64,000 nucleotides of DNA from positions 30,857-94,856 of the IMG/VR virus record IMGVR_UViG_3300027851_001140. The stretch is one strand, 5' to 3'. This DNA is from a virus. Below are positions 1 through 64,000 of this stretch, piece after piece (positions within the stretch are counted from its first letter, which is position 1; each line of letters opens with the position of its first letter). The translations under genes were made by a program, and so were the position numbers. The notes under the pieces are model-generated. The model was not told the DNA's origin and ran no database searches. It worked only from the letters and a program-made list of their open reading frames with translations.

Positions 1-1540
1 AATCAATAGCAGAATCTATTTGACAAGTAAGAGGCCCAGACGGCTGCAAAAGGGGAGAAGAAGAAACAAAGCTGGATCCGCAGGAAAGGTCAGATAAAGA
101 ACCTACTAAGGAAGAAACCGAGGACACATAGGAGTTCACCAGAGAAGACTGAGTTTCTATAAGAGACAATACAGTCTCCAAAGGATTTGACGTAGAAGCC
201 CCAGGAGTGCCAGGAGATCCCAATCCTCCTATTCCGCCTATGCCAGAAGGCACAGAAGGAATTCCAGTAGGAGCAAAGCTGGATGAGGAAAATGAAGACC
301 CAAAGAGACAGTCAAGAAGACCATTTGACAAATCATTGAATATAGAATTGGCTAGACTAAGTAGGTTTGTTAGGGTACCTAGTATTTCTGACACTACCTG
401 CTGGGCCTCTTCCATGGCAGCAGTAATAACCTGTAGCTGAGAAGAGATGGAGTTAGAGAGAGCTTCTGCGAGTGCGGCTGCATCACTTGACAATGAGGAC
501 AAGGAGTAAGTGAGAGAGGCTGCAATCTTAGATAGACCAAATGTAGAATCTACGTTTATAACCGAAAAAATGGACACACCTGGAGAAGAAAGGTCAGACA
601 CACCTGACGGACCTATGCTACCCGGAGAAGCCCTCAGGGCAGACCGCACACTGAGAGCGACATCATCAGAAGAAGGAAAGAATTCTATAGGCCCAGAAAC
701 TCGTGAAACTACAGCAGGGGCATCCGGACCAAAAGCGGCAGATAGTCTAGGTATATCTGCGGGGTCTCTGATTACAGAGACAGTAAAATTATCCCTATTT
801 GTGAGAGATACAGCGTCCACAAATTGAGAGTTGGTGAGGCCAAGAACTCTGGCCTTAGACCTAGAAGATTCAGAAGATTCGGGATTTCCTAACCAAAATA
901 TATACAACTTCAACTGGTCAATGGGCACGCCAGCTAAGAGGGAGGCTCGACTGAGAGGAATGTCCACTCCTACAGTTATTTCTTCTTCTACACGTACCTC
1001 TGGCGTACAGGAGGTGGCTTCTGTTACAGAAACTCGGATGTAGGTACACACCAAAATCATACGAGTTCTAACTCCTAACAAAGTAGAATACGTACGAGAA
1101 TCAGAGTCATCAGTAATAGGAGTCTCATCTAGGTCGGGAAAAGTATCGTATATTCGATCGAACCCACCTAAAACACGAGACAGAAGCTTAATGGGTGCGA
1201 TGTCTCTTGTTCCAGGAAGAATATATCTTCCATTGACTACGGATAGGTTGAACCTATCCCCTATAGTAGCCTCCAAATCAGCTGGAGATGATGGGTCTAC
1301 AAAAGATAGGCTGTTCATCACTTCTGAGGTACTGGTGTCCGCTGAAGCTAGAACGTAGTCTAAATTTCTACGAAGAGGGTCTAAAAAACTCTCTCTGAGA
1401 GATTCACCCTCTGTGCGAAGTGAGGCTAGTTGAGATCTGATGGATAAGAGCTGATCCCCCAACCTTTCCTGGTAGGAGAATAGAGCAGCGTCTAACTCCG
1501 AATCAAGTCTACAACGTAAGGTTGATAAGGATATGGGCAT
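1..1540 (-). CDS. Virion structural protein, C-terminus beyond left edge
   Basis: An open frame runs without a stop from an ATG at 1540 to the left edge (about 513 residues), so only the N-terminal part is present. The ATG shares one base with the TAA of the upstream gene (TAATG), which indicates translational coupling. The N-terminal 60 residues look helical and charged. The middle is beta-rich. The last part, from about residue 340, is very rich in Ser, Leu, Gly and Pro with helical stretches. I recognise no domain. Its position as the last visible gene of the tail/baseplate cluster, downstream of the M23 hub, suggests a baseplate or virion protein; that is inference. Confidence 0.75.
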   Translation of the reverse strand, partial: MPISLSTLRCRLDSELDAALFSYQERLGDQLLSIRSQLASLRTEGESLRESFLDPLRRNLDYVLASADTSTSEVMNSLSFVDPSSPADLEATIGDRFNLSVVNGRYILPGTRDIAPIKLLSRVLGGFDRIYDTFPDLDETPITDDSDSRTYSTLLGVRTRMILVCTYIRVSVTEATSCTPEVRVEEEITVGVDIPLSRASLLAGVPIDQLKLYIFWLGNPESSESSRSKARVLGLTNSQFVDAVSLTNRDNFTVSVIRDPADIPRLSAAFGPDAPAVVSRVSGPIEFFPSSDDVALSVRSALRASPGSIGPSGVSDLSSPGVSIFSVINVDSTFGLSKIAASLTYSLSSLSSDAAALAEALSNSISSQLQVITAAMEEAQQVVSEILGTLTNLLSLANSIFNDLSNGLLDCLFGSSFSSSSFAPTGIPSVPSGIGGIGGLGSPGTPGASTSNPLETVLSLIETQSSLVNSYVSSVSSLVGSLSDLSCGSSFVSSSPLLQPSGPLTCQIDSAID

Positions 1541-2133
1541 TAAACTGTGGTGGGCTCTTGAATGTTAAGAACTAACTCAAACTGAGTCTTGGCGTAGCCG
1601 ATCTCCTGAACAAATCCGCCAGGAAGAGGAGAGGGAGATGAAGTTATTTCTCCTCCAGCACCTACATAGTATAAGGAGTCTGGCGTAAGTGGAAGGAAAG
1701 AAAATCCCATACCTATATTGTACAAAAAACTGCCTATATTCTGCACTGAAACGGTAGACACAGTAGGGGAAGAGACCACTACCCCTATAGCAGGACCGAA
1801 AGACAAACTGGAAAAGTCAACGGCATCTACTGTGTCGGAGCTTACCTGATACACCCACTGTCCTGCAGTTAGAGGAGAAGCAGAATTAAACAATAGTGTA
1901 GGTATAGATGAAGGTCCACCCTGAATAAGAGAGTAAAGAGTCTGTATGTTCTGCTCTATGTAGTCATAAGAGGGGTTTTGTACAGAGGTTAAAGCTTCCG
2001 CCCAAGCATCAACAACAGTACCGTAGTCGGCTGACCCTCCGTTGTTTATGGCAGAAACGTTTTGACGCTGACGTAAAAAGTTCTTTATAGCTTGGGCTAG
2101 AGTGAGTGGGTCTATGGCGGGAAACTGAGGCAT
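1540..2133 (-). CDS. Virion structural protein with beta-rich C-terminal domain
   Basis: This 197-residue protein starts at an ATG preceded by AGGAG with a short spacer. Residues 1-75 are helical. From about residue 85 the chain is beta-rich, with a pattern common in phage fibre and baseplate tips: a 'TAGQWVYQ' strand, a valine/serine-rich 'VGVV...VSVQNIG' section and a 'YYVGAGGEI...GGFVQEIGYA' ending. I infer a small virion protein with a receptor- or fibre-type beta domain. No enzyme motif is visible. It lies in a tightly spaced minus-strand operon with structural genes on both sides. Confidence 0.75.
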   Translation of the reverse strand: MPQFPAIDPLTLAQAIKNFLRQRQNVSAINNGGSADYGTVVDAWAEALTSVQNPSYDYIEQNIQTLYSLIQGGPSSIPTLLFNSASPLTAGQWVYQVSSDTVDAVDFSSLSFGPAIGVVVSSPTVSTVSVQNIGSFLYNIGMGFSFLPLTPDSLYYVGAGGEITSSPSPLPGGFVQEIGYAKTQFELVLNIQEPTTV

Positions 2134-2159
2134 GATAGCTCCTTATACGTAAGATAACA

Positions 2160-2612
2160 TCAGCTCCAGTTAATTACACCACCTCCCCCTGCGGGCACAG
2201 CTGTTCCTGTACGTATCCATGTGTCTATTCGTGAGGAAAAACGTTGAGCAGCCTCAAGATGTGTAGAAGGAGGAGAAGCTTGGAATAGAATTAGAAATCC
2301 GACCAAACCAGGAGGCGGAGTGGCGGCAAAAGCGGGGGCCATACCCGCAGCCACCGTAGCCGCAAACACTGCCCATGCCCCTTCCATGGCAGAAGCGGTG
2401 GCGGATGCGATGACAGATGTCTCAAAAATGGAAGCCAAAGTAGAGGATAGTACCAATTGAGCGGCTTCTACAGTGACAGAGGGAGGAGAAATAGATAACG
2501 CGTAATCACGCATACATCCCGCCCACGACTCAGCGCAGCCTAAAGCAGTGTCAGGCGGAGAAGAAAAGAACGACTCAAAAGAACTTGATAGAGTATCTAC
2601 TACAAGGGCCAT
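2160..2612 (-). CDS. Hypothetical virion protein
   Basis: A 150-residue protein rich in Ala, Ser and Pro with a hydrophobic helical centre (about residues 50-115). The ATG overlaps the upstream TAA as TAATG. The hydrophobic stretches contain Ser and Ala and do not form clean membrane segments, so a helical structural protein is more likely than a holin. A holin cannot be excluded. I do not recognise a family. The operon context points to the tail or baseplate. Confidence 0.65.
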   Translation of the reverse strand: MALVVDTLSSSFESFFSSPPDTALGCAESWAGCMRDYALSISPPSVTVEAAQLVLSSTLASIFETSVIASATASAMEGAWAVFAATVAAGMAPAFAATPPPGLVGFLILFQASPPSTHLEAAQRFSSRIDTWIRTGTAVPAGGGGVINWS

Positions 2613-3754
2613 TATTCAACAAATACCTTAGTACTAAGAACGTTGGTAAATCGTACTTCAACGTCAGAGGTAAGAAACGCAGCGGGCCCAGTAGAGGTAA
2701 GTACCCTTGCATCTCTGAGCCATTGCCTCATTTCCTCTCCTCGCATAGCGGGTTCTGTGGCCTCGGCTCCATGTTTTATCTTGGTTCCTTCAATCTCTAC
2801 TGTTTGCTCTGCGTCAAGAAGGAAATTTCTACTTACATTGTGTATCTCGTCTCTTCCAACGGAAATCTTAACGTCTGACTTTTTCACGTCCAAACTAAAT
2901 CCGTAAGAGGAGTTGTCGGGAAGAATGACGCTCACATTACCTTCTACGTCCACTTCCACAGAAGTTTCTTCGAGTCTAACTGTTCCATACTTGGATAGAC
3001 TTCTAAGCTTCTTTCCAGTAACAGAAGACGTAGCCTCCTGTCCCTCATCGTCTACTACATGACCTTCCCTATGGTCTACAAGAGTATATGGGGGCGCCTT
3101 ACTTTCTAAGGTTCGTAGGTATTCTTTAGCAAAAACCTCATCTCCTCCTTCAGGAGTGACTCTGATCCACTGGTCCTGGGTTTGGTCTGTTTCAGTTTTA
3201 CGTTTCACCACCCCAAAACGAATCTCGCTGGATATCTCTGAAATGTTGTTGTCGAGCGTTCTATGAATTATTGTTGGAGCCTTAACATTTGCCTCCAATC
3301 TAGGAACGTCTAGGGTGTACTGCATGGGTCCACCCCGCAGAGATAGAGTACCATCTTGACTAAAATGGGCAGAGGCCAGGCCCTTTGACGTTATATCAAT
3401 TTCCCCCTCAAGAAGTCTTCGGTAATAGAACCTATTCTCTGCGTACGTAGCTCTAATTTGAAGACTAGCTATGGATTCGGCCATGTAAGCAGAAGCAAAT
3501 GTTTCTCCAGAATCCACTCGACTATCTAAAATCATACGAGTGGCGCGCTCAGGCATTACCCTTATCCAGGAAGATGGACCAAGGTAAGGATGTGTTATAG
3601 GGGCACTTCGACCGGCGCGAGGTCCGGAGTAGATAAACGTGTCCTCTTCTGGATTGATAGAGGTGATCACAGCTCCGTAGGGGCGAACAGCATACTGCTC
3701 ATCCCCCGAAAAGTGCCTCTTAGCGTCACGTAATGTTCTTCCAATGGCACTCAT
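2612..3754 (-). CDS. Virion structural protein, beta-rich
   Basis: A 380-residue protein whose ATG overlaps the TGA of the hub gene (ATGA). The sequence is dominated by alternating polar/hydrophobic strands, with short repeating 'G-x-hydrophobic' segments towards the middle (about residues 110-180) and the C-terminus. This suits a spike or baseplate component next to the tail hub. I see no catalytic motif. Position immediately downstream of the M23-containing hub supports a tail-tip role by inference only. Confidence 0.7.
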   Translation of the reverse strand: MSAIGRTLRDAKRHFSGDEQYAVRPYGAVITSINPEEDTFIYSGPRAGRSAPITHPYLGPSSWIRVMPERATRMILDSRVDSGETFASAYMAESIASLQIRATYAENRFYYRRLLEGEIDITSKGLASAHFSQDGTLSLRGGPMQYTLDVPRLEANVKAPTIIHRTLDNNISEISSEIRFGVVKRKTETDQTQDQWIRVTPEGGDEVFAKEYLRTLESKAPPYTLVDHREGHVVDDEGQEATSSVTGKKLRSLSKYGTVRLEETSVEVDVEGNVSVILPDNSSYGFSLDVKKSDVKISVGRDEIHNVSRNFLLDAEQTVEIEGTKIKHGAEATEPAMRGEEMRQWLRDARVLTSTGPAAFLTSDVEVRFTNVLSTKVFVE

Positions 3755-6700
3755 GTCGACCTTCTCCGTGCGTCCTCTGCGGTCTCTCGCGTAAGTCGTC
3801 TACGATTTGTTATAGGCTCTCCTGCCTGGCGCTCGGAGGATCCTTCATACCTCTCAGGCGGGCACTCGTTTGGAGGAACAGAATCCGCAAACAAAGCCAC
3901 CTGCTGATCCCGTACCGTAGCGTACGCTGTAATAGCCCTCTGTCTGCGCTCATTTATGGCAAGAGCCCTTTGTCTATCAGCTTCCAGATTTCGCCTTCTC
4001 TGAGCGGTGGCATCAGGTGGTATCTCAGGGACAGGCTCTGGAACAAACCTGGTGGGCTCTGCAGCCAATCGCAAGGCAGGAATACCCTTTAATCCAAAAC
4101 CACTGTAGTAGTCTTCTAGAGAAATTACATCGCTATCGGGTCCTGGTCTTCCTACAGTTTCTGCCTGAGAAAACGGCAAACTGTTAGGAATAGGGTTGTA
4201 GAAAAGAACATGACGTGAAACGAACCCCAATGAACCATCTCTACGCCGCAAGAAAGATAGATTGAATCTTTCCACCAGCTCAGGGTCCCACCGTTGAAGA
4301 ATATTTGTGCTAGAATCTCCAACTCCCGACACGACTCGAATACTTCCTTGAATACGAAGGGCCTCTACTGCCGTGAGTAAGGATAGATTAGAAGTTCTAC
4401 GATTTACGATCGTAAATCTCTTGCCGTCACCCACATAGTTTTGAAAAGTAGGGGATCCGCTTATAGCCCCAGTCTCAAAATGAAGATGAGTAAGAGTACT
4501 GCGGTCTTCTGTTCCAGAAAATCCTACACGAGCAATGGGTTGATTTCTCTTAACGGTCGCTCCTACGTCAACTCCAGATTCTAGTGAATTAAGATGACGA
4601 TAGAACGTGACGAATCCGTCAGCATGAATAAGTCCAAGAGACATACCCTGTCCAGGGAGGCCGTCTCTAGCAACAGAAGGACGTACGTAAAAAACTATTC
4701 CGTCTGAAACTGCGTACACGAGTTCGTCGAGGTCCATGGGGATGTCCACCCCAGGATGCCAACTTCCGTTTCTCAGACCAAAGCCAGAGGTGACTATGCG
4801 AGGAAATTCCCCAGCAAACTGCCAGGTTCCTACCCCACGATCAATAATATCTTGGTCAGGAATCTGGCCACGAGCGTAAGCATCAAGCAAAGAACTTCTC
4901 TCGCTGGAACGAAGAGATCTCTTCCATGCGGCCCACCTTGGTACCACACGAGGAGCGGGCCCCGCAGGAGAACTATAAAACCTAGGGTCTCCCGGAAAGC
5001 AAGTAACTTCTTCCTCCGCAGGAGATACCTCTGGCGGCTCGTACTCCTCACTCGGAGAATACGTAGAGCGAACTCCAGTAGTACCTAACCTTGGACGGGC
5101 ACCGCCAGACGCGAACTCTGCTCCGGCATTAACATTCCTAGACCGTAAATCGTCCAATATAGACTGAGAACGTTCGGTAAGATCTCGAAGTCGCTGCTGC
5201 CTTTCCTCAGGAGTTAGCGCACCTGCACTTCTAGTGAGTTCATCTATCTCGGCTTGAAGCTGCCTAAATTCTGTAACTATGGGGTCGTCTTCTCCTTCAG
5301 CACGGTCTACAGGTCCCAAAAAGGCAGCGTTAATGACATTGTATGTGGATTGGCCACTAGGTATGATGGCCCTGTACCTATCCCTGAGAGAGGAAAACTG
5401 TTCTTGAGTAAGGGAATCGTTGTCAGTTGATATAGTAGTAAGGGCGGCCTTAAAATCCTGTACGCGACGTTGAAGAGACTGAACTAACGACAATACTCCG
5501 TCCTGAGGTTGAGCAAAATACATGGGGTTGGCTGGACCCCCAGTTATGTACCTTGGTATCCCTAACTCATCGTAACTTCTGCTGTAGTTGAGAGTTACGT
5601 TCATAGATGGCGGCTGTTGTCCTGCGATGGCGCCCGCAGTAACAGGGAGAGTCCACGAAATTCCGTCTATGAGAGCTAGCCTCTCTCTATAGCGGTTGAA
5701 CACTGGTCTGTTTAGAGTGAGCCATGGCCTAAACACCAACCCAATCTGATACTTGTCAGCAGAAGACAGCAGCTTTTGAAACTCTAACGTAGCCAACTGC
5801 TCAAGCCTAGCCAAGTCAGTGATTTGTGAATAATTTAGGACCTTTATTCTCAGACCAAGCCTAGAGGCCAAACTGGGAGACCACACGCCAAGAGATCTTC
5901 CAGGATTAAGAGGAATAATTCCTCCCTCGTTTATGTTGGTAAGACCGACGTAAGACCCGTTGGCTACTACTCCAGTAACAATCTCTCCTCCCTCTTCATC
6001 GAAGGAAGAATTTAGCAAATGATGGTCTAACGTGAAAACTTCTGACCAGGTCCCATAATCGGAAGGGTCGAAGTCGTACTGGGCAAACTCAAATATTAGG
6101 TCGCCACACCCAGACACCCAAAATCTATAGTCGGCAGTCTCACAGGCGTCGGCCAACATCTGAAGTCTGTTGGTCCAGTTCAAGTTTTGAGCAACAGGCT
6201 GGTCCGCTATGAGCGTACGATCCCATAAGGAATCACTAGGAGTGGTCGGACCAGGGGTAAGAAAATGCACTCCTTGAGCTTCGGGATGCCAGGCAGCTTC
6301 TCGTCTAGTAAACCTTCCTGCAGTCCTTACTTCATTTTCCGTCCAATAACGTCTATTTCTAGGAGAATAGTCAGGAGCAGCGTCGGTTACAGCAAGACTT
6401 TGCCGTGGAGAAAAGTTAAACCTAGCGGGAGTCCCAAAAAGACACAGATTATGCCATCCTTGCATACGTCGCCGGATAGATCTCGATGTTTCAGCTCTAT
6501 TTCCATTTATAGACGGAAAATAGGCCTCATCAGCGTAAGACCGAGGAGGGTCTCCCGGAAGGGAGCCTTGCCACGGAAAAACCCCAGGGCGCATTCTTCC
6601 CACACGTCCAGACCCTACATTGATAGCCACGCGTCGTTGAGGTCTGGAGGGGTTGGACGTGGATCCTGCGTCCGCCCCAGGAGGAGGAACGGGATCAGAA

Positions 6701-8166
6701 GGTATTTGGGCCTCATCAATCTCACTGAGACTGGTGTCTACTAAATCTCCAGATTCGTTTATGGAAGAAGGATCTAGGCCGAAGCCAGACAAATCTGACA
6801 ATAATCGTCTATATTGTGTCAGTTCTTCAGAAGAAAGTACTCCCTCTCCTCCTTGTCTAACACGAGACAACAACGGACTAAGCTCGGCAGCTACTGCACG
6901 AGCTTCATCTGCGGCCGTAGACCTAGAAGAGGATAGGTTTCTAATGGCTCTGGCATCAGCATCTGACTGGAATCCAGGAGGAAGATCCCGAAAAAATGTT
7001 AGCGAAGCTACCATTTCGGGTAGGTTGTAGGAAGACCATGGATTAGTAAAAGTGCTACCTCTGACAAGATCACTGAAGAATCCGTCATTGAACTCCTGGT
7101 TAACTGCCTCAGAGTCAAAGGACCTGAATACGTCAATCCCGGACAAGGTCAAGTTATTTGTGGGGTCTGCTGACCCTGATGTCTGGCTACTAGGAAGTAC
7201 TGCCAACATTGTGTTGGAGTTTACACGCATCTGTGCCATCAGATGGCGTATGTCAGCACAAGATACCTGCACAGTGTTGAGCCCGTTGATGTAGTCTTCT
7301 GTAGTAGGTTTTGAAATGATGAACCCAGTAAAAACTGGTATCCACTCATCCAACTCAGAAGAGGGGTTATGAATCCACACCCTAACTGCATCATTTCGGT
7401 GAAATATAGACCCCCACAAATGAAGCGGAAAGCGTCTTCCTCCCGACATTGGGTCTATGGGGTTTCTTCCTATGTCTTTCTTAGACTCGAAGAGTTCTGC
7501 CTTTATAGACTCATCGTAGTCAAAAGAATTACCTTGACCACGAGGAGAGGACCTTCGGAATATTCCTCTAAGATTCTCAGGGGTGATAGTGAACCGGTGA
7601 CCTGCGTTGTCTAACGTAAAGTCACACTTATTAAAGTCTGCGCCAGCGCCATAAGACACAGATATAGTTCCGGTAAGAAACGGACTTACATCTTGACCTT
7701 CGATGTACACAATAGCATCATGGTAATATACTTGGTGAGTCTGTTCCTTAAAGAAGTGAGGAGCAGACCCTCCTCTGCGCACAGGGGCCGCTTCTCGACT
7801 TGCGGTAGGGGTAGACTGGCTTCTACGAGGGTCAGCAGGCTCCTGTGGCCTGATAGCCGCTCCTCCTGTTCCTGCGGAATCCCTACTTCTACGAGGGTCA
7901 GGAGATCTTCCATCCGGATCCTCTTCTGAGGAGGAGGCAGAAAGAATGGAAGAGGCATCTCGTTGAGCACGTTCTCTGTCTTGTCGTGGAGTACGTCCGG
8001 AAGCAGTAGGAGTGGAGTCTAGGGAGGGAGGAGGACTAGGCACTCCCTCTTGTGGGTCACCTGGAACTTGTTCTATTAGTTCTGGACGACGTAAAAGTGC
8101 CTCTCCCGGTTCTGGAAGAAGTCGTCCCATGGCTCCGCTTATTACTCTAGTTCTGTTTCCGGCCAT
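3751..8166 (-). CDS. Tail/baseplate hub protein with C-terminal M23 peptidase
   Basis: This 1471-residue protein combines several parts. Residues 1-130 are a disordered Pro/Arg/Ser-rich region with repeated 'DPRRS' elements. From about residue 140 comes a phage tail-hub-like section (a 'YYHDAIVYIEGQDVSPF' start and 'SVSYG...CDFTLDN'). Helical linkers follow. From about residue 1110 lies an M23/LytM metallopeptidase domain: His1137 and Asp1141 form HxxxD, and His1227 and His1229 form HxH, the standard zinc-binding and catalytic set. M23 enzymes cut peptide cross-links of peptidoglycan, so this is probably the tail-borne enzyme that opens the cell wall during DNA injection. The ATG has a GGAAG site upstream. 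It is the largest gene in the window. Confidence 0.88.
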   Translation of the reverse strand: MAGNRTRVISGAMGRLLPEPGEALLRRPELIEQVPGDPQEGVPSPPPSLDSTPTASGRTPRQDRERAQRDASSILSASSSEEDPDGRSPDPRRSRDSAGTGGAAIRPQEPADPRRSQSTPTASREAAPVRRGGSAPHFFKEQTHQVYYHDAIVYIEGQDVSPFLTGTISVSYGAGADFNKCDFTLDNAGHRFTITPENLRGIFRRSSPRGQGNSFDYDESIKAELFESKKDIGRNPIDPMSGGRRFPLHLWGSIFHRNDAVRVWIHNPSSELDEWIPVFTGFIISKPTTEDYINGLNTVQVSCADIRHLMAQMRVNSNTMLAVLPSSQTSGSADPTNNLTLSGIDVFRSFDSEAVNQEFNDGFFSDLVRGSTFTNPWSSYNLPEMVASLTFFRDLPPGFQSDADARAIRNLSSSRSTAADEARAVAAELSPLLSRVRQGGEGVLSSEELTQYRRLLSDLSGFGLDPSSINESGDLVDTSLSEIDEAQIPSDPVPPPGADAGSTSNPSRPQRRVAINVGSGRVGRMRPGVFPWQGSLPGDPPRSYADEAYFPSINGNRAETSRSIRRRMQGWHNLCLFGTPARFNFSPRQSLAVTDAAPDYSPRNRRYWTENEVRTAGRFTRREAAWHPEAQGVHFLTPGPTTPSDSLWDRTLIADQPVAQNLNWTNRLQMLADACETADYRFWVSGCGDLIFEFAQYDFDPSDYGTWSEVFTLDHHLLNSSFDEEGGEIVTGVVANGSYVGLTNINEGGIIPLNPGRSLGVWSPSLASRLGLRIKVLNYSQITDLARLEQLATLEFQKLLSSADKYQIGLVFRPWLTLNRPVFNRYRERLALIDGISWTLPVTAGAIAGQQPPSMNVTLNYSRSYDELGIPRYITGGPANPMYFAQPQDGVLSLVQSLQRRVQDFKAALTTISTDNDSLTQEQFSSLRDRYRAIIPSGQSTYNVINAAFLGPVDRAEGEDDPIVTEFRQLQAEIDELTRSAGALTPEERQQRLRDLTERSQSILDDLRSRNVNAGAEFASGGARPRLGTTGVRSTYSPSEEYEPPEVSPAEEEVTCFPGDPRFYSSPAGPAPRVVPRWAAWKRSLRSSERSSLLDAYARGQIPDQDIIDRGVGTWQFAGEFPRIVTSGFGLRNGSWHPGVDIPMDLDELVYAVSDGIVFYVRPSVARDGLPGQGMSLGLIHADGFVTFYRHLNSLESGVDVGATVKRNQPIARVGFSGTEDRSTLTHLHFETGAISGSPTFQNYVGDGKRFTIVNRRTSNLSLLTAVEALRIQGSIRVVSGVGDSSTNILQRWDPELVERFNLSFLRRRDGSLGFVSRHVLFYNPIPNSLPFSQAETVGRPGPDSDVISLEDYYSGFGLKGIPALRLAAEPTRFVPEPVPEIPPDATAQRRRNLEADRQRALAINERRQRAITAYATVRDQQVALFADSVPPNECPPERYEGSSERQAGEPITNRRRLTRETAEDARRRST

Positions 8167-8187
8167 TACTTCTTCCCAAAAGATAAG

Positions 8188-8781
8188 TCATTCCTGGCTT
8201 TTCGGCAAATTAGACCTAGAATAAAGTATGTGTTCCCTAGACTTGTCTAAGTACAGAGCGGCCATCTGACTTTTGACCAGCAAATCTGTGTGATAATGAT
8301 ACCAAGGGTCTATAGACAATGAGTCAGATACTCCGATGGTAGGAATCATGTCATGAGAGTACACCAATTCCATCCCGCATCTTCCGCCGCCCATTAGATT
8401 ACAGTCCACGAAATAGATGTCAGAGCGAGACAAGACGTACAAGTCTAAAAGAACTCTAAATTCAGAAGACCCAGGATTAGACAAAGCTAGGTTTGATATC
8501 TTTTCTATGTCTGGTGACACTAAAGCGTCTATGAGGCGAGACGGAAAACCTCTAGATAGACGAATGCTCATCTCGTGAGCCTGAGCCACCTGTTCTCCTC
8601 TTCCTTTTAGAACTGAGAGAAGCTCTGGGGTCACACTCCCGCCAGAAATAAAAAATCTGTAGGGATGGGACTCCTTTTCTGTCATTTCCTTTTGGAGAAG
8701 AGACGACATCCAGTGAGGTACGTCAGAAGACTCAGCCGGGTATCCGAGATACACTACAATCTTATCGTCAGTAAAAGACAT
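8188..8781 (-). CDS. Nucleoside 2-deoxyribosyltransferase-like protein
   Basis: A 197-residue protein starting in a TGATG overlap. It opens with a Rossmann-like strand ('IVVYLGYPAES'). Near residue 115 it has the family-like segment 'DLYVLSRSDIYFVD', then 'GGGRCGMELVYS' with a conserved-type Glu, then 'IPTIGVSDS'. This order matches nucleoside 2-deoxyribosyltransferase-like proteins, which break or swap N-glycosidic bonds of (deoxy)nucleotides. In a phage it could salvage or modify nucleotides, or act on NAD-like or nucleotide signals. The substrate cannot be told from sequence, and the family call rests on motif order only. Confidence 0.6.
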   Translation of the reverse strand: MSFTDDKIVVYLGYPAESSDVPHWMSSLLQKEMTEKESHPYRFFISGGSVTPELLSVLKGRGEQVAQAHEMSIRLSRGFPSRLIDALVSPDIEKISNLALSNPGSSEFRVLLDLYVLSRSDIYFVDCNLMGGGRCGMELVYSHDMIPTIGVSDSLSIDPWYHYHTDLLVKSQMAALYLDKSREHILYSRSNLPKSQE

Positions 8782-9212
8782 CAGGTGACCTTAGAGTGAC
8801 GGGAGAACTCTTTATCGATGACATTCCTAACTATTAGGTCTAAATCACTTGGATTTAGACCCATATGTTCTCCTAGCTTCCTAACAAAATGAACTTCTTC
8901 CAACTTCGATAGAAGAGAGTCCAAATCCTTGTGTTCTATGCGTAAAGCTTCTGGGTCTCCTATCTCGTTGGACAACTCGGACAGCTTAGCTGTAGCAAGA
9001 GACACTGCTTTGTAGTAGGAGATGCTGCGTATAAATCTAGAGCGAAGATAGCCATACAAGGCAGAAGAGTGAGACTCTGACTCCTCTGCGTGTACGCCAA
9101 ACAGCTTGGTTGCAAGACCAAGTATATCGTCAGCAGAAAACTCCTCAAACTCCTCGGCTAGAAGATCGTCATCGGAGGAATCCGGGAGTTCTTCTTCAGA
9201 AGAATCTATCAC
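8781..9212 (-). CDS. Hypothetical acidic protein
   Basis: A 143-residue protein with a GTG start that overlaps the upstream stop (GTGA) and a strong GGGGGAT site. The first 30 residues are Asp/Glu/Ser rich. The rest is helical with possible coiled coil around residues 60-115. I do not recognise it. It is the third gene downstream of sbcD in a tightly overlapping set, so a role in DNA metabolism is possible but not shown. Confidence 0.7.
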   Translation of the reverse strand: MIDSSEEELPDSSDDDLLAEEFEEFSADDILGLATKLFGVHAEESESHSSALYGYLRSRFIRSISYYKAVSLATAKLSELSNEIGDPEALRIEHKDLDSLLSKLEEVHFVRKLGEHMGLNPSDLDLIVRNVIDKEFSRHSKVT

Positions 9213-9778
9213 GACCTATCCCCCTTCAAAGATTTCGACAATCCTCCCTCGTACATCATCTCTTTAACGATCTCAACCTGAAGTTTCAGTATGTTGAAAC
9301 TCTGATTTACGTTTTTAGAAACTATCTCAGCAGCAGACACTACACGCTTTACTGCAGAAAGCCTGTCCTCTATCTCCGGACATGTGAGAGATACCACCGC
9401 ATTTCTTTGCGCATCGTTCTTTAGAAGAATGACTTCCTTTTTCATAAAGAGAGTGGAACGTACAACATCATGAAGTCTCTCCAATTTTCCTCTCATGTTG
9501 TCGTAAGATAGTATGACTTCAGCCGCTCTATCCTTGATAGATTGCAGTTCGGCAGCAACAGCAAGTCCCCTATTCAGGTCGGACGGGCCTCTTATGGTAC
9601 GAGTTGACTCCTCGCCCTCTCTAAGGAAGGGGAAATAAGAGTGTAGCTCTCCTATGATGGTTACATCTGGCTTGAGGTTCTTTTTGCACGCAGACCTTAT
9701 GGCGTTTTCTACCACAGGTTCAGCCCTATATGCGTCTGCCCTTGCTTGCCAAATTCCTATGTCGTCTTCCACGGTCAT
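9209..9778 (-). CDS. Hypothetical helical protein
   Basis: A 189-residue, mostly helical protein; its ATG overlaps the preceding stop (ATGA). Residues 75-185 have heptad-like hydrophobic spacing and could form a coiled coil. There is no Walker A motif, so it is not the SbcC/Rad50 partner expected for the neighbouring SbcD. I do not recognise the family. Confidence 0.7.
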   Translation of the reverse strand: MTVEDDIGIWQARADAYRAEPVVENAIRSACKKNLKPDVTIIGELHSYFPFLREGEESTRTIRGPSDLNRGLAVAAELQSIKDRAAEVILSYDNMRGKLERLHDVVRSTLFMKKEVILLKNDAQRNAVVSLTCPEIEDRLSAVKRVVSAAEIVSKNVNQSFNILKLQVEIVKEMMYEGGLSKSLKGDRS

Positions 9779-10056
9779 CTAAGCACCATAATCTTCATGT
9801 TAGGTTTGGTAGGAAGTACCGGAGCAGGTACTAAAGGTCGGATGAAAAGCCATGCGTTGTTCTGCATCACAAAATCAACAGCGCTGACTCGACTTTTTAT
9901 GATAGTAGAGAACCAAGAATGTATCTCTTCTACCTTCTGGTCGAAGAATTCAATATCGTAGCCATCATCTGGACGAGAGGGGTCGGAATGAGTATCGACC
10001 AAAAGAAGCACATGGTGTGTCTTAAGTGACTCCCATACTGGATTGTAGTCAGACAT
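9775..10056 (-). CDS. Hypothetical small protein
   Basis: A 93-residue protein whose start overlaps the end of sbcD by eight bases and whose stop overlaps the next start. It has a hydrophobic strand 'HHVLLLVDTHSD' followed by acidic residues and a C-terminal Pro-rich tail. This could be a small alpha/beta fold, but no family is recognised. Confidence 0.65.
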   Translation of the reverse strand: MSDYNPVWESLKTHHVLLLVDTHSDPSRPDDGYDIEFFDQKVEEIHSWFSTIIKSRVSAVDFVMQNNAWLFIRPLVPAPVLPTKPNMKIMVLR

Positions 10057-11089
10057 CAGACACCATAGACAACAAGGAATCTACTTCGGACTCTGCGAGA
10101 ACCATGTCGATATCTTCGCCTCCTTTTGTCTTTATTCCACTCAAAAGCTTTTCCTTCAAAGAAGAATTCACGTCAAGAGACAACGAAGCGTCCTTATCTT
10201 CATGGACAAAGTGAACCTTTACAACATTGCTGGGCAGCTCACTTGGAAGGTCGTCCTTGGAGGAAAGGACCCACTTAACGTACGAATTAGGAGGCACCTC
10301 ATCGTTTTTCTTGGCCACCACAAGTTGGTTAGAAGGTACAGGAATAAAACGAGGAGATGTGGGCTCCTCTGTATCCACCAGAAGGACCCCACGGGGCCAT
10401 CCATCACTAAACCTAGTCTGCACAGGGCTTCCGGAGTAGAAAGCGTTTGACGCTACTTCTTGAGGCTTGTGAATGTCACCCAGAGCCCAGTAAGTGACCG
10501 GAAGAGAGGAGTCGGGAGCTTCTTCCCCATCCTCCAGGCAGTACACTCCTCCTGTCTTCAACTGAATGTCAGTTTGAGACCCTCGTATTGTTTCGTGGCA
10601 TACCATAATAAAGTTACTGTGGGGAACAAGCAAGGATGACTGCCTGAAGTCACTAACTGCCTTGAGAGACTCTGTTCTGAACCCATTCTTTTTATGGCAC
10701 AACAAACAAAATACAGTGTCTCTTATACAGACGAACTGAGTTCTTTCTGTAATGGTGGAATTGGATAGTCTCCCGAAAGAAGACAGCATAGAAAGGTAGT
10801 GGAGAGCAGTGTACCCTGTTGCATCTATTCTATCATGATTTCCTGGTATCATGAGGATGTGGAAGCCAGCTGCATCGTAGGCTAAGATCTTCCTCTCCAA
10901 AAGTTCGCGGTCTTCTTGTGTGGCTGTGTTGGGATTATCAAAAATATCCCCAGCAACGACTACAACATCTACATTATGGTCATAAGCTATGTCGAATATA
11001 GAGTCTATCATCTCCTCTTGCCTCCTAAAAGAGCCAGGAAGAGAACTATTAACTCCAATGTGCCAATCAGCTGTATGAAGGAATTTCAT
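10049..11089 (-). CDS. sbcD: SbcD/Mre11-like DNA exonuclease subunit
   Basis: A 346-residue calcineurin-like phosphoesterase. The motifs run in the family order: Asp8 and His10 ('TADWHIG'), Asp48 ('VAGDIFD'), Asn84-His85-Asp86 ('PGNHD'), His165 ('VCHE') and 'ALGDIHKPQ' with His207. The last motif is usually GHxH; here the first His is Asp. SbcD/Mre11 (gp47 in T4) pairs with an SbcC/Rad50 (gp46) ATPase to process DNA ends in recombination and host DNA breakdown. No SbcC-like gene is adjacent or elsewhere in the window. The start overlaps the upstream stop (ATGA). Confidence 0.92.
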   Translation of the reverse strand: MKFLHTADWHIGVNSSLPGSFRRQEEMIDSIFDIAYDHNVDVVVVAGDIFDNPNTATQEDRELLERKILAYDAAGFHILMIPGNHDRIDATGYTALHYLSMLSSFGRLSNSTITERTQFVCIRDTVFCLLCHKKNGFRTESLKAVSDFRQSSLLVPHSNFIMVCHETIRGSQTDIQLKTGGVYCLEDGEEAPDSSLPVTYWALGDIHKPQEVASNAFYSGSPVQTRFSDGWPRGVLLVDTEEPTSPRFIPVPSNQLVVAKKNDEVPPNSYVKWVLSSKDDLPSELPSNVVKVHFVHEDKDASLSLDVNSSLKEKLLSGIKTKGGEDIDMVLAESEVDSLLSMVSDV

Positions 11090-11715
11090 ATGTTAGGAAG
11101 TACCCCTTCATTCCTAAGGTAGTTCAGGATTAAGGAAGAGGCCTCCTCCCTAGAAAAGAACTTTCCGTTAGGAGGAGCGTGGCGAACGTAAGTCTCTCCG
11201 TTTCTGTGCCACAATCTGATCTCGTCTATGATGATTTGTTCAGTGGACAGCCTCATCTTAAACCTGACAAAGGTGAGGAAATGTCGTTTGCACATGAGCA
11301 CCAAGCCATACCAACTTGCAACGCCAGAGTCTACCTTAACCTTGTGGAGGTTAAGTACAACAAAGAGACTTCTAGAGCGAAGCGGTAATATTATCTTTTC
11401 GTAAAGGGTCTCGTCTATAACTGTTATTCCTATCGTGTTGGCTAAAAACTGAGCCAGGGGAAGTATAAACTTGACCTCAGCCGCCTTCACTTGAGGAGGT
11501 ACATCAGGGTAAGCAGAGTCTGATCTATAGGAATATTCGATATGGTCGTCTGGACCAACAGAATTAGGGTCCGTGTTACCCACTTCTATGGGTTTATGTG
11601 TGATCGGGTCATAGACCGTAGTATCCAAACGAGCCATAGGGTCCTTGGCAAGTTTTCCCTCCTCAAGAAGATCTAAAACTGAGTTAGAACTCTGTGATGG
11701 TCTTTCATGCGTCAT
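11086..11715 (-). CDS. Hypothetical protein
   Basis: A 209-residue protein directly upstream of sbcD and overlapping it by four bases. The N-terminal 75 residues are polar and probably flexible. The remainder alternates strands and helices, with a basic 'CKRHFLTFVRFKMRL' strand and a C-terminal helical 'REEASSLILNYLRNEG'. No known motif is seen. Coupling to sbcD suggests shared expression, not a known function. Confidence 0.7.
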   Translation of the reverse strand: MTHERPSQSSNSVLDLLEEGKLAKDPMARLDTTVYDPITHKPIEVGNTDPNSVGPDDHIEYSYRSDSAYPDVPPQVKAAEVKFILPLAQFLANTIGITVIDETLYEKIILPLRSRSLFVVLNLHKVKVDSGVASWYGLVLMCKRHFLTFVRFKMRLSTEQIIIDEIRLWHRNGETYVRHAPPNGKFFSREEASSLILNYLRNEGVLPNI

Positions 11716-11721
11716 AAGTAA

Positions 11722-12231
11722 TCACAGGTCCTTTGACCCAAGGAAAGAACGAATATGTGACCTACACACTTTTGTGGCAGATCTAATGGAGGTGCAGGAG
11801 GAAGTAGTCTCTACACCAGAGGAAGAAACCAAAGAAAGTGAGGACAAGGAAGCTTCTTTTCCTTTGTAGGAAGCGTGCAGACTTAGTACCCTGTTACCAC
11901 AATGAAATACAACAATAGGGGCCCAAGTAGACCTTACTATTCCCCGTCTTTTTGTAGACGAAAGGTTTAGAAAATCAAATACACAGTAAGTATTGGAAGC
12001 CAAGGAAGAGTCGGACTCTAGAGATAAAGAAAAAAGAGAAGAGACATCGACGTTCAACTGCAGGGCCAACTCGTTAGCGAGCGGCCTAAGTTGAAGCATA
12101 AACTTGCTTGACACTACCCTAAATCGTGTCTCTTGGAAATCGATAACACGATCCTCAAGAGACACGATGGGATTATCGGCCAATGTAAAGCGGCTTCCCG
12201 TATGTCGTACGATGGTACGAGTAGTTTCCAT
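11722..12231 (-). CDS. Hypothetical protein
   Basis: A 169-residue Ser-rich protein lying between recA and the sbcD group with only a few bases between genes. The middle is beta-rich and the C-terminus is basic. I recognise no motif. The frame is intact and fits the operon spacing, so I take it as real. Confidence 0.65.
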   Translation of the reverse strand: METTRTIVRHTGSRFTLADNPIVSLEDRVIDFQETRFRVVSSKFMLQLRPLANELALQLNVDVSSLFSLSLESDSSLASNTYCVFDFLNLSSTKRRGIVRSTWAPIVVFHCGNRVLSLHASYKGKEASLSSLSLVSSSGVETTSSCTSIRSATKVCRSHIRSFLGSKDL

Positions 12232-12252
12232 CGTAAAACCTTTACAGGTTGG

Positions 12253-13527
12253 TCAGGCCAAAGTAACCTCTGTCGCAATATCCTCGTCAGAAGACTTTTT
12301 TCTCTTCTTCTTCTCTGGCGGAGCACTAACTACAGGGGCAGACCCCAAAACTGCTTCAAGCTCGTTCTCTTCGTCGTACGCAGCTTCCTCGTCAAATTCA
12401 TAAATGTTGTCCCAGTCATTGGCCTTAAAGTATAGAGAATAAGCCAGATCAGATTCTAACTGAGATCGGCACGCACGTCTAAACTCGTTAGAGCACAGAA
12501 CCGTGTATAGGTCATCAGTGTAGAATGCCTGATTATTCCAGCTGTAGTCTTCCTCTACCTGAAGACAGATCATCTTCTTGTTTCCAGATTTTTGTATTTG
12601 CCCAGTCAACTCTAGGTACCCAAGACCATCACGACCCCGCTCAAATCCCCTACCGAAAGCCACTGCCAACATCTCCTTACACTCAAGGAAAGGAGGAAAT
12701 TGCTTGTTTTTCTTTGTAGAAATGTTGATAAAACGCATGGATCGATTTCGCTCCACAAACGCCTTTTGTACTGCAGAGGCTCTAAAATTAAGGTCAGGAT
12801 AAAAACGCCATGCTTGTCCTCCTGGCTCATACTCCGGTGACCCAAACATCTGACCAGGATTCAGTCGTATCTGATTTGTAGCAAATAAAGATACGTTCTT
12901 CCTTCCTAGCTTGGATTTTATAAGAGGCAAATACATAGAGTGGACCGAAGCAGCGGCAGCCATTCTTACGTTTTCATCGTCCTCCTCGATAGACTCTGGA
13001 AGCATAGATGCAACGGAATCTATTACCACCAATCCCTGAGGCTTGGGTCGTCCACCGTCTTCTGCTGGAGAGTAGTCGGGAAAAGAACGAAGAAGACGAG
13101 CAATCGTACGGTATGTCTGCTCTGCAGTAGAGGGCTGATAATAATGAAAGTAGGGGTTCTTACTTCCATCAGACAGCCTCATTCTAACCCCCAAAGCGTG
13201 GAAGTATTTAGCGTCAGATGCAACCTCATGGTCAAAAAAGAAAACAGGCACCTGTGTTCGAGTGGCATTGGCAATAAGATGCCCAGCCATAGTGGACTTA
13301 CCGCTGCCCTCCGGGCCAAACACCTTAGAAACTTTTCCAGGAGGAAGTCCCCCTCCTGTAAGAAGGTCTAGAATAAGAGAGCCGAAACTAATAGCTCCCT
13401 GGACGTAAGACCCTCTATCGAGGAGAACAGGAGGATTGTCTAGGTCCTTTCCTATGCTCTCTGCTCTTTCTGCCAGATCTGAAATAGAAGTAAAGTAATT
13501 CTTTTCTACGGGTTTTTTCTTTGCCAT
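12253..13527 (-). CDS. RecA/UvsX-like recombinase
   Basis: A 424-residue strand-exchange ATPase. Walker A is 'GPEGSGKS' at residues 71-78. A catalytic-type Glu follows in 'FFFDHEVASD'. Walker B is 'LVVID' at 166-170, followed by 'SVASMLP'. The loop 'ATNQIRLNPGQMFGSP' with 'EPGGQAWRFYPD' matches the RecA L2 region and what follows. The C-terminus is long, acidic, then Lys-rich. RecA/UvsX proteins coat ssDNA and drive recombination and recombination-dependent replication, presumably with the ssDNA-binding protein at 15667. I chose the ATG at 13527, which has an AGGAA site at good spacing. An upstream ATG at 13557 in the same frame lacks one. Confidence 0.93.
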   Translation of the reverse strand: MAKKKPVEKNYFTSISDLAERAESIGKDLDNPPVLLDRGSYVQGAISFGSLILDLLTGGGLPPGKVSKVFGPEGSGKSTMAGHLIANATRTQVPVFFFDHEVASDAKYFHALGVRMRLSDGSKNPYFHYYQPSTAEQTYRTIARLLRSFPDYSPAEDGGRPKPQGLVVIDSVASMLPESIEEDDENVRMAAAASVHSMYLPLIKSKLGRKNVSLFATNQIRLNPGQMFGSPEYEPGGQAWRFYPDLNFRASAVQKAFVERNRSMRFINISTKKNKQFPPFLECKEMLAVAFGRGFERGRDGLGYLELTGQIQKSGNKKMICLQVEEDYSWNNQAFYTDDLYTVLCSNEFRRACRSQLESDLAYSLYFKANDWDNIYEFDEEAAYDEENELEAVLGSAPVVSAPPEKKKRKKSSDEDIATEVTLA

Positions 13528-13578
13528 GATATTCCTGTTAGTGTGTATAGTTATCAACGGGCCGACGAAATGAGGAGC

Positions 13579-15318
13579 CTACTGGCTGGCCAAACTGGTA
13601 GGCTGTTCCTGAACAATGCGTCCTTTTTCGTCGAAGCGAACATAACAAGTCCACCCCGAATTATCCTCTGCGTAGGGCTTTCCTTTTGACGAGAGGATAA
13701 CCTTCATTTTAGACCCCGAAGGAGACAAAAAAGAAGGGCGAAGATTTTTCACACGAGAAGAGGAGAGTAGAGTGTCAGACCACTCCCAGTACTCCGATAC
13801 AAATTCGTTAATAGGTCTTCCCTCAGCCACCCGACCAACGTCTTCTTCTACTTGAGCGGCCATGTCGGGGTCCAATAAGTCTGGAAGGGCTCTGCGAACA
13901 GCAGTCAGCACAACTTCTCCTTTGGGAGTGAGAGTGGCAACGCCTCCGCCTCCAAATTCCACGTAAGAATTATTGCTCATCCAGTTTAGAGCCTTGGTAT
14001 AAGTGTGAGGAAACCCAAAAAAATGATTTGTCATCCATTCGATGATGGAGTTGTAATGCATTCTGACGGGAGACCTAGAAGTAACTTCCACTACGGAAAC
14101 ATCTGCCAGCACTGAGTCCGACTCTATTGGAGAATGACTAGGCTCAAATATTCTGCCACTAAGCTGGTGCCACCCCGGTGTATGAACCGAAGTACCCTGT
14201 ATCGACCCCATAAGGTCGGAAGAGTTGTAGAAGGAAGCAGAGTGACACTCTATCAAAGAATTAGTACCTTGAGACCCTGCAGTCCTAAACCATATGGCAG
14301 AGTACACATCCCTTTCCTTAGACCTTAAGTCTGTTTTGGAAGGCTCAAAGTAAAAGTCGGTAGGATATATACCAAAGGAATTTCCAACAAAAGAGGGCGA
14401 AGCGGAAAGATGGGCACCCATCATCCTTTCGGAGATGAAGTCCCTGACTCTATTGGCTGCTGCCAATGGCATTTCATTTCCGCTTACCATTGGATAAGAC
14501 GTAAGCCCTCTAGAATATAGAGAAGTACAGATTTCTATACAGGATCTTGCGTCTATGCCGTAACGAGAAAAGCAAAACGAAAGAAGAGAAGAAAGAGAAA
14601 ATAACCCAGGTACAACACTGGCCTTCTTATTGGAGGAGTATACGACAGAAGATGATTTTAACTTTTGTGCAAAATCTTCTGCTTCGTTTTCTGAGGCAAA
14701 GACCCACGATGAATAAGATCCATCACTGAGTAACGCTCTAACCTCATAGGCTTTGTCGGGACGAAATTTTCTTATACTACGTTCTCTTCGTGCGACAGCC
14801 GATAACACTGGAATAAAATAGCTGAGTTCGACATCTCTACCCAGGATAGAGGATATACGAGGAGACAGCACAAATCTAGCTATCCTATCTACAACTTCTC
14901 TAGCCAGGAAGGAGTTAGAGAGGTTGGTATCTATGCAGTCGCCAGAACTTTCTAGAGAAGCGGATAAATTTGTCAAATCAAGTGACGAAGGTCGTATTCT
15001 TCTGAAGGTTTTTCCAGAATTAGAGGCAGTGTGCTGTAGATGTTGGGATAGCAGTTCTCCTTCTGGAGAAAAGTCAAAAAAAGAAACAACCTCTGAGGAG
15101 GTTTCTACAGCCTTCTTTAGGAGAGAGAAGGTATATGGATTAGTAATCTTCCAAGACGGAGAGAAGTCTTTCCTTCCAAACCCTATGCTAGACTTGGGAA
15201 GGTCCATGTAGTGGCCATTTGTGCTTACCACATGTACGTCATTATTTAATGACATCTTCCTAAGACTGTTTAGGAGGGCGGACCTCTTTCCTTCTGTCTC
15301 TACCACAAGAAGTATCAT
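13579..15318 (-). CDS. Type IA DNA topoisomerase, divergent active site
   Basis: A 579-residue protein with the domain order of TopA/TopB. The N-terminal TOPRIM has 'LLVVETEGK' (Glu7) and 'STNGHYMDLP', then 'FDFSPEGELLSQHL' where TopA has DxDxEGE; here the residues are Asp82, Ser84 and Glu86. Next come 'FLAREVVDRIARFVLSP' and 'RRERSIRKF'. The catalytic tyrosine region reads 'GLTSYPMVSG', giving Tyr275 with Met277 where TopA has Arg. The C-terminal 'IIEWMTNHFFGFPHTYTKALNWM...YV' and 'PDMAAQVEEDV' are also typical. The enzyme would relax or decatenate DNA through a 5'-phosphotyrosine, but two key residues differ, so activity is uncertain. The ATG sits in a TGATG overlap with AGGAA upstream. Confidence 0.85.
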   Translation of the reverse strand: MILLVVETEGKRSALLNSLRKMSLNNDVHVVSTNGHYMDLPKSSIGFGRKDFSPSWKITNPYTFSLLKKAVETSSEVVSFFDFSPEGELLSQHLQHTASNSGKTFRRIRPSSLDLTNLSASLESSGDCIDTNLSNSFLAREVVDRIARFVLSPRISSILGRDVELSYFIPVLSAVARRERSIRKFRPDKAYEVRALLSDGSYSSWVFASENEAEDFAQKLKSSSVVYSSNKKASVVPGLFSLSSLLSFCFSRYGIDARSCIEICTSLYSRGLTSYPMVSGNEMPLAAANRVRDFISERMMGAHLSASPSFVGNSFGIYPTDFYFEPSKTDLRSKERDVYSAIWFRTAGSQGTNSLIECHSASFYNSSDLMGSIQGTSVHTPGWHQLSGRIFEPSHSPIESDSVLADVSVVEVTSRSPVRMHYNSIIEWMTNHFFGFPHTYTKALNWMSNNSYVEFGGGGVATLTPKGEVVLTAVRRALPDLLDPDMAAQVEEDVGRVAEGRPINEFVSEYWEWSDTLLSSSRVKNLRPSFLSPSGSKMKVILSSKGKPYAEDNSGWTCYVRFDEKGRIVQEQPTSLASQ

Positions 15319-15620
15319 CACATATTCCTAATGCACTCATACAGAGAGGATTCGTCAAAAACTCCTGTAATACTGCAGGATAGCTTTCCTCTCACGAAGA
15401 ATCTTAGTTGAGGAACTCTCACACAAGAAAACTCTTCTAGTGAAGGGTCTGACTTAACATGAACGTAAAATACGGAACACCCGCTGGAATATAGTCTGTT
15501 CTCGTTTGAACTAACGATAGACATGGCACGAGAGGACAGAACAGAATCCTTTGTGTACAAAAGGACACATACGAGTTTACCTGACCTTATGGCGTGTAAC
15601 GCGTCTTCTTCTTGATTCAT
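15318..15620 (-). CDS. Thioredoxin-fold protein without CxxC
   Basis: A 100-residue protein. The pattern 'KLVCVLLYTKDS', 'VFYVHVKSDP', 'VRVPQLRFFVRGK' and 'GVFDESSLYECI' follows a thioredoxin fold, including the cis-proline position ('VPQL'). The usual redox CxxC is absent; the matching place reads 'TKDSVLSS'. It may therefore be a binding protein and not a reductase. I chose ATG 15620. A GTG at 15641 in the same frame would lie inside the terminator hairpin. The stop overlaps the topoisomerase start (TGATG), so the two are coupled. Confidence 0.6.
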   Translation of the reverse strand: MNQEEDALHAIRSGKLVCVLLYTKDSVLSSRAMSIVSSNENRLYSSGCSVFYVHVKSDPSLEEFSCVRVPQLRFFVRGKLSCSITGVFDESSLYECIRNM

Positions 15621-15658
15621 AAAATATAGGGGCTCTTGCACAAGAGCCCCTATATTTT
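15621..15658 (-). terminator. Rho-independent terminator after the ssDNA-binding protein gene
   Basis: A perfect 18-bp inverted repeat (15621-15638 and 15641-15658) with a two-base gap. The GC-rich core is GGGGCTCTTG and the flanks are AT-rich, so the minus-strand RNA ends in a U-rich stretch. It lies between the stop of the ssDNA-binding protein gene and the start of the thioredoxin-fold gene. It should reduce read-through from the first to the second. Confidence 0.85.
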
Positions 15659-15666
15659 ACAATATG

Positions 15667-16719
15667 TCAAACGTCAAATTCGTCGTCGAATTCTTCGTCA
15701 TCATCTTCGTCTACAGGAGGCTTCTTTGGCTTAGCCTTCTTAGGCGGAGGTGAGTCCTCGTCGTCATCTTCGTCGTCATCCTCAACAGGAGGCTTCTTTG
15801 GCTTAGCCTTCTTTGGTGGTACAGACTCAAATTCGTCGTCATCGTCGTCTACAGGAGGCTTCTTTGGCTTAGCCTTCTTAGGCGGAGGTGAGTCTTCTTC
15901 CTCGTCGTCGTCATCCTCTACAGGAGGCTTCTTTGGCTTAGCCTTCTTAGGCTCCTCGAATTCGTCGTCGTCATCGTCGTAAGACTTCTTGGACTTTCGG
16001 GAAGAAGAGGGAGCCTCGAAATCATCGTCGTCGTCATCTTCAGACTTCTTCGATTTCTTCGACTTTGAAGGAACTTTTTCGTCCGAATCAAAATACCCGT
16101 GACGTGTGAGATCTGCACGTATCTTATGCACGTCAGGTTCGGCCCAAAGCTCGTCAAAAGCAATCAACTCAAGAGAGGTTTCTTCCTCGGATAGAGGGGA
16201 TCTGTCACCCTTTTGAACCTGCCACTCAATGCCCCCTCTTTTTTTGGTGCGCTGCTTCTGCATAAAGACATCACAACCAAATCTAGGATGAGCAATGGAC
16301 CTCGCTTCCCCCTTTACTGAGTTAAGCTTCTTTAGGTCTAAAAGCTGCCTAAGAACGGTGGGAGGAATATCTAAGGCCCGTATAGGATCGCTGTCTCCCT
16401 TCCCCTGAGAGAGACGATCTATGACGTTAATCAGATATTTGATGGAGGGACGAAGTCCAGCCTCGCAAGCAGGACATCCTCCTTGCTTTGAGGGAGCCTC
16501 TTTGTCTGGATCCCAATTTGCACAATCAACAGGATAGCGTTTTACTTGCCCTTCTTTGTTAGTAAACTCAATCCAGTGTTGAGCATAACTATAGACGCCT
16601 CCTACAATCCTAAACTGATACCATTCATCGAGTTTAGGGAGGTCAGCTAGGGGGATATCTTCTTTCCAGTTTTTGTCACGGGTACGGGGATTAGTTTCGT
16701 CGAAATCTTTAAGTGCCAC
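15667..16719 (-). CDS. Single-stranded DNA-binding protein, gp32-like
   Basis: A 350-residue protein with a GTG start and AAGG upstream. Residues 1-200 resemble the T4 gp32 group: an OB-type core with a probable zinc site of His48, Cys66, Cys82 and Cys85 ('GGCPAC'), the same His-Cys3 composition as gp32. Residues 225-350 are an extreme tail of alternating Lys/Pro blocks ('KKAKPKKPPV', four copies) and Asp/Glu runs. Acidic C-terminal tails of such proteins bind replication partners; here the tail is unusually long and repeated. It would coat ssDNA during replication and recombination. A strong terminator follows directly, so it may be made in larger amounts than downstream genes. Confidence 0.8.
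   Translation of the reverse strand: MALKDFDETNPRTRDKNWKEDIPLADLPKLDEWYQFRIVGGVYSYAQHWIEFTNKEGQVKRYPVDCANWDPDKEAPSKQGGCPACEAGLRPSIKYLINVIDRLSQGKGDSDPIRALDIPPTVLRQLLDLKKLNSVKGEARSIAHPRFGCDVFMQKQRTKKRGGIEWQVQKGDRSPLSEEETSLELIAFDELWAEPDVHKIRADLTRHGYFDSDEKVPSKSKKSKKSEDDDDDDFEAPSSSRKSKKSYDDDDDEFEEPKKAKPKKPPVEDDDDEEEDSPPPKKAKPKKPPVDDDDDEFESVPPKKAKPKKPPVEDDDEDDDEDSPPPKKAKPKKPPVDEDDDEEFDDEFDV
15713..15955. repeat. Four tandem repeats in the ssDNA-binding protein tail
   Basis: Four imperfect copies beginning ACAGGAGGCTTCTTTGGCTT on the plus strand start at 15713, 15785, 15851 and 15920 (periods 72, 66 and 69 bases). They encode the 'KKAKPKKPPV' blocks and the acidic runs between them. The period stays a multiple of three, so copy number can change without breaking the frame. 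Confidence 0.9.
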
Positions 16720-16754
16720 GGAGTATACCTTTTACGTAAGGGGGTGAAACGATT

Positions 16755-18101
16755 TTACGGATTGACAGAGATCTGTCTAAGTCTTTCTTCTTCAACCTTG
16801 TCCGGAGGAATAGGTTGAACCACATATTCAGTTAAACCATAAGCTAAGCAAACTAAGTTTCTAAGGTCGAACGATAGGTTATCAAGAAGACATTTTACAG
16901 AATCTGAAGCGGTGTAGTCGGCGGGATCTTCTGATTCGTCTTCTAACGGAGACACGCTCATAACGGTTGAGTTACCCTCCCAACGAAGTGGGTAGTCAAG
17001 AGACTTTACCTGAGAGGTTCGGACGGTCGAATAGACTGACTCCACGTGAGATTTTGAATACCCAGATAGATCCGAAAGCTGAGAATCTGTCAGAGGTCCC
17101 AGTCGCGATTCCTGCCTATGTCGTATAGCCTCTAGTTTAGCATAATGCTGCCAAGTGTTTGAGGATACTCGTATAAGATTTGAGTCTTCCTTTAGGTAGT
17201 AAAGCATGGACTGCCGTATCCACCATTTTGCGTGTCCAACAAAACGCGCGTTAGATACATTATCATAGGAGGATATGGCGCGTAGAAGACCAAAACTTCC
17301 GTTCTGGAAGTTGTCTAAGGCGGAGTCTTCGCTCACTGCCTGTCCTTTGGCTTGCTTGAGTATCACTCGACTATAGGCGTTGAATATTCTCTCATAAATG
17401 GAAGATAAAGCCTCTAGTCTAAGGGCTATGTAGCGAATCACTCCAAAGGCCGACCTTGCATTAAGTCCACACTCGTTCTCTATTCTGTAGCACACAAGCT
17501 CTGGTTCAGAAGGGTCTTCCCCAAGAAGACGAAGGTGCGTACTCAAGTAAGCGTTATATTCGTATTCGTGTGTCTTGCGATGCCATTCTTTGATAAACTG
17601 CTCAAATACCATCCTAGTTAGAGGAAGAGAGAAAACTATATCTATCTGAGATTTCTTGTCTCCACGAACCAAAGATGCCTGAAGATCCATGCAAGAACAC
17701 AAGAAATCAGCCTCTCTTTTGTCAGAATCTGCTGGAACGTCTTTTAGTACCCCTGAGACGAATTCAACAGGACGCCTGTATATTGCTTTATTTCGGTCCA
17801 GGTTTGCAGCCACCTCTGCTGCCAGGTTAATGATGCAAGACTGTATGTAACTATTTTCTTGGACCAGAAGGCGAACAGAATCGTTAACTAGAAGAGAAGC
17901 TCTACTGAACAGGGGAAACAACTCTTCTTGGGTCAGGGTGGCAGAAGAATTTATGGTCTCTATAAGAGAACGAGCAGTAATCAGGTCAGTCGACGCAGGC
18001 GATCGTTTATAGACACCCTGGGAGATTGTTGTCTCAAGCGATCCATCTCCGTCGAATTCATCGAGAGGAGAGACTCGCACAGTGTAAGAAGATGTGGACA
18101 T
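16755..18101 (-). CDS. RNA polymerase sigma factor, sigma-70 family
   Basis: A 448-residue protein. Region 2 is clear at residues 261-305: 'LDNFQNGSFGLLRAISSYD' then 'ARFVGHAKWWIRQSML', matching the 'GL..A...FD...F..YA.WWIRQ' core of primary-type sigma factors. It is followed by 'LIRVSSNTWQHYAKLEAI' and a region-3/4-like C-terminus. The protein would redirect host RNA polymerase to phage promoters, presumably middle or late genes. Its start overlaps the end of the next gene upstream by 121 bases. No other ATG occurs until past residue 130, so the overlap appears real unless an alternative start codon is used. Confidence 0.88.
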   Translation of the reverse strand: MSTSSYTVRVSPLDEFDGDGSLETTISQGVYKRSPASTDLITARSLIETINSSATLTQEELFPLFSRASLLVNDSVRLLVQENSYIQSCIINLAAEVAANLDRNKAIYRRPVEFVSGVLKDVPADSDKREADFLCSCMDLQASLVRGDKKSQIDIVFSLPLTRMVFEQFIKEWHRKTHEYEYNAYLSTHLRLLGEDPSEPELVCYRIENECGLNARSAFGVIRYIALRLEALSSIYERIFNAYSRVILKQAKGQAVSEDSALDNFQNGSFGLLRAISSYDNVSNARFVGHAKWWIRQSMLYYLKEDSNLIRVSSNTWQHYAKLEAIRHRQESRLGPLTDSQLSDLSGYSKSHVESVYSTVRTSQVKSLDYPLRWEGNSTVMSVSPLEDESEDPADYTASDSVKCLLDNLSFDLRNLVCLAYGLTEYVVQPIPPDKVEEERLRQISVNP

Positions 18102-18442
18102 AAGCCGGGCCTTTGTAATCCTCTATATTTATCAGGAATTTCGTCACGATCTACCCTAAGATCGGTAGACCCTGCTATAAACAAGGAAACAGCAAGACGA
18201 ATTCTAAAGTAAGGACAAGAACAAGATACCTTGGCCGAGGCTCCAGGATCCACTTCTGTTCCGTACACTCTAACTATGGATTTTCTTGGCTCCTTACCAC
18301 CGGTCACAATGGAAGAAAACTGAAGATGTACACCTAAGGTGTCTTCGCCTGAAGTGGATTTAAGTGAGTCCAAAGTATAGGAAGTTCTGAACCTTCTCCT
18401 GTCCTGTTGAGTGAGTACTAGAAGTTGGCTAAGAGTCAACAT
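17981..18442 (-). CDS. SWIM-type zinc-binding protein
   Basis: A 153-residue protein with Cys74-x-Cys76 and Cys115-x-His117, the CxC...CxH spacing of SWIM zinc domains, which bind DNA or protein. The basic C-terminus overlaps the sigma-factor gene by 121 bases in another frame. Its ATG overlaps the upstream TAA (TAATG). Function is unknown; coupling to the sigma gene makes a transcription role plausible. Confidence 0.65.
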   Translation of the reverse strand: MLTLSQLLVLTQQDRRRFRTSYTLDSLKSTSGEDTLGVHLQFSSIVTGGKEPRKSIVRVYGTEVDPGASAKVSCSCPYFRIRLAVSLFIAGSTDLRVDRDEIPDKYRGLQRPGLCPHLLTLCESLLSMNSTEMDRLRQQSPRVSINDRLRRLT

Positions 18443-18687
18443 TACAGAGAGAATACCTTGCTTAATGTGTGTAGTATGGCTTCCAACTTTCTCAAGGAAA
18501 ACCTATTGGATTGAGTGCTCAAGATGTAGGACAATTTATTAGCATCTGTGCTTTGTATTATGAAAGCAAGAACCTCAGATAAAACAACTATGTCGTCTTC
18601 TGGAGAAAGACCAGATTGACGCAAGTGTTCCCTTACATCCTCAACATGCTTTCTAATACTAAGATGTTTGGATGAGGGAACACTCAT
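18442..18687 (-). CDS. Hypothetical small helical protein
   Basis: An 81-residue helical protein between the ribonucleotide reductase and the SWIM protein, coupled to the latter by a TAATG overlap. No motif is recognised. Confidence 0.6.
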   Translation of the reverse strand: MSVPSSKHLSIRKHVEDVREHLRQSGLSPEDDIVVLSEVLAFIIQSTDANKLSYILSTQSNRFSLRKLEAILHTLSKVFSL

Positions 18688-18704
18688 AGGTCAATTTTAC
18701 AATA

Positions 18705-21632
18705 TCAAGTCTTTTGATCAACCAAGTCTACTACTTCGCACACTCCTCCTGCGCAGGCTAAGGTCTGACTGCCAGCAGTCATGTCGTACGTTTCGTAGTT
18801 TCTCAAAGAAGACCAATCTACATCCGTAGGAAGATCAGCAGATAGTTTTAGATAAGTGTCTTCGTCTATCTCCTCGTAAGGAGCTTGCCTATACACGTGG
18901 TCTGAATGTGGAAGAAAAGATATACCAGAAATTGAGTCTAGGTTGTTCCAAACCCAAGAGCCTACTTCGAGAAACTCAGAATCTTTGTAGTACACAGTAA
19001 TAGAAGGCTTGTGCTCGCACCAGTAATCTTGATAAATTTTCCACAACTTAAGCTGACTAAGAGCCGCTACGGCACTAGTAGTGACGGAGGTTTCTGGTGC
19101 ACGTATCGGAAAAGAGAACACCCATACGTTTGGGTTCATCAAGTCTTCTTCGCACGGAAATCCCCACATTTGCATCATGCTTGCCAGAGGGTCTTTCTTA
19201 TCGCACCTAACCCTTCTAACGTAGAACTTAGAAAACCTTGGATGAATTCCGCTCGCAGAATCTACCAACTGACTCACGGTGCCGCTGGGCTTTACACAAG
19301 TAATGGCTGTACTTTGGCTTATTTTTAGTTTTCCTGACCACTCCTTGTTAACGTCTATAGCCTTCTGACGCATTTGAGTAAGCCAAGAGGAAAGGTCGGA
19401 CGAATCAGGATCTCCAAGTATGGGGTGGTCCATTATGCCAGTGAGAGAAACGCCTAGAAGCCTTTCTTCTTCTGTATTCTTCTTCCAGATGGGTCTGAGA
19501 TACCTAAAGTTTGTAACAGTAGACTGCAGCGTCCCCAAAATAGTGGCGGCTTCCACCTTTAGAAGCAAGTCGGCTAACGTGTCAGAAGGTCTGACAACAA
19601 CCTCAGACAAGTTGCAAAACTGATAGGGCCTAAGGATAATTTCACTACAAGGATTTGTACCAAAATCGTAGTCTGAATCGCGGCGACCATTTTTGGCTAC
19701 TTGATTTTTACTGGCAGCCCGGCTGAATATGCCCCTCTCTCCCGACTTAGACTCGTATAAACTAAGCCATTCGTTTAGAAATACCTGGTAGTCAGGTCTT
19801 TCTGTGTAAGAAGCGGAATTATTGGCTAACTGCCTGTGGGGATATTCTACCCACCATTGGCCACTTTTAGCTAAACGCATTCTATCATCAGATAAGTTTG
19901 AGAGACTGATCAGAGCAGATCTTCGAACTCCTCCCACTACCACAATGTCAGCAATCTTACACACTAGATCATGACATTCTAAGGAAGAAAGCTTCCTTCC
20001 TGCTGCTTTCTTGAAAAGCGCTACGCAAAACTTAAATAAACTTTCAAGTGGAGCAGGTCCGGATGCGCGTCCTCCAAACGTCTTGAGGCGAGCCCCTGCA
20101 GGTCGTATCTTAGATAGGTCCCACCGAGGAATAGTACCTGAGTACAAAAGACTGATAAGTTGGCGAAGGGAAGAGGCCCACCCTATTTTAGAGTCTGCAA
20201 CAGATATAACAGTATCAACCTCATAAAAGGTGTCCGCCACATCGGGCAATTTACTGACATACTGTCTTTCTACAGAGAACCCTACGCCAGTGCCACACAT
20301 CAGTATGTACATCAGCTCGTCAAAAGATCTGACGTGATCTATGGGTAGGTAGGAACAGTTTCCTGTTACCAAGCCCATATCCAGTACAAAAGTATTTGTG
20401 TCAGGGACCTCGGCACAAAAAACCTCGGACAAGGTAGTTTCACCAGAGAATCCGGTGAATACATAGTGAGATTCCAGAGGCTTAAAGTTCTTTCTCTTAC
20501 GATCTATCAAAAAATCGTCTGAACACATAGAAGAACGACTGAAGGACAAGCACCATAATTTCTTTGTGCGCTTACCAAAGTTGGTGTCTTCTGGATATTC
20601 GTACTTAGATTGAACAACGTACCCTAAACGAGAGGCTACTCTATTAACCCAGGAAATCTCATTCGACCCAACGGCAAGACTTACTTGACTACTTGCACTT
20701 ACTGTACCGTCTGCTGCAAGCCAGCCGCGCATGAATCCGAGCAAGTACTGATCGGTCTCGTTCTCCGATGGGAGTTCTTTAAGTTCATGTGTCTTAGCGA
20801 AAGATCCATACATCATCACTACGGGGTCTCCTCCGTAAGAAGGAGGATAAGATACAGGGTACTCAGAGAACCAAGGAAGAGTGTCCTCTTTGTCAGAGCA
20901 AATACGTATGTGATACCCCTTAAGCCTCTCCTGAGCATACGTAGCAGTTCCATCCCCATAAATAAACCCGTGCTGTACGCCAAGCCTGTAGTCCAAGGAG
21001 TCCGGGTCAGGCTTTGGACCCGCTACGAACTTGATGCGATCTCCGGGCTGGAGCTTCTCTGTTGGGACTACAGTACCATCGACAAGAACCCAACGGTGAT
21101 TAAGAGTGCACCTAACTTCCTTACGAGTATTGGAGTTTAGTCGGAAGTTTGCCTGAACAACGGGTTGTTCGCCGTAAGACTTAAATGTGGCACGTACCCA
21201 GCGACCCTCTACGTTCAAAACTGTGCAGGAAGATCCAGAGAGAGTACTTATGGGCACAAGGCCGTGCTCATAAGTAAGAACAAGGGTGTCACCTGACACT
21301 GGGTTGTACCCAGCAACCGAATCCTTTGTGAGTGCCTTTCCTGCCGTCATTAGAGCGCGCATGGAAGGCATGGATTTCAGATTTATGATATAGTCTCTCA
21401 AAAATCTCCTAGTCTCTTCATATTCAGAGCTAGAAGTAGAGGAAGACAACAAAACTTCGTCAAAAAAACTAAGGTACCTGTCTACTGTCTCATCCCAAGT
21501 CTCTCGTCTCTCCTCTGCTTCTATCCATCGAGAATAGCGAGACAAATGAATGAACTGTGAGTACAGTGGAGTAGACGTGTTCTTATAAAAGGAATCATGG
21601 GTGCTTAAGAAAGAGGTACCAGGTTCAGTCAT
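18705..21632 (-). CDS. B12-dependent ribonucleotide reductase with intein
   Basis: A 975-residue precursor of a class II (adenosylcobalamin-dependent) ribonucleoside-triphosphate reductase. Extein motifs: 'CSYLPID', 'MCGTGVGFSVERQYV', the active-site 'TNPCSEI' (Cys662 thiyl-radical position, Glu664) followed eleven residues later by Cys673, and a C-terminal 'CAGGVC' pair (Cys960, Cys965) that normally re-reduces the active site. It makes deoxynucleotides for phage DNA synthesis and does not need oxygen. An intein occupies residues 111-425 and must splice out before Cys426, the probable redox-active cysteine. I chose ATG 21632 because of its AGGAAG site; an upstream in-frame ATG at 21671 has none. 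Confidence 0.93.
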   Translation of the reverse strand: MTEPGTSFLSTHDSFYKNTSTPLYSQFIHLSRYSRWIEAEERRETWDETVDRYLSFFDEVLLSSSTSSSEYEETRRFLRDYIINLKSMPSMRALMTAGKALTKDSVAGYNPVSGDTLVLTYEHGLVPISTLSGSSCTVLNVEGRWVRATFKSYGEQPVVQANFRLNSNTRKEVRCTLNHRWVLVDGTVVPTEKLQPGDRIKFVAGPKPDPDSLDYRLGVQHGFIYGDGTATYAQERLKGYHIRICSDKEDTLPWFSEYPVSYPPSYGGDPVVMMYGSFAKTHELKELPSENETDQYLLGFMRGWLAADGTVSASSQVSLAVGSNEISWVNRVASRLGYVVQSKYEYPEDTNFGKRTKKLWCLSFSRSSMCSDDFLIDRKRKNFKPLESHYVFTGFSGETTLSEVFCAEVPDTNTFVLDMGLVTGNCSYLPIDHVRSFDELMYILMCGTGVGFSVERQYVSKLPDVADTFYEVDTVISVADSKIGWASSLRQLISLLYSGTIPRWDLSKIRPAGARLKTFGGRASGPAPLESLFKFCVALFKKAAGRKLSSLECHDLVCKIADIVVVGGVRRSALISLSNLSDDRMRLAKSGQWWVEYPHRQLANNSASYTERPDYQVFLNEWLSLYESKSGERGIFSRAASKNQVAKNGRRDSDYDFGTNPCSEIILRPYQFCNLSEVVVRPSDTLADLLLKVEAATILGTLQSTVTNFRYLRPIWKKNTEEERLLGVSLTGIMDHPILGDPDSSDLSSWLTQMRQKAIDVNKEWSGKLKISQSTAITCVKPSGTVSQLVDSASGIHPRFSKFYVRRVRCDKKDPLASMMQMWGFPCEEDLMNPNVWVFSFPIRAPETSVTTSAVAALSQLKLWKIYQDYWCEHKPSITVYYKDSEFLEVGSWVWNNLDSISGISFLPHSDHVYRQAPYEEIDEDTYLKLSADLPTDVDWSSLRNYETYDMTAGSQTLACAGGVCEVVDLVDQKT
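20358..21302 (-). other. Class 3 intein with LAGLIDADG endonuclease, in the reductase
   Basis: A 315-residue intein (precursor residues 111-425, counting from ATG 21632). It starts with Pro in place of Cys or Ser ('PVSGDTLVL'). It has Thr176 and His179 of block B followed by Trp181, Cys406 at the block F position ('EVFCAEVPDT'), and Thr423 two residues before the terminal Asn425 ('GLVTGN'). These Trp, Cys and Thr positions are the triplet described for class 3 inteins, which splice without a residue-1 nucleophile. The penultimate residue is Gly, not His. Two LAGLIDADG-type segments ('GFIYGDGTA' near 222-230 and 'LLGFMRGWLAADG' near 297-309) indicate a homing endonuclease. The +1 residue is Cys. 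Confidence 0.88.
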
Positions 21633-21663
21633 GTTTCTTCCTATAAAGTGTACAGACACAAAA

Positions 21664-21692
21664 GGCAACATACCTAGTTAAAAGGTGTTGCC
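21664..21692 (-). terminator. Hairpin before the reductase gene (terminator or attenuator)
   Basis: GGCAACACC and GGTATGTTGCC (minus strand) pair with one bulged base around a nine-base loop, followed by TTTTG. It lies 60 bases after the stop of the 21752 gene and about 30 bases before the reductase ATG. It could end upstream transcription or act as a leader attenuator. No cobalamin-riboswitch core is visible in the short leader. Confidence 0.5.
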
Positions 21693-21751
21693 TCTGCATC
21701 ATTGTTATGGAGTTTATAGATAAGCGCGGAAAGGTACGGTTTAACGCCCAA

Positions 21752-22171
21752 CTACTCCCTAGACAACCAAGTGGCCAAAGACGCCATATATCGCGCTAGA
21801 TGAGACTCAAGAAGGGACAGTGACAGGTCAATGTCGTCCTCAGTGGAGGTCGAAAGAAGAGCAGGGACCAAATCAGCCTGAGCAGAACTCCACAACGAAG
21901 CATCAGTCTTAAAAGCGTGAACCAGCTTTAGGTAATTGGGAGCAACCACCTGTAGAACGTAAGCCTTATCGGAATACGAATTTCTAGGAAGCTTGAGTAA
22001 GGAATTCAACATCTCAGAGGTCTCCGACAAGGCACGTGCACGATGTATTGTGTAATCGGGAGAGGTAGCGGATTCGAGAGCAAGCAAAGAAGACAAAGCA
22101 TGAGAGGGCTCCGTGTATCCTTGCTCCTTCAGTAAGGAGTAAAGCTCATTGATTACTTTTGTGGATTTCAT
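21752..22171 (-). CDS. Hypothetical helical protein
   Basis: A 139-residue, mostly helical protein with an AGGGATA site before its ATG. It overlaps the end of the RecB-like nuclease gene by 26 bases. No motif is recognised. Position between the nuclease and the reductase suggests early or middle expression. Confidence 0.65.
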   Translation of the reverse strand: MKSTKVINELYSLLKEQGYTEPSHALSSLLALESATSPDYTIHRARALSETSEMLNSLLKLPRNSYSDKAYVLQVVAPNYLKLVHAFKTDASLWSSAQADLVPALLSTSTEDDIDLSLSLLESHLARYMASLATWLSRE

Positions 22172-22988
22172 GCTTATCCCTAATAAGAGAAGAAACTGGA
22201 ACTAGGTGTGAAGACAATGCTGGTGAGAAACATATTCCTGCGTATGAGCAACCACTCTTGTGACCTTCCGCTGCATTTACACAAATTCCGTCAGGAATAC
22301 GGCCGTCTGCAAGGTCTTCTTGCGCTTGTTTGTACAGCCCAAGCGCTTCTGGGTAGGCCTCCAACGAAGGCTTAACTACAAAAACTTTGAACTTTTCTGG
22401 ATTATCCCTAGAAAGATAGACAAATATTATCTTGTCTATTCCCCAATCGTAACTTTCATTAAGGGCACAGGAGTAACAACTAGCTTGTACGATGTGTTTA
22501 TCATAGGGTTTCTTCAAAGATTCCAGGTTAGAGGAAGAAGTTGTCTTGAACTCCACAACTGCCTTCCACTTGATGTTTACACCGTCTACGTGCATCCCTA
22601 ATTCAGAGTTGGGAGCCAACTCATCATATTTTTGAGGTCGCCCACAGAGAGGACAAATAGCAGATCCCTCTCTACCATATTCTGTGATACCACAACACGT
22701 CCAATTTCCGTATAGGAAGTTGGCCATTCCCAAAAATTGCTGTACCACTTCGTGAACGGCAGACCCAATTTTTACGTAAAAGTTGAACTTGTAATCTTCG
22801 CTTCTAAGAACTGTCCGTTCCCTGTCGAACCTATTGTGGATGACGTACTCCCGTTTGCAGAAAGGAAGTCGTGAAGATCGGAATTTGAAGTCAGCAGGAA
22901 GAAGTATCTCTTCTTTCAAAGAGGCCCTGAGGTCTTCTTCTACTAATGACTCAATTTCTTTTTTTGAAATACGTGATTTTTTAGCCAT
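22146..22988 (-). CDS. PD-(D/E)XK nuclease, RecB/Cas4-like
   Basis: A 280-residue protein with the RecB-type nuclease motif order: His79 ('IGSAVHEVVQQFL'), Asp135 ('MHVDGV'), Glu146-x-Lys148 ('VVEFKTTSS') and Gln168 with a following Tyr ('HIVQASCY'). Between His79 and Asp135 sits a zinc-ribbon-like insertion ('WTCCG...ICPLCG'). Cys44 plus C-terminal cysteines ('GIC', 'GCSYAGIC') could hold an iron-sulphur cluster as in Cas4 and AddB; this is inference. Likely a DNA-end exonuclease used in recombination or host DNA degradation. It overlaps the primase gene by 46 bases. There are no cas genes nearby. Confidence 0.82.
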   Translation of the reverse strand: MAKKSRISKKEIESLVEEDLRASLKEEILLPADFKFRSSRLPFCKREYVIHNRFDRERTVLRSEDYKFNFYVKIGSAVHEVVQQFLGMANFLYGNWTCCGITEYGREGSAICPLCGRPQKYDELAPNSELGMHVDGVNIKWKAVVEFKTTSSSNLESLKKPYDKHIVQASCYSCALNESYDWGIDKIIFVYLSRDNPEKFKVFVVKPSLEAYPEALGLYKQAQEDLADGRIPDGICVNAAEGHKSGCSYAGICFSPALSSHLVPVSSLIRDKHEIHKSNQ

Positions 22989-23926
22989 GAAAGCTGGTCA
23001 CTATCAAGAGAACCTGGATCGTCATCCGGTGAAAGAGAAAGAATGTCTACTCGGCGAACTTTACTAACAAGAGTTGGTTTTATCTTGCGGGCAGCAAGTC
23101 TACCCGCAGGGTCAGGATCCATCAATATCCATACGTGGTCAAAGCCGAGGGAAAGAAGAGTGTCTCTTTTTTCGTCAGACCAGTTATTAGACCCTAGAAT
23201 AGAGAGACAAGGTATCTCATGCTGAAGAAGATTTAGTGCGTCTACTTCTCCCTCCACAAGAACTACAGGGCCAGAGTGATGAAAATTTTCCCTTACGTAA
23301 TCAAATGGAAAAAGTATTCTCTTTGCATCACATCCAGGAACTCTATAGTATTTCTGAAATTTGTTACTGTCTAGTCGTCTACCTACGTACCCCATGAGCC
23401 TGTTGTGCTGTAGATAGGGCCACAAAATCCTATCTACAGTGAAAGACTTGCCAGTCTTGGTCACCACAGGTTGAGGCCAAAGATACGAAGGTATCTTACG
23501 TAGAAAAGACCTACTCAATCCTCTCCAGATAGGAGCTTTCCACGAGGAGCACTCAGTCGGAATAGTGTAATCATCGTCTTCCGTCGAAGCCAAAGACGAC
23601 AACTTTGAAGCCAAAGGAGAAAATACGTTAGTATCTTCCACCTTCTTGGTGAAGGTGTTTTCGAATACAGTAGTGTTGAAGGGGGCCAGCCCTAACTCTT
23701 TAGCGAGTTTATTCCAGCTACCAGACCAGTCACAAACCCAGCAATGAGCCTTTCGACCATCCTTGGTAATCTCTAAATGATAGCCAGTATCGTGACCATT
23801 TTCGTGCGGGAACGGACAGTTCAATTTAAGATTCCTGGACCCGGAACTCTTAAACTCTATACCTCCACGAGATAACTCTCCCACTAAATGAGATTCCGCT
23901 TCGATAGGGTGTGGCCACTTAAACAT
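22943..23926 (-). CDS. DNA primase (zinc ribbon plus TOPRIM)
   Basis: A 327-residue primase. The N-terminal zinc site is Cys37-x3-His41 and Cys62-x2-Cys65 ('HCWVCDWSGSW'). The TOPRIM catalytic core has Glu225 ('VVLVEGEVDALNL') and Asp270-x-Asp272 ('LMDPDPAGRLAA'). This is the DnaG/T7-gp4-primase arrangement, without a fused helicase. It would lay down RNA primers for lagging-strand synthesis. No replicative helicase or DNA polymerase gene is present in this window, so those must lie elsewhere in the genome. Confidence 0.9.
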   Translation of the reverse strand: MFKWPHPIEAESHLVGELSRGGIEFKSSGSRNLKLNCPFPHENGHDTGYHLEITKDGRKAHCWVCDWSGSWNKLAKELGLAPFNTTVFENTFTKKVEDTNVFSPLASKLSSLASTEDDDYTIPTECSSWKAPIWRGLSRSFLRKIPSYLWPQPVVTKTGKSFTVDRILWPYLQHNRLMGYVGRRLDSNKFQKYYRVPGCDAKRILFPFDYVRENFHHSGPVVLVEGEVDALNLLQHEIPCLSILGSNNWSDEKRDTLLSLGFDHVWILMDPDPAGRLAARKIKPTLVSKVRRVDILSLSPDDDPGSLDSDQLSWLKNHVFQKKKLSH

Positions 23927-23929
23927 GGG

Positions 23930-24229
23930 TCAAGAAGGAGGAGATAGGACGGATTCTATTCTATTCATAATAGAATCCCATTCCGGTCCGGATACCTTAC
24001 CTGCACGTGCGTAGGACAGAACGTCCGAAAGTATCGATATGTGCTCGTGAGGTGTAACAAGAAGCTGAACCAGTGGTAGCTTTTCTAAAGGACCATCATA
24101 AGGCACGTAGTCACTAAGTATGTCCATATCCAGGACACATAGGTCATCTACAAAGTATTCAAGGTGGGTGTGTCCATCAGAACCCTTAGTTCTAGAAACG
24201 GATACAAGAGGAATTCTTAGTGTGTGCAT
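23930..24229 (-). CDS. Hypothetical small protein
   Basis: A 99-residue protein ending three bases before the primase start. It has a beta-rich N-terminal half (strands around 'MHTLRIPLVSVSR' and 'LEYFVDDLCVLDMDIL') and a helical C-terminus. It is not recognised. Confidence 0.65.
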   Translation of the reverse strand: MHTLRIPLVSVSRTKGSDGHTHLEYFVDDLCVLDMDILSDYVPYDGPLEKLPLVQLLVTPHEHISILSDVLSYARAGKVSGPEWDSIMNRIESVLSPPS

Positions 24230-24245
24230 GTAAGCACTTTACAGG

Positions 24246-25115
24246 TCACCCGCCTTCTCCCTGGCCTCGTACAGGTACTCCTGTTGTACCTAGTGTGTTC
24301 CCAGGACCAAACTCGCCAGCTGCCTCGGAAGAAAACTGAATTCCAGGAACAAAGGCAGACCGCCACGAAGAGATAAGACGCTGGGCACTGTAGAATGGAG
24401 GCTCAGTAGACCGTATCTTGAATGTAGCATTCCAAGATAGAGTTGCTGGGTTGGACGCGTCTTCCGAGAAGGAAAGACCTTCTGGCGTAAAGAAACCTCT
24501 CATGAATATCTCAGGATATACAAGAGAGTGGTACGCAATGAAGACAAAGTTAGGCCTGCCATCCCTCAGTATTTTAGGTTGGTTCAGTATGTCAAAGAAG
24601 TCGTAAAAGTCCAGGAGACCAGGAGGAAGACTCACAGCCTGTTGTGAGGTTACATTTCCGTTGCTCTTTTGAAGTACTTCTTGACCTATACGAACAGGCA
24701 TTATATTACCTGCTTGAAATGTAAACGAAACTGTGGGCTCGTCAAAGAAGGTGGAACGAGACCCGTTTCTCCATACATGAGTAATAGTTCCTGAGCGAGT
24801 CTGCTGCTGTGCAGCCCTCATAGGAAAATTCCACTGTGTGTTGGACGGGCCAGACCAAAAAAGTATGTAGCGCCCTTGAACGGCCAAGGATTCGGTAGTT
24901 ATGATGAGGGGAGTTCCGTTATACCTGTAGGGTCCTCTGGAGTCTCCACTACCTGTTTTTGAGGAAAAGGCGATACTACTTTGAGGGGCTCGTTGAGCCA
25001 GATCGCGTATGAGCCTCTCTTCGTCTCTAACGTAAGAACGTAGAACAGAAAACGCTCCGCCTAGAACGTCGGTGGACTCGGCTCCAATAGTAGAATTAGC
25101 TGCGGGTGAACTCAT
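24246..25115 (-). CDS. Tail/baseplate structural protein
   Basis: A 289-residue protein. The beta-rich middle ('TVSFTFQAGNIMPV'), a segment 'LDFYDFFDILNQPKIL' and a C-terminal half containing 'FIAYHSLVYPEIFMRGFFTPEGLSFSED' and 'TLSWNATFKIRSTEPPF' resemble phage tail or baseplate components that align tail-tube-like beta barrels. The C-terminus is Gly-rich. The assignment is by general pattern and by neighbours on its upstream side (fibre, lysozyme-like protein). A terminator follows the gene upstream of it, so it probably has its own promoter within 25116-25140. Confidence 0.6.
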   Translation of the reverse strand: MSSPAANSTIGAESTDVLGGAFSVLRSYVRDEERLIRDLAQRAPQSSIAFSSKTGSGDSRGPYRYNGTPLIITTESLAVQGRYILFWSGPSNTQWNFPMRAAQQQTRSGTITHVWRNGSRSTFFDEPTVSFTFQAGNIMPVRIGQEVLQKSNGNVTSQQAVSLPPGLLDFYDFFDILNQPKILRDGRPNFVFIAYHSLVYPEIFMRGFFTPEGLSFSEDASNPATLSWNATFKIRSTEPPFYSAQRLISSWRSAFVPGIQFSSEAAGEFGPGNTLGTTGVPVRGQGEGG

Positions 25116-25140
25116 AGTACTCTCTCATTGCTACATAACA

Positions 25141-25175
25141 AGAGAGGGCCCCATAGAAACTATGGGGCCCTCTCT
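25141..25175 (-). terminator. Strong hairpin terminator between tail genes
   Basis: A perfect 16-bp stem (AGAGAGGGCCCCATAG paired with its complement) with a three-base loop. It stands 25 bases after the stop of the 25200 gene on the minus strand. The U-tract is poor, so termination efficiency is uncertain, but the stem is long and GC-rich. Confidence 0.7.
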
Positions 25176-25199
25176 TTCAATATGAAGACATGCTAATAT

Positions 25200-25925
25200 T
25201 CATTCTGAAAATTCAGAATCTTCATCAGCTAAATGAAGTACACCAGTAAGTTCGGAGTATCTTTCCTTGGCGTACTTCTGGACTATACCGGAGGTACTGT
25301 CGATAAGAAAACTAAGGTCAGATTCTGTGAGGTCCATCGACATGAGTTCGGACTTAACCTGACGACTCTTCATGTCCTTACTTGCCAGAGAAGCCACCAG
25401 CGTCTGTACTCTAATGTTCACATCAGAGTATTCCTCATCTTCATCCTCCGGTTCCGCATCCTCTATCACGTCAGAGGGCTTTGACATAGCAGGAGAAGAC
25501 TTAGATGAGTACTCACTACCCAACGAAGTCAGGTCATCACCATCGTCGTTAACAGATCTTGCCTTCTGTACAGCGGAAGAGCGAGCCGTAAGGCGAGCTG
25601 TAGCCTCAGCCAAAGCTTCCCTAACGGCAGGGTCAGACAGTTCCTTTTCGGCCTGCTCCTGCGTGACCAGAGCAAGGGCCCGTCTGTCTAGGCACTCCCT
25701 CAAATCCTTAGAGTTCCTTATCATAGAAGGAGTGGCCCGGTTAGAAAGGCAGACCGGAAACTTAGTGTTTGGTATTATTTCTCGGTGGGTACGAGTACCA
25801 TCATTCAAGGTAATAACTAGTGCTCCCCTTTTGGGGTAAATGTTTCTTACGTAAATCGGTTGCTTGCTGTCTAGCAAGTCGTCAAGATATACGAAGGCAC
25901 TCTTGTCTTTGTCGTACAATGTCAT
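25200..25925 (-). CDS. Hypothetical protein, possibly virion
   Basis: A 241-residue protein with a beta-rich N-terminal domain (residues 10-70, 'IYVRNIYPKRGALVITLND'), helical segments, an acidic disordered linker (about 125-165) and a helical C-terminus. The start overlaps the stop of the small gene upstream (ATGA). Position in the tail region suggests a structural or assembly role. Confidence 0.6.
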   Translation of the reverse strand: MTLYDKDKSAFVYLDDLLDSKQPIYVRNIYPKRGALVITLNDGTRTHREIIPNTKFPVCLSNRATPSMIRNSKDLRECLDRRALALVTQEQAEKELSDPAVREALAEATARLTARSSAVQKARSVNDDGDDLTSLGSEYSSKSSPAMSKPSDVIEDAEPEDEDEEYSDVNIRVQTLVASLASKDMKSRQVKSELMSMDLTESDLSFLIDSTSGIVQKYAKERYSELTGVLHLADEDSEFSE

Positions 25926-26089
25926 TCTGACCTCTTAGGCTCATGGGTGAGATTGGGTTTAGTCTTTGGGTCTTGGTCAAAACCTTCGGACGAAGAATCA
26001 TCCAAAGGTTTTCTCTTCTTTAGTTTTTCTTCTAGAGAAGAGGGAACATCATCTGTGTGAACTACTTCACCATATCGGACTGTAGGCAT
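25922..26089 (-). CDS. Small hydrophilic protein (55 residues)
   Basis: A short open frame encoding 55 charged residues, beginning 'MPTVRYGEVVHTDDVPSS'. Support comes from an AAGGA site at good spacing before the ATG, a four-base ATGA overlap with the next gene, and a snug fit between two genes. The Lys/Asp/Glu/Pro-rich content suggests a disordered peptide. Function unknown. Confidence 0.6.
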   Translation of the reverse strand: MPTVRYGEVVHTDDVPSSLEEKLKKRKPLDDSSSEGFDQDPKTKPNLTHEPKRSE

Positions 26090-26099
26090 ATATTTCCTT

Positions 26100-27062
26100 T
26101 TACAAAGAAGAAGGCATTATTCCTTTTTTGTCGAATAAAGAGGATTCCCATATAGTAGACGCAAATCTTCTAGTTCTGCTCCACCTACCATTGCGTATCG
26201 ACCAGTGCCATCTTCCGTAAGTTGACTCCGCTAGTCTTCTTAGGAGTAATTTAGAAAAGGAATTCTGATTTTTCGAAGGATTATCTATCTGGTCGGTGCA
26301 AGAAGACAATATCCTGAAGGCTGTATAAGGAGAATTTACGCTGTGGCTCCAAAATACTGCCAGGGAAAGGTCGTAGGAAGGAGTTATAGTATCTACTTCG
26401 TAAAGTAGTTCGTTAACAGTAACTCCCCCTAAACGCCTAGAGTTAGCCAAAGTTAGAAAGTGGGAAGAACCAAATTCTATCTGTGAATCAAAGGTTTTTG
26501 GGTCGGAGAATAATTTGTGAAAGCAAACGGCCCATTTTGCTGATTGGTCCCAACGTGGTCCTGTCCGAGGAACTTTCCCTCCCAATGGAGTAAGCCTATC
26601 CCTTATATCCGACCCAAAAACCTTAGACCCTGCAGTTATAATCAAGCGTCGGTTAGAAATCTTTATGCTGCAGTCTTCTAGGTACCTCAGATGGCCATCT
26701 TGAGATATATACCAATTGTTTTCTCTTAGAAGAGAACTCAAATCCGAATAAGGAGTCAGCTGAGGTACTAGCTCGAACTTGCGCAAAAGAGACCACAAAG
26801 CTCCTTGGTCATTCTCTGCGTAAAAGTCCTCTGATGCCAATTCCTTGGGGTAGACCGCCACTGCCTGATGAAGTCCGGCCGTCACTGCCGTCCCATCATA
26901 CATAGTTATGGAGCCAAATTTGGCGCCGGATTCGACTAGGGAAGTTAGATAAAGAACTCTTTCCCAATGACCCGAAGATGAGTTATCAAAAGGAAATCTG
27001 TGAGATCCTATTATCTGTGGACCTGAGTACGAACCAAAGGTACGGTGGCGGACGTTAGTCAT
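26100..27062 (-). CDS. Putative lysozyme-like peptidoglycan hydrolase
   Basis: A 320-residue protein. Residues 33-72 read 'HWERVLYLTSLVESGAKFG', then 'YDGTAVTAGLHQAVAVYP', with Glu44, Asp56 and Gln66. This Glu...YDG...TxGxxQ layout resembles lysozyme/chitosanase-like hydrolases and a recurring phage endolysin-like group. The rest is helical and basic with no clear cell-wall-binding repeats. It could be the endolysin or a virion-borne lysin; its place among tail genes favours the latter. The start overlaps the upstream stop (ATGA). The family call is tentative. Confidence 0.45.
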   Translation of the reverse strand: MTNVRHRTFGSYSGPQIIGSHRFPFDNSSSGHWERVLYLTSLVESGAKFGSITMYDGTAVTAGLHQAVAVYPKELASEDFYAENDQGALWSLLRKFELVPQLTPYSDLSSLLRENNWYISQDGHLRYLEDCSIKISNRRLIITAGSKVFGSDIRDRLTPLGGKVPRTGPRWDQSAKWAVCFHKLFSDPKTFDSQIEFGSSHFLTLANSRRLGGVTVNELLYEVDTITPSYDLSLAVFWSHSVNSPYTAFRILSSCTDQIDNPSKNQNSFSKLLLRRLAESTYGRWHWSIRNGRWSRTRRFASTIWESSLFDKKGIMPSSL

Positions 27063-27580
27063 TCCTTCGAAGAACGTTTTTTCCTACGCTTAGGAGTTGA
27101 GGTAGAACCTTCCTCAGTTTGAGACGCAGAAACGTCGTCAGAAATGTCGCTGCTTTCCGTTGATACGGGTGCAGTGTCATGATCGTAGTCGGAAGAAACT
27201 GCTGCCTCCGAAATTTCGACAGAAGACGTTTCCAGCTGTTCCTGTTCCTGTTCCTGTTCCTGTTCCTGTTCCTGTTCCTGTTCCTCAGATAAGGCAGGAG
27301 ACTCCTTAGAAACTAAGGGTGAGGCAACAGGCTCCGGCAAAACGTCCGCTGGGGCCGGGTCGACCGAAGCTTCTACCCTAACAGCGGATGGGGTCTTAGA
27401 AGCACCTGTTGTATTAGCAGCTGAATTGGATGCTACAGGGGTGACTGCTACACCAAATTTAGCAAGTTCTCGTGCAGTGAAAGAGTCCAGGTTAGCACTA
27501 AACTTTGCGTAGGGCTTAACTCTAACTTTTCCAACGAAAACAAGACTTCCGTTTGGATTTTTAACGTCATATCTAGGCAT
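27059..27580 (-). CDS. Virion-associated protein with Glu-Gln repeat
   Basis: A 173-residue protein. Residues 1-50 form a small beta-rich domain ('GSLVFVGKVRVKPYAKF'). The rest is low complexity: Pro/Ala/Ser/Val, then eight Glu-Gln dipeptides, an acidic Ser-rich part and a basic C-terminus ('KRRKKRSSKE'). Only the N-terminus looks folded. TGGAG precedes the ATG. It lies between the fibre accessory gene and the lysozyme-like gene; function unknown. Confidence 0.65.
   Translation of the reverse strand: MPRYDVKNPNGSLVFVGKVRVKPYAKFSANLDSFTARELAKFGVAVTPVASNSAANTTGASKTPSAVRVEASVDPAPADVLPEPVASPLVSKESPALSEEQEQEQEQEQEQEQEQLETSSVEISEAAVSSDYDHDTAPVSTESSDISDDVSASQTEEGSTSTPKRRKKRSSKE
27236..27283. repeat. 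Hexanucleotide microsatellite, eight copies
   Basis: Eight uninterrupted copies of CTGTTC (plus strand), encoding (Glu-Gln)8 on the minus strand. Being a multiple of three, copy-number changes by slippage would leave the frame intact. Confidence 0.95.
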
Positions 27581-27620
27581 AGATTACTCCAGTAAACATA
27601 AGACTATGAAAGTCTGGATG

Positions 27621-27995
27621 TCACTTAGCAGCCCAACCAGTGGCTACGTTGTTTCCCACTTCCTTGACATACAGAGTGGTAAGTGCGCCACCGTCCTTAC
27701 GGACAAAGAGATCGCCCACGCTTCCCACTACCACTCCCTCTGGATCTCCGGTTCCTGCAAGGACCTTGGCTCCTCCCATGACAGGCTCAGCTTGATTATC
27801 CGCATCCTGACTTGTTGGGTTGACAGAAAACTGTATGTATCCGCCTTCTGCAAGATTTACTAGTGTGTTCTTGGAAAGCTCAAGCTCCTGGGCTGTCAGG
27901 TCCAGCTGTCTCACTTCGTTGGGCTCCAAAATGCCAACGAACTGACCTACTGGTAGACGACTGTTTGTTCTATTTGTTACTGAAAGAGTTGCCAT
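27621..27995 (-). CDS. Tail fibre-associated or decoration protein
   Basis: A 124-residue protein with GGAG before the ATG. The C-terminal 'VVVGSVGDLFVRKDGGALTTLYVKEVG...TGW' is a short motif frequently found at the attachment end of phage fibres and head decorations. It lies just downstream of the long tail fibre gene. Likely a small fibre or virion surface protein. Confidence 0.65.
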   Translation of the reverse strand: MATLSVTNRTNSRLPVGQFVGILEPNEVRQLDLTAQELELSKNTLVNLAEGGYIQFSVNPTSQDADNQAEPVMGGAKVLAGTGDPEGVVVGSVGDLFVRKDGGALTTLYVKEVGNNVATGWAAK

Positions 27996-28104
27996 TGTGT
28001 ATCTCCAAAGTCCTAGAGGACCGATGATGATTCATATAACCAAAAAAGTTAGAACAATGAATTATAGTCTAAATGACTGAGGTATTTTGAACGATCTGAC
28101 TAGA

Positions 28105-31100
28105 TCAACGCCACACAGGGGGAACCTCAGTATCCGTGAGTGTGCCCGTTACAGAGAATGTGGCAGCCCCTCCATTTAGTGAGGGCCAACCAGGTGCCAA
28201 TGCACCACCATTTAGTTCATCCCAGCTAATACCGCCATCGACCCAGGCCCTAGCATCCGCCACTGCTGCCCAATGGTCAATGACCTGGTCATCTGTCAGT
28301 ACACCAGCAAGGTAAGCAACACCCAGAATTTCAAAATCCGCTGCTTCGGCGATACCAAAAGGGCCTAGGCCAATCACGGGTGCGATGCCAGTAGCAGTAA
28401 AGGAGCTTGCAGCACCTCCCGCTGCCCTGGATCCATTCACAGCACCATAAATGTTAGTACCATCAAAGATACAATGAAGCAGGCATAGCTTTCCTGCATT
28501 CGCAAACAATGACCCCGCTGGACCGAGTATGAACTGCGGTGCGCTGACGCCGTCACCAGATGAGAAATAAAACCCTTGTGTAACCTGCCATCCGACTAAA
28601 TATCCTGTATGGTTGATGAATGTGTTTGCCGTGTGTAGGAGCACGGAGTCAACAGGATCACGACGTCGAGGACGTGCAAGCACTGCTAGTGAGTACCCAG
28701 TAGGGTCCCCTTGGTAGTCTGAGGTTGTTGCTGTCATGTAGTCAGAGCCGCTAAATCCGCGAACTGCATCAAAGTTCACAGCACCACCACTAGGGTTACC
28801 TCCAACCAGCGTGCTGCCTACACGTCGTGCATATTCACCGTCAGCAATAGCACCAAGGGTAAGCAGTGTTGGTCCGCTTGTCTCCCTAATGCCTCGAACA
28901 TCCGGACTTGCAGCAGTACCCCCCAATTGTCCCCCGATAAGAACAGGGTCCCCACCAACAGCAGTAGCACCTGACCTTCTAAAGAATTGGCCGTCTGCAA
29001 TGGCCCCAAAAGTGAGCAGCGTGGGACCGCTGGTCTCTCGAACACCACGTACGTCCGGAACAGTAGTCGAACCACCAATTTGACCACCGATCTTTACTGA
29101 CGTAGAAGCGGGGTCTCCAACAAGGGCGAGACCAGAGAATTTATCATCGACAACACTTAGGGAACCTACCAGTGCCAGGTCGTTACTGCCAATGGCATCA
29201 GTAACAGTAGCGGGAACAGAACCAACTGGAAGTGAAGCGAAACTCCATCTTGACGTGAAGACTCCGTTAGGAAGATCTCCCGTAGCTAAGAATATTCTCA
29301 AGGCTTCTTCATGTTGAGCATCTGTCAGTACACCATCTGTCTTAGCGGCAAGAGCAAAGAGCGTAGCATTCTCCAATGCACCTGATGTTGCTGAACCGCC
29401 GGGACGTCCAACTCGAAATGGGTTCACGCTTGGAGTATACCCAGTCATTGCTGCAGAGAATATTGTCTGTCCTGCAATTTTCAAGAATCGCGTGGTTCCA
29501 TTGAAGCCCATAGAAAGGGGAACTAACGGCTTCCTAAATGTTGTACCTAAAAGCCACTCTTGTAGGAAATTACTGAGCAAGGTACTACTACCATCAGTAA
29601 TAGAGTGCCTTGGACGGTCCCCCTGCAGCCATAAGTGATATCCAGGACCCACGAACTCGCTCGCAGTGGACGCGATGTAGTTGTTTACGATTAGAGACCC
29701 CCGTAATAGCCCATCAACATTGAGGAGACCATAGATCTCAAATCCAGGGGAAGCATTGCCCGCAAGGTCTGCGGGAGTTGCTGCTTCTAAATAGTTCGCA
29801 AGCGTGAACCCTCGAATACCTCTGAAGGTGCTACTTCCACCACCAGGTATTCCACCGATTACTGATGTTCCGGAGCGTCGGAAGTACTCGCCGTCTGCAA
29901 CAGCACCCATTGTGAGGAGCGTAGGTCCACTGGTCTCACGTACGCCACGAACATCGGGGCTCGCTGCTGTTCCTCCGAGTTGACCCGCGAGATCTACTTT
30001 TGATCCGAGTTTTGTATCAGTATCATTACGTACTTCTACAATTGCTGCCTGTACATCAGTTGCTGCAATGTCCCCATTAGGTGTGAAGTCCACCTCCGAA
30101 CCCTGATAATCTAGAATGGTCTTTACAGACGCTGCAGAAAGAGCAGCAATAGGAGACCCCCCATCTGAGGCTCGACCAAGTATTGTGTTGTTTCCTACAG
30201 AAAGAGGACTTGGAGAACCCGTACCTGACTGTTGGACTAACAACGAGTGTGCAGGGGTATAATCACTCTCCATGACCGCACCGGCGGCAGCGACGTTTGC
30301 GGCATCGGTGACATCAGCATTTGTCTCTATGGTATCCAGCTTTGTTCCATCCGCAGAGACGTCACGACCATCTACTGTCCCCACATTTGAGACGTCCTGT
30401 CCTCCCATGTCGAGGTCTCCAGTCATGGCGCGCACGCCATTGACCAGGAGATATTGGGTATGATCGTCGTCGGCAAGCCCAGTCAATGCGCCGTGGTCTG
30501 TTACTCCACCGCCCGCTCCAATCTGTCTCCAAACAGCGGCACCTACAGAAGCATCGGCACAAAAATATATTTGTCTAGCTACTACGTCTACCCAAAGAGA
30601 CCCAACGGAATACCCTAAAGAAGAATCGCTAGAGGACGTGGGCCCCACTACCGCAAGAAGATTATCCTGCAAAACTGAGTAAGACCCTGCTCCAACACGA
30701 CGAAGAAATCCTACGTTAGAACCAGCAAAGTCACTACCCATGACTGCGCCAGCAGCCGCAACGTTGGCCGCATCTGTCACGTCAGCATTTGTTTCTATAG
30801 TATCAAGTTTGGCACCATCAACAGAAACATCTCTGCCATCTACGGTCCCAGGAGTGGATATGTTTCCGCCATCAGAGACAGTAACAACACTGTCCTTTAG
30901 ACTAGTTCCATCCACTCCATCAAATCTAGGGACAGCATTATTTGTGGAAGAAATAGGCCCAGTTACGAATCCACCAGGACCAGACCCATCCACGTAAGCA
31001 ATCGTAGCTCCTTCTGCGCCATCGTCGGAAGAGTCTGGGTTCTTACCAGTAGCCCAAGAAATAGCACCAGTTGAAGCCAGTCTGACTAACGTAGGACGTA

Positions 31101-31218
31101 TTGCTTCCAACTGCGCTATAGTGACTGGTATAGTCACAGTTCTTCTCGGAGGAACAGTGCCTAACTCAGAGTTCAGAACCACGCTAGTTAGTTGGTTATT
31201 TTGTATTACCAGTATCAT
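28105..31218 (-). CDS. Long tail fibre / receptor-binding protein
   Basis: A 1037-residue modular fibre. The N-terminus (1-60) probably attaches to the tail. Two copies of a 'GTVDGRDVSxDGxKLDTIE' module lie near residues 125 and 281, the second preceded by 'DHGALTGLADDDHTQYLLVNGVRAMTGDLDMGG' split across a classic fibre linker. Three copies of a 'PDVRGxRETSGPTLLT' module lie near 422, 721 and 773. Two LamG/concanavalin-like sections, about 464-660 and 815-990, follow the first and the last of these; such folds bind glycans and are the probable receptor-binding parts. The ATG at 31218 lies two bases after the upstream stop; a TTG two codons earlier is less likely. Confidence 0.88.
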   Translation of the reverse strand: MILVIQNNQLTSVVLNSELGTVPPRRTVTIPVTIAQLEAIRPTLVRLASTGAISWATGKNPDSSDDGAEGATIAYVDGSGPGGFVTGPISSTNNAVPRFDGVDGTSLKDSVVTVSDGGNISTPGTVDGRDVSVDGAKLDTIETNADVTDAANVAAAGAVMGSDFAGSNVGFLRRVGAGSYSVLQDNLLAVVGPTSSSDSSLGYSVGSLWVDVVARQIYFCADASVGAAVWRQIGAGGGVTDHGALTGLADDDHTQYLLVNGVRAMTGDLDMGGQDVSNVGTVDGRDVSADGTKLDTIETNADVTDAANVAAAGAVMESDYTPAHSLLVQQSGTGSPSPLSVGNNTILGRASDGGSPIAALSAASVKTILDYQGSEVDFTPNGDIAATDVQAAIVEVRNDTDTKLGSKVDLAGQLGGTAASPDVRGVRETSGPTLLTMGAVADGEYFRRSGTSVIGGIPGGGSSTFRGIRGFTLANYLEAATPADLAGNASPGFEIYGLLNVDGLLRGSLIVNNYIASTASEFVGPGYHLWLQGDRPRHSITDGSSTLLSNFLQEWLLGTTFRKPLVPLSMGFNGTTRFLKIAGQTIFSAAMTGYTPSVNPFRVGRPGGSATSGALENATLFALAAKTDGVLTDAQHEEALRIFLATGDLPNGVFTSRWSFASLPVGSVPATVTDAIGSNDLALVGSLSVVDDKFSGLALVGDPASTSVKIGGQIGGSTTVPDVRGVRETSGPTLLTFGAIADGQFFRRSGATAVGGDPVLIGGQLGGTAASPDVRGIRETSGPTLLTLGAIADGEYARRVGSTLVGGNPSGGAVNFDAVRGFSGSDYMTATTSDYQGDPTGYSLAVLARPRRRDPVDSVLLHTANTFINHTGYLVGWQVTQGFYFSSGDGVSAPQFILGPAGSLFANAGKLCLLHCIFDGTNIYGAVNGSRAAGGAASSFTATGIAPVIGLGPFGIAEAADFEILGVAYLAGVLTDDQVIDHWAAVADARAWVDGGISWDELNGGALAPGWPSLNGGAATFSVTGTLTDTEVPPVWR

Positions 31219-31220
31219 GA

Positions 31221-32357
31221 TCAAAGAAGTCCAAGTCGGCTAAACAATGGAAGAACCTGATTCTGTCCTCCGTTTACTGTCTGAACCCTGGTTACGAGGC
31301 TCTGCAAACCAAAGTCGTAAGGACGAGTGGCAATAGCGCCAACACTAACCCTTCTAAGCATGTTTCTCTTAGTCTGCTGAAGCTGGCTATCGAGGTATTC
31401 TTTAAGCCTGCTCATGGCATCTGCGTAAACAGAAGTGCGATCGACGTCCAAAGTAACAGTTTGACCGCTGAAATTGAACTTAAGCTCTCCTTCGCTAAGG
31501 TACTGAGCATTAAGACCCCACCAGGCAGCAGCCATGAGAAGAAAATTAGTCATACCAAAAGAGGTGGGCCAATTTACCAAAGTCCACCCAGAGATAGGAT
31601 TGACGGCGTTAACAAAGTCTGCACCTCTCAAAAGGTATTCATATAGGTCAGAGTCGGAGTAAGATTGTACGTGACCTATTTTCTTTTGGACTTTATCAAT
31701 TAGCATTCTAAGGCTCGGCTGAATCCACCAATACATCATTTCAGGAACTCTTATCTGCTGAACCATGGTAGTTGCAGGAGAGATAGGAGTCTGTCGAGTG
31801 GTCCAAACGACAAGATAACAGCCAGATGTAGTGAGAACGGGGGTGTCTACATAGTAGGAGTACAATCCATCTGACTGTATCACCTGAACAGCAGGAGAAA
31901 GATTCAGTTCGGATCCTCCCTGACACACCAAAACAACCTGAACCTGGTCTTGAGGGTGCTTGAACTTTATAATGGCACGTTCTGAATTGTTCAGATAGGT
32001 AAGATTTGTGTATGCCCTTTCATCTGGAGAAGCCTCTATGTTGTCTATGACAACAAAATTTGACTGCCTCTCTATCTGCCTTCCTCCAGGAGTAACCATC
32101 ATCCAGTCGATGCGCCATGGATTGTCCAACCCAGACAGTTCTAGGTCTGCAGGAACAAACCAAGTAAATCTCCATCGTCCTTCTCCTGCTGAGAGTCCTA
32201 CACCAGATTGGATTACCTCCTCTGTAGGAGAGACGATGGAAATAGAAGGATAGGCAACGGGGTCTAACGGAACAAGAGGAGTGCCGTCTTCTTCGAGAAA
32301 AAGCTGCTCAAAAACTACAGGTGTTCCTCTTACAACCTTTTGTGGGGAAATAGCCAT
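31221..32357 (-). CDS. Virion structural protein (neck or tail)
   Basis: A 378-residue protein, first gene of the leftward structural cluster after the divergent promoter region. Residues 1-105 form an Ig-like beta domain ('PVVFEQLFLEEDGTPLVP' to 'RQSNFVVID'). Residues 110-200 form another beta-rich domain. The C-terminal 170 residues are helical with aromatic residues ('MMYWWIQPSLRMLIDKVQKKIG'). I infer a neck or tail-associated protein; the exact role is unknown. Confidence 0.65.
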   Translation of the reverse strand: MAISPQKVVRGTPVVFEQLFLEEDGTPLVPLDPVAYPSISIVSPTEEVIQSGVGLSAGEGRWRFTWFVPADLELSGLDNPWRIDWMMVTPGGRQIERQSNFVVIDNIEASPDERAYTNLTYLNNSERAIIKFKHPQDQVQVVLVCQGGSELNLSPAVQVIQSDGLYSYYVDTPVLTTSGCYLVVWTTRQTPISPATTMVQQIRVPEMMYWWIQPSLRMLIDKVQKKIGHVQSYSDSDLYEYLLRGADFVNAVNPISGWTLVNWPTSFGMTNFLLMAAAWWGLNAQYLSEGELKFNFSGQTVTLDVDRTSVYADAMSRLKEYLDSQLQQTKRNMLRRVSVGAIATRPYDFGLQSLVTRVQTVNGGQNQVLPLFSRLGLL

Positions 32358-32374
32358 AGTCTAGAAGCTCTCAG

Positions 32375-32410
32375 TCATTATTTGAAATGTGCTGCTATTC
32401 CAAATAACTA
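32375..32410. promoter_or_regulatory. Face-to-face divergent promoter candidates with inverted repeat
   Basis: An inverted repeat TTATTTG (32378-32384) and CAAATAA (32401-32407) is built into two opposed sigma-70-like promoter candidates. On plus, TTGAAA (32382-32387), 17 bases, TAACTA (32405-32410). On minus, TTGGAA (32403-32398), 17 bases, TAATGA (32380-32375). The site lies exactly where transcription diverges. The -10 boxes are weak matches, so the call is tentative. Confidence 0.4.
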
Positions 32411-32446
32411 GCAAAGAAAATAGACCTATCTCCAACGAGGAAATTG

Positions 32447-33577
32447 GTGAGCGCAAGAGGCTACAGACCTAAGGATGACGATAGGGTAACGGCAGACACC
32501 GATATCCTTGGAGACCTTCCACAGCGACATGCTAGGGAAGATTTGATACCCATTATAGCTAGAAAGAGTCAAAATGCATCTAATGTGGACCCAGTTTATT
32601 TTGAATACTTCCAAAAGGTAAAAACAGGAAGAAGATGTTCCTGCTTTGAGATAGAAAGCGAGCCAGCAGGAATATGTCCGGTATGTTATGGGACTGGAAT
32701 TGTAGGAGGATTCAATAAGAGGGGAACAAAAACAGAAGTTTTCGACGTGACGTATCCAAACGTGTCATGCGCAAACACCTCTCCAGACTACACCAATCCT
32801 ACAAGACCTATATTCTGGTCGCTCATAAAATCCGCAGTGTATGGGACCATAGACTTCGATTTGTGGGTAAAGAGTAACACAGGAATACTAGACCTTATGG
32901 AAGTGAAAGACTTCCAACCGGAAGGGACTTCTATAAATTACTACATAAAATCTCCTTCAGAATCAGATTTTGTGAGTCTTACGGAGGATAATCTTAGAGT
33001 ACGTCTTGGCCAACAGAAGATAATGTTTAGAGTGGTGATGAAGAGAGTGTCTCCTGTTGCACCACTTCCTAAACTTATATCCATCAGAATAGCCTACAGA
33101 CTGATATGCAACACGGAAGTAAGAGTCAATATACCTAGAGTCGAAGAGTCTTTGGCGCTAGAAGACTTAGGGATATACCAAAGCTTTAGCAGTCAATCAT
33201 TTTGGTTGGACAACACACTAAAAAACATGTCCACGGAAGATTGGCTCTATAACACTTTAGACGGAACAAGGTGGAAGGTCACCACGGTATCAGACAATAA
33301 ACCGCTGGGAATACTAACATCCTGGGATATTACTGCGAGGCTTATACAGCAGTACGAGGGTTATTCCATAGTGCCCGTAGGCAAGACAGTAGACAAGAAA
33401 CTTCCAGAGTTTGTCAAATCGATTCAAACAGATAAAGAAAAGGAAGATTTCGTATTAAAGAGTAACGCAAATCATCTTCGCAGACCTGGAAACAGGTCAG
33501 AAACCTCAACTCCAGATGGGCCCCATGTGACTCCTCCGGGACAAACTGACGTGAGCAAAGTAAGGAGAGAGGTGTAA
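32447..33577 (+). CDS. Virion structural protein with zinc-finger segment
   Basis: A 376-residue protein, first gene of the rightward set. Residues 60-90 hold a cysteine group ('CSCFEIE...GICPVCYGTG') likely to bind zinc. The rest is beta-rich. I prefer the GTG at 32447 (GAGG six bases upstream) over a TTG one codon earlier. Zinc-finger proteins of this kind occur among head-tail joining or baseplate proteins of large phages; the exact role is unknown. Confidence 0.65.
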   Translation: MSARGYRPKDDDRVTADTDILGDLPQRHAREDLIPIIARKSQNASNVDPVYFEYFQKVKTGRRCSCFEIESEPAGICPVCYGTGIVGGFNKRGTKTEVFDVTYPNVSCANTSPDYTNPTRPIFWSLIKSAVYGTIDFDLWVKSNTGILDLMEVKDFQPEGTSINYYIKSPSESDFVSLTEDNLRVRLGQQKIMFRVVMKRVSPVAPLPKLISIRIAYRLICNTEVRVNIPRVEESLALEDLGIYQSFSSQSFWLDNTLKNMSTEDWLYNTLDGTRWKVTTVSDNKPLGILTSWDITARLIQQYEGYSIVPVGKTVDKKLPEFVKSIQTDKEKEDFVLKSNANHLRRPGNRSETSTPDGPHVTPPGQTDVSKVRREV

Positions 33578-33579
33578 TC

Positions 33580-33783
33580 GTGTCAGACATCAAGAAAAAA
33601 TACCTTCAGATGTTCGAAGAGCTGAAGAGTAGTAGAGCGAGAGAGGCAGAGATTTTAGATCGAATGGGCCTTCTTTGGCAAGCCATGACGTTGGAAGAAC
33701 GAGATGAAGTGGACGCACTACACCTAAGCTGGCCACCTCCCGCTTCTGGAATATTCACCGCACAAAATAGGAACAAAAAATGA
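33580..33783 (+). CDS. Hypothetical small protein
   Basis: A 67-residue helical, charged protein with a GTG start and AAGGAGAG upstream, within two bases of the previous stop; its own stop overlaps the next ATG. Not recognised. Confidence 0.65.
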   Translation: MSDIKKKYLQMFEELKSSRAREAEILDRMGLLWQAMTLEERDEVDALHLSWPPPASGIFTAQNRNKK

Positions 33784-34178
33784 CAATAGAAATAAGAAGG
33801 GCGGATCCAACTGGAATACCTCCGGACAACAACCCAGCAACTGCAGTACCTCTGACTGTGCCAGACAAAGCTGTTATCGTGCTAGGAACCAAGATGTTTG
33901 GATCGTCGGACGTTGGATTTATAAGCAGATCCAACCAAAGTAGGTTGATAGGCTCTAGGTCTAATGGAAGGTTTGGAAGCACAGACAGAACCATGCCCTC
34001 GCATGGTAACACACTAATCATAGGGTTTGACCCTGTAATTATACCCCAAGAAACCATGGGTAAGATAGATCAATTCGTTAAAGACGCCCTAGCAGATCTT
34101 ATCTTCAGAAAGCTAGTCATAGTAAACGAAACAGGTGGACCAAGACTAACTCCGGATCAGATGAGGACATACACCTGA
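33780..34178 (+). CDS. Hypothetical protein
   Basis: A 132-residue protein coupled to its neighbour by an ATGA overlap. It has a Pro-rich N-terminus, a beta-rich middle ('AVIVLGTKMFGSSDVGFIS') and a helical segment near residues 95-115 ('MGKIDQFVKDALADLIFRK'). No motif known. Confidence 0.65.
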   Translation: MTIEIRRADPTGIPPDNNPATAVPLTVPDKAVIVLGTKMFGSSDVGFISRSNQSRLIGSRSNGRFGSTDRTMPSHGNTLIIGFDPVIIPQETMGKIDQFVKDALADLIFRKLVIVNETGGPRLTPDQMRTYT

Positions 34179-34187
34179 TGGTAGGAT

Positions 34188-34607
34188 GTGAAAAAAGTGG
34201 ATATAGAGCTGAGACAACACCAGGATGGAAGGTTCTTCTTGGACATAAGAACAGGTTCAAGCAGAACAGAAATAGAAATCACATCCATTATTCATGAGAT
34301 TTTTCTTGGAAAGCTCATGGAGTTGCAGTCTCGTGTCAAGGCAGAGGAAAAATATAGTGACTGGGTAGTAGGGAAGGCCAAGGCCGCATCTTCTGTGCTG
34401 ACTACCACGTATGCGAGATACAAAAACATCAGGGATAGACTGTATCAGACTAATATTTTAGTTACAGAGTTGTTAGAATCATGGAGAAAAAGCAGAAGCA
34501 TCACTCGATTGATGATGGACCTAGAGTCGACGTCGAAACAGAACAATCACTTCCTCGAAAACGACAACACGCTAAGCGAACTAGAGAGGTCGATACGAGG
34601 AGAGTAA
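34188..34607 (+). CDS. Hypothetical helical protein
   Basis: A 139-residue protein with a GTG start close to a TAGG element; a second GTG three codons on is an alternative. After a short beta N-terminus the chain is helical and charged. Its last 127 bases overlap the resolvase gene in another frame. Not recognised. Confidence 0.6.
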   Translation: MKKVDIELRQHQDGRFFLDIRTGSSRTEIEITSIIHEIFLGKLMELQSRVKAEEKYSDWVVGKAKAASSVLTTTYARYKNIRDRLYQTNILVTELLESWRKSRSITRLMMDLESTSKQNNHFLENDNTLSELERSIRGE

Positions 34608-35047
34608 AAATACTAGCAATGGACCCAGGTAAGGTAAACTTTGCCTGGGTCCATTGGTGTAATGGAGTACAGGAGGCGGGTTGGTTGTCCACCATGCCTG
34701 ATGTAAATAATGACGCAGAATTCATGAATGAATTCATAGAACTAGTGGTCAGGATACAACCTGATTTTGTTGTTCTAGAGAGGTTTATGGTGAGAAACAG
34801 AGGGCAGTCTGTTCACTCAGAGATCATAAATCAAATGATAGGAAGAATAGCTGTTATATCCAGAACTCACGGCGGAAGAGATGTGGTACAACTAACAGCG
34901 GCCCAATGGAAAAATTGGTGGAACAAGCAGAAAAAGAAAAATTGGGAAGAGCTGTACGAGTTCCTACCATCTGTCCACCAGAGGGACGCCGCTGGAATAG
35001 CAGGATATCTGGAAGAGGCGTGGATACCAAAGCATTGTGTTAGGTGA
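34481..35047 (+). CDS. RuvC-like Holliday junction resolvase
   Basis: A 188-residue protein with an RNase H-like core. Asp48 follows the first strand ('VKILAMDPGKVNFAWV'), Glu100 is in 'DFVVLERFMVRN', and His166/Asp169 are in 'HQRDAAGIAGYLEE'. This Asp, Glu, Asp order matches RuvC-type resolvases that cut four-way DNA junctions before packaging. The basic N-terminal 40 residues overlap the upstream gene. ATG 34619 would delete the first core strand, so the true start must be upstream; 34481 is the only ATG available. Confidence 0.75.
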   Translation: MEKKQKHHSIDDGPRVDVETEQSLPRKRQHAKRTREVDTRRVKILAMDPGKVNFAWVHWCNGVQEAGWLSTMPDVNNDAEFMNEFIELVVRIQPDFVVLERFMVRNRGQSVHSEIINQMIGRIAVISRTHGGRDVVQLTAAQWKNWWNKQKKKNWEELYEFLPSVHQRDAAGIAGYLEEAWIPKHCVR

Positions 35048-35050
35048 CCG

Positions 35051-35752
35051 ATGAAACTTTTAGCAGAAATGGGATTTGAGGCTCCGATAAAGAGGCCCAC
35101 CAAAAAGACAGAAAAAGAGCTAAAAGATATGATGGTCGCCTACATTGTCAACAATGACAGGTCTGCTCTAACGTCCAGAATAGAAGGTATACTGTATCTA
35201 CTGGAACACGGAAAGTACAAGCACATACTTGACCCTGGAAGCCAAGAATTTGCCTATAGGTTTATTGATACCAAAAATGTGTACCAGATGAGAGAAATAC
35301 TGAGAGTTCCTTTCCTCGAACCATCTGGCACGCCATACAAGATAGGCGGAGGAATATTGGTACCTGATGACAGGGGAATAAGCAGCTGGACCACGAATCC
35401 AAGATCTCTGGTGTACAGTGGGTTCTTCTCTGTCCTGCCCGAAGACAGCCATCTTGCTCTAGTTCGTGCAAGAATAAAAGAGAACAAGTTCTTCGGAAAT
35501 CCAGATAGTATGGCCTTATCCGTGGGCCTTCCAGAGGATTACTACGCCCCAGGCTACGCATTAGAAAGAGAAGTAGTAGGTGTAGGACCCATCTCGTATG
35601 ACGAAGGATACTTTGTAGCACGTAGGAGAGAAAGAAGCTTGGAGGGCCAAGCCATGGATTTAATAGATCGCCTTGTACCCATAAGTTCTATGGAAAAGGA
35701 AGACTGGACAGAGGATTATTACTTTCCAGATGGAGTAGATTTTAGGCCGTAA
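35051..35752 (+). CDS. ADP-ribosyltransferase-like protein
   Basis: A 233-residue protein not matched to a named family, but with the three elements of R-S-E mono-ADP-ribosyltransferases in order: Arg70 ('FAYRFID'), Ser112-x-Thr114 ('GISSWTTNPRSL', the STS-like strand) and Glu172-x-Glu174 ('YALEREVVGVGP', the ExE turn). The 'ISSWTT...' and 'EREVV' contexts are typical. Such phage enzymes (Alt and ModA of T4) modify host RNA polymerase or other targets. It begins three bases after the resolvase stop. Motif-only evidence, so moderate confidence. Confidence 0.5.
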   Translation: MKLLAEMGFEAPIKRPTKKTEKELKDMMVAYIVNNDRSALTSRIEGILYLLEHGKYKHILDPGSQEFAYRFIDTKNVYQMREILRVPFLEPSGTPYKIGGGILVPDDRGISSWTTNPRSLVYSGFFSVLPEDSHLALVRARIKENKFFGNPDSMALSVGLPEDYYAPGYALEREVVGVGPISYDEGYFVARRRERSLEGQAMDLIDRLVPISSMEKEDWTEDYYFPDGVDFRP

Positions 35753-36680
35753 TCCAAGCAGAATCATGACTCACTTTAGAGTCATAGATGCTGAATTCCA
35801 CTATTTCTTTCTCAACAGAGAAAGAGTTAGCCAGCAGGTCCCTTTTAATGGAGTCTACCCGTTCCCTAAAGTCTTCCTGAAGAAGAGTGTAACTCCTAAA
35901 AGTAACCATGATGGTGTATGTGCCATCATCGTACTTCTTAAATGCGTTCCTACTCTTGTGTGCCTGATGCTTCTTGGCAATGTCGTTCAGGGCAGACTCC
36001 CTGTCAGAAGTACAGAGAGTGTTGAGATGGCACTCGAAGTAGCAATTTGGAGGCATTTTGGCATTCTGGTGCAGTTTGGAGGGTGCTGCTGGGTGCCAAG
36101 GAATGGTTTCTATCTTCTCTCTAAGTACAGAGAACCCTTCGACATCTAGCCCAGTCGAAATTCTCTTCATCTCCTCAAAGGCAGCTCTGTTATCTCCCAT
36201 AATAATGGAGCTAGTCATTAGATCCTTCATGATCTTGTCATCTTTGAGATGAAGGTCCAGAAGAATTGGCTTGACCTTGAGACGATTGCATGCCTCCTTA
36301 AAAGAGGAGAGATTCATGTCGCTATGTGTAGGTGTGACAGTGACATGAATCTCGTATGGGATGGGGTAAGATACTCTTCCTTCCCTTGCTTGTAGGTCAG
36401 CCCATGTCTTCATTTTATGGGATACCATCTGCTCGAATTCTTCATCAGAAAAATCCATGTCATGAGCGATGGAAGTGAGGACCAGATAACAATCAGCTAG
36501 CTCCTCCAGGATACGGATTCTGTCTACGAAACGATGAGTGGTAGCATAAGCGTTTTCGTAAGGAAGGATAACCTTAGCCAGTTCGCCAACCTCTTCTGTA
36601 AGCTTGAGTGTCTTTTGAGCAAGAGTTTTCTTGTCCGCTTTGGACAGAGTTCGAATGTAGTCAAGAATCTTCTTTTCCAT
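35742..36680 (-). CDS. MazG-like pyrophosphohydrolase fused to a C-terminal duplicated domain
   Basis: A 312-residue protein. Residues 1-85 are a MazG-type all-helical NTP pyrophosphohydrolase: 'KLTEEVGELAK' (Glu29, Glu30, Glu33) and 'ILEELADCYLVL' (Glu60, Asp63) form the ExxE and ExxD metal sites. Such enzymes cleave (d)NTPs, and possibly alarmones, to monophosphates. Residues 105-312 appear to be two copies of an alpha/beta domain, beginning 'YEIHVTVTP' and 'YFECHLNTL', each followed by helix-strand-helix; function unknown. ATG 36680 is used; a GTG at 36692 overlapping the upstream stop is an alternative. The convergent neighbour overlaps it by eleven bases. Confidence 0.75.
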   Translation of the reverse strand: MEKKILDYIRTLSKADKKTLAQKTLKLTEEVGELAKVILPYENAYATTHRFVDRIRILEELADCYLVLTSIAHDMDFSDEEFEQMVSHKMKTWADLQAREGRVSYPIPYEIHVTVTPTHSDMNLSSFKEACNRLKVKPILLDLHLKDDKIMKDLMTSSIIMGDNRAAFEEMKRISTGLDVEGFSVLREKIETIPWHPAAPSKLHQNAKMPPNCYFECHLNTLCTSDRESALNDIAKKHQAHKSRNAFKKYDDGTYTIMVTFRSYTLLQEDFRERVDSIKRDLLANSFSVEKEIVEFSIYDSKVSHDSAWITA

Positions 36681-36688
36681 GGTATCTT

Positions 36689-36904
36689 TCACGACAAAAT
36701 GACGAACTCTTCTGAGTCCTCATCGTCAGCGTCACACTCCTGATAACCGCTTTCTGGACCACCTTCGTCATAAAAACAGTGGTCAACATCTGCCAAGGAA
36801 GCCCTACAGTAGATTCCTGGATAGGAGGTAGGAACAAGCACAGGAAGGTCTCCGTGCTTCTCCTTCAGCCGGGTTAGTCTGTCAATCAAGTCACTTACAC
36901 GCAT
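36689..36904 (-). CDS. Hypothetical protein of a common small phage family
   Basis: A 71-residue protein beginning 'MRVSDLIDRLTRLKEKHGDLPVLV', a start seen in a widespread small phage/bacterial family of unknown function. The C-terminal half is acidic. It sits between the release factor and the MazG fusion, overlapping both by a few bases. Confidence 0.7.
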   Translation of the reverse strand: MRVSDLIDRLTRLKEKHGDLPVLVPTSYPGIYCRASLADVDHCFYDEGGPESGYQECDADDEDSEEFVILS

Positions 36905-37585
36905 CAGAAAAGCCCTTCCCAGATTCCTCGAAGGTAATCCTTGTACCGTATCTTGTTTCCGGACAAATGGTCGGTAACTATGCCGTCTTGCTGACGGACT
37001 GTACGTATCTTGTCGCCTCGCATACCGCTACCTACTTGATCTTTACGGGTCTTATCTCGTGCAGCGGTAGATTCCCTAAGACGATGCTCTTGAATCCTCG
37101 CAGCCAGAATCCTAAGAGCTAGCTCTCTATTTTGGTGTTGAGATCTCTCATTTTCTACTCGAACACGAATTCCAGTAGGAATATGAGTCATCTGAACGGC
37201 AGATTCAGTCTTGTTGCGGTGTTGTCCGCCTGCGCCTGAACCACGACAGGTGGACCATTCCACATCTTTCTCTGATATTGAAAAGGAAGAGTGTGAAGGT
37301 TCTTCAAGGACAGCAACGGTTACCGTTGAAGTCTGCACTCTACCGCGCTTTTCGGTCGGAGGTATGCGCTGAAACCTGTGTCCTCCAGATTCTTTAGAGA
37401 ATATCCTCTTAGCATCCTTGCCTTGCGCCTGAAATGCTACGAATCCGTCAGATTCTTCAATTAAAGCGTACTCAAAGACCCCTCCGGGTCATGAGGTTGA
37501 CGTAGATCTGAAGCTGGTCCTTGACCAAAAGTTTGGCGTCCTGTCCGCCTTCACCCGCTCTAATTTCCACTATGACGCTTTCCAT
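36904..37585 (-). CDS. Class-I-type peptide chain release factor made by +1 frameshifting
   Basis: Two frames join to a 226-residue protein. Frame one starts at ATG 37585 (GAGG upstream) and reads 37 codons, including 'VEIRAGEGGQDAKLLVKDQ', the conserved start of the RF1/RF2 central region. It ends in CTT TGA. Skipping one T continues in the +1 frame for 189 codons: 'FSKESGGHRFQRIPPTEKRGR', then the catalytic 'GSGAGGQHRNKTESAV' (GGQ at 119-121). Both halves match consecutive parts of release factors, so one gene is split exactly at the site. The stop-recognition position reads Pro-Pro-Thr, an RF1-like PxT. It lacks most of the N-terminal domain of cellular RF1/RF2 (about 360 residues). It would release peptides at stop codons or rescue ribosomes. 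Confidence 0.85.
37471..37486 (-). promoter_or_regulatory. Programmed +1 frameshift site, prfB-like
   Basis: Minus strand reads CGG AGG GGT CTT TGA G. The slippery CTT and in-frame TGA are preceded by a Shine-Dalgarno-like GGAGG three bases upstream of CTT. E. coli prfB has AGGGGG, three bases, CTT TGA C. The site joins the two halves of the release-factor gene. Confidence 0.85.
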
Positions 37586-37592
37586 GGTTTCC

Positions 37593-37934
37593 TCAATTCA
37601 TAAAACGAGACAGATTTACTGTCCCAGATATGTGTAAGTCAGGTAGAGTAAATAGGAGTACCCCAGGATCTCTCACCCCCAGATACGGGGAGGTCATTTC
37701 AAGTAAATGAGATCGGTACTCATCAGAAAGGGTATATCCCAGGGGGACTATAAGAGACCCCTTGTAGTCAAGGCTTCCAAGCCACTCTCCTACCTGATGA
37801 AGGTACTCGTCATCATCCACTGCCTCCGATTCCTTTACATACTTGAAGTAGGAGCAGGAGGGATGCCTCTCTCCATTTACTCCACCACAGCACAAACAAA
37901 TGAAATCAAAGTCTGACTCTTCCACCAGAGTCAC
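37593..37934 (-). CDS. Hypothetical small zinc-finger-like protein
   Basis: A 113-residue protein ending eight bases before the release-factor ATG. Cysteines and a histidine near the N-terminus ('FICLCCGGVNGERHPSC') could bind zinc. The rest is mixed alpha/beta. It probably shares a promoter with the release factor. Confidence 0.65.
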   Translation of the reverse strand: MTLVEESDFDFICLCCGGVNGERHPSCSYFKYVKESEAVDDDEYLHQVGEWLGSLDYKGSLIVPLGYTLSDEYRSHLLEMTSPYLGVRDPGVLLFTLPDLHISGTVNLSRFMN

Positions 37935-38037
37935 ATAAAAGAAGAAAGATATAAGACTATTTCAGATTGCGGTCGTAAAGAGGTTCCAGTTCTTATAGCG
38001 ACCTAACACAAGACCCTGTCTCGGTACCCAAACCGAG

Positions 38038-38069
38038 AAAAGAGTCACTCATTAGTGAGTGACTCTTTT
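38038..38069 (-). terminator. Hairpin terminator after the 38068 gene
   Basis: A perfect 14-bp stem (AAAAGAGTCACTCA and its complement) with a TTAG loop. T-runs occur on both strands, so it may work in both directions. The stop codon of the minus-strand gene at 38068 lies inside the stem. Confidence 0.8.
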
Positions 38070-38343
38070 ATTCTTTTTCTTTTACCTCTCCACGAAGGTG
38101 ACTTACGATCTGATAGACGTCGGACACCCACTGAGGGGTGCGTCTGGTGAAAAGGTTCTTGTAGACGCTTCTCTTGGTTCTTCTGCACGTATCTAGCTGG
38201 GCTTCTGTGAGGACACAAGAGGCAGAGGACCCCTTCCTGATAACGTCTAGGCTAAGAACTATATGGTGGGAAAACAGTTCCCTAAGGCCAAAGAACGACA
38301 ACTGTACTCCGCTTTGGGGAGATCTAACAAACTCGTAAGGCAT
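38068..38343 (-). CDS. Hypothetical small basic protein
   Basis: A 91-residue basic protein with CGGAG upstream of its ATG and a terminator at its end, thus a single-gene transcript divergent from hsp20. The C-terminal half ('RRTKRSVYKNLFTRRTPQWVSD') is strongly basic and could bind nucleic acid. Not recognised. Confidence 0.65.
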   Translation of the reverse strand: MPYEFVRSPQSGVQLSFFGLRELFSHHIVLSLDVIRKGSSASCVLTEAQLDTCRRTKRSVYKNLFTRRTPQWVSDVYQIVSHLRGEVKEKE

Positions 38344-38414
38344 AATGACTCCGTCGGGTTAGGACTTATGCACTTTAAATAAGGTCTATCTCCGACAGAC
38401 TAACTTTTTAAGTA

Positions 38415-38456
38415 TTGACACCTGTATTACAGTGATTTCTATACTCACATAGGAGG
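38415..38456 (+). promoter_or_regulatory. Promoter and ribosome binding site of hsp20
   Basis: TTGACA at 38415-38420 is a perfect -35 box, followed after 19 bases by TATACT (38440-38445) as -10. The spacing is two longer than ideal. AGGAGG (38451-38456) lies ten bases before the ATG and is a perfect ribosome binding site, leaving a very short leader. Confidence 0.55.
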
Positions 38457-38466
38457 TAGAACACAG

Positions 38467-38814
38467 ATGTACCCTACACTGTCTTCACTTTTTAGAGAGG
38501 CCCCTCCGGTAGATGTGTACGATACCGAAGAGGGAAGGTTTGTCGAAATGGAAATGGCTGGGCTCAAGTCAGAGCATGTGCAAATCGAAGTAGAAGGAAG
38601 TACCCTTTTGGTTCGAACCGCCCCTCCAGCCACAAAAGAACGAGTCTACCTACACAGAGAACGGCTGACTCCAGATTATTCCGACAGGAGAATAAAGCTT
38701 CCTGCATCCGTAGACACTGAAAAGATCGAAGCCACCATGGCGGATGGTCTTTTAACCATTCGTCTTCCGCTACGAAGCAAGCCTTCTCCCATACCTATCA
38801 GAGTAAACGGATGA
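38467..38814 (+). CDS. Small heat shock protein, HSP20 family
   Basis: A 115-residue alpha-crystallin-domain chaperone. Residues 14-100 cover the domain: 'PPVDVYDTEEGRFVEMEMAG', 'VQIEVEGSTLLVR', the 'RERLTPDYSDRRIKLPASVD' segment and 'ATMADGLLTIRLPL', where the family's 'A.l.nGvL.i.lP' ending is clear. A C-terminal 'IPIRV' serves as the usual IxI/V anchor. It would hold unfolded proteins in soluble oligomers, perhaps during capsid assembly. It is a single-gene unit with its own promoter and terminator, on the opposite strand from both neighbours. Confidence 0.93.
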   Translation: MYPTLSSLFREAPPVDVYDTEEGRFVEMEMAGLKSEHVQIEVEGSTLLVRTAPPATKERVYLHRERLTPDYSDRRIKLPASVDTEKIEATMADGLLTIRLPLRSKPSPIPIRVNG

Positions 38815-38815
38815 A

Positions 38816-38850
38816 AAAATCCCCTAGTAGGAACTCTACTAGGGGATTTT
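38816..38850 (+). terminator. Terminator of hsp20
   Basis: A perfect 15-bp stem (AAAATCCCCTAGTAG and its complement) with a GAACT loop, beginning two bases after the hsp20 stop codon and ending in TTTT. Confidence 0.9.
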
Positions 38851-38885
38851 CATTGTTCCACTCCGTTGTTCCAGCCAAGGAACAG

Positions 38886-39068
38886 TCACTCAACTCCGCG
38901 ACAGTTATCAGCACGAGTGTAAGTGAATGAACTGAGGGACCACTGACCATCTTCTTCCACCTTCAAGAAGTAGACTACCGCAGGTTCAATAATTTGGGGT
39001 ACCGTATCGAATTCGGATGTCCAACAACTTGGAATAAGAACCGTACCCATTTCATCAGTATTCTTCAT
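38886..39068 (-). CDS. Hypothetical small protein
   Basis: A 60-residue protein starting inside the end of the upstream acidic-protein gene (14-base overlap). A second ATG at 39050 is a possible start. It contains a hydrophobic strand 'PQIIEPAVVYFLKVEEDG'. No family known. An upstream extension to 39149 is in frame but is only the complement of the neighbour's acidic repeats. Confidence 0.5.
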   Translation of the reverse strand: MKNTDEMGTVLIPSCWTSEFDTVPQIIEPAVVYFLKVEEDGQWSLSSFTYTRADNCRGVE

Positions 39069-39339
39069 CTTCTTCTTCCTCGTCTTCCTCTGCGTAGGAA
39101 TCCCAGGGAGATTCCATTTCGTCCTCTTCGTCGTCCAATTCTCCTCCAAGATACTCTTCCTTTAGAAAATGAAGAAGCCCTCTTAGCAATGGAAGGTCTT
39201 CCCGAGTGTCTTCTCCAGAGTATTCGATGTCAGACAGAATCTCTTCCTCATAGGAGGTCAGGCTACGAATCAACTTCTTTAGTTGGTCAGGAGTTTGATC
39301 CTCTAGATGAATAAATTCGTTGTTTGTTCTCTTTCCCAT
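39055..39339 (-). CDS. Hypothetical acidic protein
   Basis: A 94-residue protein with AGAAGG before the ATG. The first 60 residues are helical; the C-terminal 30 are nearly all Asp/Glu. Not recognised; strongly acidic small phage proteins are sometimes DNA mimics, but nothing here proves that. Confidence 0.65.
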   Translation of the reverse strand: MGKRTNNEFIHLEDQTPDQLKKLIRSLTSYEEEILSDIEYSGEDTREDLPLLRGLLHFLKEEYLGGELDDEEDEMESPWDSYAEEDEEEEDEEY

Positions 39340-39729
39340 GGCAACCTTCTTGAAGTGGTCCTACTCTTAGTGTACAAGATAGGGAAGAGAAATTAGTATT
39401 CGAATGGGAGTAAGAAATTTTCTACAGGCGGGGAAGTAGAAGAGGGAAGAATGAGAGTGGAGGCGGGAGTAAAGAATGTTCCAGTGTCTAGGTTGCCCCG
39501 CTCCCCGCTAGTAGCTGAGCGAGGAGTGCCGGGACTGGTTAACAGTAAATGGATAATTACTTTAATTAGGAGGACCCCGGCCTGGGCCGGGGTCCGAAGC
39601 AGTAACAACGAAGTGTTAATGGTTTACAGTGTTAAACCAGAAATTGATTGTAAAATCTTACATAGCCTTGGTATCATTGAGTTTTTAGATGATTGAAGGC
39701 CCATATTGTTTCATGAAAGGCCCACTATA
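39340..39729. other. Intergenic region without a supported gene
   Basis: About 390 bases between divergent transcription units. It holds a perfect GC hairpin (39572-39595), an imperfect hairpin near 39511-39537, and a small palindrome GGTTTA-cagtgt-TAAACC (39621-39638) that could be an operator. Left half is purine-rich on plus; right half is AT-rich. Promoters for the rightward head operon must lie here, but no box pair stands out. A structured non-coding RNA is possible. Confidence 0.5.
39572..39595. other. Perfect GC-rich hairpin
   Basis: GGACCCCGGC, a four-base CTGG loop, then GCCGGGGTCC. There is no T-run on either side, so it is not a standard terminator. An AGGAGG overlaps its left edge. 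It is more GC-rich than anything around it. Confidence 0.7.
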
Positions 39730-40551
39730 ATGGTCAAGAAGTCACTCAAAGTAGTCAATACCCCAGCAAAAGAAGTAAGATGCCACGTCCATAAGGAAAA
39801 AGTAGTAAGAGACTGCAGGCTTAAGGAGTGCGTATTTTTTACTTCGTATCCTCATGTTCATAATTGTATACTGGTCTACATGGCTAAGCAGGATCTGGAG
39901 TCTCTTAAGCCAATAGACATCGGAATGCTGAAGGGCATTCCGGCCTCCAGGGTGGCGAGAGATCTGTCTAGGGCTACTACTCTTATGAGAAACGGAACAC
40001 TAGAGGTGTCCAATCAAACAGAGGTTGAGCCTAAATTTGATACAATCATGGGAGTCTCTGCTTGTTACTGCTGCGAGACGCCAATCACTTCGAAAAACAG
40101 AAGGTCTTCTGTAGAAGTGAAGGTATCCAAGGGAGATGCAGAGAAAGTTCTCTACTGCTCACAGGAATGTGCTGATGCGCATCCTCCTCAATATGTAGCA
40201 GCAGAACGAAAGTGCAGGTCCGACATCAAGACTATTGTAGAGTGGGCTACCAAAAAATACTCCACGTTAGGTGGACTGGAACAAGCACTAAACATGAATC
40301 GAAATCTTCTTGGGTATACCTTGAAGTCGTTGCTAGGAGTAGACGCTGACGAACTTTATTCTACGACACAACGAGTAAAGACACGTAGTAGGTCTTTAGT
40401 GAGGAGAACGGGGTCCAGACCGGAGTGGTTGGGCACATTCTCTGACACTCTGAAACCTTTGGTTGAAAAGATGGAGAAAGCGCACGGAAAGGTTACTCTA
40501 GATTTGAGCCACGTTTCCAACGAGGTTCAACGGGTGATTGACACCATATGA
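39730..40551 (+). CDS. Putative zinc-binding transcription regulator
   Basis: A 273-residue protein with an AAAGG site before ATG 39730; a TTG at 39706 in frame is less likely. Residues 15-85 ('CHVHKEKVVRDCRLKECVFF', 'NCILVYM', then 'LKGIPASRVARDLSRA') resemble small phage/bacterial regulators with a Cys site followed by a sigma-region-4-like helix-turn-helix. Residues 115-155 hold a second cysteine set ('CYCCETPI', 'YCSQECAD') like a zinc ribbon. A third helical 'GGLEQALNMNRNLLGYTLKSLLG' section could be another helix-turn-helix. As first gene of the head operon it may control late transcription; inference. Confidence 0.6.
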   Translation: MVKKSLKVVNTPAKEVRCHVHKEKVVRDCRLKECVFFTSYPHVHNCILVYMAKQDLESLKPIDIGMLKGIPASRVARDLSRATTLMRNGTLEVSNQTEVEPKFDTIMGVSACYCCETPITSKNRRSSVEVKVSKGDAEKVLYCSQECADAHPPQYVAAERKCRSDIKTIVEWATKKYSTLGGLEQALNMNRNLLGYTLKSLLGVDADELYSTTQRVKTRSRSLVRRTGSRPEWLGTFSDTLKPLVEKMEKAHGKVTLDLSHVSNEVQRVIDTI

Positions 40552-40637
40552 ATTTAGACTGCGTGGAAAAGAGCTTATCTAAATCTGCATTGGTATTAAC
40601 GGAGTTATTCCGTGGGCAGCTCAGTGCCACAATCTGA
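40548..40637 (+). CDS. Possible 29-residue peptide
   Basis: A short frame starting in an ATGA overlap with the regulator's stop and ending 20 bases before the next gene. Sequence begins 'MNLDCVEKSLSKSALVLTEL'. Only the coupling supports it. Confidence 0.3.
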   Translation: MNLDCVEKSLSKSALVLTELFRGQLSATI

Positions 40638-40657
40638 GACTAGGAGAGCTAACAAAA

Positions 40658-41482
40658 ATGCGTAACAGAGTAAACGCCAAGATTCTTGACCGTCTGGGAG
40701 AGAAGGTAGCAGAAAACAACCTTCCCCCACGTTCTGACATGCAGATTGTAGATGTGAGGGAAATAGACCCGCTCAAGTGCAACGTTCTTATTGCTTTTGA
40801 GAGGCACATGGGAGAGGCCCCTACTCTTTCTCAGCTGGAGCGTTTTGTTGCGGCCACTTTCCACAACAAGGTGGTAGCGCAGACTCAAACCGCTCAACTT
40901 CATGAGGCAGACGCGGCAATTAGTGTGTGCTTGACCATGAACGTAGACACTCGCCCCGTTACTGACGCCACCGTGATGCGCAGGATGACCGCATCCTCGT
41001 ATTTTGATGACTCTACAGGTCATGTGTGGCAGGTGGTAGACAACGGAATGTCTAAGCATCTTATCCGCAGAACTGATGAGAATATTGCGGACATCGTCAT
41101 GGCACGCATGGAAAGGTCTAGCCGAAAGTCGGCTTCCTTTGCTCGTGTTCGCCAAGCGGCTCCTATGCTTGCAGAAGGCGACACCGTTCGTTTTTATGAT
41201 GGTACCATGCCAATGGTAGGCAAGGTCACATCCCTTCGCGATACCGAGGTGACTGTGTCTGCCAATAGCAAGAGCTACACTGTGCCTCGCGAATCCGTGT
41301 TCAACGTCGTGGAGCGCTCACAGAGTGCTGTAGGAGACGACAAGAACTTGCTGGAGGATTACTGGTCCCGTGCCGTTGGCAATCCTGACTGGGCACGTAA
41401 GTTCACCCGAAAGCTCAATCGTGAAGAAGACTCCATGGCAGGTGACACGGGATGGAGCGGTACTGTAGGCGGAGAGAAGTGA
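40658..41482 (+). CDS. Probable abundant virion protein
   Basis: A 274-residue protein with GGAG upstream. Codons are of the high-expression type (CGT/CGC for Arg, few AGA), as in the capsid and scaffold genes and unlike most neighbours. Residues 170-225 look like a small beta barrel of KOW or SH3 type ('EGDTVRFYDGTMPMVGKVTSL'). I infer a major virion or head-assembly protein made in quantity; function not recognised. Confidence 0.65.
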   Translation: MRNRVNAKILDRLGEKVAENNLPPRSDMQIVDVREIDPLKCNVLIAFERHMGEAPTLSQLERFVAATFHNKVVAQTQTAQLHEADAAISVCLTMNVDTRPVTDATVMRRMTASSYFDDSTGHVWQVVDNGMSKHLIRRTDENIADIVMARMERSSRKSASFARVRQAAPMLAEGDTVRFYDGTMPMVGKVTSLRDTEVTVSANSKSYTVPRESVFNVVERSQSAVGDDKNLLEDYWSRAVGNPDWARKFTRKLNREEDSMAGDTGWSGTVGGEK

Positions 41483-41703
41483 AAAACCATCAGGCGTATC
41501 GATTAGTGCGTCTAGCCATACGTCTGAAGGATGTTCAAAACCTCCTAAATGAAGATATTTCGGTAGATTCTAACAATCATCCTGGAATACTTACTCAAAC
41601 TACAGGCGGACCTAACCTAAAGAAGAAAAAGCATCAGGTGCACCAACAAGAGGGCCCTAGAGGAATTGCTTCCGTAGAGGATTCCGATGACCAAACTGAC
41701 TAA
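41479..41703 (+). CDS. Hypothetical small protein
   Basis: A 74-residue basic/polar protein. GTG 41479 overlaps the previous stop (GTGA) with GGAG upstream; an ATG at 41452 in frame is further inside the neighbour. Its end overlaps the terminase small subunit start. Confidence 0.6.
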   Translation: MKNHQAYRLVRLAIRLKDVQNLLNEDISVDSNNHPGILTQTTGGPNLKKKKHQVHQQEGPRGIASVEDSDDQTD

Positions 41704-42304
41704 CCCATTCCGAAATTTGTCACAACATCAACGTGACATGATTGAGGATGCGCATAAGGCGGGACACAGTCCTGAGCAAATAGGTATAGAGTTTGGGTTA
41801 GACTATGATGACGTTCGTTACTACGTTGAAAACTTCATAGTACCTCCACGTTCTCACTTTGAACGCCTTCAAGAGATTGTGAACGACCTAGAAGACCAAT
41901 GCGAAAAAACTAAACAATCTATTGAGGGAGGGGCCGACTCTCCCATGATGCTTCAGTCCTATCAAAAGCTAATGTCAGAGTATAGAATAGCACTGTCAGA
42001 GCTGATGGCCCTACAGAAGCCACAAGACGTAGTATCCGATCTTTTGGAGAAGTCCTTTAATCCATTTCTATTGGATCTGGTCAGGGCGTGTACAGAAGAG
42101 GCAAACAATCTAAAAGAAGAGATGTTGAAACTGGACGTGCCCTTTCGAGATGCACAGGGAATTTCTACAGAGATATTTAGAAGGCTGACAGACAGGATAG
42201 GAAGACTCATTCCTACGGCAAGAGAAAACTTGGACAGTTACTTTGGAGTCAAAAAAGACAAAGAGTCTAGGTCCATCAAACAACCAGAAAAAACACTTCA
42301 ATGA
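41687..42304 (+). CDS. Putative terminase small subunit
   Basis: A 205-residue protein with an N-terminal helix-turn-helix ('LSQHQRDMIEDAHKAGHSPEQIGIEFGLDYDDVRYYVEN', residues 11-49, split across two helices and a recognition helix) followed by coiled-coil-like helices (60-120) and a basic C-terminus. This layout and its position two genes before the large subunit fit a DNA-recognition small terminase subunit. The family match is by arrangement, not by signature residues. Confidence 0.6.
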   Translation: MTKLTNPFRNLSQHQRDMIEDAHKAGHSPEQIGIEFGLDYDDVRYYVENFIVPPRSHFERLQEIVNDLEDQCEKTKQSIEGGADSPMMLQSYQKLMSEYRIALSELMALQKPQDVVSDLLEKSFNPFLLDLVRACTEEANNLKEEMLKLDVPFRDAQGISTEIFRRLTDRIGRLIPTARENLDSYFGVKKDKESRSIKQPEKTLQ

Positions 42305-42627
42305 ACCCTGTACTGCAGCAAAGGCTCATACGTGTAGCTAGAATAGTAGACCGCGCCAAAAGATGGGAACGTCTTGCTTTTTTGGATGAGAAAGAAGCTG
42401 ATCGTTTCTTGCTTGAGTATGAGCTTAGAAACCCAGAAGAGGAAGAGGACAAGGAGGCGGGTATGGATGACGGTTCATACCCTGCAGGTCCTCGTTCCGA
42501 CAAGAATAAGTCTAGATACAAATTAGAACCGGGGCACGGTCAAGACTTATCTTCTCTTCTTCGCAGTACTGCGTCCACAAAAGTCTTGCATAGCTTACGT
42601 GCTCTAATAAAAAAGCACGATGAGTGA
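42301..42627 (+). CDS. Hypothetical protein between terminase genes
   Basis: A 108-residue charged protein overlapping both terminase genes by a few bases (ATGA on the left). It is helical at the N-terminus (1-45), with an acidic run ('EEEEDKEAG') then a polar part. Not recognised. Confidence 0.65.
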   Translation: MNPVLQQRLIRVARIVDRAKRWERLAFLDEKEADRFLLEYELRNPEEEEDKEAGMDDGSYPAGPRSDKNKSRYKLEPGHGQDLSSLLRSTASTKVLHSLRALIKKHDE

Positions 42628-45600
42628 TAGAAGATCCAAAGTAGAAGAGGAAAACGCTCACCTATTTGATCTAAAGGGTTTAGTAGACCAGGTCATAGCT
42701 ACAGGTCTAGACCCCTCTGTATTCGATGTAGACCTAGAGGTTACCTTTGCCAACAACGTCATAGACTTTGCCGTAGGGCCAGAGTACATGAATATGACGT
42801 CTCTTTGGTCGAAGCAAGCAGAACAGGCAGTACGTCTATTTTCTGATTACTGCCCAGAGTGCAGCGATCCTGATTTCCTAGAAGACGTTCCTGTAGATGC
42901 CAGCATAGGAACCTTCAGATCCAAGGTGGTTCTCCTCAACCACGGAATATGCCCAGAGTGTAATAAAAACAGGAGAGAGTTGTTCGACAAACTCCCCTGG
43001 GAGCTTGTGTCATGTTTGGGTCAGCGTTCCGGAAAAACAGCTCTTACAGGTGGAGTAATCACCCCATATTATTTGCATCGCTTTCTTCAGTATAGAAATC
43101 CTGCAAGATTCTATGGACTAATGGCTAATTCATTTTTCGAAGTCACATTCGTAGCCGTTACAGCAGGACAGGTTAAAAGGGGTTTGTGGACTGCCTTTAA
43201 AGAGGCCATTAGCCAAAGTCCGTGGTTCACCGATTATTCCCTCAAGCTCCGCCAAGTAGAAAAAGAGAAAGGATTTGAGAGAGGAACCCTCTTCAAATCC
43301 ATGGATAGCTACATCTGGTTTGGAAACAAGCATGTTGGGTGCAGCTACGCTGCAGCCGACATGAAAAGCTTGAGAGGTTCTACTCGAATCTTTTGTGTCA
43401 CAGGAGACACTATCATCGCTACAGACCACGGGCTGATTCAAGCCAAAGATGTCAAGAACTCTCCAGGTATCAAATTCCTAACTAAGAGTGGCGAGTATAA
43501 GGCAGTTACAGCTTCCTTTGAGAGAGAAGCTGACGTTCTTCATATTCGTACTAACTGCGGGTACGAACTTTCTGGGAGCCATGACCACCCCGTGCTGGTG
43601 GCCAACAAGGATTCATCTTTGGTGTACAAGACCCTAGGAACTATGAACATTGGAGATGTAGTAGTATTGTCTAGGGCAAAGTCAGAGACACTCCACAGAG
43701 CGCGACTCCCAGAGGTTCCTAAGAATGGTCCCAGAGGCCACAACAACAGGAAATACATACCTCCAAAGGAGATGACTCCAGACCTTGCCTACCTTCTTGG
43801 GATTTTGGCTGCAGAGGGGTACCTTTCCAAAAGGGTAATTAGATGGCATACGTCGGACAAGGAGATACTTGACAAATCGGTGTCAGCCTTTGAGTCTGTA
43901 TTTGGGTCATCTCCTAAAATAAAGCCACATGGATCTCTTAAGGAAGGGTGGAGTCCTGGGTGGTACATAGAGGCTCAAAGTCCAATATTACACAAATTCC
44001 TATGTGAGGTAGGTCTAAGCGGAAAATCTGACACCAAGACTGTTCCTTGGTCCATACTCCAAAGTGATTCCTCCTGCACCTCTCAGTTTTTAGCTGGGTA
44101 TTTTGACGGTGACTCAAATGTGGAGTTCTATGCAGACTCCCCAAAAAAGTCCAAGGCCATAACGGTACACAGCAAGAGTGAGGATCTCCTAAAGAAGGTA
44201 CAGATACTACTTCTCAGCAAGGGTATAGTGTCACACAGGTCTTACTACTCAAGAAATACCAAGGGTAAACTAAGGAAGTACCACAAACTTCAGATATTTG
44301 GTAAAAACTATGCCGTGTTCCACAAGTCTGTCCGTTTGATAGACAGGAAACGTGGTATCTCCGTTCAAGAGGAATATGAAGATACAGACAAGTTGTATGT
44401 GGACCTGTCGATTCTTCGTACTGATTCTGTGAACACAAACTACGCACTATTCTACAAAAGAAATACACAGAACTGTGTGTACGCAACCACCCTCAGAGAC
44501 CACTTAGGTACCCTAAAGGAACAACTAGACCCTGGCATTTATGACAATTTGTCAAACATGCTTAGTGAAGATCTTTTTTTCGACCCTATACAAGAGATAG
44601 CATCCGAGCCGATACAGGCCGTGTTCGACTGGACTGTTGAACAGGAACACAACTTTGTTGGCAACGGAATAGTGCAGCACAACTGTGGAATTGACGAGTT
44701 GGGGTGGTTTAATGCTACCAAGGAGGCAGTTCGTGCAAATGCAGATGAGACTTATGCCGCCTTGTCTAACTCTTTGCGCACCGTGCGCTCTGCTAGTGAT
44801 AGACTGTGGAAACAGGGGGAATACCAGACCATGCCTGGTATTATGGCAAACATTTCCTCCCCAAGTTCTCAGTATGATAAAATGATGGCTCTCCTAAAAG
44901 AAGGCACCAGAGACAAGAGAAAGGTCTGCTTTCATCTGTCTTCATGGGAAGCCAGTCCGCTTATCACGCGAGATTCACTGGAGACCGAAGAACAGAACAA
45001 CCCTGTGGTTTTTTGGAGAGACTTCGGCGCAGTACCGCCCATAGCCGATTCTCCATTTATCGAGTCTACTGCCTCTATTTATGAGATGCGAACGAACAAC
45101 AAGCCTCTCGCTTCGTGGAAGCCCAAGTTCGTCAAAGATAAAGTAGACCCTACTAAAAACAGGTACATAACTGCTGAGTTACTAGGGAGTTTCAGTGACA
45201 ATCGTGTACGCATGATTCCTCGCGTCATCACTGTAGACTGTGGAGAAACTCAAAACAGCTTTGCTATAGGAGTGTATCACCTAGAACCTGCGTCAGGAGA
45301 AGAGGGAAACAGGTTTAATATTGTTACTGACGTCATCATAGAAGCAAAGCCAGAGAAGATAGCAGAAACAGGAGAGATTATACCAGTACACTTTCCTTCC
45401 ATGTTTCAAATAGTGAAGACGTTGTGCGATAAAAACAAGGGACTTCACATAAAAGCTGCTCTGTACGACAGGTGGCAGTCCACGGGTCAGATACAAGAGC
45501 TGAGGGAAATGAAGATAAGGGCAGAAAAGTACACTCCAAAGGATGCTGATTTTAAGTTATTGCGCAGCCTAGTATATAGCGGAAACTTTAAAACTCCGAA

Positions 45601-45955
45601 GTGGGAGCATAATGAACTTACGGATTTAGACATAACTGACGTAAATCAGATTAGACTAGCTCCGTATACTCACATGGCGGTTCAATTCGCTACAGTTAGG
45701 GAAGTAGGAATGAAAGTCATAAAACCAGAGGTTGGTGACGATGACTTATTTCGCACTTCTGTTTTGGCTGCAGCCTACATGACTGAAAACATGAAGGACT
45801 TTTTGACCAAGGTAGCTGTGGGACAAAGCAGTACTTCCGTCTCTGTGGGTTCATTAGCTCTTAAATCTTCTGTATCTAATACGTACAGAGGGTCAAGGTC
45901 TAGGGCCACTATAGGCTCTGTCAAATCAAAAACCTCTTACTATGGAAGGCGATAG
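42620..45955 (+). CDS. Terminase large subunit with intein
   Basis: A 1111-residue precursor; the spliced protein would be 681 residues. N-terminal ATPase: Walker A-type 'GQRSGKT' at 134-140; Walker B 'CGIDELGWF' directly after the intein. C-terminal RNase H-like nuclease: 'ITVDCGETQNSFAIGVY', 'LYDRWQS' and 'GDDDLFRTSVLAA' supply the acidic residues. Two CxxC pairs ('YCPEC' and 'GICPEC', residues 78-114) suggest a zinc ribbon before the ATPase. It cuts and pumps DNA into the prohead through the portal encoded downstream. The intein sits inside the Walker B strand, so the unspliced protein cannot work. Confidence 0.95.
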   Translation: MSDRRSKVEEENAHLFDLKGLVDQVIATGLDPSVFDVDLEVTFANNVIDFAVGPEYMNMTSLWSKQAEQAVRLFSDYCPECSDPDFLEDVPVDASIGTFRSKVVLLNHGICPECNKNRRELFDKLPWELVSCLGQRSGKTALTGGVITPYYLHRFLQYRNPARFYGLMANSFFEVTFVAVTAGQVKRGLWTAFKEAISQSPWFTDYSLKLRQVEKEKGFERGTLFKSMDSYIWFGNKHVGCSYAAADMKSLRGSTRIFCVTGDTIIATDHGLIQAKDVKNSPGIKFLTKSGEYKAVTASFEREADVLHIRTNCGYELSGSHDHPVLVANKDSSLVYKTLGTMNIGDVVVLSRAKSETLHRARLPEVPKNGPRGHNNRKYIPPKEMTPDLAYLLGILAAEGYLSKRVIRWHTSDKEILDKSVSAFESVFGSSPKIKPHGSLKEGWSPGWYIEAQSPILHKFLCEVGLSGKSDTKTVPWSILQSDSSCTSQFLAGYFDGDSNVEFYADSPKKSKAITVHSKSEDLLKKVQILLLSKGIVSHRSYYSRNTKGKLRKYHKLQIFGKNYAVFHKSVRLIDRKRGISVQEEYEDTDKLYVDLSILRTDSVNTNYALFYKRNTQNCVYATTLRDHLGTLKEQLDPGIYDNLSNMLSEDLFFDPIQEIASEPIQAVFDWTVEQEHNFVGNGIVQHNCGIDELGWFNATKEAVRANADETYAALSNSLRTVRSASDRLWKQGEYQTMPGIMANISSPSSQYDKMMALLKEGTRDKRKVCFHLSSWEASPLITRDSLETEEQNNPVVFWRDFGAVPPIADSPFIESTASIYEMRTNNKPLASWKPKFVKDKVDPTKNRYITAELLGSFSDNRVRMIPRVITVDCGETQNSFAIGVYHLEPASGEEGNRFNIVTDVIIEAKPEKIAETGEIIPVHFPSMFQIVKTLCDKNKGLHIKAALYDRWQSTGQIQELREMKIRAEKYTPKDADFKLLRSLVYSGNFKTPKWEHNELTDLDITDVNQIRLAPYTHMAVQFATVREVGMKVIKPEVGDDDLFRTSVLAAAYMTENMKDFLTKVAVGQSSTSVSVGSLALKSSVSNTYRGSRSRATIGSVKSKTSYYGRR
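43394..44683 (+). other. Class 1 intein with LAGLIDADG endonuclease, in the terminase
   Basis: A 430-residue intein, precursor residues 259-688. It begins 'CVTGDTIIATDHG' (Cys1), has a block B 'GSHDHPVLV', two LAGLIDADG-type motifs ('LLGILAAEGYLS' near 392-403 and 'FLAGYFDGDSN' near 490-500), block F 'VFDWTVEQEHNFVGN', and ends 'GIVQHN' before Cys689. All standard class 1 splice residues are present. Confidence 0.93.
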
Positions 45956-45965
45956 GGAGAAAATC

Positions 45966-46322
45966 ATGGGAACTCCTGTAGAAAAATTCATTAGGGACAC
46001 TCATAAGAGGTATAACGTAAAGTATGCCCTCACAAATGAGAACATGAGGCGAATTCGCACCAAGCTCCGTCTTGCCGACATTCATCGAGAGGTCAATGAA
46101 GGAGATGTTAGTCTAGCAACAGACATAGTGTTGGCAGACTACAACATGACTTCGTCCAATTTAAAAACAGCCAATACTTCCCCTCTATCCAAGGAAGCGC
46201 ACCCAGGAATAAGGAGCGCAGGGATGTGCCCACGCTGCAGTCAAAGCATGCAATTTGCTAAGTTAGCTGAAGCAGAGGAAGCACGTTATTGCCCAAATTG
46301 CCACGTGTGTGTGTTGGTATGA
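45966..46322 (+). CDS. Hypothetical protein with C-terminal zinc ribbon
   Basis: A 118-residue helical protein with an AGGGAG site before ATG 45966; an in-frame ATG at 45942 lies inside the terminase gene. The C-terminus has two CxxC pairs ('MCPRCSQ' and 'YCPNCHVC') forming a zinc ribbon. It may bind DNA or a terminase partner; unknown. Confidence 0.65.
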   Translation: MGTPVEKFIRDTHKRYNVKYALTNENMRRIRTKLRLADIHREVNEGDVSLATDIVLADYNMTSSNLKTANTSPLSKEAHPGIRSAGMCPRCSQSMQFAKLAEAEEARYCPNCHVCVLV

Positions 46323-46549
46323 AAAAATCAATAGAAACTAGGCTGGAGAAGGTGTTGGAGAGTCTGCGCTCCGGATCCGCTCCGAAAAAATCCATACAAG
46401 TGAGACAGGATCTTAAGGACGACATAGACGAACTTGCCCGGAAAATAGCTATACACTTTTCTTCGTTGTCTAAGAAATACAAGGTCGACACTCAAACTCA
46501 GATGATTTTGCTTGAGTACATAGCTAAAAAGGTTAAGCAACACCTATGA
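46319..46549 (+). CDS. Hypothetical small helical protein
   Basis: A 76-residue Lys-rich helical protein; ATG 46319 overlaps the previous stop (ATGA). Not recognised. Confidence 0.6.
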   Translation: MKKSIETRLEKVLESLRSGSAPKKSIQVRQDLKDDIDELARKIAIHFSSLSKKYKVDTQTQMILLEYIAKKVKQHL

Positions 46550-46890
46550 ACTCGGAACTAAAAGAATCCATAAGAGATCTGTGGAAATCTGGCCTTAAGA
46601 AAGAGGCGAGAGAGCTTTACCGTATAGCTAAATCACTCACGGATGATGATAGAAACCTTCAGGAAAGGATATTCTCTAGCGTCCTATCCTCCTTCAACCT
46701 GAGCAACCCTCGTCTTTTTATAGATCAGAAAAAGGGAATAGCATCCTTCATTGCTTCAGACATGACTCTTACCGGGTTTCCTAGGTTTCTGGAGAGGCTT
46801 CTAAGTCGCCTGAACGATGAAGGAACCCGAAAGTATGAGCTGGACCACATTGACCGGACGGACCCCATGCGAGTGTACATAAAGATGTGA
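46546..46890 (+). CDS. Hypothetical protein
   Basis: A 114-residue helical protein coupled to its neighbour by ATGA overlap. It has an N-terminal 'LRDLWKSGLKKEARELYRIA'-type helix pair (residue 9 onward reads IRDLWKSG). Not recognised; position between terminase and portal suggests head assembly. Confidence 0.6.
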   Translation: MNSELKESIRDLWKSGLKKEARELYRIAKSLTDDDRNLQERIFSSVLSSFNLSNPRLFIDQKKGIASFIASDMTLTGFPRFLERLLSRLNDEGTRKYELDHIDRTDPMRVYIKM

Positions 46891-46894
46891 AGTC

Positions 46895-47380
46895 ATGGAA
46901 GGAAGCAGAGGAAATACAACTCCTTATCGCCCGGTTTTCTTGGATTCGGAGGAAAAGGGGACCCTCAACGATGGTACTCAGTCCATTGATGAGCCCGCAC
47001 ATTTCCGTGATGTTAAGGTTACACCCGACTCCTACATAGAGTACGACGCAGAAGTAGAGGGCTTACGTATACAGGCTCCCTACGCATACGAAATCAAGAA
47101 AAGACTTGGACCTTACGTTCATGTAATTCAGTTTAGGTCTCCTTTTTCTGTAGATTCCGTGCCAAATGAATGGAGGCGGAAAGACGGTCCTCTGCTATGG
47201 AAGGTAGAAACACCAGAATTTACCGCCTATGTCACCGATTCTGAGCCGAATGTATTTTACTTCGCAGAAAAGGCTCAATCTACTTATTTCATCCGTAAAA
47301 TGAGTGGAATGGATTCCTCCGGACCCAGTCTTGAGGAAGTCACGACACAACGTGACAACCTAAGAAAGCTTCTTTGGTAA
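46895..47380 (+). CDS. Hypothetical head-region protein
   Basis: A 161-residue mixed alpha/beta protein just before the portal gene, sharing its TAA with the portal ATG (TAATG). Beta segments 'YVHVIQFRSPFSV' and 'EFTAYVTDSEPNVFYFAE' are visible. No motif recognised. Confidence 0.65.
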   Translation: MEGSRGNTTPYRPVFLDSEEKGTLNDGTQSIDEPAHFRDVKVTPDSYIEYDAEVEGLRIQAPYAYEIKKRLGPYVHVIQFRSPFSVDSVPNEWRRKDGPLLWKVETPEFTAYVTDSEPNVFYFAEKAQSTYFIRKMSGMDSSGPSLEEVTTQRDNLRKLLW

Positions 47381-49710
47381 TGACTTCAATTAAACTAAAT
47401 TATCAGCGCATGCGCACTGCCTCTCTTCGAAAAATATCTGGAGGAGGCTTTGGTGGAGGCTTTGGTGGAGGCGGAGGTTTTGGTGGAAGCGGCTTCGGTG
47501 GCGGCGGCTTTGGTGGATTTGGAGGCGGTGCAGGCGGAAGAAATACGTTTAACAGGTTCAATCCTGTTTATGACGATCTTTCGGAAGGCTCAATTATTGA
47601 GCAGTTTATGCCGGTTGACCCCCGGCGACTCCATAGAATATGGAGAAGGATAAAGCTTCAAGACCCTGTTGCGGGACCCGCCATAGATCTCTACAGCGAA
47701 TTGCCGTGGAGTGACTTTCAACTTATTGGCGTAGAAGACCGCACCATACTGAGGCTTTATCAAGATGCCCTAAATGCCATAAGCATAACGGCACATCTTC
47801 CAGAGCTTTCCAGCGAGTTTTTGTCCATGGGAAAAATCATAGGACATCTTCTGATGGACGAAAGCAGAGGAATATGGGAGAGGATGATTATACACGATCC
47901 CGACTGGATTCGTGTGACACCTATTCCTGTTCCTGGGTTTCAGCCGAAACTAGATATCATTCCAACGCCAGACATGAGATCGTGGGCTCACTCCCAGGAC
48001 GACAGAGATATAGAAGCTCAGAAAGAAATAAGAGAGCTTGCTGCCATGATACGAAATGGCCAAGAAATACCTCTTCCCACTGAAAACACCTTCTATATCC
48101 CAAGACGAACTGCTCCATATGACGTTATAGGTGCGTCCGCCTACACTCGTATCATAATGTTTGTAGCCTATGAAAAGGCTTTGGTTAATGCCACTATTGC
48201 TGCCTCAAGACGAAGAGCGTCTAGAATACGGCATATCACGGCTGGCATTGATGACGTGTGGGAACCCTCTAAGGAAGAGTTGGATGACCTTTCCAGTTTG
48301 TTCATGCAGGCAGACGAGGATCCTGTGGGTGCCATCGTTGTTACCCGTACTGGCGTAACTGCGAATGAAGTGGGAGGAAGCTCTCCTCAAGACATAGTCA
48401 AAATCAGTGATGAATGGCAGTTTTTGCTGCAGGGAAAACTGAACGCACTTGGTGTGTCTGAAGCTTTCCTTACAGGAGAGGCTACATTTAATACCCTAGA
48501 GCAGCTCATGTCTGTTTTCCTTGAGAAAATAAAGGCTCATCGAAAATTCTTTGAGCATGAACTGATTTACGAGAAGCTTCTTAAGCCTCTTGCAAAGAGG
48601 CATGGGTTTGTCCACAGAAAGAAGGCAGAACTAGACCACCGAATCAGAATAGCCAGATCTGAAGAAGAAACCAGGTACATACTTCCCACCTTGGCGTGGG
48701 AAAAATCTCTACGTCCAGTGGCAGATCGTGACTACCTAGAGATTCTCCAAATGATGGAAGAAAAGGGCATACCCATCACGAAGAGAACCTGGACAAGTGC
48801 TGCAGGATTCGATTTGGAATCCGAGATGGAACAGTTTGACGATGACGTTGAAACAACACGTCAATTAGCCGCACAGAAGAAGAAGATAGTCCAAATAGCT
48901 CCTGACGCAGCAGGCGGTGGAGGCGGTATGGGTGACATGGGTGGCCTTGGCGGCGGTCTTGGTGGCGACTTAGGCGGATTGGGAGGAGACCTGGGAGGAT
49001 TGGGAGGAGACCTGGGTGGAATGGGCGGTGGTATGGATATGGGTGGAGGCGGCGGAGACCTGGGTGGCCTTGGCGGTCCTGACGCTGGAGGTGGTGCGGG
49101 AGCAGGAGGTCTAGAACTGCCACAGATAGGTGCTTCAGTTAAAACTGCCGCCGCTCGTAGGGATAAAGAAGACCGCAAAGCCCTGGACGTTCTCAAGTCC
49201 CTTCCTGTGTGGGAGAAGAAAACGTCTTTTATGGGAGTGTCCTACGACACCGCAGAGCTTACAGCACGTAGGCTGATTGATTCCTTAGGAAATAGTTTGT
49301 CTAAGAACATGACACAAGGGGAACTTCGCAAGATCATAAGCACAGGAAACACGAAGAGAGACCAAGTGCTAAAGTATCTTATGACTAGAATTGGAATCAT
49401 TCGTAATGCAGACATTACTAGAAATGTAGCTGTAGACATACAAAGAGAACTGGAGTCGGTGGTTCAAAATCCTCGCGCCCTAAAGGCTGAACTTAATGTG
49501 GTTGTGTCCTGCGTAATGTCCGGAAGGGCCAAAGAAGCCGACGAACGGGCTATGTCTGACTCCTATCGCACCAAGTTTTTCAAGAACGCAGAAGATTCAG
49601 AAGTTTCTTCTTCTTTGAAGAGTGTTATTTCAGGGGAGAAGAGGCACGTAAAAAGCAATCAGCTTCTTACTGGGTTCGTGTCTAACCAGAAAATTTTTGA
49701 AGAGGAATGA
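47380..49710 (+). CDS. Portal protein with two glycine-rich regions
   Basis: A 776-residue protein. The core (about 60-480) has portal features: 'DPRRLHRIWRRIKLQDPVAGPAIDLYSELPWSDF', split over a helix and turn, 'DPDWIRVTPIP' and the stem-like helical region. Portals form the twelve-fold ring through which DNA enters and to which the tail attaches. Two low-complexity Gly/Phe or Gly/Leu/Asp regions flank it: residues 21-53 and about 510-577. The last 180 residues are helical. The start is ATG 47380, overlapping the previous TAA; an in-frame TTG six bases upstream is unlikely. Confidence 0.85.
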   Translation: MTSIKLNYQRMRTASLRKISGGGFGGGFGGGGGFGGSGFGGGGFGGFGGGAGGRNTFNRFNPVYDDLSEGSIIEQFMPVDPRRLHRIWRRIKLQDPVAGPAIDLYSELPWSDFQLIGVEDRTILRLYQDALNAISITAHLPELSSEFLSMGKIIGHLLMDESRGIWERMIIHDPDWIRVTPIPVPGFQPKLDIIPTPDMRSWAHSQDDRDIEAQKEIRELAAMIRNGQEIPLPTENTFYIPRRTAPYDVIGASAYTRIIMFVAYEKALVNATIAASRRRASRIRHITAGIDDVWEPSKEELDDLSSLFMQADEDPVGAIVVTRTGVTANEVGGSSPQDIVKISDEWQFLLQGKLNALGVSEAFLTGEATFNTLEQLMSVFLEKIKAHRKFFEHELIYEKLLKPLAKRHGFVHRKKAELDHRIRIARSEEETRYILPTLAWEKSLRPVADRDYLEILQMMEEKGIPITKRTWTSAAGFDLESEMEQFDDDVETTRQLAAQKKKIVQIAPDAAGGGGGMGDMGGLGGGLGGDLGGLGGDLGGLGGDLGGMGGGMDMGGGGGDLGGLGGPDAGGGAGAGGLELPQIGASVKTAAARRDKEDRKALDVLKSLPVWEKKTSFMGVSYDTAELTARRLIDSLGNSLSKNMTQGELRKIISTGNTKRDQVLKYLMTRIGIIRNADITRNVAVDIQRELESVVQNPRALKAELNVVVSCVMSGRAKEADERAMSDSYRTKFFKNAEDSEVSSSLKSVISGEKRHVKSNQLLTGFVSNQKIFEEE

Positions 49711-49712
49711 TC

Positions 49713-50444
49713 ATGATAAAACTCGGAGAAGCCGCCTTCGACACTCGTGTGTTTGAGGGAATTTCCTGCAATATGGAGAGAGACTTTAAGGGAAACCTCA
49801 AGGTAGCCTCAGAAAATATCCTAAACAAGACACACTCGTTAGACGTATCGTGGCTGCCTATGGCAGCGGAACAGTACCAGATATCGGCAGATATCAGGGA
49901 CTATGTAATTAACGAAATACCTATTGTGACGGTGGGATGTCCTAACAGGAATCTGGATGAGTTTCCATATGATGAAGTTACCTCATTCAATCCCGAGATT
50001 GGGCGTTTGGTGTACCAGACTTTCATAGGTAAACCGACACATATGGATCACGACAATAGAGATGTACGCAAAGCAAAGGGCGTACACTTTGACTCCTCTC
50101 TCCAGAAAATGGCAGACGGTAGATACAAAATTGTAGTGCTTGCCGGTTGGGACAGAACGAAGGACAGGGATCTCGCAAATTCAATCCTGCGTCGCGATCG
50201 CACAGGATTTTCCATGGGAGCTTTGGTTAGCTACACACAGTGCTCTTATCCAGGGTGCGGAGCAGTAAGCCCAAACGGAAAGATTGCTTGTCGTCACCAG
50301 GAATACGGAAGAGGAAAAGGAAGAATCCTCGAAGGACATCTGGTCTACGAAAGATGCTATAGGGTAAACTTCATAGAGACGTCCAGTGTGGCAGATCCTG
50401 CAGACCACACCGCTCATGATAGATGGGCAAAGCCGTGGGAATGA
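49713..50444 (+). CDS. Prohead core protease
   Basis: A 243-residue serine protease of the phage prohead type. His in 'KPTHMDHDNRD' and Ser in 'TGFSMGALVSYTQCS' mark the probable catalytic pair. A cysteine/histidine zinc-like insertion ('CSYPGCGAV...ACRHQEYGRGKG') and the ending 'FIETSSVADPADHTA' are typical. It would cleave scaffold and capsid N-termini during maturation. The ATG at 49713 has GAGG at suitable spacing; one at 49707 is too close to it. It sits between portal and capsid as expected. Confidence 0.8.
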   Translation: MIKLGEAAFDTRVFEGISCNMERDFKGNLKVASENILNKTHSLDVSWLPMAAEQYQISADIRDYVINEIPIVTVGCPNRNLDEFPYDEVTSFNPEIGRLVYQTFIGKPTHMDHDNRDVRKAKGVHFDSSLQKMADGRYKIVVLAGWDRTKDRDLANSILRRDRTGFSMGALVSYTQCSYPGCGAVSPNGKIACRHQEYGRGKGRILEGHLVYERCYRVNFIETSSVADPADHTAHDRWAKPWE

Positions 50445-50452
50445 TTTGATTC

Positions 50453-52240
50453 ATGTCGCATTTCTCTAGACTAGCACGTCTCTCTGCTCAGATAGGATCA
50501 CTAATCCTTACTGCTGAAGACAATCTTACTCTGGACCCTGCTGTAGTTCGTAGAATTAAAAAGAAGCAGGAATCTGGAGGATCTTTGTCTGCTCGCGAAA
50601 AGAGCATGCTGGAACGTGCTAGCCTACTGGAAGAGAAGTTGAAGGAAGGTCCCCAAGAATTAGAGGGAACGCCCGCCCCAGATGAACCTATTTGGTCCTA
50701 CTTCATATCTGAAGAACAGTGGAATAAAATACCTGATGATAAGAAGCCGGTCATGGAAGAATACTTCCAAAAAGCTTATCAAAACACTACCAAGGGTAAG
50801 GAGCACGCAAAAAAGCTGAACGAGTCAGATTTTGCCCCAGGAGAAGTTGTTGAAGAAGGTGATCATCCCTCTGCAGTAAGAAGGTACGCAAAGAGTCTTG
50901 GACTAAAGACAAAAAATGTAAGAAGGCTCATTTCATCTCACTTGGATCAAATGTCGTCCGACCCAGAGCTTAAACAGGAAATGCAACCGTTGGTAGCTAG
51001 GGCACTTGCTCCTTTAGACGAATTAGACACTTTGCTGAAGAGGGTAGAATTTGCGTTAAGCGAGATCACTCCTCAAACATATGCATCCAAGGTACCTTTG
51101 GCAGATAAATCTGCACGCAAGGCCATCTCTTCATTTAGAGAATGGGGAAGCGATATAGGCTCTATATTCGGAGAAGACAGGCAGAAATATCAGAAAATGT
51201 CTGATGGACTTAGAAAGGTTCTGGCAGACAGGTTTAAGCACTCCCTTAGGGAACTTAGGTCGCAAGGAATGTCAGCAGAAGAGGCAGCGGAAAAGGCTAA
51301 AGCAGTTCCCTCAATTCAAAAAATGAATTCAGCACTTATTCGTGCCAACTCAAGAATAAAAGCCTACGACCTTGTTCTCAATGAAATGGCGTCCATCTAC
51401 GATAACTCTAGACCCATGCTAAAGTCCATGGAAACAGCCTTGGATAACATGATCTCTTCCCTGCAAAAGACCGCCAACTTACAGGAAGAGTTAGTTCTTA
51501 CCAGCAGTGCTCCTAATAAAAAGGTAGCTAAGCAGCTTGTTCTCATCGGACAAAAAATAAAATTGGTAGGGAACATAACACAGAAATTACTCGACAAGAC
51601 CAGGTCCGGCACTCAAGCAGAACAGCAGGCAGCCAAAGAGTTAGAAAAGGTAATAGAAGCTCTAGTCCAGCCTCTAGAACAAGCTGAAGCTATGGTTCGA
51701 GGAGCGGAGAAAACGGTTCTATCTCTTACCAAGGACAACTACAAGAAGCTCCTTGGAAACATAGAAGTAGCCGTAGAAACTATTGTTGACTCCATAGAAG
51801 CATTTTCTTCCGGATACTCTCGTGACCTGCAGTCCTTGTTAGACAAACATCAGCGTATAATCACGGGTCTCACCAAAACTTTCGAAACCAGGTTTAGAGA
51901 AGGAAGAGACCAGTTGATGGCACGAGGTCTGTCAAAAGAAGACGCCACGGCAACCTTGAATAAGGCGTCATCCATGCAGCAAATGGTCCGTACTCTTACG
52001 CTAGCCAAAATTAAAGCTGATGTGTACCAGGAATTACTGTTTGGACTCGACGGGATTGCAGGATCGCTGACAGAGCAGAACCTTCCTAAACTAAAAGAAG
52101 AATTATCTTCGCTTAAGTCCTACTTAGGTGAAGATGGAGGCGGAGAAAAGGCCGCTTCTGTTGTAGCAACTAAAAAAAGATTGAACAAAGTGTCTAAAAG
52201 AATATTGCTACTTGCGTATTTACGTAGCAAGTCCTTGTGA
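50453..52240 (+). CDS. Large coiled-coil head protein with internal duplication
   Basis: A 595-residue, almost wholly helical protein. Residues 243-318 and 463-538 are similar to each other, each with the order 'RF...RGR/LREL..QGMS.EEA...A..S.QKM' and a following 'KAY..LL..M' helix. Coiled-coil heptads run through most of the chain. Placed between protease and scaffold-like genes, it may be a prohead core or internal virion protein. Function is inference. Confidence 0.7.
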   Translation: MSHFSRLARLSAQIGSLILTAEDNLTLDPAVVRRIKKKQESGGSLSAREKSMLERASLLEEKLKEGPQELEGTPAPDEPIWSYFISEEQWNKIPDDKKPVMEEYFQKAYQNTTKGKEHAKKLNESDFAPGEVVEEGDHPSAVRRYAKSLGLKTKNVRRLISSHLDQMSSDPELKQEMQPLVARALAPLDELDTLLKRVEFALSEITPQTYASKVPLADKSARKAISSFREWGSDIGSIFGEDRQKYQKMSDGLRKVLADRFKHSLRELRSQGMSAEEAAEKAKAVPSIQKMNSALIRANSRIKAYDLVLNEMASIYDNSRPMLKSMETALDNMISSLQKTANLQEELVLTSSAPNKKVAKQLVLIGQKIKLVGNITQKLLDKTRSGTQAEQQAAKELEKVIEALVQPLEQAEAMVRGAEKTVLSLTKDNYKKLLGNIEVAVETIVDSIEAFSSGYSRDLQSLLDKHQRIITGLTKTFETRFREGRDQLMARGLSKEDATATLNKASSMQQMVRTLTLAKIKADVYQELLFGLDGIAGSLTEQNLPKLKEELSSLKSYLGEDGGGEKAASVVATKKRLNKVSKRILLLAYLRSKSL

Positions 52241-52311
52241 CTGGATTCGTGGCAATGGTGCCATGTTCCCTCAACACAAGCTCTTAGGCCCAACCGAAAG
52301 GTACTAAACAA

Positions 52312-53265
52312 ATGGCAAAGCACAATGCAGAAGCCTTAAGAGCCGCTCGTTTGAAGCGTCTGGCCGCACGCCAGGCATCAAGCTCTACGAGCCCACAGTC
52401 TAAGTCCAACGTTAGTGACGAAACACGTACTGCTGCTCCCGCAGCTGCTGCACCTGCAGTAGCCGCTCCGGAAAAGCTCAGTGCGCCCGTAGTAGATCCT
52501 TCTCTCGTTTCTAAGACCGCAAGTCTCGACCTTCTCCTCTACGGGGATAAGACCGAGAACCCACACTGGGTTGTTCTTGCTTCAGGTCGTCCTGTAGCCG
52601 AGATTCGTCTCGCCGACCAGGAGGAACCAGAGAAGATCGCAAGAATTTTCGTCACAGAAAAGTATGCCGAAGGTGTCCGAGAGGCAGCTAAGCAATTTGA
52701 TCTTGCACAGGTATTGGATGGAGTTCGCGCTCGTCCCTACGTAGCATCTGTAGATGGTGCCGAAGCCTTCAAGAAGGTGGAAGCGTCAGCTAACAAGAAG
52801 GCTGAAGTAGAACTGCGTAAGGCAAAGGCAGCTCTTCGTGATGACGCACTCAATATGCTTAATCTGGTCGTTGTTGCGCAAACCAAGAACTTCCTTACTG
52901 ACAACCCGCTTAAGGGCGAGCTTTTCAGCAGGATGACGGAGAGCGGCATCAGCGAGCGTCAGGCTGTCGCAATTATAGAAGCAGCTTATCAATCAAGCGC
53001 CCCTTCTCACTTCGAGACCTGCTTTAAGCAGGCGTTCAAGTGGATGGACCTCCAGCCGGAGGCTCTTGCGGAGCTTGAAGAGCAGATCAAGGGACTCAGT
53101 CATCGTACGCCAGTGGTGGCGGAAGCTGACGACATCCCCTCCGCCAGATCTGCAATGCACAACATACCTCTGGAGACCCGTACCGCCTCTTATGGCGAGT
53201 CGGAAGACGAGAAGTCATCTCTCCGTGAGGCGTTGGGCTTCCGTAGGCGGCTACACAATCGATGA
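52312..53265 (+). CDS. Scaffold-like / prohead core protein
   Basis: A 317-residue protein with high-expression codons and an AAGG site. Residues 15-65 are disordered Ala/Ser/Pro; the remainder is helical and charged ('RKAKAALRDDALNMLNLVVVAQ', 'ISERQAVAIIEAAYQ'). Its position between protease and capsid and its composition fit a scaffold or core protein that the protease may cut. Not a sequence-level family match. Confidence 0.65.
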   Translation: MAKHNAEALRAARLKRLAARQASSSTSPQSKSNVSDETRTAAPAAAAPAVAAPEKLSAPVVDPSLVSKTASLDLLLYGDKTENPHWVVLASGRPVAEIRLADQEEPEKIARIFVTEKYAEGVREAAKQFDLAQVLDGVRARPYVASVDGAEAFKKVEASANKKAEVELRKAKAALRDDALNMLNLVVVAQTKNFLTDNPLKGELFSRMTESGISERQAVAIIEAAYQSSAPSHFETCFKQAFKWMDLQPEALAELEEQIKGLSHRTPVVAEADDIPSARSAMHNIPLETRTASYGESEDEKSSLREALGFRRRLHNR

Positions 53266-53286
53266 TCTCTTGAGGGAGTAAATACC

Positions 53287-53994
53287 ATGGCTTTTGATTT
53301 GACACGTTCCTATTTCAATGATATTCGCGAGCGCGCTGTTGCGCCTGGCGCCAACATCACAGAGGAAGGCCAGCTTCTAATGTATGTGGATGCAGGTGAC
53401 GGCACACTTGCTGTTCAACCCAGTGCAGGTGCGGGCACAGACCGCGTCGCAGGTTTTGCTATCACGGACGCACTCAAGTACGTGACCCAGACCGTTGTGG
53501 AGGAGCTTACCGTTCCTGCTGGTGGTGGAACCGTTTCTCTTAGAAACACTAACTTGGTGGCGGGTAACACTCGCGCCGTTGCTTCTACCACGGGTGTGCT
53601 GGCGGAAGACTTGGTAGTAGCAGGCGCAGGTGAGTTCTTCATGAACAACACCCAGGGCACAATCACATTCAACGTGGCGGAAGCTGGACAGACTGTGGTG
53701 GTGACTTACCGCTATACACCAACTCTGGAGGAAGCCCTTGCCACTTGGCATGAGCGTTCCATCAACAACCGCGCACAGGACTACTTCAGTTCCGTGGGCG
53801 TGGGCTGCATGGAAGGTGAGATCTTCACCACCATGTACGATACCACTCAGGCATACACTGTTGGCACCATCGTTAACAGTGGTGCAGGTGGTCTGGTGAC
53901 TTCGGCTGCTGGTGGTGTGGCCATCGGCATCGTGAGCCAGGTTCCAGGAGTGGCGGACGGACGCTTGGGTGTGAAGTACGCTGGACTTAGGTGA
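53287..53994 (+). CDS. Head decoration / structural protein
   Basis: A 235-residue beta-rich, Gly/Ala/Val/Thr-rich protein with a GAGGGAG site. 'DRVAGFAITDALKYVTQTVVEELTVPAGGGTVSL' (over residues 51-84) and the C-terminal 'YTVGTIVNSGAGGLVTSAAGGVAIGIVSQVPG' (in parts) are patterns of phage head decoration proteins. High-expression codons suggest abundance. A strong terminator follows. Confidence 0.7.
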   Translation: MAFDLTRSYFNDIRERAVAPGANITEEGQLLMYVDAGDGTLAVQPSAGAGTDRVAGFAITDALKYVTQTVVEELTVPAGGGTVSLRNTNLVAGNTRAVASTTGVLAEDLVVAGAGEFFMNNTQGTITFNVAEAGQTVVVTYRYTPTLEEALATWHERSINNRAQDYFSSVGVGCMEGEIFTTMYDTTQAYTVGTIVNSGAGGLVTSAAGGVAIGIVSQVPGVADGRLGVKYAGLR

Positions 53995-54008
53995 CCTTAG
54001 CTTTTAGC

Positions 54009-54048
54009 TAAAGTTGAAAGGGCCGCTACAGCGGCCCTTTCAACTTTA
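54009..54048. terminator. Bidirectional terminator between converging genes
   Basis: A 19-bp perfect stem (left arm 54009-54027, right arm 54030-54048) containing AAGGGCCGCT. It separates the rightward decoration gene from the leftward 54053 gene and could serve both. Confidence 0.88.
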
Positions 54049-54052
54049 AGGA

Positions 54053-54283
54053 TCATGGAGATTTTTCTATGAGATTTCTCCATCCCTTACCTACTACCTC
54101 TTCTGCTGCGTTTGCTACAGAAGCATCGGTTAGGGCAACTTGTAGAAATGCATCCCGTTGAGAGCGGTAGTGATCTACACTATTGGCGTATTCGGCAGCA
54201 GCACCTAACCAGTTGTCCAACAAAGTCAGAGCTTCTTCAAGAGTCTTTGGTATTGGTAAGCCAAATCGATCAAGATTTTTCAT
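54053..54283 (-). CDS. Hypothetical small helical protein
   Basis: A 76-residue helical protein, the only minus-strand gene in the head cluster. It ends at the shared terminator. The start has no strong ribosome site. Not recognised. Opposite orientation suggests separate, perhaps early, expression. Confidence 0.55.
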   Translation of the reverse strand: MKNLDRFGLPIPKTLEEALTLLDNWLGAAAEYANSVDHYRSQRDAFLQVALTDASVANAAEEVVGKGWRNLIEKSP

Positions 54284-54326
54284 TCTAATACTTTACACAT
54301 CTAGTAGTTTTTCTATATTTAGTTTC

Positions 54327-54629
54327 ATGACCATTCAGATAGCCGAAAGCATCCAACACACTCCTCCCAAAAACGGTTTTGACCAGAGGGATTACACAGG
54401 AGTGACTGAACAACAAGTTTCGGTATCTACGTCTGTTTCTTCTCCTACTACTGACACCTTTGTGATCAGAGGAGATGTAACTTTTCTTGAGGGGGTTCAG
54501 GAGCTGTCCGTTAGACTGGCTCCTGCTCTACGTCCTTTCGCTAATGCTTCATTGCATGTGGTAGGGGCTACATTTGTTGATGCCGTGGCAACCACTCTAC
54601 AAAAAGCACGTGTGATAAGATTTAAGTAA
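54327..54629 (+). CDS. Hypothetical beta-rich protein
   Basis: A 100-residue Thr/Val/Ser-rich, beta-patterned protein between decoration protein and capsid. I use ATG 54327; an in-frame ATG at 54183 would overlap the opposite gene. Possibly a small capsid-associated protein. Confidence 0.55.
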   Translation: MTIQIAESIQHTPPKNGFDQRDYTGVTEQQVSVSTSVSSPTTDTFVIRGDVTFLEGVQELSVRLAPALRPFANASLHVVGATFVDAVATTLQKARVIRFK

Positions 54630-54821
54630 CATTTTCTCTATTCTGGAGAAAAACAGTTTTGATCTAAACTATTATGTTCAGATCGTAGTCTTATAAACTC
54701 CCGGCATTCATCTCCGGGACGCCAAGAAGCCAGTATCATACATAACTTCAGGAGAATACGGACCACTCCTAACCAAAAAATAGTCTCATAGTTCACACAA
54801 ACAACAAAAGAGAAATATAAA
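54630..54821 (+). promoter_or_regulatory. Leader and promoter region of the capsid gene
   Basis: A 190-base gap before the capsid gene. It has a weak AT-rich hairpin (TTTTCTC and GAGAAAA, about 54632-54650), a TATAAA element (54692-54697) that could be a -10 or late-promoter box without a clear -35, and a six-base stem TCCCGG/CCGGGA (54699-54719). The length and isolation by terminators suggest the capsid has its own strong promoter here. Confidence 0.45.
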
Positions 54822-55949
54822 ATGGCAAATCCGTATGCTTCTGGTCCCGGCGTCAAGGTGATGCGCTCTGCTCCCGACGTTCCTGCTACATCCGAAGATG
54901 GTATTCGTGGTGGTGTTCGTCTTGCAGGCGGTCGCAGCCGTACGTCTGCTGGTCCCGCTTTCGGTTCTAACGGGGAGATCAACGCCTCCTCGAAGAGAGA
55001 ACTGATGCAGGCAATTGGTCAGGTGCTCTCTCAGTCTCGCGACGAAGTGATCACCAAGCAGGCTTCTATTGAGAATGCTAATGAGCGTCTTGCTCACCTT
55101 CGTGAGGCGTACTTTGACAAGTCTGGAACCAAGTTCCAGGTTCTTGGAGAGGTCATTTCCGAGGAAATCTGGGAGACTCTTGGACGTGAGGGCTTCAGCC
55201 GTCGTCTTCTCTCCGTCATGCCCCTTAGTAAGGGACAGACAGGTCGCGTCAAGGTTCGTCGTAAGGACGTTGTGGCCTTCCAGGTTACAACCGATGTAAA
55301 GGTTCAGGAACAGAGAATCCGTCAGCCTTACGTCTATCCTCCTGAGTTCTATCTCATCGCGAACATCCTTATCGAGGATAAGGAAGTAGAGCAGGCTTCT
55401 ACAGACCTTCTCGACGAGAAGTTCCAGGATGGTCTTGAGGCGATTCTTCGTCGTGAGGACTTGATCACACGCGCTCTTTTGAACCGTGCGGCCACAACCT
55501 TCAACGACCTCGTTCTCTTCACCACCTTCAACCCCTCCGTTCTCACCACCCTGCGTACCCAGGTGAACCGTTGGGGTACTCCAGCGGCAACCATGGTCAT
55601 CGCATGGGATATCTGGGATGACATCATCGCAGACGCAGATTTCGTTGCTTGGTGGGACCAGGTTCACAAGCACGAACTGATTCTTGAGGGTCGTCTTGGT
55701 TCCATGCTTGGCATGGAGATCATCACCGACGGTTACCGCTATGACACCTTGCAGGTTCTTCAGCCTGGTGAGGTTTATGTCACGGCTTCCCCAGTGACTC
55801 TTGGAACCATCACCCAGCGTAAGGAGCTGGACTCACGTGCGATCGATACCTACAACCAGGGTCGTCCGGCTCGTGGTTGGTTCATGGAGCAGATCCAGGG
55901 CCAGGTGATCGTAAACGGTCGTGCAGTAGACCGCGGCGTTAGAGTCTGA
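54822..55949 (+). CDS. Major capsid protein
   Basis: A 375-residue protein with the most biased, high-expression codon usage in the window and terminators on both sides of its transcription unit. Residues 1-60 are flexible and helical residues 60-95 ('REAYFDKSG') could be the scaffold-like arm. The rest is alpha/beta with 'RREDLITRALLNRAATTFND', 'AATMVIAWDIWDDI' and the C-terminal 'GEVYVTASPVTLGTITQRKEL', as in HK97-fold capsids. Position after portal, protease and scaffold supports it. Cleavage by the prohead protease near the N-terminus is possible. Confidence 0.85.
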   Translation: MANPYASGPGVKVMRSAPDVPATSEDGIRGGVRLAGGRSRTSAGPAFGSNGEINASSKRELMQAIGQVLSQSRDEVITKQASIENANERLAHLREAYFDKSGTKFQVLGEVISEEIWETLGREGFSRRLLSVMPLSKGQTGRVKVRRKDVVAFQVTTDVKVQEQRIRQPYVYPPEFYLIANILIEDKEVEQASTDLLDEKFQDGLEAILRREDLITRALLNRAATTFNDLVLFTTFNPSVLTTLRTQVNRWGTPAATMVIAWDIWDDIIADADFVAWWDQVHKHELILEGRLGSMLGMEIITDGYRYDTLQVLQPGEVYVTASPVTLGTITQRKELDSRAIDTYNQGRPARGWFMEQIQGQVIVNGRAVDRGVRV

Positions 55950-55960
55950 GGCTAACCTTC

Positions 55961-56004
55961 TTAAAAAGAAAAGCCCCGTAAGGTTACGGGGCTTTTCTTT
56001 TTAA
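55961..56004 (+). terminator. Capsid gene terminator
   Basis: A 21-bp stem (55961-55981 with 55984-56004) around AAAAGCCCCGTAA, two-base gap, ending in CTTTTCTTTTTT. It is the strongest canonical terminator in the window and directly follows the capsid gene. Confidence 0.93.
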
Positions 56005-56040
56005 CTTGCAACCACAGCCTTATGTAGTACCATTCCGTCT

Positions 56041-57690
56041 ATGGATCAAATACAGAGCCTACTGTGTCGCTGGGCCAAGGGGGAGAAGCTCGGCTCTATA
56101 GCAGCAGACCTCGGTGTTAAACGAGGAGATGTGAGAAAGATTTTAGGAATACCCCCCAAGGGGTCCAACGAGATATATCCGTTTCGAGTGTCGTTACTTG
56201 CCCCTCACCTTACAGTCGTAGGCATAGAGAAAAGGAAATCCGAGTCTGGAGCGGGTACTGTCTATCTAACAGTAAGAGACGCACGAAACGGAACCTCAGG
56301 GTCTCTTCCTAGCGAAGAGCTGACGTATAAGTTGCGTTCAGACCCTATGGTATACTTATTTTCGGATCCTCCATCTTCAAGGGAAGCATCTCTTAATTCC
56401 ATTTTAGCAGGGAAGAGCGAACAGGATGCCGCCATTGTGCTGAGATGGGCCCGAGGAGAATCCTTGTCAAAAATTGCTAAAGAGGTCGGACAGAGCCGAG
56501 GAAGGATGTCTTTACGCCTAGGGCTGCCCCAAGGGTACAGCGAGGATTATTTTCGGATACGACTACAGGCCTCCTCTTCGAATTTTAGCTTGGTAGGGGT
56601 TAGGAACTCTGCCAAATCTACTGATAAAGTTCTGAAGATCCGAGACAACAGAACAGGAAAAGAGACCGAGCACCCGTCTTCCTGGGTATTCAAGTGCTTA
56701 GGAGAGGACCCTGAGTACACCTTCTTTCCTTCAACAGACGAGGTGATGAGAAAAAGATTCCGGAATGGTACCACCACCCTAGTCAACGGCATGACTCAAA
56801 GACAATATGCCCAAAAAATAGGGTCATCCTACGCAACCGTTAACGTGGCTGTCCGAAGGTTTGGGGACGAAGCTGCTTCTATCCTCGACAGTTTCTCTAG
56901 AACTGAATCCACTCTAGAAAATGTTGCGGCATCCTGGTTCGACAGTGACGTAGTGATCATCAGAAACAAGAAGCTGGATGGTACACCCTACTTTCCAGAT
57001 ATTCTGCTTCCAGAATTCAAGATCATAATAGAATGTGACGGGCTGTTTTGGCATTCTGAGGCCCAAAAACCGGATAAGAATTACCATAAGAAAAAGAGGG
57101 ATGCTTACTTGGCGCATGGGTTTAGGCCCTTCTTCTTCAGAGAAGACGAGATATTGTCCAACCCGAGTATCTGTAGGTCCATAGCCCATAACTTCATGGG
57201 TAAGAACTTAAAGGTTTTTGCACGCACCACCAAAGTTGTGGGTGGAGACGCTTCCTTTTTTTCTTCTTTTCACCTTATGGGGAAAGGAAGTGGGACAGTG
57301 TACTCTTTGGTGGACAAGAACGGAGACACTCTTGCATCAATACAGGTGAAGTTCAAATCTGTCAGAGACAAGGTACTCGATGTGTCCAGGTTCTGCTCTA
57401 AGCCAGGGGTGACCGTTGTAGGAGGATTCTCCAAGTTGGTGTCTCACGCTATAAGAGAACTTCAGCCAAACAAGGTTCAGACATTTATAGATTTGAGATA
57501 CGGGGATGGAACTTATTTGAAGTCTTTAGGGTGGAACCTAGTCAGTCAGCATCTGTCTTTTGTATGGACTGACGCCAGAGGAAACTCATTTCACCGAATG
57601 AAGTTTCCTGGCAGCACAGGACATCAAAACGGAATGCTTCGGGTGTGGGATTGCGGGCAAGCAAAGTGGGAACTGAACCTAAACCCTTAG
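56041..57690 (+). CDS. Free-standing homing endonuclease, EDxHD/Vsr-like
   Basis: A 549-residue protein. Residues 1-110 and 128-230 are two copies of a DNA-binding unit: a 'RWA+GE.L..IA...G..RG..' helix-turn-helix followed by a beta part. A third helix-turn-helix is near 250-273. The nuclease core at 312-385 contains 'YFPDILLPEFKIIIECDGLFWHSE' motifs: Asp320, Glu331, Asp333, His338, typical of Vsr-like EDxHD homing endonucleases. Residues 400-549 form the conserved C-terminal domain seen with them ('FHLMGKGSGTVYSLV', 'VVGGFSKLV', 'FIDLRYGDGTYL'). It inserts itself next to the capsid gene and copies itself into related phages. No strong ribosome site is present. Confidence 0.85.
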   Translation: MDQIQSLLCRWAKGEKLGSIAADLGVKRGDVRKILGIPPKGSNEIYPFRVSLLAPHLTVVGIEKRKSESGAGTVYLTVRDARNGTSGSLPSEELTYKLRSDPMVYLFSDPPSSREASLNSILAGKSEQDAAIVLRWARGESLSKIAKEVGQSRGRMSLRLGLPQGYSEDYFRIRLQASSSNFSLVGVRNSAKSTDKVLKIRDNRTGKETEHPSSWVFKCLGEDPEYTFFPSTDEVMRKRFRNGTTTLVNGMTQRQYAQKIGSSYATVNVAVRRFGDEAASILDSFSRTESTLENVAASWFDSDVVIIRNKKLDGTPYFPDILLPEFKIIIECDGLFWHSEAQKPDKNYHKKKRDAYLAHGFRPFFFREDEILSNPSICRSIAHNFMGKNLKVFARTTKVVGGDASFFSSFHLMGKGSGTVYSLVDKNGDTLASIQVKFKSVRDKVLDVSRFCSKPGVTVVGGFSKLVSHAIRELQPNKVQTFIDLRYGDGTYLKSLGWNLVSQHLSFVWTDARGNSFHRMKFPGSTGHQNGMLRVWDCGQAKWELNLNP

Positions 57691-57718
57691 CTATTCCTTT
57701 GTATTTATGCCATGTAGC

Positions 57719-57985
57719 ATGAATACACATAGCCGAATTAGATTACTGAAGGTGGCGAACGAAGCCAGATTGCTTCACTATTTGTCTTCCTTTGTACAAG
57801 AAATGGGAGAGATGTCTAACAAAGCCAACTCTCACGCTAAAGCAATGGACTCTGCTCTCAAGTCTAGAAACATAGGAGATTTGTCTTCTGCTATCCTAGA
57901 GAATAGAAAGACGGCAGAACGAATGGAAGTACTGCTGCAAAGGTTTGAGAGAATAATACGAAAGTTGACTGAAGGGGAACCATGA
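57719..57985 (+). CDS. Hypothetical small helical protein
   Basis: An 88-residue helical protein with coiled-coil character. ATG 57719 is used; 57707 is an alternative. Neither has a strong ribosome site. It precedes three overlapping genes with which it may form an operon. Confidence 0.6.
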   Translation: MNTHSRIRLLKVANEARLLHYLSSFVQEMGEMSNKANSHAKAMDSALKSRNIGDLSSAILENRKTAERMEVLLQRFERIIRKLTEGEP

Positions 57986-58341
57986 GACCTGACCTTCAAA
58001 AGAGATTCCTAAAGGTATCTGATAACTTAGACAGGCTAGAGCACATTGCGTCTATACTAGAAATATCAGACGGAACTTCTCCACGATCACTCGTAGCCTC
58101 TGCCGCTATTGTGGGAGCCGAGTTTATTGCTGCTGCCACAGGACATCAGAACGATTCGGCTGTCATTTATAGAGCTTATGAAGAGATTGTGGCTAGTCTC
58201 GATAGTAGTCCTTCTATTCATGAGATGTTGACTAACAACAAGGTTAGAAAGAATAAGAGAGCAGAAGTTGTACGAACAGCCTCTGCCCACATACAGAGAT
58301 TTAGATCTCTTATTGCTTCCCTGGGTGTCGCAAATGAATGA
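57982..58341 (+). CDS. Hypothetical helical protein
   Basis: A 119-residue helical protein with AAGGGGAA before its ATG, overlapping its neighbours on both sides by a few bases. No motif known; a head-completion or neck role is possible from position. Confidence 0.65.
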   Translation: MRPDLQKRFLKVSDNLDRLEHIASILEISDGTSPRSLVASAAIVGAEFIAAATGHQNDSAVIYRAYEEIVASLDSSPSIHEMLTNNKVRKNKRAEVVRTASAHIQRFRSLIASLGVANE

Positions 58342-58993
58342 TATAGTACAGCGTATTCTCTTAGTGGCATCAAAGTCCAAGAAGAAAAAGAAGTACGGAA
58401 AAGAAGTAGAGAACGCCTTTGACGATCTTCTTACGTATTTCGTTGAGGTATCTGACTACACAAAAAACGATAGAGCCCTTCGTCTTCTAACAAGAATACA
58501 AAAGGCGTTGACCTCTGAGGGTTACTCTTTTTGTGCGAAAGCCATGCCTGCTACTCCCGAGATGCTTTCCTCTACGTCAGGAAGGTCAGTGCAGAAGAAA
58601 CACCTACTATGCTCTGGAGGGCTATGTACTCTTCTGAAAACAAAACCAGCCTACGGACTTGAAAGAGATGCCATAATTAGGCTGGTTGAATATCTCGGAA
58701 GTAAACAGTGTTATAGGTTTGAAATCTCCCCGAAAGAAAAGTCACTTATTAGAAAAACTGGAGTGAATTACAGTCTTCCTAAGCCATTGACTTGGGCCAA
58801 ACTCGAAAATCATGGCATAGTGAGAGAACCCATAGTAACTTCAGACCATAGAATTCTGATGGAGGAGTTTCTTATAGACGGAGTAAGAGCCTACACCTTT
58901 GACAGGCTGTCTTTCTATACCCCCAACGCTGGAATGTGCCGTCGTTGGGTAGAAGGCCTAGACAGGGCCATTGATTCAGCGCTAAACAAGTAA
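58334..58993 (+). CDS. Hypothetical protein
   Basis: A 219-residue protein. It has a Lys-rich N-terminal helix ('KSKKKKKYGKEVENAFDDLL'), a cysteine pair ('HLLCSGGLCTLL') near residue 95 and an alpha/beta C-terminus. ATG 58334 overlaps the previous gene. Not recognised. Confidence 0.65.
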   Translation: MNDIVQRILLVASKSKKKKKYGKEVENAFDDLLTYFVEVSDYTKNDRALRLLTRIQKALTSEGYSFCAKAMPATPEMLSSTSGRSVQKKHLLCSGGLCTLLKTKPAYGLERDAIIRLVEYLGSKQCYRFEISPKEKSLIRKTGVNYSLPKPLTWAKLENHGIVREPIVTSDHRILMEEFLIDGVRAYTFDRLSFYTPNAGMCRRWVEGLDRAIDSALNK

Positions 58994-58994
58994 T

Positions 58995-60422
58995 ATGAAA
59001 CTCAGATTTCTAACTGCTGATAAGATTACGGACCCAGAATCAGCCTCTAGGGTACTCACCAAGTACCTAAACAAAGATGTGCTGATGGCCTTGGATTCTC
59101 AGTCTTTTGAAGGCACCCTTCTTTCGTCATCTACCAAAGAGGGAACAGTTCGAGTTAAGTTTCTTTGGGTCGTTGATGAGGACGACACTAAGTCAGACGT
59201 GGAACACATCCAAAGGTACGCAAGGTCAAAGATTGGGTCGGTTGTCAGATTCAAGGTAGGAACAGATGAATTCGTGGGCATTCTTACTGGTGTTACAGAT
59301 TTTCCAAAGGGTTCCACCTTTGAAAGATATGTGAATGTTCCTTTCGTTCTCAGTTTTGCTTTCTCTTCCGAAGACCAGCGCCCTCTTATCTCGGCTGCAG
59401 CGAAAGAAAAGGAAAGCGGAATCATAGGTATAAGTGTTCCCCAAAACATAGCGGAAAAACTGCCTCTTGATCCTTCTATGGAGTATGAGCCACACATCAC
59501 TGTGATGTATTTTCCTGCTTTGTCCGTAGAGGACGCTGAGACTCTAATTCCAATAATACGAGATGTGGCTGAAAGTGTTGGGACCTTTGACGTAGTATTG
59601 GATGGGACCACTACGTTCCCCACCCCACAGAAAGACGGTACGTACCCTCATGTGGCTAAGGTAAAGTCTAAGTCACTAAAGGACCTCCACAATAAGCTGT
59701 TAGAGGCTATAGAATTCGTCAAGCCGGGTCTTATAGATACAACTTTCACTGGAAAGAACTTCAATCCTCACGTGACACTTAGGTACAGTAACAGCTCAAC
59801 AAATTATTCCAGCGTAAAATCTCTAGCGTGGAAAGTGTCTGGGTTGGAGATAAACGTGGGGAAAGACAACAAGTGGCCCATACCTCTTACCAGAAGGGTA
59901 GAGGCAGACTATTCGTCGCAGTCCTACCTTCAGTGGGGAGATGTGAGAGTTCCTGTAGAGATTCTTTCACTAAAAGACGGGGATATGAGAATCCGTTTGA
60001 TAGATTCGTCAAAGAACTTAGACGTAGACGACATGGAGGGGCACCAAGTCACGTTAGTAACGGATAAGGCAGAACAGGAAATAGACATACTGGAGACTAG
60101 AGAAATGGGGCCTGACGGGTTTCAGATATTCTATCGAACACTAGTCACATACATGCCAAAATCGGCCGCTCACAAGCTGTCCCGCGTAGCATCAGAAGCT
60201 AGAAAAAGGGGACAAATGGAACTTGCCAACAAGTTATCTAAGTTTTTGGATTTTAGTGCTGAGGATGAGTCTGAGTCTGAGGATGAGGATAAAGAGGCTT
60301 TGGGCCCAGGATTTGAGGGAACCGACTCTAGGATAGTTACTTACGTTAAGGCTCCGCAAACACAAACCGTAGTAAAAGAACCAAAATTCACTAGGAGTCT
60401 GCCTCTTCACGAAAGAATATAA
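58995..60422 (+). CDS. Virion-region protein with 2H phosphoesterase domain
   Basis: A 475-residue protein. Residues 140-275 form a 2H phosphoesterase (LigT-like) domain: 'GIIGISVPQNIAEKL', then His167-x-Thr169 ('EPHITVMYFP') and His259-x-Thr261 ('NPHVTLRYS'), the two HxT motifs that cut cyclic or 2'-5' phosphodiesters. A beta-rich N-terminal domain (1-135) precedes it. The C-terminal part is beta-rich then acidic ('SAEDESESEDEDKE') and basic. Several phage 2H enzymes destroy cyclic-nucleotide defence signals (Acb1 of T4); others serve in RNA repair. This placement among structural genes leaves both open. Confidence 0.72.
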   Translation: MKLRFLTADKITDPESASRVLTKYLNKDVLMALDSQSFEGTLLSSSTKEGTVRVKFLWVVDEDDTKSDVEHIQRYARSKIGSVVRFKVGTDEFVGILTGVTDFPKGSTFERYVNVPFVLSFAFSSEDQRPLISAAAKEKESGIIGISVPQNIAEKLPLDPSMEYEPHITVMYFPALSVEDAETLIPIIRDVAESVGTFDVVLDGTTTFPTPQKDGTYPHVAKVKSKSLKDLHNKLLEAIEFVKPGLIDTTFTGKNFNPHVTLRYSNSSTNYSSVKSLAWKVSGLEINVGKDNKWPIPLTRRVEADYSSQSYLQWGDVRVPVEILSLKDGDMRIRLIDSSKNLDVDDMEGHQVTLVTDKAEQEIDILETREMGPDGFQIFYRTLVTYMPKSAAHKLSRVASEARKRGQMELANKLSKFLDFSAEDESESEDEDKEALGPGFEGTDSRIVTYVKAPQTQTVVKEPKFTRSLPLHERI

Positions 60423-61117
60423 TGCCTTACTCCAGCATTCAGGATCTTCCATCACAGGTGTCTTCTCTTCCTCCATCAGCGAAGAAGGTATGGATGAATG
60501 CATACGAAAATGCAGGACCTGATATAGATAACAAGTTCTCTTATGCGTGGGGAGCGGTCAAGAAAACATGGAAGAAAACAGAAAAGGGATGGGTTAAAAA
60601 AGCCATGACGAATACCTCGCAAGAAAAACGAATGTTGCTAGTAGCACAGAAAATGAGAAGCATGGTGAAGGCTGATGTAGAGAAAACAGCACACCCCGCG
60701 CTACTTGCTTTGGTGAGGGCGTTAGGTCCCATGATTGCAAAGCTGGGTCCGAAGGTTCTCAGTTTCGCTAAAAACCTTCCTCCAGATATGTGGGCTGACA
60801 TAGCTGGAAACGTAGCTCAGATGATAGGCCAAGGAGCGCGACAAGTAGCGCAGCAGGCTGGAGGGGCAGGAGCTAACCAAAGGTCTGCTTCTGTGCAAGA
60901 AGAAAAGAAAAGAGTGGCAGAAGTAATCGCAGCAACAGCTAAACGATTGGACGCTCATGGCGTCGCCAGTTCTCTTCCTCTTGCTAAAGTAATGGTCTTG
61001 TCCTCTCTTCGCGCTATAGCTTCACACAAGAAAAATCCTCAAAAGAAAATGGCTGATGCTCTTCGCATGATAGAAGAAGCAAAGGCAGAAATATCTATCA
61101 TTAGAGAGTTTTTCTGA
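60422..61117 (+). CDS. ChaB-like domain protein
   Basis: A 231-residue protein coupled by TAATG. Residues 1-60 match the ChaB pattern: 'DLPSQVSSLPPSAKKVWMNAYENA' in two pieces and 'AWGAVKKTWKKTEKGWVKK'. The remainder is helical with a Gly/Ala/Gln-rich hinge near residue 145. ChaB domains occur in many phage virion-region proteins; their role is unclear. Confidence 0.7.
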   Translation: MPYSSIQDLPSQVSSLPPSAKKVWMNAYENAGPDIDNKFSYAWGAVKKTWKKTEKGWVKKAMTNTSQEKRMLLVAQKMRSMVKADVEKTAHPALLALVRALGPMIAKLGPKVLSFAKNLPPDMWADIAGNVAQMIGQGARQVAQQAGGAGANQRSASVQEEKKRVAEVIAATAKRLDAHGVASSLPLAKVMVLSSLRAIASHKKNPQKKMADALRMIEEAKAEISIIREFF

Positions 61118-61959
61118 TGGATACTCTACCTCTAGATCAGCAGAAAAAGGCAGTTCTCTACGCGCCAAAAGAACTTCTGTGGAAGATCGTAGAGGAGGAG
61201 TCTGCTTGGCTTAAGTTGTTCAAGGTCCTTCCAGAGGAATATTATTCCCAATTTTTGGGAAGATTGAGGCTGCTTGGCGTGAACTCGGAAGACCAGATAC
61301 GTAATATGGCTAAGGTTTACGTACAAAACAAGGTGAGGCTAGATCATCTGCAGGAAGCAGTGGCTACGGTATGGAGCCCATCGGATTTAGAAGACGCTAC
61401 CTCATGGCTGAAGGCTAACGGCTTTTTAAACAGGCCTCTCATGCCTCTAAACCTCCAGGCTTCCACTGATCTGACAGAAGACGAGGTAAGAGAAGTAGTG
61501 GCGGAGGCTGCGGCGGTTCCTCACGCAACGCGTACTCGCCTGGCTAGGGCAGGTAAAGGCTCTCCAAAGGTCGGCCACCCTCCTGAAGGAGCAAGTCCAG
61601 AAGCAGAGAAGTGCTGGAACTCCGTTTTAAAAGATCCTAAGAGGAGAAAGATGATTCTCTCTCCTAAGAGAGAGGGAGATCAGTGGGCCTTAGCTCATAA
61701 GTTTTGGGCTAAGGAATGCGCAAAGCGCAGAGTCCCCATGTATGTTTCTCCTGCAGGATCTGGCTCGTGCTCCATTCACGCCACAAACACCCTGGCTAGA
61801 TCCATAAACGAGTTGCACAATGGTATGTGCTACGACGGGTATACCATGTCGAGACCAGCCTCCAGGCTTCTCAAGCAGTTGTTCGACCAACTAGCTAAAG
61901 ATGGGTATAACCTAGGCACCTGGACTGCAGTGCGCCCCAAAAAACCTAAAGGAACGTGA
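61117..61959 (+). CDS. Hypothetical virion-region protein
   Basis: A 280-residue protein sharing its start with the previous stop (TGATG). It is helical at the N-terminus (1-110), then has an Ala-rich linker and a basic C-terminal domain with 'PEAEKCWNSVLKDPKRRK' and 'GSCSIHATNTLARSI'. Not recognised. Confidence 0.65.
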   Translation: MDTLPLDQQKKAVLYAPKELLWKIVEEESAWLKLFKVLPEEYYSQFLGRLRLLGVNSEDQIRNMAKVYVQNKVRLDHLQEAVATVWSPSDLEDATSWLKANGFLNRPLMPLNLQASTDLTEDEVREVVAEAAAVPHATRTRLARAGKGSPKVGHPPEGASPEAEKCWNSVLKDPKRRKMILSPKREGDQWALAHKFWAKECAKRRVPMYVSPAGSGSCSIHATNTLARSINELHNGMCYDGYTMSRPASRLLKQLFDQLAKDGYNLGTWTAVRPKKPKGT

Positions 61960-61961
61960 CA

Positions 61962-63590
61962 ATGAACTCAAGGCTACATCTTGAAAGAAGGGCCATCTTA
62001 CTTCAGAAGGTGGCCAGCGAGCTATTGTCCAATCCAAAAATTAAGATAGCAACACTGGCTAATCTCATAGGAGATCCAACTATCTTCGACAAGGATATCA
62101 GCTCCATCTTGTCCGTTCTTTATTCGCATGATAATCTAAAGGGAGAAGGTCTTCCTGCACTTCACCAGCCTATAGAACTCTTGGGGACACTTATTAAGGA
62201 CCTAGAAAGTAGGGGATATAAACTTCCTGCCTCACGAAAGAGGTACCAGTGGATTGACACGACCACAAGCGGAAGGTTCAAAAACCCGTCTCCCAATTTT
62301 TCTGGAGGAGAGTTCTCTGCACTGGACAAGCCACTTCGTCGTTTACGTGATAAATTGTACGAGCTTAGATTTCACGATGATAATGACCCTCATGTAGGAG
62401 GAAGAACCGGAAAGGATATGGTGTCTCTGATAGACACTCTGGTCTCTTCCGTCAAGAAATTGGCTACAGAAGGTCAGTCTTACGTTATCGGAGAAGATAG
62501 CGTAAGAGAAAACAAAGAAAGAAGCGAGTACTTAGACAAGAGGTATGATGATTTTGCTGCTGCCATAAATGCTTCCGCAGGAACTTCTCCTGAAGGTCCT
62601 ATCATCACCCTGTACTTCTTGAACTCCTATGCAGAAGTTGCAGGCACTAAGCCTCGCTGGTATGCAGTTGCGCCCTGGAATCTTCGTTACCTTACGAGTG
62701 CGGTGCTTGCAGTTCGACCCAACTGGGATCCTGCCGCAAACACTAAGAAAGAGTGGATAGGAAACATACTAACTTCCACTCCTAACTACCACATATCTGT
62801 GATGTTCCATGACAAGGGAACTCCAGAAGAGTGGGCAAAGGCTATTAATGCCATAGAGGATAGATCTAAGGGAACCATAAAAGCCAGTCTAGTTGGAAGA
62901 AAGGCCACCTTTACCTCTCCGTATAAAGAAAAGCTAGATAGGGTGGTAGAGCTACTGGAGAATAAGTTCGATGCTGCCAGAGGACTTCTCCGAGGCATGC
63001 GCTCCGTAGATGAGCTAGAGGCAGAAACTGAAGCACTGGACGAAATAAGCGAACCGGGAGAAACCGACGACACTCGATTGGTAACCTTAGTCAAGCTTCC
63101 CTTTGGTCCAGATAAAATTGATGATGCTTTCCCGAGTGTGAACATAAAGGAAGAATCATTCTTAGGAAAGCATCTTTCTAGATTTACCCTGGAGCTTATC
63201 AAGAAGAATAGGTTTTCTGGGTTCGTTGAGTTTGATGACAAGTATAGAATGATTCTTCTGTGGGCAAACTCTCCTGGCGATGAACAGAAGGATGAACAGG
63301 GACTGTCTTTCCGGGATCACTTGGTGCAACTTCTTGGAGACTACAAATCCAACTTTTCATCTATACTAGGGCAGGAGCCCGAAGTAGTAAGAACTAAGAC
63401 AGGCGCTGCTCTGTACTTTCCAAAACCATCTAGCCTAGTCAGATTGGTAAAGCAGAGATCGGCCATAGAGAAAACCATAGACGAAATAAACAAAGAGCTA
63501 GAATCTGTGGAGCAACACACTCGTATAGAAAGAGGGTTTAATCGTTCCCTCTCTGACGACGAGTTTCCTGTCAGCATGGAAGAGGGATGA
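61962..63590 (+). CDS. Hypothetical virion-region protein
   Basis: A 542-residue protein with AAGGA before ATG 61962; a GTG at 61956 overlapping the previous stop is an alternative. It has mixed alpha/beta parts: a helical N-terminus, a Tyr/Trp-rich middle ('ITLYFLNSYAEVAGTKPRWYAVAPWNLRY', in two strands), and an acidic linker near 355-370. No family is recognised. Likely a structural protein of the right-hand cluster. Confidence 0.65.
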   Translation: MNSRLHLERRAILLQKVASELLSNPKIKIATLANLIGDPTIFDKDISSILSVLYSHDNLKGEGLPALHQPIELLGTLIKDLESRGYKLPASRKRYQWIDTTTSGRFKNPSPNFSGGEFSALDKPLRRLRDKLYELRFHDDNDPHVGGRTGKDMVSLIDTLVSSVKKLATEGQSYVIGEDSVRENKERSEYLDKRYDDFAAAINASAGTSPEGPIITLYFLNSYAEVAGTKPRWYAVAPWNLRYLTSAVLAVRPNWDPAANTKKEWIGNILTSTPNYHISVMFHDKGTPEEWAKAINAIEDRSKGTIKASLVGRKATFTSPYKEKLDRVVELLENKFDAARGLLRGMRSVDELEAETEALDEISEPGETDDTRLVTLVKLPFGPDKIDDAFPSVNIKEESFLGKHLSRFTLELIKKNRFSGFVEFDDKYRMILLWANSPGDEQKDEQGLSFRDHLVQLLGDYKSNFSSILGQEPEVVRTKTGAALYFPKPSSLVRLVKQRSAIEKTIDEINKELESVEQHTRIERGFNRSLSDDEFPVSMEEG

Positions 63591-64000
63591 TGACAATCAT
63601 AGCACATAGAGATCAGGCTTTTGCTGCCGTAAGTGTTGTCACAAAGAGGGAAAATGGGACGCTAGTCACTCCTGACTCCAATCCTCTTTGCGAGATTTTT
63701 CGCATGAATCCGGAGACTGGAGTCTATGTGAAGGACTTGAATATGGGAAATCTAGGAGAGGTATCTCTTTCTCTAGTGGCAGGAAGTTCGTTTTTATACT
63801 CCGCTCCCATAGATTTGTCTGACGCACTGTTCGAGCTTTACGAACTAACAGTAACGTATTCTTATGACGCCTCTGCTGGTACTAACGTGGACAGAATTAC
63901 TCTCATAATCAGCAATCCTGACACCATAGTGTTTAGAAACAGAAATACAACCGTAGGATCTCAAGGTACTACCTTTAAAGCTCCGACTCCTATACTCTGA
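63587..64000 (+). CDS. Beta-rich virion-region protein
   Basis: A 137-residue protein whose TGA is the last codon of the window, so it is complete. The start ATG overlaps the previous stop; a second ATG follows at once. It is beta-rich: 'AFAAVSVVTKRENGTLVTP', 'FELYELTVTYSYDA', 'DRITLIISNPDTIVFRN'. This resembles small Ig-like head or tail proteins. Not recognised at family level. Confidence 0.65.
   Translation: MMTIIAHRDQAFAAVSVVTKRENGTLVTPDSNPLCEIFRMNPETGVYVKDLNMGNLGEVSLSLVAGSSFLYSAPIDLSDALFELYELTVTYSYDASAGTNVDRITLIISNPDTIVFRNRNTTVGSQGTTFKAPTPIL

Follow-up and report, generated by a model that had tools for sequence, protein, structure and literature searches.

Conserved early interruptions, probably recoded, in a lineage of phage RF1-type release-factor genes: a candidate gauge of host termination

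We used sequence inspection, profile scans and comparison with relatives to examine an interrupted release-factor gene in the window, a 64-kb stretch of a 94,856-base virus contig. The analysis suggests, with a probability that we put at roughly 0.75, that the interruption is an obligatory recoding gate: should termination in the host slow down, it would supply a release factor of the phage's own. Ribosomes reaching CUU-UGA would normally terminate and give a 37-residue peptide; when release is slow, an internal GGAGG and the slippery CUU would let the P-site tRNA shift +1 onto UUU, giving the whole factor. The less release-factor activity is left in the infected cell, the more of the full factor would be made. 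In relatives, an in-frame UGA, mostly replacing a conserved Trp codon, would be read through with the same outcome. Members gated by UGA would respond to host RF2 or to general termination failure, and not to themselves, if UGA is a stop that their product does not recognise; if the product does read it, the loop would be closed as in prfB.

At the level of sequence, the arrangement itself, its conservation, the selection on both halves of the gene and the exchange of mechanism with the gate kept are plain. We infer that the stop is indeed recoded, to an extent that depends on how much release factor is available, and that UAA and UAG are the codons at which the product acts. We give about even odds to the wider proposal that what this large phage lineage conserves is the presence of an interrupting stop, whereas the way of decoding it (+1 or readthrough; UGA, UAG or UAA) can be exchanged, that these are the first bacterial-type release-factor genes under readthrough control, and that the gate acts as an open-loop gauge of host RF2 which releases a phage substitute.

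Layout of the gene and signals at the gate

The release-factor gene and its proposed recoding site lie on the minus strand of the window, with the following features:

37591..37594, minus strand: likely ribosome-binding site GAGG, 5 nt before the ATG at 37585 (sequence)
37472..37585, minus strand: first reading frame, from ATG 37585, 37 codons plus TGA (sequence)
37481..37485, minus strand: internal Shine-Dalgarno (SD)-like GGAGG, 3 nt before CTT (sequence; SD enrichment in relatives)
37475..37477, minus strand: slippery CTT codon (CTT in 58 of 58 scored +1 members)
37472..37474, minus strand: gate stop TGA, next base G (sequence; the +4 base is never T in 227 family events)
36904..37473, minus strand: second reading frame (+1), from GAG 37473, 189 codons plus stop (sequence, RF1 homology)
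37354..37362, minus strand: codons of the Pro-Pro-Thr stop-recognition tripeptide (PxT, RF1-like), residues Pro75-Pro76-Thr77
37222..37230, minus strand: codons of the catalytic GGQ motif, residues 119-121, invariant in the family alignment

The first frame encodes the product MESVIVEIRAGEGGQDAKLLVKDQLQIYVNLMTRRGL, which is the start of domain 2 with its EIRAGEGG motif, and is closed at codon 38 by the TGA at 37474-37472. The second frame covers the rest of domain 2 and then domains 4 and 3, as judged by homology to RF1. A GGT at 37480-37478 lies between the GGAGG and the CTT. Thus all the elements named in the earlier note, which had described two frames of one RF1/RF2-like protein meeting at CTT TGA with GGAGG three bases upstream, are present. 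The site shares with prfB-type +1 sites the CUU directly before the stop, a downstream frame in +1 and an SD-like element 3 nt before CUU, but its product carries PPT and best matches RF1, not RF2 with its SPF motif. The position at codon 38 is as first reported, but its contrast with codon 26 of prfB does not compare like with like, because the window gene lacks the whole of domain 1. The pattern GGAGGNNNCTTTGA occurs once in the 64-kb window against 0.05 expected, and a chance origin of the signal is excluded mainly because, when related phages were searched for the CTT-TGA break, dozens of them proved to carry this signal, also at the homologous codon.

The signals around the gate are strongly biased across the family. 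CTT stands before the stop at every scored +1 site, yet it accounts for just 16% of Leu codons (61 of 383) across these genes. An SD core of five bases, GGAGG or GGGGG, is present 1-6 nt before CTT in 37 of 59 +1 members, compared to 1.4% of random positions, while 9 of the 59 have no recognisable core. Of 34 Arg codons at the centre of the signal, 32 are AGG (117 of 833 elsewhere). A T following the stop codon favours termination; none of the 227 stop events in the family is followed by T, as against 30% of ordinary stops in the same loci. The commonest readthrough site is GGN-UGA, at a position occupied by Trp in 65 of 79 bacterial RF1, and the commonest +1 site lies one codon downstream of it. 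The gate is mostly UGA, with UAG and UAA in 12 of 58 scored +1 members. A matching of the gate stop to the recognition loop was considered and rejected, as there is no general match and PxT is found across UGA, UAG and UAA gates. SPT or SPL loops were seen in 4 of 13 UAG/UAA-gated genes versus 2 of about 190, numbers that are small and include the sister loci L064 and L073.

Interruption among the relatives and its evolution

In a first IMG/VR scan, 18 full-length relatives were obtained, ten with a +1 break, six with an in-frame stop and two apparently open. Scans with profiles seeded from all three kinds of member (frameshift, readthrough, uninterrupted), together with six huge-phage records, gave a survey set of at least 236 loci differing in DNA (best 80 matches per scan), nearly all from uncultured phage contigs and with one bacterial MAG contig (L273); twelve loci fell outside the reach of the motif-based classifier, and, many loci being close kin, the counts below are of sequences and not of events. 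The earlier note had held that related phages carrying the gene unbroken would point to a mutation or an error. Among the matches listed, 231 of 236 non-redundant relatives are interrupted early, and only L041, L050, L054, L067 and L156 are uninterrupted, scattered on the tree. Since these five members live without it, the gate is not essential everywhere.

About 72 of the 236 listed relatives have a +1 site with CTT before the stop, 59 of them between the GxGG motif and GGQ and 13 upstream of the motif; nearly all of these 13 lack their own in-frame ATG. In-frame stops account for 158 of the 236, of which 157 lie between the GxGG motif and GGQ and one (L344) is a UGA at codon 5; the stop is usually a UGA at a Trp codon conserved in bacterial RF1. 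The one other interrupted locus, L095, was classed separately for its additional frame break. The prfB-style framing of the earlier note therefore holds for the +1 site, which is real, but not for the family, in which most relatives use an in-frame stop and what the members share is that an early stop is recoded. When the same classifier was applied to the best 80 bacterial-genome matches, 79 were uninterrupted, 77 of those with domain 1. The one exception is L273, a 25-kb MAG contig with CTT-TGA that groups with the phage members and is probably phage DNA.

Some members stand apart in detail. L006, of RF1 type, is interrupted early by an in-frame UAG. In the huge-phage locus L028, upstream of position 1484, two successive +1 shifts, at CTT-TAA and then CTT-TGA, appear to be needed before domain 2. 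L025:1501-2155, from huge phage LR745208, has GGQ and a CTT-TGA site without a PxT loop, so its stop recognition should differ.

Pooled dN/dS was 0.12 before the stop, that is, in the segment corresponding to the first frame of the window gene, compared to 1.2-1.3 in a wrong-frame control. In the 40 codons after the stop, which correspond to the second frame, it was 0.11 in the +1 group (7 pairs) and 0.16 in the readthrough group (88 pairs). Because dN/dS is low on either side of the stop, both parts are, on sequence evidence, very probably translated and needed. A tree built solely from columns after the recoding region, by a quick search that left many weak branches, places the phage factors in one clade apart from ten bacterial RF1 (SH-aLRT 99), and recoding states change on it at least 24 times with the interruption retained. 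The +1 members L013 and L273 are nested in a readthrough clade, and the readthrough members L035 (CTA-TGA) and L043 (CTC-TGA) in the +1 group. The two mechanisms are thus seen replacing each other at nearly the same codon, and the tree indicates that the gate is retained while the mechanism switches, site and mechanism having changed many times. The prfB-style +1 site is conserved here and, in line with the original suggestion, was acquired separately from that of prfB.

An RF1-type product without domain 1 and its known counterparts

The joined product of 226 aa is similar to RF1 along its whole length in comparisons with NCBIfam profiles (prfA 3e-64, prfB 3.5e-42, prfH 3.3e-27), which settles the alignment to RF1, RF2 and PrfH proposed earlier in favor of RF1; the tripeptide first read as Pro-Pro-Thr and RF1-like is indeed such. 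The prfA match spans positions 105 to 317 of the model and reaches 217 bits versus a cut-off of 400, with domain 1 absent. The product thus has the GGQ and PxT of RF1 and scores below a whole-protein cut-off that includes domain 1. PrfH identity was rejected at 95 bits versus a cut-off of 166.65, and a profile scan of the ten genes neighboring the window release factor found no RtcB. The fold was predicted for the readthrough relative L035 as a stand-in for the window protein (mean pLDDT 93), and the model matches ribosome-bound RF1 with a TM of 0.93 and an E of 9e-24, the match to RF2 being poorer. By alignment, the +1 site falls at the turn joining the first helix of domain 2 to the next strand. 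Since nearly all family members have a PPT or PPN recognition loop, independent of the gate stop, the phage factor is expected to read UAA/UAG, by analogy with RF1.

Bacterial prfB is the textbook example of a release factor controlled by recoding, and amoeba viruses provide one parallel; the phage family would be a further, variant case of this known kind. For the +1 site, prfB is the model, sharing with the window gene CUU-UGA, the SD-like element 3 nt upstream and an early +1 shift in a release-factor gene (PMC5009743, PMC3711429). In contrast to prfB, the phage product is RF1-type without domain 1, the site is in domain 2, the family also has UAG and UAA gates, and most relatives use readthrough. 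The class-I release factor of Mimivirus/Megavirus (R726/mg280), described by Jeudy et al. (PMC3521657) and cited by Atkins et al. (PMC5009743), is likewise encoded by a virus, and its gene combines readthrough at UGA-C with a +1 shift at UAG/UAA. It is however of the eukaryotic/archaeal type, from amoeba viruses and not related in sequence type, and there one gene structure has both events, whereas phage members have one or the other. Cellular RF1 (prfA) shares PxT, GGQ and the fold of domains 2-4 but has domain 1, and prfA genes are uninterrupted. PrfH of the RtcB2-PrfH rescue pair is also a short factor without domain 1 (PMC1586002), but the phage factor differs from it in retaining PxT, in its sub-threshold PrfH score and in having no RtcB among its ten neighbors.

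Members of the family occur in six huge-phage records, and Al-Shayeb et al. note release factors 1 and 2 in huge phages without mention of frameshifting (PMC7162821). According to Atkins et al. (PMC5009743), no RF2 genes are known in which an early in-frame UGA is read through, nor RF1 genes with the equivalent at UAG; the family offers many candidates for early-stop readthrough in bacterial-type release factors, and adds RF1-type genes whose +1 sites use any of the three stops, UGA, UAG or UAA. The earlier note knew of no described phage case, and in the literature that could be searched, with preprints and most subscription papers outside its reach, we likewise found no phage release factor with recoding. 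As gene callers split these genes in two, phage release factors are probably undercounted.

Competing readings and the genomic setting

The window phage has genes for a terminase, portal, major head protein, UvsX-like recombinase, primase and ribonucleotide reductase, from which we take it to be a tailed phage. Among its 65 called genes, 45 end in TGA, 15 in TAA and 5 in TAG, so the phage depends heavily on host RF2, and whether the product can read UGA becomes a sharper question. We regard it as close to a coin toss that the loop is open, gauging host RF2 or termination in general as the earlier note proposed, and favor this over closed self-regulation because an RF1-like product is paired with a gate that is mostly UGA. 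Against the gate reading itself count the +1 members with no SD core, the five ungated members, the heavy use of UGA stops by the window phage, and the same pairing of RF1-type product and UGA gate, which is hardly what one would design for feedback.

In closed self-regulation as in prfB, the phage factor would read the gate stop and its accumulation would shut off recoding. This is possible but doubtful. The same signal is self-regulatory in prfB (PMC5009743), the UAG/UAA gates are cognate to an RF1-type factor, and a UGA-reading factor would better serve a phage with so many UGA-ending genes. At UGA gates, however, the loop would require a PxT factor more promiscuous than cellular RF1, and PxT is found in nearly all members with no consistent difference among UGA-, UAG- and UAA-gated genes.

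Alternatively, the gate may merely keep the factor scarce whatever the conditions, for example if large amounts of a factor lacking domain 1 do harm. Output would be lowered by either mechanism, and some members (L028, L026, L029) have two stops in series. But a weak start codon or ribosome-binding site would be a simpler route to the same end, and selection has retained stop-dependent sites with termination-sensitive contexts, which makes such fixed damping improbable.

A switch of genetic code, with UGA read as Trp by a suppressor tRNA late in infection and the factor made only then, appears still less probable. Its attraction is that most readthrough members have UGA at a Trp position, that there are known code 4 phages which carry RF1 together with a suppressor tRNA (PMC10746230), and that 3 of 11 phage tRNA-Trp genes lack the top anticodon-stem pair, a change reported to allow reading of UGA (PMC13092985). 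Against it, no tRNA with a UCA anticodon was seen in 60 related loci, 152 other Trp codons after GGQ in family genes are TGG, and the window genes are open under code 11, mostly ending in UGA; the +1 sites and the UAG/UAA gates would also be left unexplained. A comparison of coding density between codes is uninformative here, as removing any stop raises coverage.

That the second frame yields a separate, internally started protein is very unlikely: it does contain start codons, e.g., GTG 37338, but the first of them in the window lies about 45 codons past the stop, and the codons in between are conserved as RF1 domain 2 under purifying selection. Sequencing error or a pseudogene is the least likely explanation. 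In its favor, the window is a single metagenomic contig and one relative (L095) has an extra frame break relative to its near-copy L064. For the family it is excluded by the same site in dozens of contigs from different samples, the purifying selection on both halves and the conserved synonymous codon choice at the signal.

Many readthrough members lie within tRNA arrays, which hold as many as 36 tRNAs in 12.7 kb and in some cases tmRNA, a setting that fits a kit for keeping translation going. The family as a whole suggests that phages, many of them large and tRNA-rich, keep watch on termination in the cells they infect or insure themselves against its failure. The 64-kb window itself yielded no tRNA genes and no Rfam matches. 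A Pfam scan of the ten genes around the locus named one, HSP20, and this small heat-shock protein gene is near the release factor (window 38467-38814). The ribonucleotide reductase (18705-21671) and large terminase (42620-45955) genes of the window each have an endonuclease-like stretch inside the open frame, possibly an intein.

In nine loci (L118, L122, L128, L143, L173, L123, L124, L172 and L177), the release factor lies inside 22 to 36 tRNA genes over 9-13 kb, and tmRNA genes are found in L174, L188 and L248. The tRNA-Trp(CCA) genes with an unpaired top anticodon-stem pair are located at L124:5910-5982, L128:4509-4584 and L164:5718-5791. In L188, a tRNA with a predicted CUA anticodon (9851-9926, called tRNA-Pyl) is encoded near a UGA-gated release factor and tmRNA.
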